From: a virus
Length of the DNA: 24,736 nt
Virus record (IMG/VR): IMGVR_UViG_3300013307_000047
Coordinates: 1-24,736 of that record
Direction: 5' to 3' (one strand)
In this document: positions 1 to 24,736 of the stretch, one piece after another
How the letters are laid out: each line of letters begins with the position of its first letter
How positions within the stretch are numbered: position 1 is the first letter of the stretch
Program-made: the position numbers and the translations under genes
Notes under the pieces: generated by a model
Database searches by the model: none
Told to the model about the DNA's origin: nothing
Seen by the model: only the letters and a program-made list of their open reading frames with translations

Positions 1-2
1 AA

Positions 3-248
3 GCAACGCCTCAGCCTAACGGTATTCAAGACGTTTTACGCCGTGGCTATATGACTGTGAAATGTAATGCCGGTACAGCTAAGAAAGCAGGCACAGTTTA
101 TGTTCGTATTGCTGCTGGCACTGCTGCTAAACCAGTTGGGGGTATTGAAGCGGCGGCAGATGGAGCAAACAGCATTATCTTACCAAACGCATTTTTTATG
201 CATGATGCTGATGCACAAGGCAACGTAGAAATCTCATTTAACATTTAA
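3..248 (+). CDS. Partial capsid cement/decoration protein (C-terminal part)
   Basis: The reading frame is open from the first bases of the window, so this is the 3' end of a gene that starts upstream. The ATG at 51 is probably an internal methionine. The visible 81 residues (…GIQDVLRRGYMTVK… ending VEISFNI) are rich in Gly, Ala and Val with short beta-strand-like segments. They resemble the C-terminus of the small structural cement (Gp24-type) proteins encoded just before DUF2184-type capsid genes. Such proteins bind the outside of the capsid lattice and stabilise it. The position directly before the major capsid gene supports this. A hairpin with a T-tract follows the stop. The family call is from memory of similar proteins and is moderate. 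Confidence 0.6.
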   Translation, partial: ATPQPNGIQDVLRRGYMTVKCNAGTAKKAGTVYVRIAAGTAAKPVGGIEAAADGANSIILPNAFFMHDADAQGNVEISFNI

Positions 249-268
249 AAAATTATTGAATAGCACGG

Positions 269-290
269 CCACCGATTAGGTGGTTTTTTT
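269..290 (+). terminator. Hairpin/T-tract between cement and capsid genes
   Basis: Arms CCACC and GGTGG flank the loop GATTA and are followed by seven T. An outer GCAC/GTGC pair (263-266 / 291-294) could extend the fold around the T-tract. The capsid ribosome binding site (TTGGAG) lies only a few bases downstream. It may therefore attenuate or stabilise transcripts rather than end them. Confidence 0.6.
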
Positions 291-310
291 GTGCTTGGAG
301 AAAAGACAAT

Positions 311-1336
311 ATGAGCAAGTTATTAACTGCAAATACTATTGCGCAAGCATTGGCAATGGGAACAGCAACACCTGTACGAGCTCGTACACGTGACCACATG
401 ATGACGTTTGACTCGCAGACGGTAGATAGTACGGGCGTTTTTTTAGTTGGTGAGTTAGAACGTCTTGACCAAACAATGCATGAACCACTAGCTGATGTGA
501 CATGGTCGCGTGACATTGATCTACGCTCAGACGTATCAATTGCAGATGAAATTTCGAGTTTCTCGAATGCATCATTTGCGGCGGCTGGTGGTGCATCTCC
601 TCAAGGTAAATCTTGGGTGGGTAAGAATGCTGATGCAATCCAAGGTATCGCGTTGGATATCGGTAAAACAGCACAGCCATTAACCCTATGGGCTAACCAG
701 ATTGGCTGGACTATTCCAGAATTAGAGTCTGCTCGCCAAGTAGGTCGACCTGTAGACGCCTTAAAACATAGCGGTTTGATTCTTAAGCACAACATGGATA
801 CCGATGAGCAAGTCTATATCGGCGACGAGGTAATTGGTGTTCAGGGTCTTTTAAACTCTGACAAAGTTGGAGCTACCAACGTTAATAAGAGCTGGAAACT
901 CGCAACTGCTGATGAAATCTTGGCAGATGTAAATATGATTTTATATAACGCTTGGATGGCTTCCGCATTCGCAGTGTGTCCTTCTAAGCTTTTATTGCCA
1001 CCAGAGCAATTTAGTTCAATCGTGACACGTAAAGTATCTGATGCAGGCAATATCTCAATCCTTGAATATATCAAGGTTAACTGTATTTCCAACGCCAAAA
1101 ACGGCAAACCTTTAGATATTCAACCATCTAAATGGTGTACTGGTCGAGGTACTGCTGGTACAGACCGCATGATGTGCTATACGCAAAATGAAAATCGGGT
1201 CCGTTTCCCAATGGTTCCTCTTCAACGTACCCCAGTTGAATACCGTGATTTACGTCAATTGACGACCTATTACGGCCGCTTGGGTGCAGTTGAATGGGTG
1301 TACCCAGAAACAGCGTTTTATGCCGATGGTCTATAA
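311..1336 (+). CDS. Major capsid protein, DUF2184-type
   Basis: This 341-residue protein should form the phage capsid shell. The N-terminus (MSKLLTANTIAQALAMGT) leads into a long body with regions such as SRDIDLRSDVSIADEISSF and a C-terminal LTTYYGRLGAVEWVYPETAFYADGL. These match the DUF2184 group of HK97-like major capsid proteins found in Acinetobacter and other proteobacterial myoviruses. No separate protease or scaffold gene is visible downstream. The start is an ATG with a TTGGAG ribosome binding site about 10 bases upstream. The neighbours, a cement protein before and connector genes after, fit a head morphogenesis block. Confidence 0.85.
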   Translation: MSKLLTANTIAQALAMGTATPVRARTRDHMMTFDSQTVDSTGVFLVGELERLDQTMHEPLADVTWSRDIDLRSDVSIADEISSFSNASFAAAGGASPQGKSWVGKNADAIQGIALDIGKTAQPLTLWANQIGWTIPELESARQVGRPVDALKHSGLILKHNMDTDEQVYIGDEVIGVQGLLNSDKVGATNVNKSWKLATADEILADVNMILYNAWMASAFAVCPSKLLLPPEQFSSIVTRKVSDAGNISILEYIKVNCISNAKNGKPLDIQPSKWCTGRGTAGTDRMMCYTQNENRVRFPMVPLQRTPVEYRDLRQLTTYYGRLGAVEWVYPETAFYADGL

Positions 1337-1349
1337 GAGGAATTAAGAC

Positions 1350-1835
1350 ATGAGCAAACAAGTACAAATTCTTCTTTCTCGTTCGCTAACGGTAAATCTT
1401 GGCACTGATGAACATGGGCAGCCAAAATCAGAAAAGCTGTCTGCGGGTTTACAGCTTGTAGATTCTGAAATTGCTGAAAACTGGTTTGTAAAAGCCCATT
1501 GCCAAGAGATTTCTAATAACGATATCCAAACTGGTGAACTTCAAAAACAATTGGAAATTGCGAATGAAGAATTAAGTATTCTTCAATCGCAGTCTAATGA
1601 AGACACTAAGAAAATCGGACAGCTCGAAGGGGCTATTAATGAACGCGATACCGAAATCGCCAATCTTAAGATCCAGTTGACTAAGACACAGCAAGAACAG
1701 TCTGACGCAGCAAAAACTGAAATTGGCATTTTGAAAGATCAGCTTAAAGCTCGCGATACCGAAATCGCCAAATTAAAAGCCGATGCAGCCAAAGCAGCTC
1801 CAGCAAAAGAAAAAGACGTGCTGAAGGAAACCTAA
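1350..1835 (+). CDS. Unrecognised coiled-coil protein next to the capsid gene
   Basis: I do not recognise this 161-residue protein beyond its setting. Residues 1-55 form a small globular-looking part (VDSEIAENWFVKAH near residue 45) that resembles short phage proteins encoded beside capsid genes. From about residue 65 to 150 it is strongly coiled-coil, with repeating Leu/Ile and many Glu/Lys/Gln. It contains two copies of RDTEIA followed by LK-type heptads, encoded by an identical 20-bp stretch at 1644-1663 and 1752-1771. The tail is Ala/Lys-rich. The ATG at 1350 has GAGG upstream, 13 bases after the capsid stop, so the two are co-transcribed. A role as head fibre, scaffold-like or connector accessory protein is only inference. 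Confidence 0.7.
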   Translation: MSKQVQILLSRSLTVNLGTDEHGQPKSEKLSAGLQLVDSEIAENWFVKAHCQEISNNDIQTGELQKQLEIANEELSILQSQSNEDTKKIGQLEGAINERDTEIANLKIQLTKTQQEQSDAAKTEIGILKDQLKARDTEIAKLKADAAKAAPAKEKDVLKET

Positions 1836-1838
1836 CCC

Positions 1839-2225
1839 ATGATCAGTGAATCCTCTTTTCGTGAAGAAATGCCGGCTTTTGCTGATACAACGCAATATCC
1901 ATCATTTCAGTTTAATTTCTATTTAAACCTTGGGAAAAAGTTACTTCGCCCAGAACGTTGGGAGGATACGCTTGATTATGGTTTAACTCTGTTCATTGCC
2001 CATTATCTTATGCTTTACCGGCGTACGATGGCGATGACTGCCGTTGGTGGCGATGCTGGAAAGATTGTGGGGAATGAAACGTCTAAGTCTGTTGATGGTG
2101 TTGCTAAATCAATGGATGTTTCAGGCGTTCTCATTACTGATGCTGGCCACTGGAACCAGACAACATGGGGAGTTCAGTTTTATCAGCTCTTGCTGATGGC
2201 TGGCGCTGGAGGCATTCAGCTATGA
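1839..2225 (+). CDS. Head-tail connector protein, DUF4054-type
   Basis: This 128-residue protein begins with a short acidic motif (FREEMPAFADTTQYP) and an amphipathic helical body (LTLFIAHYLMLYRR). It ends in GVQFYQLLLMAGAGGIQL. This pattern is typical of DUF4054 proteins, which lie downstream of DUF2184-type capsid genes and are thought to act as head-completion adaptors below the portal. It starts 3 bases after the coiled-coil gene. Its stop overlaps the next start as ATGA, suggesting translational coupling. The assignment rests on length, ending and gene order. Confidence 0.75.
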   Translation: MISESSFREEMPAFADTTQYPSFQFNFYLNLGKKLLRPERWEDTLDYGLTLFIAHYLMLYRRTMAMTAVGGDAGKIVGNETSKSVDGVAKSMDVSGVLITDAGHWNQTTWGVQFYQLLLMAGAGGIQL

Positions 2226-2782
2226 GTAGTGGTGTTAAATCTTCTGGTAAGGGTCTTGCAGATATCTTTCAAGCTTTCGCTGAATTGTCGCAAATGGATG
2301 TATTGGTCGGTATTCCTCATGGTGAGGCTCGAACTGATGGTGATGGTATCACTAATGCGCAAATTGGCTACCTTCAGGAAAATGGCTCACCTTCACAAAA
2401 TATTCCAGAACGACCTTTCCTTGTTCCGGGTGTTGAAGAAGTGCAAGAAAAGGTGGGCGATAAGCTAGTTAAGGCGGTTAATGCTGGTTTAGCAGGCAAT
2501 AGGCAAAGAATGATGTTGTTGCTTGAATCCGCTGGGATGATTGCAATGAATTCGGTCAGAGCCTATTTCGTGAATGGTGAATTTGCTCCTCTATCTTTGG
2601 CCACAATCCGTGCTCGAGCAAGGCGTGGACGTAAGGGCGCTAAACAGTATCTTAAACAGCTTGAAACTGGTCCTGCAGAAACAGGCCTGGTTCGGCCGTT
2701 GATCGATACGGGCGAGCTCAGAAAGTCGGTAACTTACATCATTATGAAAAAGGACAAGGAGATTAAACGTGCCTCAACTTGA
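2222..2782 (+). CDS. Neck/virion morphogenesis protein (gp10-like)
   Basis: This is a 186-residue basic protein. The start chosen is ATG 2222, which overlaps the upstream stop (ATGA). The frame is open further upstream to 2165, but that would overlap the DUF4054 gene by about 60 bases. Visible motifs are IPERPFLVPGVEE at about residues 60-72, an Arg-rich stretch (TIRARARRGRKGA), and PLIDTGELRKSVTY near the C-terminus. The pairing of 'PERPFL' with 'DTGELRxS' is characteristic of HK97 gp10-like and related tail-completion/virion morphogenesis proteins, which sit at the neck. It overlaps the next gene by 14 bases. Confidence 0.7.
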   Translation: MSSGVKSSGKGLADIFQAFAELSQMDVLVGIPHGEARTDGDGITNAQIGYLQENGSPSQNIPERPFLVPGVEEVQEKVGDKLVKAVNAGLAGNRQRMMLLLESAGMIAMNSVRAYFVNGEFAPLSLATIRARARRGRKGAKQYLKQLETGPAETGLVRPLIDTGELRKSVTYIIMKKDKEIKRAST

Positions 2783-3137
2783 TGTCTCAGATGTTCTCTT
2801 AGATCCAGACTTTATGTACAAGGGCATTATTTGCAAGCGCACAGAAGTAATCGTAGGAAATAATGGACGGCCGCAAGAGACGACTACAACAACCCCTTTT
2901 AATGGTGTCGTTACTACAAACAACGGTATCAAGATGGACCGCCGTGCAGATGGCACCTTGATTAAGGGTGCAATCAACATTCACACGCAATTTGCTTTAA
3001 TTGCGGGCGATAAAAACACCAAAGCCGATGAGATTACATGGAAGGGTAAAACTTACATTGTGTCTCAAGTGCTGGACAATTTGCACTATGGCAAAGGTTT
3101 CATAAAAGCAATTTGCGAGCTCAAGCCGCTGGGGTAA
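2769..3137 (+). CDS. Probable head-tail joining/closure protein
   Basis: This 122-residue protein starts at GTG 2769 inside the end of the preceding gene, with AAGGAG at 2756-2761 serving as ribosome binding site. It is largely beta-strand in character (RTEVIVGNNGRPQETTTTT, ITWKGKTYIVSQVLDN). The sequence is not strongly diagnostic. The ordered neighbours (DUF4054, gp10-like, this gene, tail terminator) place it where SPP1 gp16-like head-closure or joining proteins are encoded. The function is therefore inferred from context more than sequence. Confidence 0.6.
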   Translation: MPQLDVSDVLLDPDFMYKGIICKRTEVIVGNNGRPQETTTTTPFNGVVTTNNGIKMDRRADGTLIKGAINIHTQFALIAGDKNTKADEITWKGKTYIVSQVLDNLHYGKGFIKAICELKPLG

Positions 3138-3140
3138 ATC

Positions 3141-3686
3141 ATGGGTGACTCTGCTTCAGGGGGATATATCACCCCTAGTGGCGGATCTGCTTATGACCAA
3201 GAACTTGAGGATATTTTTCAAGCTTTCATTGTCGGGATTACTTCTTTACCTGGTGCAATGGTTCGTCCACGCTTCCAGAAAGACCCACCGCCATTTCCTG
3301 AAATTGGTGAGGATTGGTGCGCCTTCGCTGTTAAGTCAATAATTCCTGATGATGGGCCTTACTTCGACCAGAAAGACGAATCAATGGATTCAATTCGTCA
3401 TGAAGAGTTGACGCTATTTTTATCGTTCTATGGTGACCATGGCCAGTCGATAGCAAATGTCCTTAAAGATGGTCTAGCAATTCCGCAAAACATCGCGCAA
3501 CTCAAAGCGCAAAAAATCAAATTTATCAGTACCGGTGAGATCATCACCGCGCCTGACTTTCTCAATAATCAGTATGTACATCGATATGACCTTACCGCGG
3601 TATTCAAGCGGAAAACATTACGCACGTTTGCTGTTAAGTCATTTGTAGATGCTGGCCATATAGAATTTCCTAGGAGTAATCCATGA
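3141..3686 (+). CDS. Tail terminator (neck terminator) protein
   Basis: This 181-residue protein resembles the LIC_12616-like/gp12-like phage neck terminators. It has an N-terminal helix (ELEDIFQAFIVGITSLP), then a core carrying VRPRFQKDPPPFPEIGEDWCAF, LTLFLSFYGDHGQSIANVLKDGL and a final YDLTAVFKRKTLRTF. Such proteins cap the finished tail tube and sheath and form the interface with the head. It starts 3 bases after the joining gene and overlaps the sheath start as ATGA. The next two genes are sheath and tube, the expected order. Confidence 0.75.
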   Translation: MGDSASGGYITPSGGSAYDQELEDIFQAFIVGITSLPGAMVRPRFQKDPPPFPEIGEDWCAFAVKSIIPDDGPYFDQKDESMDSIRHEELTLFLSFYGDHGQSIANVLKDGLAIPQNIAQLKAQKIKFISTGEIITAPDFLNNQYVHRYDLTAVFKRKTLRTFAVKSFVDAGHIEFPRSNP

Positions 3687-5158
3687 CATTGCCTGTTCAA
3701 GACGTTGTTAATGTCTCCATTAGTTTGGCGGCATTAGCAGCAGGGCCGCGTAGTTTCGGTAACTTACTTATTCTTGGTGCAACTGATGGTGTTGTAGATC
3801 CAGTTGAACGTTTACGTGAATACTCTGGCCTTACACCTGTAGCATTAGATTACGGTACTGATGCACCAGAATATAAAGCTGCTGAACTGTACTTTGGACA
3901 ATCGCCAAAACCACGAACTTTATATATTGGCCGTTGGGTTAAATCGGCAAGTTCAGCCGTTTTGAAGGGTGCGGTTTTATCTGCAGCTCAACGTGATATT
4001 TCGAACTTCACAGCTATTTCAGATGGTTCAATGAAAATCACCATTGATGGTTCTGAAAAAGTTGTAACTGCCCTGAACTTATCAGCTGTCACCAATTTAA
4101 ATGGCGTGGCATCTGCTCTAACAGCCAAGCTGGGCACCGCTTCAGTAACTTGGAATGATGTTTATAACCGTTTTGAAATTACGTCATTAACCACAGGTAC
4201 TACTTCAACGATTTCTTACGCTATTGCAAATGCAACCGGCACGGACGTTTCTTCATTAATGGGTTTAACAGTTGGTCATGCTTCGGTACCAGTCAGTGGC
4301 TATGCGGCAGAACCTTTAATGGATGCGATTACGCACTTAGCTGACAAATCCCTTAAATGGTATGGGTTAGATATCGCAGAGCCTATTTCTGATGCGGATG
4401 TACAGGAAGTGGCAGCATTCATAAATGCGACATCACCATCTCGCATTTATGGCCAAACAATTACCAACTCTTTGGCATTAGATGGTACCAGCACAACTGA
4501 TCTGGCATACAAGCTCAGCAAATTAAATAACGGCCGTGTATTTTCAATCTTTTCTGGTGATACTGCTCATGCAGCAGCTTCAGTATTTGGGCGAGCATTT
4601 AGCGTTAATTTTAATGGTGCCAATACAACCATTACTTTGAAGTTTAAGCAGCTTCCGGGTGTTGAAGCTGAAGATTTACAGGTTTCCCAAGCAAAAGCGC
4701 TTAAAGATAAAAATTGCAATGTTTTTGCAGGGTACAACAACGACACAGCCATCCTTCAAGAAGGCGTGATGTGTGACGGTTCATTTATTGATGAGCGTCA
4801 TGGTCTTGACTGGTTGCAAAACCATTTAGAGACAGCTCTGTGGAATCTTTTTTACACCACACCAACTAAAGTTCCGCAACTGGAGAGTGGCGTAAATCGC
4901 CAATGTACGGTGCTTGAACGGGCATTAGAGCAAGCTGTAACTAATGGTCTTATTGGCCCTGGTCAATGGAATGGTGATTCTTTTGGAGCTTTAGAAACTG
5001 GTGACTACCTTCCAAAAGGATATTACGTGTTTGCCAATAGTCTGGATGATCAAGCTCAATCAGAACGTGAAGCCCGTAAATCTCCAGTTTTTCAGATCGC
5101 AATCAAATTGGCTGGTGCAACACATTTCTCTGATGTGCTTGTCTCAGTAAATCGCTAA
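3683..5158 (+). CDS. Contractile tail sheath protein, DUF3383-type
   Basis: This 491-residue protein should polymerise around the tail tube and contract on infection. The opening (LPVQDVVNVSISLAALA) with GNLLILGATDGVVDP, the YIGRW segment near residue 90 and the C-terminal GYYVFANSLDDQAQSEREAR are typical of DUF3383 sheath-like proteins. Its length fits that family. Its presence, with a tube gene directly downstream, shows that the phage is a myovirus. ATG 3683 overlaps the preceding stop by four bases. Confidence 0.88.
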   Translation: MTLPVQDVVNVSISLAALAAGPRSFGNLLILGATDGVVDPVERLREYSGLTPVALDYGTDAPEYKAAELYFGQSPKPRTLYIGRWVKSASSAVLKGAVLSAAQRDISNFTAISDGSMKITIDGSEKVVTALNLSAVTNLNGVASALTAKLGTASVTWNDVYNRFEITSLTTGTTSTISYAIANATGTDVSSLMGLTVGHASVPVSGYAAEPLMDAITHLADKSLKWYGLDIAEPISDADVQEVAAFINATSPSRIYGQTITNSLALDGTSTTDLAYKLSKLNNGRVFSIFSGDTAHAAASVFGRAFSVNFNGANTTITLKFKQLPGVEAEDLQVSQAKALKDKNCNVFAGYNNDTAILQEGVMCDGSFIDERHGLDWLQNHLETALWNLFYTTPTKVPQLESGVNRQCTVLERALEQAVTNGLIGPGQWNGDSFGALETGDYLPKGYYVFANSLDDQAQSEREARKSPVFQIAIKLAGATHFSDVLVSVNR

Positions 5159-5173
5159 TAAGGACAAGAAAAT

Positions 5174-5617
5174 ATGTCTACATATTCATTTATGGATACT
5201 CAGTGCACACTTGCCAGTGATGACGGAGTAATTGACCTAGGGTACGGCGCTGGCGTTGCAGATGAAGGTATTACCATTGCAATGGCTGGTGATGCCAACA
5301 CCATGACTATTGGCGCAGACGGTGAAGGGATGCATTCATTAAGCGCGAATAAGTCTGGCACTGTGACTGTACGTTTATTAAAGACTTCACCAATTAATGC
5401 CAAGCTTTCCAATCTCTACCACATCCAGCGTTCAAGCACGAAAAAGTGGGGTAAAAACACAATCACATTGAACCATACAGGTTCTGGTGATAACGCTACT
5501 GCCACTAAATGTGCTTTTAAGAAACATGCGGATTTAGCTTATAAGACAGTCGGTGACTTTAATGAATGGGCTTTTGACGCAATCAAGATCGACCAGAAGT
5601 TAGGAGCATATGAATAA
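5174..5617 (+). CDS. Tail tube protein, DUF3277-type
   Basis: This 147-residue protein matches the DUF3277 tail-tube group in length and pattern. It begins with YSFMDTQCTLASDDGVIDLG, has a Gly/Asp-rich strand region (AMAGDANTMTIGADGEGM), a central SANKSGTVTVRLLKTSPIN, and a C-terminal VGDFNEWAFDAIKI. Hexamers of such proteins stack to form the inner tube through which DNA passes. A GGA-containing ribosome binding site lies before ATG 5174. The stop overlaps the next start by one base (TAATG), typical of coupled tail genes. Confidence 0.85.
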   Translation: MSTYSFMDTQCTLASDDGVIDLGYGAGVADEGITIAMAGDANTMTIGADGEGMHSLSANKSGTVTVRLLKTSPINAKLSNLYHIQRSSTKKWGKNTITLNHTGSGDNATATKCAFKKHADLAYKTVGDFNEWAFDAIKIDQKLGAYE

Positions 5618-6081
5618 TGCAAATTGGTAATCATAATTACGAAATTGGCCGTTTAGATGCTTTTGATCAATTTCACGTATCTCGAAAAATTGCACCAATT
5701 GTTCCTACGATTGTTCCCTTTATGACTGAGATTCTGAAAAGCAATGTCATGGATCTTTTAGATAAGTTTGGGGATGATCCGGATAATCCAGATCTAAGCG
5801 CTTTAGAAGATTTTGATCTAAATAGTTTTGGTGAAGCGATTCAGCCTTTTATCGATGCATTTGCGAAGATGCCCGAAGAAGATGCTAACTACGTTATGAA
5901 AAAGTGCCTATCAGTCGTTACACGTGATGGTGCACGATTAGTAGTTAAAGATGCCTTGATGTTTGACGATTTAGGTATTGAGCACATCCTTCCCCTAACA
6001 ATTGCAGTGATTCGCATTAACTTGGGAAATTTTATTCAAGGGTTGCTTATGAAGGCATTGAGCAAGAAGCAGCCCACTTAA
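5617..6081 (+). CDS. Tail assembly chaperone (zero-frame product)
   Basis: This 154-residue acidic protein lies between the tube and tape measure genes, the usual place of the tail assembly chaperone (lambda gpG equivalent). It starts with MQIGNHNYEIGRLDAFDQFHVSRKIAPI, a form common to these chaperones in DUF3277-type phages, and is helical and Asp/Glu-rich in the middle. It should coat the tape measure during tail assembly and be absent from the mature virion. Its final 17 codons run past a slippery sequence at 6024-6033, where a -1 shift would give a longer form. The conserved continuation in the other frame supports this. Confidence 0.8.
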   Translation: MQIGNHNYEIGRLDAFDQFHVSRKIAPIVPTIVPFMTEILKSNVMDLLDKFGDDPDNPDLSALEDFDLNSFGEAIQPFIDAFAKMPEEDANYVMKKCLSVVTRDGARLVVKDALMFDDLGIEHILPLTIAVIRINLGNFIQGLLMKALSKKQPT

Positions 6082-6269
6082 AATTTAAGCATTTACCAGA
6101 CCACGATGACTGGCTTTTACGGCCTGTGATTCGTGGTCTTTGTCGTTTTGAATCTTTAAAAGATGGAACAGTAGATCTGGCCGATATTGCATTGATGAAC
6201 GATGCATTGGATGTGCAGGCAGATAACCAGCTTTTACTCGAACAATATAACGAACAGAAAAAAAGTTGA
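6021..6269 (+). CDS. -1 frameshift extension of the tail chaperone (gpGT-like)
   Basis: The -1 frame is open from just after a TAA at 6018-6020 to TGA 6267-6269 and has no good start codon or ribosome binding site of its own. Read from the slippery site it gives about 79 codons, including EAAHLKFKHLPDHDDWLLRP, VIRGLCRFESLKDGTVDLAD and a final LLLEQYNEQKKS. Joined to 138 codons of the upstream gene, this makes a protein of about 217 residues. The 'HDDWLLRP…I.GLCRFESLKDG' pattern looks like a conserved chaperone T-domain, not chance coding. This gene would otherwise leave 195 bases unexplained before the tape measure. Confidence 0.75.
   Translation, partial: LGKFYSRVAYEGIEQEAAHLKFKHLPDHDDWLLRPVIRGLCRFESLKDGTVDLADIALMNDALDVQADNQLLLEQYNEQKKS
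6024..6033 (+). promoter_or_regulatory. Programmed -1 ribosomal frameshift site
   Basis: GGGAAATTTT contains two overlapping X_XXY_YYZ heptamers in the zero frame: G_GGA_AAT (6024-6030) and A_AAT_TTT (6027-6033). Either slip leads into the same downstream frame. The site lies about 50 bases before the zero-frame stop, as in lambda-type G/GT frameshifting. Confidence 0.75.
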
Positions 6270-6276
6270 GATAGAC

Positions 6277-8310
6277 ATGAGTGATACAGTTATTCGTGAT
6301 TTCTTAGTGTCCTTGGGTTTTTCTACAGACAATGACGGCGCTAGAAAAATGGGGGATGCCCTTAAAGGGGTTGAGCTCAAAGCAACACTACTGCATAAAA
6401 CATTATTGCTTCTTGCGACTGGTGCCGTTGTTGCTGTGGCTAAGACAGCTAGTGAGTTAGATAAGCTGTATTACTCATCTCAACGTATTGGCGCTTCTGC
6501 TTCAAATATCAGAGCATACGGTGATGCAATTTCTCAGATGGGTGGTAATTCCCAAAATGCTTTACAGTCGCTTGAGAATGTAGCGCAGAAGATGCGTAAT
6601 TCACCTGGTTATGAAGGCATGCTTACGGGAATGGGTGTTGCTACCCGTGACGGTAACGGCCAGTTACGTGACCGTGTAGAGGTCATGAAAGACCTTTCTA
6701 AAACAATGAAAGGTATGGATTACTACCAAGCCAATGCTTATGCAAGTTCTTTGGGTATCGATGAAAATACCCTTATGGCCATGCGTGATGATAAGTTCAT
6801 CAGCAACATGGAGAAATACCAGAAATTACGGCAGGACGTTGGTTTAACCGATGAACTAACTAAATCTGGTACAGAGTTCATGGTCCAGTTCCGTGATATT
6901 ACGATGACGACTAAGGCAATTACTGAAGTTGTTGTAATGACCGCAGGGCAGGCACTTATACCTATCCTTAAGATGATTAATAACTTTTTGCGAAGTGCTA
7001 TTGCTTGGTTCGCTGAACTAGATCCAAGGTTTAAAGCAATTCTGGCCACTGGATTAAAGTTTGCCTTACTCGCCGTCATCTTTGGTGGTTTTATTGGAAC
7101 GATTGCTAAATTGGCCTCAGTATTGCCAATGTTGAAAGGGCTACTTTTCCTGATCAAGTCGTTACGTTTGGCTTTCTTAGCTTCACCTATCGGTATTGTA
7201 TTAGCGCTTACCGCTGCTATTGCTGCATTGTGGGATGACTACCAAACTTGGAAAAATGGTGGAGAGAGCTTAATTGATTGGTCTAAATGGGAAGGTGGTA
7301 TTGAAACGGCGATTGCTCGTATTAAAGAATTGGCCGAGCTAATCAAAAACCTAAAAGATAAAACTGTAGAGTTTGTGACAAAGGCAATTGATGATCCAAC
7401 CGGTACCGCAAAAGAATCAGTTGCTGCAGTAACTGAAGCGGCTAAAACTGGTACTGCTGCTGTAGTGAATGCGGCTAAATCTACTGTTACTAATATTAAA
7501 AGCTCTGTTAGCACGGCTAAAAGCGGTAGAGTTTTACAATTATCTGAACAGGATATCGTGGCAATTATGAAAGTTGCTTCTACCGAAGTAGTTGGTTCAT
7601 TGAAGGGTAAGGACTTTGAGAATCAGGCGGCAGGTGTGGTTGATACAATTTTAAACCGGGTGGCTTCAGGAAAATATGGTGATGGCGTCAAAGGTGTTGT
7701 TAACCAGCGTTGGGCATTTTCTGACATTAATTCGCCTAGAAAAAGTGCTTATGGAAGTGTAGATAAAGTACCGATGTCTAGAGTATCTAAGCGTATGGAA
7801 AAGTTTGTACGTGAATATGTAGCTAAACGAGCAGCAGGGCAAGAGTCAATAGTTGGCGAGAATGTGTCTTATGCTAACCCTTATTATCTAAGTGAAGCGA
7901 GTAGTTCAACTAAGAAATGGGTAAGAGAAGTACAGAAACAGGCTAAAGAAACTGGTCAGATCTTTGGATCTGGTAAAGCAATACATGTACATGGCACACC
8001 CACAGCTGATAAGCACAAGATGCCTAAACCTTTTGCTATTACTTTGGGTGAGAACAGTGGTTTTGGAAATAACAACCTGTCGAATCTCAGTATTAAAAAT
8101 ATTGGGGCGCCAAATTCAAGTAATCCTTATAAGGATCAAATAAACTCGGCTAATACTAATTCGAAGAGTATTACTATTTACCAGTCTCATAAAACAGACA
8201 TGGTAATTAATGAGGCAGATAACCCAAAGGAAACAGCTAATTTGGTTAAACACCATAATGAAAATACTATGGTGCAAATGGCAAGGAATGCTAAAGGACT
8301 TATTGGTTAA
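6277..8310 (+). CDS. Tape measure protein with SleB-like hydrolase domain
   Basis: This 677-residue protein should set tail length and help penetrate the cell wall. The start chosen is ATG 6277 (MSDTVIRDFLVSLGF), 8 bases after the chaperone extension; an in-frame upstream start would overlap that gene. Residues 1-230 are helical with Mu-type tape measure features (LYYSSQRIGASASNIRAYGDAI). Residues 250-325 hold several hydrophobic, possibly membrane-inserting segments (LLAVIFGGFIGTIAKL, GIVLALTAAIAALW). Residues 420-590 resemble the SleB/Hydrolase_2 fold: a candidate catalytic Glu at about residue 437 (VASTEVVGS), then AAGVVDTILNRVASGKYGDG and QRWAFSDIN. The last 90 residues are Asn/Ser-rich. 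For a tape measure this is short, which implies a short tail. Confidence 0.82.
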   Translation: MSDTVIRDFLVSLGFSTDNDGARKMGDALKGVELKATLLHKTLLLLATGAVVAVAKTASELDKLYYSSQRIGASASNIRAYGDAISQMGGNSQNALQSLENVAQKMRNSPGYEGMLTGMGVATRDGNGQLRDRVEVMKDLSKTMKGMDYYQANAYASSLGIDENTLMAMRDDKFISNMEKYQKLRQDVGLTDELTKSGTEFMVQFRDITMTTKAITEVVVMTAGQALIPILKMINNFLRSAIAWFAELDPRFKAILATGLKFALLAVIFGGFIGTIAKLASVLPMLKGLLFLIKSLRLAFLASPIGIVLALTAAIAALWDDYQTWKNGGESLIDWSKWEGGIETAIARIKELAELIKNLKDKTVEFVTKAIDDPTGTAKESVAAVTEAAKTGTAAVVNAAKSTVTNIKSSVSTAKSGRVLQLSEQDIVAIMKVASTEVVGSLKGKDFENQAAGVVDTILNRVASGKYGDGVKGVVNQRWAFSDINSPRKSAYGSVDKVPMSRVSKRMEKFVREYVAKRAAGQESIVGENVSYANPYYLSEASSSTKKWVREVQKQAKETGQIFGSGKAIHVHGTPTADKHKMPKPFAITLGENSGFGNNNLSNLSIKNIGAPNSSNPYKDQINSANTNSKSITIYQSHKTDMVINEADNPKETANLVKHHNENTMVQMARNAKGLIG

Positions 8311-8650
8311 ACAATTCTTTTAAGAATGCAATGCGTTGTTTATACAGAATAGACTGGCAAGTTAAGTCATATTCAACGGTTGCTGGGCTTCCTTGGGTGT
8401 CTGCAACAACAAAATCACCGCATTGTTTTTCTTTAAAGTTTAACCATTGTTTTTGAGCATTATCTAACTCTTCTTTTGCTGAAGTGGTCTCATAAGCTCT
8501 TTTATAGGTTGCATTAAGTTGGTTTTTTAAGACTTTAACTTCTTGATTTAAGCACTTTTGAGCTTCAAATGATGTTTTGGTGTTTGAGCAATCTGCAAAA
8601 GCACTAATACTAAAAAATGAACTTAAAATTATTAAAAGTATTCTCTTCAT
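8300..8650 (-). CDS. Secreted DUF1311/LprI-type protein (possible lysozyme inhibitor)
   Basis: This 116-residue protein has a clear signal peptide (MKRILLIILSSFFSISAFA, cut near residue 19), so it should act in the periplasm. The mature part carries four cysteines and the DUF1311 signature, with Cys spacing ADC…QKC and LDNAQKQWLNFKEKQC. LprI of Mycobacterium, a member of this family, inhibits lysozyme. Here it could protect the lysogen from lysozyme or limit superinfecting-phage lysins. It is the only leftward gene inside the structural block and overlaps the tape measure stop tail to tail by 11 bases. It is therefore likely a moron expressed from the prophage. Function is inferred from the family. 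Confidence 0.78.
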   Translation of the reverse strand: MKRILLIILSSFFSISAFADCSNTKTSFEAQKCLNQEVKVLKNQLNATYKRAYETTSAKEELDNAQKQWLNFKEKQCGDFVVADTQGSPATVEYDLTCQSILYKQRIAFLKELFNQ

Positions 8651-8707
8651 GGATATAATCTGGTTTTGAAAGTTAATTAATCTTAAATAAGAAACGGATT
8701 ATTTTCC

Positions 8708-9097
8708 ATGAAAACTACTATTTGTTTATTAGGTACTATTTTTCTAACTTCAGCAGCTTTCGCACATGAATATCCTGATGTAAAAGGTCAATGCTTTGTT
8801 GTAGATGGGAAAAACATTACTAAGCCTTGTATAGTTTCTTCTGGTGGCGGTGCCGGAGGCATGTATACAGCTTTAAAAATTGGAAAACAAAATGTCTTAG
8901 TCGAAGAATCGACCATGAATCCAGATTCTGAAGAACGGTCAATAGTCATGGGTAAAGATTCGGATCACTTAATGGATGCAGTAGATTATTCGCGTGATTT
9001 TAAAACCAAGAAAGTGATTAAAACTTATAAAGATGATTCATGGTCATGTTATAAGCAAATTAAAGGCAAACTGGATGCTTGCTATATAACGCGTTAA
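8708..9097 (+). CDS. Secreted protein of unknown function (moron)
   Basis: I do not recognise this 129-residue protein. It starts with a standard signal peptide (MKTTICLLGTIFLTSAAFA, then HEYPD). The mature part has four cysteines (GQCFV, KPCIV, SWSCYK, DACYI), enough for two disulfides in the periplasm, a Gly-rich turn (SSGGGAGGMYTALKIG), and a charged C-terminal half. No lipobox or membrane segment is seen. It is divergent from the LprI-type gene across 57 bases and followed at once by a terminator. The two thus form a self-contained insert between the tape measure and baseplate genes. A role in host envelope physiology or superinfection exclusion is a guess. Confidence 0.7.
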   Translation: MKTTICLLGTIFLTSAAFAHEYPDVKGQCFVVDGKNITKPCIVSSGGGAGGMYTALKIGKQNVLVEESTMNPDSEERSIVMGKDSDHLMDAVDYSRDFKTKKVIKTYKDDSWSCYKQIKGKLDACYITR

Positions 9098-9115
9098 TTT
9101 ATTTATTTGATTTTA

Positions 9116-9139
9116 AACCCACTATTTGGTGGGTTTTTT
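9116..9139 (+). terminator. Terminator closing the moron insert
   Basis: AACCCAC and GTGGGTT form a perfect 7-bp stem around a 6-base loop and run into six T. The next gene's ribosome binding site (CCCGGAGAAAAGC) starts within a few bases. Confidence 0.75.
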
Positions 9140-9156
9140 AATGCCCGGAGAAAAGC

Positions 9157-9750
9157 ATGGCTATCACTGAAACAGTTGGCTCCCTCTTACTGGGTGGTCA
9201 TCGTTCAATAATGGGTTTATTTGCTGATGTGGTGATTGAAGAAAACCTTTCTGATGAGCTTGTTATTACAGAGCATCCAGTAGAAAAGGGCTCACCTATT
9301 TCTGACCATTGTTATAAAGCACCACCAGAAGTAACAATGAAAATAGGATGGTCTGAAAGTGCTGGCAGGATGAATGGACTTATTGGGAATACGTTCATTG
9401 GTTCTGATTTATCTCTACTAGGGATCTACCAAGGATTACAGGCTTTACAAGGCCAGCGTCTCGTTATCTCTACTGGCAAACGCCTTTATACAGATATGCT
9501 CATTAAGTCTTTAAAGAACGTCACAGAGGAGACTTCCGAAAATGCATTAATGATTGATATTGTTTTTAAGAAGGTTTTTATTGTTTCGACAAAAGAAACG
9601 TTGGTATCGATTGCTGATCAAAAAAATCCAGAAGTAACCTCTGATGTAGTTGATTCAGGATCTAAACAGCCCAAGCAAGTTGAACAATCCATGTTGTCTC
9701 AAATCACCGGTTTGGGGCAGGTTGGCGGTGCATATACGGTAGGGCTTTAA
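9157..9750 (+). CDS. Baseplate protein, Dit-like
   Basis: This 197-residue protein should connect tail tube to baseplate. The pattern FADVVIEENLSDELVITEHPVEKGSPISDH is characteristic of the Dit-like phage baseplate proteins of Mu/P2-related myoviruses, as is the following strand-rich core (QALQGQRLVISTGKRLYTDMLIKSL). The C-terminus is Gly/Gln-rich (QITGLGQVGGAYTVGL). The ATG has CCCGGAG upstream. The next gene begins one base after the stop, starting a tightly packed baseplate operon. Confidence 0.75.
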   Translation: MAITETVGSLLLGGHRSIMGLFADVVIEENLSDELVITEHPVEKGSPISDHCYKAPPEVTMKIGWSESAGRMNGLIGNTFIGSDLSLLGIYQGLQALQGQRLVISTGKRLYTDMLIKSLKNVTEETSENALMIDIVFKKVFIVSTKETLVSIADQKNPEVTSDVVDSGSKQPKQVEQSMLSQITGLGQVGGAYTVGL

Positions 9751-9751
9751 G

Positions 9752-10045
9752 ATGTCTTTATATGAAATCCCTTTGCTCGATCGGAACCAGAAGTTTTTTA
9801 TCAAACTCAACAAGGTGAACTACCAACTTAAACTTATTTATCGCAAACGATGGTACCTAGATATTTATCAAGCTAATGCTGAACCAATTGCTTTAGGCAT
9901 TCCTTTAGTTTCAGGTATCGATATTTTAAGCCCGTTTAGTCATGTAATGAACGGTTCTATGTACGTTCAAAACCTCAATGAAGATGAGAGCCAATCATTT
10001 AATGACTTAGGAACCAACATAAAACTTTATTGGCAGGATCCTTAA
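9752..10045 (+). CDS. Baseplate plug protein (Pam3 gp18-like)
   Basis: This 97-residue protein resembles the small plug proteins described in the cyanophage Pam3 baseplate (DUF6983-like). It begins with YEIPLLDRNQKFFIKLNKVNYQLKLIYRKRWYLDI in alternating strands and ends IKLYWQDP. In that system the plug sits inside the hub near the tube end. The position between Dit-like and hub genes matches. The next start follows the stop directly, with no gap. Confidence 0.65.
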   Translation: MSLYEIPLLDRNQKFFIKLNKVNYQLKLIYRKRWYLDIYQANAEPIALGIPLVSGIDILSPFSHVMNGSMYVQNLNEDESQSFNDLGTNIKLYWQDP

Positions 10046-11005
10046 ATGAGTGAGCAATGGAAGCGTAATTGCCGGCTAACAGTTCAGCTTAAATATGGTG
10101 AGCCCGAGGCATTAGATTTATCAGAAATGCGGATTGTATTTCGCATTAATCAACCCACAGCTGAAACCCCAAAAGCAGCTGAGTTTTATATCTATAACTT
10201 ATCAGTCGATACAATGAATCGACTTGCCGGTGAAGATAATTCCAACGTCGATGCTATGGTCACTTTCGAGGCTGGTTACGGTGATGAGTTGGCCACAATT
10301 TTTAAAGGTTCAACTTTTCAATACCGCCGTGGCCGTGAAAGCCCAACCGATACCTTTTTGTGCATTCTAGCTCAGTCTGGCGATACAGCTAAAAATTATG
10401 CGTTGGTCAATAAAACTATTGCAGCTGGTACCACAGTTGACCAGGTCAAAAATGAACTTGCAAAAGAGTATCAAGCTAATGGTGTAGAAACTGGTGAACT
10501 GCCCGAATTGAGTGATCAAAAATATGTTCGTGGCAAAGTGATGTTTGGTTCGCTAGACGATCAGATCCGCCAGTTTTGCAAAGACACAAACACGGAATAC
10601 TTCATTGACGATGAGTATTTATTCATGGTTGGTATCAGTAGCTACTTACTAGATTCTGTTTTTGAAATGGATGCTAATTCAGGGATGATTGGAATGCCTC
10701 AGCTCACCACAGAAGGGTTGATGGTGAATTGCTTGCTTAATCCTCAACTACGCCGAGGTGGACGCATCCATGTTGATACTACAAGTATTCAAACTCAGGC
10801 CTTTGATATTGATTACCAGACTCAAGGCCAAGACCAGGCACAAAAGGACCTTAAAACAGCTGGCGGCATTAATGGTATTTACATCATTAAAGCGGTCGAG
10901 CATTACGGAGATACACGCGGCGATGATTGGTATACAAGTCTTGTTGCCGTTGGCCAAGGTGCAGTAGTTCCTAAATCTGGTATTACAATTACGGCGGTGG
11001 ATTGA
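10046..11005 (+). CDS. Baseplate hub protein (gp27/gp44-like)
   Basis: This 319-residue protein sits between plug and spike genes, the place of the baseplate hub. Features include WKRNCRLTVQLKYGEPEALDLSEMRIVFRI at the start, an FEAGYGDELATIFKGSTF strand motif typical of hub proteins (gp27/Mu gp44 fold), a middle segment (FCKDTNTEYFIDDEYLFMVG), and a C-terminal YIIKAVEHYGDTRGDDWYTSLVAVG shared by many hub proteins. It should form a trimer linking tube and spike. Its stop overlaps the region just before the spike start. Confidence 0.75.
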   Translation: MSEQWKRNCRLTVQLKYGEPEALDLSEMRIVFRINQPTAETPKAAEFYIYNLSVDTMNRLAGEDNSNVDAMVTFEAGYGDELATIFKGSTFQYRRGRESPTDTFLCILAQSGDTAKNYALVNKTIAAGTTVDQVKNELAKEYQANGVETGELPELSDQKYVRGKVMFGSLDDQIRQFCKDTNTEYFIDDEYLFMVGISSYLLDSVFEMDANSGMIGMPQLTTEGLMVNCLLNPQLRRGGRIHVDTTSIQTQAFDIDYQTQGQDQAQKDLKTAGGINGIYIIKAVEHYGDTRGDDWYTSLVAVGQGAVVPKSGITITAVD

Positions 11006-11007
11006 TT

Positions 11008-11670
11008 ATGGCATTAAGTAATAACGAAAGAGCGCCTCATTTACTCAACATCATTAATGATGCGATTAAATCAGCCTTAGCGGTGCTATGGACCAATCTT
11101 CCTTGTATTGTTGAATCTTATGATACAGATAAACAAACAGTATCTGTTACCCCAGCTATTCAAATACCGGTTATGCGTGAAGATGGTTCAATGGATTTAG
11201 TGGATCTGCCATTAATTCCAGATGTGCCAGTGTGCTGGCCTAAAGCAGGAGGTTTTGCTTTAACATTTCCAGTTAAGCGGGGTGATGAGTGCCTAGTACA
11301 TTTCTCAGCTAGATGTATTGATTTGTGGTGGCAAAACGGTGGTATTCAGCCACCGTTTGAAAACCGTAAACATGATCTATCTGATGGCTTCGCTACATTT
11401 GCGCCGCAATCTCAGCCTAAACGTTTAAAGAGTGTGGCCACTGATGCGGTTGAATTAAGAAATGATGCCGGTAATGCCAAGATCCGGATTAATGATGCTG
11501 GCGAATTAGAGTTTTTCGGTACCAAGGCGTTTTTTAATTGCCCTGTTGAAATGAAAGATGGATTGGGTGTCTTAGGCTCGCTGACAAACAATGATATCAA
11601 TGTAGGTTCAGACCATAACCATTCTGGAGTTCAACCCGGTAGTGGTGATTCTGGTCCACCAAAACCATAA
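11008..11670 (+). CDS. Baseplate central spike (Gp138 N-terminal type)
   Basis: This 220-residue protein is a membrane-piercing spike. The start chosen is ATG 11008 (MALSNNERAPHLLN); a TTG two codons upstream is possible. Residues 20-125 have the OB-like Gp138-type N-terminal domain (LPCIVESYDTDKQTVSVTPAIQIPV … DECLVHFSARCIDLWWQNGG). Next comes a narrow beta region (VELRNDAGNAKIRINDAGELEFFG). The last residues contain DHNH (His about 203 and 205) followed by a Gly/Pro tail. The HxH motif at the tip is known in P2 gpV and phi92 gp138 to bind iron and sharpen the spike. Confidence 0.8.
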   Translation: MALSNNERAPHLLNIINDAIKSALAVLWTNLPCIVESYDTDKQTVSVTPAIQIPVMREDGSMDLVDLPLIPDVPVCWPKAGGFALTFPVKRGDECLVHFSARCIDLWWQNGGIQPPFENRKHDLSDGFATFAPQSQPKRLKSVATDAVELRNDAGNAKIRINDAGELEFFGTKAFFNCPVEMKDGLGVLGSLTNNDINVGSDHNHSGVQPGSGDSGPPKP

Positions 11671-11683
11671 ATAAATGAGGGGT

Positions 11684-11704
11684 CGCCGAAAGGCGGCTTT
11701 TTTT
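11684..11704 (+). terminator. Hairpin/T-tract directly before the gp25-like start
   Basis: CGCC-GAAA-GGCG with a tetraloop is followed by seven T that end exactly at the ATG of the next gene. The AAGG that could act as ribosome binding site lies in the loop and 3' arm, so folding could hide it. Confidence 0.55.
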
Positions 11705-12058
11705 ATGCGCTATAGAAAGTTAGATGATGATGGGGATTATAGCTTTGGCCAAGGTCAAAACAATTTCCATATAAATACACCTGAGGGTGTAGCGCAGGCG
11801 GTAATGACTCGCCTTAAATTTTGGGTAGGTGAATGGTTTGCTGATACTTCAGACGGCACAGGATGGAGCACTGATGTTTTAGGGAAATTCACCGACCATT
11901 TGTTTGAGCTCATGATTCGCCAGCGCATTTTAGGCACGCCAGGTGTACTCAGGATTGATTCATTTGATAGTCAATTTGATGGCGATACACGTAAGTTATC
12001 CATTCAATCGAGTATCACCACAATTTACGGTTCGGCCAATTTGCAAGGGGAGATTTAA
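11705..12058 (+). CDS. Baseplate wedge protein, gp25/gpW-like
   Basis: This is a 117-residue protein starting at ATG 11705 (MRYRKLDDDGDYSFGQG). The frame is open up to an ATG at 11675, but those ten codons lie across a hairpin/T-tract and look non-coding. The N-terminus, then NTPEGVAQAVMTRLKFWVGEWFADTSDGTGW and the C-terminal strand IQSSITTIYGS match the gpW/gp25-like (DUF2634-type) wedge proteins, which start sheath assembly at the baseplate. Gene order (spike, this gene, gpJ, gpI) is the standard P2/Mu-like arrangement. Confidence 0.75.
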   Translation: MRYRKLDDDGDYSFGQGQNNFHINTPEGVAQAVMTRLKFWVGEWFADTSDGTGWSTDVLGKFTDHLFELMIRQRILGTPGVLRIDSFDSQFDGDTRKLSIQSSITTIYGSANLQGEI

Positions 12059-12060
12059 AG

Positions 12061-13245
12061 ATGGCATTAACTAGCATAGCCCCTGTAATTAATCAGTATG
12101 GTGCTACAGCTGCAACTTATAGTGAAGTGGTTGAATATCTCAAGGAAAAGTACCGAGGGATTTATGGCCAAGATGTTTATTTGGAAAATGACAGTCAGGA
12201 CGGCCAGTGGATTGGTGTTATTGCTCGTGTCATTGCAGACTGTAATGCAGAAGTAATTAACGCTTATAATTCAATGTCGCCTAGTACTGCCGATACAGAT
12301 GCGCTTTCCCGGAACGTAAAGATTAACGGTATTCGACGTGCAGTGGCCACAAAATCCAGTGTGTCAGTTGTTCTGGTTGGCGTTGCCGGCACGATTATTA
12401 ATAACGGAATTGTAAGTGACAAAAATAATAATCGTTGGTTATTGCCGGCACAGATAATTATTCCAGCTGAAGGCGAAATTATCACATCGGCAATAGCAGA
12501 AAAGCCTGGTGCAACTTTGGCTCTACCAAACTCAATCACGACCATTTCAACACCTACACGTGGTTGGCAATCTGTAAATAATCCTCAGGCGTCTACCTTA
12601 GGTGCTCCGATCGAAAGCAATACTAAATTACGCCAACGCCAAGCATTATCAACGGCTATTCCTTCTCGTTCTTATACAGAGGGGATTTTAGGAGCTCTAT
12701 TTAGCCTTGATGGTGTTAGCCGTTGTAAGGTTTATGAAAATCAAAAATCTTTTAATGATCCGCTTGGCCTACCGCCAAATTCTTTGGCCGTTGTGGTAGC
12801 TGGTGGAGATGATCAACTGATTGCTGAGACGATTCGAGTAAAGAAGGCACCAGGTTGTGATTTATATGGAAATACAACTGTGATTCGCCCAACGGTTTAC
12901 GGTGATCCTGTATCTATCGAATACTGGCGACCTATTCAGAAATCTATTGGTATCCGTTTCGAATTAACAACTAATTCAGATTACACAGTAGATATTGGAG
13001 AGCAAATCAAAAGCGCTTCAGCTGACTACATTAACCAGCTCGATATTGGTGACCGTATTGCAATCAATAAGCTTTATGTGCCGGCAGGTTTATACGGCTC
13101 ATTAGATGCCAGGTCTTATGAAATTGAAAGCCTTCAATTAACTGTAGATGGTGTGCCAGTAGAAGGCGATTACACATTAGCTTTTAACGCCGTTGCCTAC
13201 TGTGATTCTGACAATATCGAGATCAGTGTTGCTGGGGGTGGTTAA
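12061..13245 (+). CDS. Baseplate wedge protein J-like
   Basis: This 394-residue protein belongs to the baseplate J/gp47-like family, which forms the wedges around the hub. Typical features are the N-terminal DGQWIGVIARVIADCNAEVINAYNSMSPSTA, the TDALSRNVKINGIRRAVAT segment, two strand repeats with SVSVVLVGVAGTIINNG, and the central ESNTKLRQRQALSTAIPSRSYTEGILGAL. GGGGAG lies before ATG 12061, two bases after the wedge gene. It overlaps the next gene by one base (TAATG). Confidence 0.88.
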   Translation: MALTSIAPVINQYGATAATYSEVVEYLKEKYRGIYGQDVYLENDSQDGQWIGVIARVIADCNAEVINAYNSMSPSTADTDALSRNVKINGIRRAVATKSSVSVVLVGVAGTIINNGIVSDKNNNRWLLPAQIIIPAEGEIITSAIAEKPGATLALPNSITTISTPTRGWQSVNNPQASTLGAPIESNTKLRQRQALSTAIPSRSYTEGILGALFSLDGVSRCKVYENQKSFNDPLGLPPNSLAVVVAGGDDQLIAETIRVKKAPGCDLYGNTTVIRPTVYGDPVSIEYWRPIQKSIGIRFELTTNSDYTVDIGEQIKSASADYINQLDIGDRIAINKLYVPAGLYGSLDARSYEIESLQLTVDGVPVEGDYTLAFNAVAYCDSDNIEISVAGGG

Positions 13246-13835
13246 TGCAAACAGATGATTATTTAAATCTGATCATTAATGAGCACCGATCTAAACCAAA
13301 CTTTAATTTGACAGTCAAAGTCTCGATTGAGCCAATTATTGACTGTATGAACGTACTGAAAAGCATGAGTGAAAAGTTTGATTTAGATACTGCTAGCGGC
13401 GACCAGCTAGGCATTTTGGCAGAATGGGTTGGAGCACCAACAGTTGTGCCAGACATTGTACCATTGCCTTTTTTTGGCTTTGAAGGGCAGCCTGAAGCAC
13501 TAACATTCGGCGAAACTGATGATCCTGACATTGGCGGATTTTGGCGTGAATCAGGTGTTAGTAGCTATCGAGGCCAAAGTATCCCACCTCAAAAATTACC
13601 GTCCGTTGTTAAAGCAAAAATCTTGCTTAATAACTGCGATTGCACACTCGATGAAGCATTTGAAATCTGCAAGTTGTTGACTGATGTGCCTTTCAAATTA
13701 AAGGACAACAGAGATATGACCGTTATCTTTGAATTCCTTGCTGAGTTTCAACCCATAGATAAAGAACTAGTTCGCTTGTTATTTCCATTGCCAAGCGGAG
13801 TTGAGCTAATTTTTTCGGATGAAGTAGATGGATAA
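13245..13835 (+). CDS. Baseplate/tail protein, DUF2612 (gpI-like)
   Basis: This 196-residue protein follows gpJ and precedes the fibre, the place of gpI. The segment FDLDTASGDQLGILAEWVGAP is the hallmark of DUF2612 proteins. Then come GFWRESGVSSYRGQSIPPQKLPSVVKAKILLNNCDCTLDEAFEICKLLT-type residues, and a C-terminal strand. It probably links the baseplate wedge to the tail fibre. It overlaps both neighbours by one and eight bases, indicating coupled translation. Confidence 0.82.
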   Translation: MQTDDYLNLIINEHRSKPNFNLTVKVSIEPIIDCMNVLKSMSEKFDLDTASGDQLGILAEWVGAPTVVPDIVPLPFFGFEGQPEALTFGETDDPDIGGFWRESGVSSYRGQSIPPQKLPSVVKAKILLNNCDCTLDEAFEICKLLTDVPFKLKDNRDMTVIFEFLAEFQPIDKELVRLLFPLPSGVELIFSDEVDG

Positions 13836-14436
13836 GTTAGAAGAATTTAGCCTTAATGGGCCAAAAAATACCGATGGGTTAACTTTATTGAGTGGCTTCC
13901 CATCAAATAAAAAGCCAGCTCGTCAGTGGTTCAATTGGTTATTCAATTCATTAACCAAAAAGATCAATGAAATTATTGATGGCAAGCTAGACGCAGGTGC
14001 TAATGCGGTTTCTGCAGCAAAACTAGAAACAGGTCGAAAGATTACTTTTACAGGAGTTGTAAAAGGAGAAGGAACTTTCGATGGATCTCAAGATATTACG
14101 ATTGATACTAAAGATGGTGGAACTTTAGGCGAGAAAGCAATCGCAATTATTCGGCTTAATGGCGCAAGCTTTGATTTAGTCAAAAGTCGTGGGTTTGCTT
14201 CGGTAACTAACAGCGGAAATGGCCAGATTGAGTTCACATTAAGTGAAAATGCCCCAGACACTGATTACGGAGTTATTTGCACTGGAACGAGTAATCGTGC
14301 TGATGCTGTCAGCTTACAAGAGCGTGAAGATTTTGAACGGACATTAACAAAGTTTCGCTTAATGGGCGCATTTGGTGGCGACAACACCCAAGGTGCTTAT
14401 ACTCCCAAAATATGTACTGTAGTCGTTTACTACTAA
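13828..14436 (+). CDS. Short tail fibre protein
   Basis: This 202-residue protein has a baseplate-attaching N-terminus (FSLNGPKNTDGLTLLSGFP, then KKPARQWFNWLFNSLTKKINEIID) found in many proteobacterial phage fibres. A shaft-like segment follows (AAKLETGRKITFTGVVKGEG and FDGSQDITIDT). The C-terminal about 95 residues are strand-rich (GASFDLVKSRGFASVTNSGNGQIEF … AYTPKICTVVVYY) and may contact the receptor. It starts inside the preceding gene and ends before a strong terminator-like hairpin. A second, much larger fibre follows, so the phage may carry two fibre types or a branched adsorption device. Confidence 0.75.
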   Translation: MDKLEEFSLNGPKNTDGLTLLSGFPSNKKPARQWFNWLFNSLTKKINEIIDGKLDAGANAVSAAKLETGRKITFTGVVKGEGTFDGSQDITIDTKDGGTLGEKAIAIIRLNGASFDLVKSRGFASVTNSGNGQIEFTLSENAPDTDYGVICTGTSNRADAVSLQEREDFERTLTKFRLMGAFGGDNTQGAYTPKICTVVVYY

Positions 14437-14456
14437 CCTTATTAAATTATTTATCT

Positions 14457-14478
14457 AACCGCCTTCTGGCGGTTTTTT
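14457..14478 (+). terminator. Terminator-like hairpin before the large fibre gene
   Basis: AACCGCC and GGCGGTT form a 7-bp stem with a TTCT loop and run into six T. The ribosome binding site of the large fibre gene (GTGGAG) begins about six bases later. Confidence 0.75.
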
Positions 14479-14499
14479 GTTGCGTGGAGATCCATAAAG

Positions 14500-17400
14500 A
14501 TGGCAACAAACTGGAATGCGGTTTTAGCAAATATTAATAATTCTTCCGATATTCTGGCAATTTTAAGGAAAGTTCTAGGATTGCTTGATGGTAAAGTTGA
14601 TTCAACAAAGATCGATGAAATTATTAATGATCTTTCAAATATGAAAATAGATGTAGATACAGCTTTAACTAATGTTGTATCTGCTTTATCTGAGTTTAAT
14701 AATGAATCACAAGAAGCAATTCAAGAAGTTATTTCTGCCGGTTTAATGGAAGGTTTTGGAACTGAAGCTGAGCTTCTAGCCTCTCGCCCAACAGTGCTTA
14801 AAAAGTATGCTAAAGCAGAGGATACAAAAGTTGTTTGGTTTTGGAATAAACCAGAAGGTTCACCTGAAGGTAATTATTGGACCAAATCAGGATTAAGCGA
14901 GCTAGAACAAGCTAAAGCAGATGCAACTTTCAAGGCTAATGCAGCCGAAGCTAATGCAAACACATATACCGATAATTTATTTACAAATTCAATAGCTGAT
15001 AATATTTTGATGCCAGCTCGCATAAAGAATTTGGGAGTAATGGGCACGCGATTTAACAAAGCCATTAAAAGCATCTCATTGCATGGAGATTTTAGCGGCA
15101 AGTTAATTACTATTGCATTAGTATCATATGCCGAGGATATTTTTACCATTGTATTAGCTCGCCCAGATTCTTTAGATGAGCAGATGACATCAACCAACTC
15201 AAAAGTTGTTGCACGCTTCACGGGTGCTGTAACTTTTTCAGGTGTTCAAATTCTCAAATTAGAGTCTTATAGTAATCTTTCTGCTGATATTGGCGGGGAA
15301 ATTGTTATTGATTTTAATGGATTACTTAAAACAGATGCTTTAAACAACACATATATTGCTTCAGATCGCCTATTAGACAACCGGGCCATTATTGATTTGA
15401 ATGGCCAATATGGTGAAATTAAAGAGATCAAAACAAACATCTTAAACCTTGATGTTAAAACCAATACGATTAAGTCATATGTTGATGTGTCGGGTGGGAT
15501 AATTTTCACAAAAGATGATCCGACCATTAACAGTACACGTTTAAGAATCAATCAGGCTGTTAAAAATATTTCTTTGAGTGGTGATCATAATGGCAAATTA
15601 ATGGCACTTGCAGCCATGTCATGGGTGGCTGCCACTAATACGTTTACTTTAGTCATTGCAAGACCCGATTCATTAAATGAATCAATGTCTGCAGCCAGCA
15701 ATACCAAATTTGTATCGAGATTTTCTGGTGTAATCACTTTTGCTGGTGTTCAGACACTGACATTGACGCCTTACGGTAATACTACTGCTGAAATTGCTGG
15801 AACAATTACAATTGACTTTGATAAATTACTTCAAAGTGATTTGCTTGTTGCAGACTATATTGCTAGTGACCGTTTGTTCTTAACACGAGAAATTATTGAC
15901 TTAAACGGTCAATACCCGGTAATCAAGCAATTAAAAAATGATAGAGATGCACAAGGCGTACGGGTTGACGACTTGAGCTTGGTTGTAGGGACTGATGTTG
16001 CTAAAAACAAACTCTTGAATGCAACTATTCAAGAAATTGTTTTCTTTAAAGATCTGCCTACAGGCTATTTAAATGCAGCTGCTTTGTTTTATGGTTCTGG
16101 TGGGGTGATCAACCTACAAATTTACAACTCGGCAGATAAAACAAGCAAAGGTACATTGTGGGCCGCTGGCACAGGAACAATTAAAAGCAACAAAGCTACA
16201 ATCATGTTTGACCAGGGTTATGCAGTAGTTGATCTTAATAACTATGTTCCTGATAACACGGGTGCAGCATTGTTGGCTGATAACGCAACATACAATACAC
16301 GAGGCATAACACGTGCAAAGATCCGAACAGGATTATTAAATAATACAGTCTTTGAAAGGTATTCGGGGCAATTCGTTGATACTGGTACTTTCCATTTGCC
16401 GTGGGACTACGTAAACCGTGGTTTTAAGTTCTATGTGAAAGGTGATATTGCTGATACAGACTATTACTTGCCCGGGGTGTTGATCTGGACATTTAGCAAT
16501 AATAAATATGTTTTGACTTATCAAATTCGTAAAATGATGGCAGTTGACCAGATAGTTACTGCTGGTACAGCGGTCTATAGTGGCACTATTTCTTTCGATA
16601 ACTTAAGTGATATTAAAGGTATTGTATCAATTGATGCAAAACAGATTAATAATCACCCGCTTGAAGCCCAGATTGAATTTGACTTCAATTGGCTCGAGTA
16701 TCGCACCGATTATAACAATAATATTACACCTTACTTTTTTAATAACACCTCCTTTACTTATGCAACCAAAGGATTTGATATTAAAAAGTTGCGTAGGGCA
16801 TCGAAAGAACGCTTTTCTGCAACAGGTGGACTCACTAAATACGCTTCTTTAAAGGAGGCAGTGAGTTTAGGAGCCAAGGATATCTTTGCGATTGGAGGTA
16901 ATTTATTTAAGTCGATCAAACCGATGTTAACTAGCAAGACCGAAATCGTTTGTCTAAATAATTCACCGAAGCTTTTGTCTAGAAAGACTAAAGAGAAGGC
17001 TTATGATTTTTACTACAAACAAAAGAGAACACGTTTAGAAATCATTGATGCTGACGATAACTTTTACTTTGTGAATAGCGATGTAATTTTTAAAACTCCT
17101 CATCCAATGAAGCAAACGTGGACGGAAGTTGGCTCAGTGAGTGCAGCAGACTTTGTTGTATTTGATGTAAGTGCTAATAAATACTACTCGATTCCTAATC
17201 GATCTGAAGTGTTCACGAAAGAAGTATTAGTGGTCGATAGCATTTTTCAGGCCCGACTTACTTACGATGATGAACTATTTATCATCGCCGTGATTGGTGG
17301 GAATAAATCAATTCTGATCACTGAAAATACGCAAACCGCCCTTCGTACTTTTAATTTCAATGGCTCGACGGGAACGCGTTACACGTTCGGTGCTGGTGTG

Positions 17401-18207
17401 AATGTCGTGAAAGATTGGTGTATGAGTCATTACAAGAACATCATGTTTGTGTCGGATTATGACAGCGGTGTAAACGGTGTGCGTGGCACGACTGGTGGGC
17501 AAAAATGCTATGTGTCATTAGATAACGGCTATACATTCACGAAATGTTTTGACTTTACGGGTAATGATTGGTCAAAAGTAATTAATGCGTCAAACATTAC
17601 AAGTTTTGGCCCAGCTCAAGCGCATATTCATGCTGTGACATATGATCCAAAGCAGAATGTCGTGTGGATCGTTACAGGTGACGGTGCTGTATCTTCTGAT
17701 AATTCATCGTTCTTTTGGTCGCGCGATTTGGGACAAACATGGACCCATAAGCGCACAACACTGGCTGACAATGGCGCTCGTAGTCAGATGATCATGGCGC
17801 TTCCATTCGATGGGTGCGTGGCTTTTGGTAGTGATGACTCAAATCTTAATGGACTTGGTGTTATCACATACGATGGCGATGAGATGGTTCACGAAGTTGT
17901 AAAGAACTATGCAAATAAAAGTGTCTTGCTGAGTTTTGCCCGGAGTACCTGGGCAAGACCGACAAGCCCGGTGAAATATATGTCATTTGGCAAAGATGCT
18001 CAGCAAACATCGGATCCCGATGCTAAGTCTTTCGTTGTAGCATCAGCGAATGGTTATACATGGGAAATGATTTGGGAAGATAACAATAAAGATATTTATG
18101 GAAATGTATTTTCTTACGATGACAGTGACGGAAAAGTCTACATCTCACTTGATGGTCTCACACCCTATAAAGAACGGGTACTTATTATAAGTACTGGTTT
18201 TATCTAA
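14500..18207 (+). CDS. Large tail fibre/spike with repeats and Asp-box C-terminus
   Basis: At 1235 residues this is the largest protein here and the likely receptor-binding or capsule-recognising fibre. Residues 1-60 (MATNWNAVLANINNSSDILA…) are an attachment segment seen in Acinetobacter prophage fibres. Residues 85-150 contain FGTEAELLASRPTV and VWFWNKPEGSPEGNYWT, a small adaptor-like domain. Residues about 172-311 and 344-479 are tandem copies sharing VLARPDSL / VIARPDSL, YIASDRL and IIDLNGQY. More distant copies may follow to residue 750. The C-terminal part, from about 870, contains Asp-box-like motifs SLDNGYTF (1006-1013) and SRDLGQTW (1074-1081), suggesting a beta-propeller. No catalytic residues can be assigned. 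GTGGAG precedes ATG 14500. Confidence 0.8.
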   Translation: MATNWNAVLANINNSSDILAILRKVLGLLDGKVDSTKIDEIINDLSNMKIDVDTALTNVVSALSEFNNESQEAIQEVISAGLMEGFGTEAELLASRPTVLKKYAKAEDTKVVWFWNKPEGSPEGNYWTKSGLSELEQAKADATFKANAAEANANTYTDNLFTNSIADNILMPARIKNLGVMGTRFNKAIKSISLHGDFSGKLITIALVSYAEDIFTIVLARPDSLDEQMTSTNSKVVARFTGAVTFSGVQILKLESYSNLSADIGGEIVIDFNGLLKTDALNNTYIASDRLLDNRAIIDLNGQYGEIKEIKTNILNLDVKTNTIKSYVDVSGGIIFTKDDPTINSTRLRINQAVKNISLSGDHNGKLMALAAMSWVAATNTFTLVIARPDSLNESMSAASNTKFVSRFSGVITFAGVQTLTLTPYGNTTAEIAGTITIDFDKLLQSDLLVADYIASDRLFLTREIIDLNGQYPVIKQLKNDRDAQGVRVDDLSLVVGTDVAKNKLLNATIQEIVFFKDLPTGYLNAAALFYGSGGVINLQIYNSADKTSKGTLWAAGTGTIKSNKATIMFDQGYAVVDLNNYVPDNTGAALLADNATYNTRGITRAKIRTGLLNNTVFERYSGQFVDTGTFHLPWDYVNRGFKFYVKGDIADTDYYLPGVLIWTFSNNKYVLTYQIRKMMAVDQIVTAGTAVYSGTISFDNLSDIKGIVSIDAKQINNHPLEAQIEFDFNWLEYRTDYNNNITPYFFNNTSFTYATKGFDIKKLRRASKERFSATGGLTKYASLKEAVSLGAKDIFAIGGNLFKSIKPMLTSKTEIVCLNNSPKLLSRKTKEKAYDFYYKQKRTRLEIIDADDNFYFVNSDVIFKTPHPMKQTWTEVGSVSAADFVVFDVSANKYYSIPNRSEVFTKEVLVVDSIFQARLTYDDELFIIAVIGGNKSILITENTQTALRTFNFNGSTGTRYTFGAGVNVVKDWCMSHYKNIMFVSDYDSGVNGVRGTTGGQKCYVSLDNGYTFTKCFDFTGNDWSKVINASNITSFGPAQAHIHAVTYDPKQNVVWIVTGDGAVSSDNSSFFWSRDLGQTWTHKRTTLADNGARSQMIMALPFDGCVAFGSDDSNLNGLGVITYDGDEMVHEVVKNYANKSVLLSFARSTWARPTSPVKYMSFGKDAQQTSDPDAKSFVVASANGYTWEMIWEDNNKDIYGNVFSYDDSDGKVYISLDGLTPYKERVLIISTGFI
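15013..15432 (+). repeat. Fibre internal repeat, copy 1
   Basis: It encodes about 140 residues running from ARIKNLGVMG to GQYGEIKEIK, with the shared marks ARPDSL, RFTGAVTFSGVQIL, IDFNGLL, YIASDRL and IIDLNGQY. Copy 2 has the same marks in the same order. The boundaries are approximate. Confidence 0.7.
15529..15936 (+). repeat. Fibre internal repeat, copy 2
   Basis: It encodes about 136 residues from NSTRLRINQAVKNISL to GQYPVIKQLK. It matches copy 1 at ARPDSL, RFSGVITFAGVQTL, IDFDKLL, YIASDRL and IIDLNGQY. The nucleotide sequence has diverged more than the protein, so this is an old duplication. Confidence 0.7.
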
Positions 18208-18208
18208 T

Positions 18209-18231
18209 AAGCACCTTCGGGTGCTTTTTTT
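18209..18231 (+). terminator. Terminator after the large fibre gene
   Basis: AAGCACC and GGTGCTT form a 7-bp stem with a TTCG tetraloop and run into seven T, directly after the fibre stop. Confidence 0.8.
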
Positions 18232-18268
18232 ATTGCTATTCCAATGATGGATTGGACAGTGAACAACT

Positions 18269-18289
18269 ACCGCTTCTAGCGGTTTTTTT
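18269..18289 (+). terminator. Second terminator-like hairpin before the holin
   Basis: ACCGC and GCGGT flank TTCTA and are followed by seven T. The holin ribosome binding site (CTGGAGAAA) comes within a few bases. Together with the hairpin at 18209 it makes a tandem pair between fibre and lysis genes. Confidence 0.65.
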
Positions 18290-18306
18290 ATTTTCTGGAG
18301 AAATAA

Positions 18307-18696
18307 ATGGAACCAGTTTCCACTAGCGGTTTAACAGCATTATTAAAATTTTATGGTGCAGCAATTATGGTGACTTTAGCGGTCGCTTTAGTTGCAGCAG
18401 TTGTATTGATGACACGTATGCCACGCTCACCTCAAGAATGGGCTGTAGGGCTCATTTGCACGGTTGTATCAAGTTTGGCTGGTGGTTCATTCATCATTGT
18501 GAAGTGGGGCCTTCATGAATGGATTACTGATATTTGGGGGATGATGGCACTAGGTGGATTCTTCTTTGTTTGTGGTATTCCCGGTTGGGCTTTAGTTCGG
18601 TGGACGTTTAACTTTATAAATAAACAAGAAGGAAAGACGATTATTGAAGTAATCAAAGAAGTTAAGAAAGCCAGAAATGATATCGAAAACAGTTAA
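18307..18696 (+). CDS. Holin (three membrane segments)
   Basis: This 129-residue membrane protein has three hydrophobic segments at about residues 12-37, 45-69 and 75-100, and a Lys-rich cytoplasmic tail (FINKQEGKTIIEVIKEVKKARND). It is encoded directly before the endolysin. Length, topology and context fit a class I holin that forms inner-membrane lesions and lets the endolysin out. The sequence resembles putative holins of Acinetobacter prophages. CTGGAG lies 7 bases before ATG 18307. No separate antiholin or dual start is evident. Confidence 0.75.
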   Translation: MEPVSTSGLTALLKFYGAAIMVTLAVALVAAVVLMTRMPRSPQEWAVGLICTVVSSLAGGSFIIVKWGLHEWITDIWGMMALGGFFFVCGIPGWALVRWTFNFINKQEGKTIIEVIKEVKKARNDIENS

Positions 18697-18698
18697 TG

Positions 18699-18719
18699 CC
18701 GCCTTCGGGCGGTTTTTTT
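18699..18719 (+). terminator. Hairpin/T-tract between holin and endolysin
   Basis: CCGCC and GGCGG flank a TTCG tetraloop and run into seven T, three bases after the holin stop. The endolysin ribosome binding site (TTTTAGGAAAAG) follows immediately. Confidence 0.7.
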
Positions 18720-18736
18720 ATTTTAGGAAAAGTGAT

Positions 18737-19315
18737 ATGAACTTTAGTAACTTACAGAAAACCCTTGGTGTTGCAGTCGATGGAAAAATAGGACGTGGCA
18801 CTCTTACCGCTTTATTTAAGAAACTAGGAGCAAATCAAAGCCGAGCTGAAGAACTTGCTTTAGCTGCAAATGTGCATTTAAAAGAATATGCAATTTTGTA
18901 TAACGAGTTACGGTTTGCTCATTTCATAGCTCAGCTTACACATGAGTCAGGTAACTTTCGATACATGGAAGAAATAGCATCTGGTGCAGCATACGAGGGG
19001 CGAAATGATCTAGGCAATATTATGGCTGGTGATGGCGTTCGCTTTAAAGGGCGTGGACCAATCCAATTGACCGGACGTGCGAACTATCAAAAATATGGCC
19101 GAGCATTAGGTTTTGATTTTGAGGCTCATCCTGAACTTGTCGCTATTCCAAGTATTGGTTTACTAGTTGCCAGTAAATTTTGGGTAAACAATGGCCTAAA
19201 TGAGCTTGCTGATCGTGATGACATTTTGACAATCACGCGCCGTATCAATGGCGGTACAAATGGCTTGGATGATCGAAAAGCCAATCTAGCTAAAATTAAA
19301 AGTTGGATGTCATGA
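18737..19315 (+). CDS. Endolysin, glycoside hydrolase family 19
   Basis: This 192-residue muralytic enzyme starts at ATG 18737 (MNFSNLQKTLGV) with AGGAAA upstream. The longer frame to 18677 would run back through the holin end and the hairpin and is rejected. Residues 5-30 look like a short peptidoglycan-binding-type segment (GVAVDGKIGRGTLTALF). The GH19 (chitinase-like) lysozyme core has AQLTHESGNFRYMEE, with the likely catalytic Glu70 and a second acid near 78-79. It also has RFKGRGPIQLTGRANYQKYG and the C-terminal TRRINGGTNGLDDR. It cuts the glycan of peptidoglycan. No signal peptide is visible, so export depends on the holin. It overlaps the next ATG by four bases. Confidence 0.88.
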   Translation: MNFSNLQKTLGVAVDGKIGRGTLTALFKKLGANQSRAEELALAANVHLKEYAILYNELRFAHFIAQLTHESGNFRYMEEIASGAAYEGRNDLGNIMAGDGVRFKGRGPIQLTGRANYQKYGRALGFDFEAHPELVAIPSIGLLVASKFWVNNGLNELADRDDILTITRRINGGTNGLDDRKANLAKIKSWMS

Positions 19316-19410
19316 AAGCTTTAATAGTGCTGAGCATGCTGTTATCAGGATGCACAGCTCATACGATCAATAGCAATGTGAATATAGGCATTTGTGTAAA
19401 AGCCCTCTAA
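19312..19410 (+). CDS. Tiny lipoprotein (possible outer-membrane spanin)
   Basis: This is a 32-residue reading frame whose ATG overlaps the endolysin stop (ATGA). It begins MKALIVLSMLLSGC, a complete lipoprotein signal with lipobox LLSGC cut before Cys14. A mature peptide of only 19 residues is left (from CTAHTINSNVN). Position after holin and endolysin is that of Rz1-type outer-membrane spanin lipoproteins. It lacks the usual Pro-rich stretch, and no inner-membrane partner is visible. The stop codon lies in the loop of a terminator hairpin. The lipobox makes real coding likely; the spanin role is inference. Confidence 0.6.
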   Translation: MKALIVLSMLLSGCTAHTINSNVNIGICVKAL

Positions 19411-19428
19411 AGAGGGCCCTTATTTTTT
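19402..19428 (+). terminator. Terminator between lysis genes and the leftward operon
   Basis: GCCCTC and GAGGGC enclose TAAA, which contains the lipoprotein stop. A TTATTTTTT tract follows on the + strand. On the - strand the same hairpin is followed by four T, so it may act weakly in both directions. Confidence 0.7.
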
Positions 19429-19951
19429 AAAAAGAAAAACCTTTAGATAAATCTAGAATTTGAATATTTAAGAGTTTGCTGATTTGTTCTTGTTTAACTT
19501 GATCGTCCTTATTGTCTTCTGTCCATTGCCTTAAAGCTGCCAGAATCTCTTTACCAAACTCGCTAACTTGAAGTTGAAGTGTTTTATTCATTACATTCAT
19601 GTGCATGCTGAAATTATTTGCACTAGGCTGAATAAACTTAAACTTTTCTAAGGTTTCTTGTGCTTTTTGTCCTGTTATTTCATCACTACCTTCGTGAAGA
19701 TATGCGCATCTTAATGCATAAAAATCTGCACCACTTAGAAAGGTATATTCCGTCTGATCAGCTCCAATTTTGCGTGTGTAAACAGATTTAAGATATTTAT
19801 TAAACCAATTAATCATTCTCTTTTGTGAAGAATTTACGTTAGGTTCATCTATTTTCCCACAAATATCTGGTAAAGAAAGTGAAATGAACAATACTGAATA
19901 CCAGTTTTCTGTTTGAATTGATGTTTCTAATGCATTAATGAAATGATTCAT
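19427..19951 (-). CDS. Unrecognised third gene of the umuDC operon, RxxxxH motif
   Basis: I do not recognise a named family for this 174-residue protein. It is mostly helical. The N-terminal half has a SLPDICGKIDEP segment, then a basic region. Residues 71-90 read FLSGADFYALRCAYLHEGSD, giving Arg81-xxxx-His86, the spacing seen in HEPN-type RNases. The C-terminal 80 residues are helical and end KGFSF. Similar proteins with 'ALR..YLHEGS' are common as hypothetical proteins in proteobacteria. It starts 33 bases after the umuC stop with an AAGGAAT ribosome binding site, so it is probably co-transcribed. A nuclease role is a hypothesis based on one motif. Confidence 0.7.
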   Translation of the reverse strand: MNHFINALETSIQTENWYSVLFISLSLPDICGKIDEPNVNSSQKRMINWFNKYLKSVYTRKIGADQTEYTFLSGADFYALRCAYLHEGSDEITGQKAQETLEKFKFIQPSANNFSMHMNVMNKTLQLQVSEFGKEILAALRQWTEDNKDDQVKQEQISKLLNIQILDLSKGFSF

Positions 19952-19984
19952 TATTATTCCTTTTATAATTTATGAGATTGAATA

Positions 19985-21283
19985 TTAGCTTTTTATTATT
20001 AATAATTCATCAAACTTAAAAGGATTTCTGCTCAATTTATCCCGCGACATCGACCAGTTCCGACCAGGAATAAAACATGGTCCGACTCCTAATTTCTTCT
20101 TTCCAAACTTACTATGGATACCATCCATAGCCTGCATTAAACATTCCTTTTTCTCTATGTGTGCCAAGTCAGTGAGCAGGTCATATGTATGACCAACCTT
20201 GGGCTCTAGTCCTGTTAGTATTACGCCACATTTTTTATACCTAATGCCTTCTTTAAAGATATCTGACACCATTTTTACTGCTGCCCTTACGAAATCTGTT
20301 GCGCAATCTGTGGGTTCAGGAAATGCGCCAGTAATAGACTTATTATAAAAAGGGCTATTTGAGTCGAAAGGGTTTGACTGTACAAAAGCAATCATACATC
20401 CACATAGTAGCCCTTCATCACGTAGTCTTTTACAAGCATCTTGAGCATACATCGAGATAGCTTCTTTAAGATCATTCAGTTCTGTTACGCGGCCACCGAA
20501 AGACCTTGAAGCGACAATTTGTTTTTTTGATGGGGGAGTGTGCTCGATCTCAATGCATGAGATACCTTGTAATTCGTATATCGTCCTTGCCATCACAATT
20601 GAAAACTTTTTCTGCATCTCTCGAGGTTCAGCACAAGCTAGATCTAAAACATTGCTAATACCCATAGCTTGCAGCTTTTTTGAGTGCTTTCGGCCAACCC
20701 CCCAGACCTCACTTACATCTATTTGGGCAAAGTAATACTCTTTGTTGCAAGGGTCCATGTTCACGAGGTCGCAAACACCGTTAAACCCTTGATTTTTCTT
20801 AGCTATATGGTTGGATATTTTTGCTTCCGTCTTGCTGCGACCAATTCCTACGCACACGGGCAAACCAATCCATTTCCATATTTGCTGTCGCATTTGTTGC
20901 CCGACCTTTTCAAGATCGAAATTCTTTTCATAAGCAGAAAAATCAACAAAACACTCATCTATAGAGTATGGCTCAACTTCTTCATCAGTTACGTACGAGC
21001 TCAGAATCTTATGAAAACGTCTCGACATTTCTGCATACATTGCATAGTTGCTTGAAAGTACGATAACGCTATGCTTTTGAACTATGTCTTTAATTTGGAA
21101 TAACGGTACACCCATCTTTATATTTAAATTTTTCGACTCATTGCTACGCGCCACGGCGCATCCATCGTTATTGCTGAGCACAATAACGGGCTTATCATTC
21201 AAACTAGGATCAAAGACTCTCTCACATGAAACGTACATATTATTTACGTCAATCAAGAAAAAGACTTTGTTCTCATGTTTCAT
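19985..21283 (-). CDS. umuC: Error-prone DNA polymerase V catalytic subunit
   Basis: This 432-residue Y-family polymerase carries out translesion synthesis together with processed UmuD. Catalytic acids are visible: Asp12 in [14 protein letters not shown], and SIDECFVDF with Asp109 and Glu110. Further along are the [21 protein letters not shown] helix and the [12 protein letters not shown] helix-hairpin region. The little-finger domain ends in the C-terminal UmuC extension ([24 protein letters not shown]). Length is close to E. coli UmuC (about 420). The usual clamp-binding pentapeptide near residues 365-372 reads TYDLLTD, a weak match. Its ATG overlaps the umuD stop (ATGA), so it is coupled to umuD. 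Many Acinetobacter prophages and plasmids carry such operons. Confidence 0.93.
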
Positions 21284-21780
21284 GACTTATTTCTTATCAT
21301 TTTAATGATGCAGGTGACAACGCCCCAAATAAGCAGCTCTTGGCCTTCTTGTAGATAGATATTTTTATAATCTGGGTTTTCGGCTTTAAGCCATTGGCCT
21401 TTTTCATCAATCATCAGGCGCTTAACTGTAAAATCATTATCGATTAGTGCCACGACGATATCGCCGTGTTTAGCATCTAAGCTACGATCGACAATGAGCT
21501 CGTCATCAATGTCGATCCCTGCATTTAACATAGAAAGCGATGCTACTTTGACAATGAACGTTGCAGTTTCATTTTTTATTAGGTGCTCATTCATATCGAG
21601 CGCTTTGTCTATGTAATCTTGCGCTGGGCTGGGAAAGCCAGCGGAAATTTTTTCTAAAGCATAAGGGATAAGCATGTGAGTTGTTGGGACAACTTGCTTG
21701 AATAATAAGGCTTCAGATAAAACAGCGCCTTGAGTGAGGTACGGTTTTATATGGATGATGGATGGTGCAATTTCGCTCAT
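21280..21780 (-). CDS. umuD: UmuD-like S24 peptidase, polymerase V subunit
   Basis: This 167-residue protein starts at ATG 21780 ([12 protein letters not shown]), with GGGGA about 9 bases upstream. The frame is open to an ATG at 21810 and a TTG at 21816, but those lie within the palindrome just downstream of the predicted -10. The cleavage site is Ala47-Gly48 in [14 protein letters not shown]. Ser83 (SLSMLNAG) and Lys120 (FTVKRL) form the Ser-Lys dyad used in RecA-stimulated self-cleavage. About 47 residues precede the cut, against 24 in E. coli UmuD. The longer N-terminus could bind DNA, as described for Acinetobacter UmuDAb. It overlaps umuC by four bases. Confidence 0.88.
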
Positions 21781-21794
21781 AGAATATCCCCTAA

Positions 21795-21817
21795 CTTGAA
21801 TTTGTAACATATTCAAG
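21795..21817 (-). promoter_or_regulatory. Palindromic operator for the umuDC operon
   Basis: Arms CTTGAAT and ATTCAAG are perfect. The inner TGT-A-ACA is also symmetric, leaving one mismatched pair around the central base. It lies just after the -10 and across the likely transcription start, the position of a repressor site. Acinetobacter lacks LexA and uses the UmuDAb repressor at TTGAA/TTCAA palindromes, so this is a likely DNA-damage operator. Confidence 0.75.
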
Positions 21818-21847
21818 ATGATATGCTAGAGCTTAGTTAAATTTCAA
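21818..21847 (-). promoter_or_regulatory. umuDC promoter
   Basis: Read leftward, the -35 TTGAAA (21842-21847) and the -10 TATCAT (21818-21823) each match five of six consensus bases and are 18 bases apart. The -10 abuts the palindromic operator. Confidence 0.65.
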
Positions 21848-21927
21848 ATTTAAAAACTTGTGGATAAATAATGACTAGTCGTAACTTGTCGCATCGACCA
21901 GTGTATTTGATCGGAAAATCAACGGTG

Positions 21928-22563
21928 CTAATTCGCAGTTTTTTTTGGTTTGGGGAAGTAGTCAGCAGTAAATTCATCTAGCGGCATTTCAAAGAAAAAA
22001 CGAAATGCATCTTCTTTTTTACAGTTCAACCAGTCTTCTCGATATTCTTCAGGGATTACAATAATCGATCGCTTCTCATCTTCTGGCTTATGAAACTGCG
22101 ACATGAAAGGGTGGTTATCAGCATTGATAGTAAGCATAGACATCGATCTGACTTGCTGCCCATCGATCACAGTTGAATCGTAAATTGCAGCTACTGTAAA
22201 CGGCATGCCATCTTCTCTAAAAATTCCCCATCTTTCTGCTTTTCCATTTACGTATCTAGGCTCATAAATCTTTTCGACTGGTATTAGTGCAAATTGGCTT
22301 TTAGACCATGCGTGTCGGAAGCTCGGCTTTTTATCTACCGTTTCAGTTCTAGCGTTATACGTATACTTTGAGAATTTAAGGTCATGGTTCCATGGTGGAA
22401 TCATACCGAACTTAACTTGGCGCCATTCTATATGGCCATCTTTAGAAAAAATAAGAGGGCAGTCATAGCCGGGATAAACATCAGCTTTATACTCAAAAGT
22501 AGGTTCGAATAGATCTAGCAGATGCACCCGGTCTTTACTAATAGGCTCATAGTTTGCACACAT
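21928..22563 (-). CDS. SRAP/YedK-type abasic-site-binding protein
   Basis: This 211-residue protein belongs to the SOS response-associated peptidase (SRAP, YedK/HMCES) family, which crosslinks to abasic sites in single-stranded DNA and shields them. Cys2 is exposed after Met removal (MCANYEP). The other active-site residues are visible: Asn70 (YTYNARTET), Glu101 (IYEPRY) and His158 (MSQFHKPEDEKRS). Spacing is close to E. coli YedK. The family's frequent HxRMP is replaced by HKPED, a common variant. The ribosome binding site AAGGGGA is upstream of ATG 22563. It is co-directional with umuD, which lies about 150 bases downstream behind its own promoter. The two form a DNA-damage-tolerance group. 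Confidence 0.88.
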   Translation of the reverse strand: MCANYEPISKDRVHLLDLFEPTFEYKADVYPGYDCPLIFSKDGHIEWRQVKFGMIPPWNHDLKFSKYTYNARTETVDKKPSFRHAWSKSQFALIPVEKIYEPRYVNGKAERWGIFREDGMPFTVAAIYDSTVIDGQQVRSMSMLTINADNHPFMSQFHKPEDEKRSIIVIPEEYREDWLNCKKEDAFRFFFEMPLDEFTADYFPKPKKTAN

Positions 22564-22638
22564 AGACTTTTCCCCTTTTTTATTCCATCTTAGTAGTTTT
22601 TATGATCAATGGCTATTTTTGAAACTTAGGTAAAGTCA

Positions 22639-22655
22639 TTTGAGAGTTGCTCAAA
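22639..22655. repeat. 17-bp inverted repeat upstream of the SRAP gene
   Basis: TTTGAG and CTCAAA are perfect 6-bp arms around AGTTG, about 75 bases upstream of the SRAP start. It does not match the umu operator. It could be an operator for this gene, but no clear promoter was placed around it. Confidence 0.35.
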
Positions 22656-22662
22656 ATTTTAT

Positions 22663-22692
22663 ACAAAAGCCACTTAAAAAAGGAGCTTTTGT
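22663..22692. repeat. Inverted repeat downstream of the membrane-protein gene
   Basis: ACAAAAGC and GCTTTTGT are perfect 8-bp arms with a 14-base loop. It lies just after the leftward membrane-protein gene. The large loop and lack of a long T-run make it a weak terminator candidate. Confidence 0.35.
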
Positions 22693-22705
22693 TGAATCAT
22701 AAAGT

Positions 22706-23140
22706 TTAGCTTATTAGTGGTCTTTTATTATTGAACTCAATATGGGAGGATAGAAGATCAAAACCAAAGGCAAGAAAGCCAAAATGCCAATAAATATTAA
22801 AAACACTGCTTGGTAGACCTGTTACAAAATTTCCAATTACAAGTAAACCTAAACCAATGAAAGCATAACCACAAAAGAACAAAGTATTTGGTAAATAATT
22901 GTCTAGGTAAAATAGAGATTGTTCAATTAAAGCTACAAAGAAGTAAATTATAAATGCAAGTCCAATACATCCTAATATATAGACCATAATTTTAATAAAC
23001 AAGGAATCTCCAAGTGTACTTAAAGTTAGGAACAGTGGATCCTTGGACATTGCCAATTCAGTCAAAATTGCACATAAAAATAAAGGTACACAAAGATGCT
23101 TTCTTAGTTTTGATAAGTCCATAAGTGTAGTTGAGAACAT
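22706..23140 (-). CDS. Membrane protein of unknown function
   Basis: I do not recognise this 144-residue protein. Four hydrophobic segments are visible at about residues 16-32, 47-74, 85-105 and 112-133, joined by short charged loops, so it should be an inner-membrane protein. There is no signal peptide with a cleavage site. AAGGAG lies 9 bases before ATG 23140, and a perfect TATAAT occurs at 23198-23203 on the - strand without a good -35. It lies near the predicted prophage end, where lysogenic-conversion or exclusion genes are common. Nothing in the sequence shows its job. Confidence 0.65.
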   Translation of the reverse strand: MFSTTLMDLSKLRKHLCVPLFLCAILTELAMSKDPLFLTLSTLGDSLFIKIMVYILGCIGLAFIIYFFVALIEQSLFYLDNYLPNTLFFCGYAFIGLGLLVIGNFVTGLPSSVFNIYWHFGFLAFGFDLLSSHIEFNNKRPLIS

Positions 23141-23221
23141 ATATGATTTCTCCTTGATGAGTTTTTGTATAATTAGTTTAGGTCTTTTATTTGCGTCATT
23201 ATAAAACTAAATAGGACTATT

Positions 23222-23400
23222 TTATTGAGCCCAGTGGTCCACATGATCTGCCCACCATAACTTCGTTTCATTATTTAGCTTCGTATCAAGCTCATCACCA
23301 TATAATTATTCTTTAAACCCAATGACCAACCTGACTCTTTAAAGAATGGTTCACCATACTTAATTGTATGTTCGATATAAAAATAGACCCAATCTTTCAT
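23222..23400 (-). pseudogene. Frameshifted gene remnant
   Basis: From ATG 23400 the frame reads MKDWVYFYIEHTIKYGEPFF and on to LKNNYM, then stops at 23275 after unrelated residues. One frame over, the sequence continues YGDELDTKLNNETKLWWADH and ends at TAA 23222. The two halves make one plausible protein of about 59 residues if a single base was lost near 23292-23300. No ribosome binding site is evident. The family is not recognised; Trp-rich acidic small proteins like this include immunity proteins, but that is only resemblance. Confidence 0.5.
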
Positions 23401-23586
23401 TCGTAAATTCTCAATTATTCAACTTGCGATTTAATATTTTAGGGGCCAATTAATTAGGCCTACTTCTTACAATGTTAGCTCAATCTTACAAACTTTTTCT
23501 TCTGCTATTTAATTTGAGTCTGATTTTTAAAAGTTAGATATCTTTTTTGATCCAAGTGAACATAATTTAATCGGCAAAAATTCTTC

Positions 23587-23606
23587 TAGTACAAATGATC
23601 GTACTA
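23587..23606. repeat. Inverted repeat in the prophage-edge spacer
   Basis: TAGTAC and GTACTA are perfect 6-bp arms around an 8-base spacer. No gene or promoter is close enough to assign it. Confidence 0.3.
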
Positions 23607-23674
23607 AAAATGTTCAATGATTTTAGTTAAATACAGGTTACAAAGAGCTTTTAGGACAAAATTAAATAGGTTTT

Positions 23675-23737
23675 TTACGGTATGAATTATTGCGGTATCA
23701 GATTGTACTGGAAAAAATACCGTAAAGATTACGGTAA
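23675..23737. repeat. Cluster of four 9-bp repeats (TTACGGTAT-like)
   Basis: Copies are TTACGGTAT (23675-23683), TTGCGGTAT (23690-23698), inverted ATACCGTAA (23717-23725) and TTACGGTAA (23729-23737). The last two form a perfect palindrome with 8-bp arms TACCGTAA/TTACGGTA around AGA. Such clusters bind a protein cooperatively; next to a tRNA integration site, integrase arm-type or excisionase sites are the natural guess. Confidence 0.6.
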
Positions 23738-23837
23738 CTGTTGGAACGTTTTGGTACTTTATGACACTAATTAGAGTTTTTTATAGTAGTGATATCAATG
23801 GTTTCGGTAAGAATTGATACTTGCTGAAACTAAAAAT

Positions 23838-23914
23838 TGGTGCGCCCGGCGGGGATCGAACCCACGACCCCAGGTTTCGGAAACCTGTACTCTATCCAAC
23901 TGAGCTACGAGCGC
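23838..23914 (-). tRNA. tRNA-Arg, anticodon CCG
   Basis: Read on the - strand, the gene starts GCGCTCG and ends CGGGCGC plus A and the encoded CCA. All seven acceptor pairs form (one is T-G). The D-arm has AGCTCAGTTGGATAGAG, and the T-arm has GGTTCGATCCC. The anticodon stem CAGGT/ACCTG holds the loop TTCCGAA with anticodon CCG, which reads CGG as Arg. The 3' end faces the prophage, which fits integration into the tRNA 3' half with the gene kept intact. Confidence 0.95.
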
Positions 23915-23927
23915 ATGCGTGGGGCAC

Positions 23928-23956
23928 ATCATAGGAAAAAAACACTGGCAGGTAAA
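23928..23956 (-). promoter_or_regulatory. tRNA-Arg promoter
   Basis: Read leftward, the -35 TTTACC (23951-23956) and the -10 TATGAT (23928-23933) are separated by 17 bases. A G/C-rich stretch (GTGCCCC) follows the -10, as is usual for stable-RNA promoters. The tRNA starts 13 bases beyond the -10. Confidence 0.6.
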
Positions 23957-24014
23957 GCACGAAATACGTGCCAAGTGAATTTAATGCTTAATTAAACAGC
24001 AAGTTGTTTAATAT

Positions 24015-24647
24015 TTATATACTTTCTTGAATAAGCTGAATTGAATAGTTAATTGTATGTAAAGCACTTGCAAGTTCCTGAGGAGGAATTCGTGATTCTT
24101 GCAAACTGGTAATCCATTGTATTTGGCATAGTTTAAGCTCTTGTATTGTTGTGGCTTTCTCTATTTTTTGAACTAGTGGTTTAGTCATTAGTCCACAATA
24201 ACTGCTAAGCGTTTTCATCATTAATAGTTGTATTTCTTCGAAAGAAAGAGCCTTAGAAGGTATTATTGGTTGAAAATATGTAGTACTGGACTGATCTAAA
24301 GTTTTTTGTTCGGAAAGCTGAATTTCTCCAACAATATTTGGGGAATGTGCTATGGAGCTACCAACAGATTCTTTTTGATTTTCTTCTACTTTATTTATTG
24401 ATGATGTTTTTAAAATAATTTCTTCATCAGTTAACGTTTTTGTAGAGGCAGTTGGGGCAATAAGCTCTAAGTCGATAAGCTGTTGAATCAATTCCGGAGA
24501 AGCAATGCGTTTTTTAAATTCACCATTTAAGTTTTGAAAATCTTCATGGTCTATTAAGAGTAATAAACGTCTTTGTTTTGCATTTAAAACAATATTGCGT
24601 TGTTGAAGCGCAACTTTCCCTAAATTGGTTCTATAAAAACCAGCCAT
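24015..24647 (-). CDS. Conserved hypothetical chromosomal protein, winged-helix-like N-terminus
   Basis: This 210-residue protein starts at ATG 24647 (MAGFYRTNLGKVALQQRN) with GGGGAA upstream. The frame continues ten codons further, but those lie against a palindrome and lack a ribosome binding site. Residues 5-60 (LGKVALQQRNIVLNAKQRRLLLLIDHED, then LIQQLIDLELIAP) resemble the short winged-helix-like N-terminus of many proteobacterial hypothetical proteins. Residues 65-130 are low-complexity and polar, probably a linker. Residues 140-210 are helical. Lying beyond the tRNA, it is probably host core genome rather than phage. The function is unknown. Confidence 0.7.
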   Translation of the reverse strand: MAGFYRTNLGKVALQQRNIVLNAKQRRLLLLIDHEDFQNLNGEFKKRIASPELIQQLIDLELIAPTASTKTLTDEEIILKTSSINKVEENQKESVGSSIAHSPNIVGEIQLSEQKTLDQSSTTYFQPIIPSKALSFEEIQLLMMKTLSSYCGLMTKPLVQKIEKATTIQELKLCQIQWITSLQESRIPPQELASALHTINYSIQLIQESI

Positions 24648-24668
24648 TATGTTTCCCCAATATATCAG

Positions 24669-24695
24669 ACTGTTCAATTTTCTGAGTTGAACAGT
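24669..24695. repeat. Perfect palindrome upstream of the chromosomal gene
   Basis: ACTGTTCAA and TTGAACAGT form perfect 9-bp arms around a 9-base spacer, 22 bases upstream of ATG 24647. On the + strand GCTGTTTTT follows, so it could also act as a terminator for rightward transcription; otherwise it may be an operator or leader hairpin. Confidence 0.5.
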
Positions 24696-24736
24696 GCTGT
24701 TTTTAATAAAATATAAATGGGGTTAACCATAAAACT

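Follow-up and report, generated by a model that had tools for sequence, protein, structure and literature searches.

The attachment site (attP) of phage lambda combines a core and a host-factor site with two unequal arms, the int-proximal one having two sites and the opposite one several. At the E. coli tRNA-Arg gene argW, the KplE1 prophage relies on IntS, an integrase with two DNA-binding specificities (PMC2951348), and operators of the 186 Apl / P2 Cox excisionase type are att-located direct repeats with a spacing of roughly one helical turn (PMC7498355). Here we describe a repeat cluster beside a tRNA-Arg gene which, judging from sequence comparison, very probably represents the arm-type sites of a P4-type integrase in an Acinetobacter prophage.

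The DNA analysed (24,736 nucleotides, hereafter the window) is an IMG/VR virus record carrying genes for capsid, tail sheath, baseplate, endolysin, UmuD/UmuC and SRAP, followed at its end by tRNA-Arg(CCG) and host DNA. The UmuC, UmuD and SRAP (SOS-associated peptidase) genes lie together near the prophage end (19985-21816 and 21928-22563), and an LprI-type lysozyme-inhibitor gene (8300-8650, minus strand) is found on the opposite strand within the tail gene cluster. A preliminary description had reported four copies of a 9-bp repeat in 23675-23737, two of them forming a palindrome, in otherwise empty DNA about 100 bases from a tRNA 3' end, and each of these points was borne out: the four copies occupy exactly these coordinates (Table 1), copies 3 and 4 are inverted around AGA (TACCGTAA-AGA-TTACGGTA), the 3' end of tRNA-Arg(CCG) at 23838 is 101 bp away, and no ORF of at least 60 aa is present in 23141-23838. 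Copies 1 and 3 also form a perfect inverted pair, of 10 nt with a 33-nt gap. Over the whole window, 14 matches with at most one mismatch to the TTACGGTAT-type repeat were counted versus 4.55 expected; four of them start within 55 bp, a span in which 1000 dinucleotide shuffles of the window never yielded more than two. A possible fifth copy had been proposed at 23802 (TTTCGGTAA), but relatives read TTTTGGTAA or TTTTGGGAA at that place, and we therefore rejected it as a conserved copy. The degenerate copy at 23705-23713, which lies exactly 12 bp from the 23717 copy and reads TACTGTAA in L011, L113 and L114, appears to be the better candidate for a fifth site.

Table 1. Positions of the repeat copies and of neighbouring features in the window
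Feature	Sequence	Position	Strand	Remarks
Candidate arm-type site 1	TTACGGTAT	23675..23683	+	Conserved in L009, L010, L012 and L011
Candidate arm-type site 2	TTGCGGTAT	23690..23698	+	Sequence and relatives
Degenerate candidate arm-type site	GTACTGGAA	23705..23713	-	In register with the 23717 site, 12 bp apart
Candidate arm-type site 3	TTACGGTAT	23717..23725	-	Sequence and relatives
Candidate arm-type site 4	TTACGGTAA	23729..23737	+	TTGCGGTAA in some relatives
Loose direct repeat, copy 1	GGTACTTTATGACACTAA	23753..23770	+	Conserved in relatives
IHF-like site	TATCAATGGTTTC	23793..23805	+	One mismatch to WATCAANNNNTTR; between core and cluster
Loose direct repeat, copy 2	GATACTTGCTGAAACTAA	23816..23833	+	Adjoins core
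att core (crossover region)	TGGTGCGCCCGGCG	23838..23851		tRNA gene 3' end; alignment of attB, attP, attL and attR
tRNA-Arg(CCG), attB target		23838..23914	-	Intact at this prophage end
Prophage-specific P' arm region		23465..23837		Sister phages that have another integrase are homologous up to about 23464

Since the cluster adjoins a host tRNA gene, it might consist of host DNA that carries the repeat by chance. DNA-level matches to Acinetobacter calcoaceticus and to further genomes of the genus begin at 23831-23838, the tRNA 3' end, and in six uninfected Acinetobacter genomes the tRNA is followed directly by a conserved ABC-transporter gene, the cluster being absent from these empty sites; a search of the same six genomes with the cluster segment returned no match. 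The finding that the preliminary description named as refuting, a repeat at this position in uninfected strains, was thus looked for and not made. Since homology to the host sets in at the tRNA 3' end and uninfected genomes lack the repeat at the place where host DNA would carry it, the repeat is phage DNA, and the host explanation, which we regard as scarcely credible, was rejected. Searches of plasmid and phage records gave matches to the host flank and to cargo, with no annotated case of the cluster.

The same repeat is also present at the other prophage end, as shown by G001, a complete sister prophage (IMG/VR record, 43.8 kb) whose left end reads host DNA, core TGGTGCGCCCGGCG, about 60 bp, ATACCGTATAACTTACCGTAA and then a 416-aa integrase. 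The 21-mer ATACCGTATAACTTACCGTAA, found in seven contigs, holds two more copies 12 bp apart, so that this search, suggested in the preliminary description, located two copies between core and integrase. The G001 integrase contains Arm-DNA-bind_3 (PF13356, E=2.2e-25, above the Pfam cut-off), Phage_int_M and Phage_integrase domains, and matches the solved arm domains 3JU0 and 3JTZ in sequence. The integrase gene of the window's own phage lies outside the window and is inferred from G001 and L027. Across the 83 bp that they share (23769-23851), L027 and the window are 100% identical, also at two bases where G001 differs, and L027 is therefore probably the integrase end of the same phage. Alignment of attB, attP, attL and attR placed the exchange at a single 14-bp core, and three contigs (L011, L027 and L033) contain attP with P' arm, core and P arm contiguous. 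The repeat motif differs from the core-type sequence and is absent from attB.

A pattern scan of viral contigs recovered the three-site pattern, with identical 51-bp spacing, in four IMG/VR contigs: in L009, L010 and L012 the cluster is followed by the core or by tRNA-Arg, as in the window, while L011 is the attP junction contig. Two further cases of the cluster were found in whole genomes (G074 and G161). Conservation in prophages at the same tRNA, another check that had been proposed, was thus observed, with the cluster recurring at the same place and with the same spacing in IMG/VR contigs. In L114 (G161), the start of another phage integrase directly follows the core, which suggests tandem prophages in the same tRNA-Arg.

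Two of the earlier alternatives, plasmid-type iterons and lysogeny-repressor operators, would fit clustered short repeats in non-coding DNA. Neither a replication gene nor a repressor gene adjoins the cluster, and its distribution is the wrong one for such elements, the repeats going with an integrase clade and with the att core on each of its sides; we consider this explanation highly improbable.

To follow the motif across integrases, 176 Acinetobacter genomes were searched for the integrase, relatives of which occurred in 65; the DNA downstream of 34 integrases was then taken, second core copies were located and the two arms were compared. Nearly all relatives carried 12-bp-spaced repeats upstream of int, with a motif set by the integrase subgroup (ACGGTA, AGCAGTAC, TTACAGTA or GTAACGC, and TTGTCGG, TTGTTGG or GTAGTAA for more distant integrases). 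Some 20 related elements, residing in genes for tRNA-Arg, -Ser or -Glu, had 12-bp-spaced motif copies at both ends; their motifs were ACGGTA, GCGTTAC, AGCAGTAC, TTGTCGG and TTGTTGG, and the two ends usually agreed within one element, as in G072 (GCGTTAcaggtt/GCGTTA), G090 (GCGTTAcagttt/GCGTTA) and G026 (TTGTCGGTATATTTGTCGGTAT). Agreement between the arms reached a mean of 24.7 for matched pairs versus 20.6 (SD 0.70) for permuted ones (0/20000), a figure that is uncorrected for kinship and so is not a strict probability. For the ten elements outside the ACGGTA class, arm permutation gave 1/20000, again uncorrected for kinship; within the large ACGGTA class the test is uninformative on individual arm pairs. 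Among the exceptions, G077 showed ACAGTA on one arm versus ACGGTA on the other, arm agreement was weak in G031, and in G116 and G171 the second core copy found was flanked at the distal arm by a different dyad, GGATAC, which is probably that of a tandem neighbour. Outside this set, five other viral contigs (L057, L059, L060, L061 and L065), whose integrases are only 35-38% identical, had CGGTA repeats with 12-bp spacing just upstream of int.

These comparisons bear on whether the repeats might instead be sites of an excisionase (recombination directionality factor), namely a 57-aa HTH_17/AlpA-like protein. The gene for this protein adjoins int in G001, and the 12-bp dyads resemble excisionase operators with their direct repeats about one helical turn apart (PMC7498355). 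The motif is nevertheless present on both arms, in mixed orientation, in nearly all well-bounded elements; G033 and G040 encode HTH_17 homologues 46-47% identical to that of G001, yet their motif is AGCAGTAC, and subgroup-2 elements have the ACGGTA motif but no detected HTH_17 homologue. A different AlpA-like protein is encoded at the far end in G073 and G160. Because HTH_17 homologues and motif are distributed differently, the arm motif appears to follow the integrase rather than the putative excisionase. Moreover, the loose repeat pair at 23753 and 23816, nearer the core, would be a more natural excisionase candidate and possibly represents such sites. The excisionase alternative, also raised in the preliminary description, is in our judgement unlikely for the cluster itself.

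The repeats could also serve mainly as an operator for Int or another regulator at the int promoter, with recombination independent of them. In most relatives the sites are directly upstream of the int start codon, and in KplE1, P4 and PAI I536 Int is known to repress its own gene at a promoter overlapping att. In the window's lineage, however, some 40 kb of the prophage separate int from the cluster, whose exact spacing is still kept in four other contigs; the second site set at the far prophage end also argues against an operator-only role, which we regard as very unlikely. Arm and operator roles can coexist, since circularisation brings cluster and int to within about 190 bp of each other, with the core in between.

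The arm-type reading put forward in the preliminary description is thus favoured by several observations: the cluster is phage DNA, recurs across the core beside int, flanks the core in attP and co-varies with the integrase. Under the mechanism that we propose, a temperate tailed phage would integrate in the tRNA-Arg(CCG) gene of Acinetobacter, and the cluster would form the multi-site arm (P') of its attachment site. A P4-type tyrosine integrase would grip the cluster's four (probably five) ACGGTA sites through the N-terminal Arm-DNA-bind_3 domain, and likewise two sites on the other arm, next to int, with its catalytic domain acting at the core (23838-23851). The approximately 100 bp between core and cluster would be folded by a bending protein of the host, probably IHF, and this binding and bending would serve integration and excision.

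From the cluster towards the host, the window contains the loose repeat (23753), an IHF-like site (23793), the second loose copy (23816), the core and the tRNA. The IHF-like site is only suggestive of a host-factor site; in all arms together, 61 IHF-like sites were counted versus 34.8 +/- 4.9 expected, for a weak consensus. Every close relative keeps the loose direct repeat, GRTACTTNNTGAMACTAA, in the stretch that separates the core from the arm cluster.

In an integrase subgroup 60-66% identical, the four-site arrangement is found directly upstream of int and adjoins the tRNA, the matching elements sharing 76-81% DNA identity with the window's cluster. The window's lineage differs in having int on the two-site arm, at the other end from where it usually lies; a change of sides relative to att, by the phage body or by int alone, is the simplest explanation. 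Positions 23141-23464 of the window are non-coding and 79-82% identical to sister phages, similarity stopping near 23464; the sister phages G005, G006 and G008, whose cargo is similar, match the window in the neighbouring genes as far as about 23464, where a different integrase (450-455 aa) follows directly and the cluster is missing, from which we infer that the att arm arrived with a module exchange. A tblastn search of 23141-23640 with the sister phages' integrases for an integrase remnant gave chance matches only.

A broader proposal, which we rate as likely as not, is that Arm-DNA-bind_3 integrases of Acinetobacter share one arm plan, which other viral contigs with more distant integrases show on the int side only: each arm bears a 12-bp direct dyad, and inverted copies are added beside int. 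The motif, of 6-9 bp, would drift together on the two arms, in concert with the N-domain, as a natural recognition code, and in the window's lineage the phage body would have been flipped, int reading from the two-site arm. Elements of this kind are already known, but comparison shows that, from one related integrase to another, the sequence of the repeat changes jointly at the two ends of the prophage. In the literature searched, much subscription literature being outside its scope, we found no description of this repeat motif, nor of Acinetobacter arm sites of this kind. What was a vague repeat is thereby placed in a defined attachment site that has a core, an arm on each side and a likely integrase. 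For a specialist, the useful part could be how motif and integrase co-vary on both arms: matched arms and integrases in several motif classes form a data set for asking which arm-domain residues read which bases, and the int-proximal motif can be used to locate the distal ends of prophages and islands.

Compared with described systems, the G001 integrase resembles the P4-type and genomic-island DUF4102 (Arm-DNA-bind_3) integrases of the IntSXT subgroup of tyrosine recombinases in its N-terminal domain and tRNA target (PMC8138268); for P4-type DUF4102 integrases, we found no published arm-site motif of this form in the papers searched. Unlike 186 Apl / P2 Cox operators, the repeats occur on each arm and in either orientation, and they change with the integrase. 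As with the KplE1 arm-type sites, the candidate sites lie beside the 3' end of a tRNA-Arg gene, and the KplE1 arm sites overlap the int promoter as do those of the window's relatives (PMC2951348). In contrast, the P' sites of KplE1 share TAAA and those described here ACGGTA, and the multi-site arm of the window's lineage is at the end away from int. The overall layout resembles that of lambda attP, with core, possible host-factor site, multi-site arm and two-site arm, but the integrase subgroup and the motif are different, the target is a tRNA gene, and the sites form a 12-bp dyad plus inverted copies.
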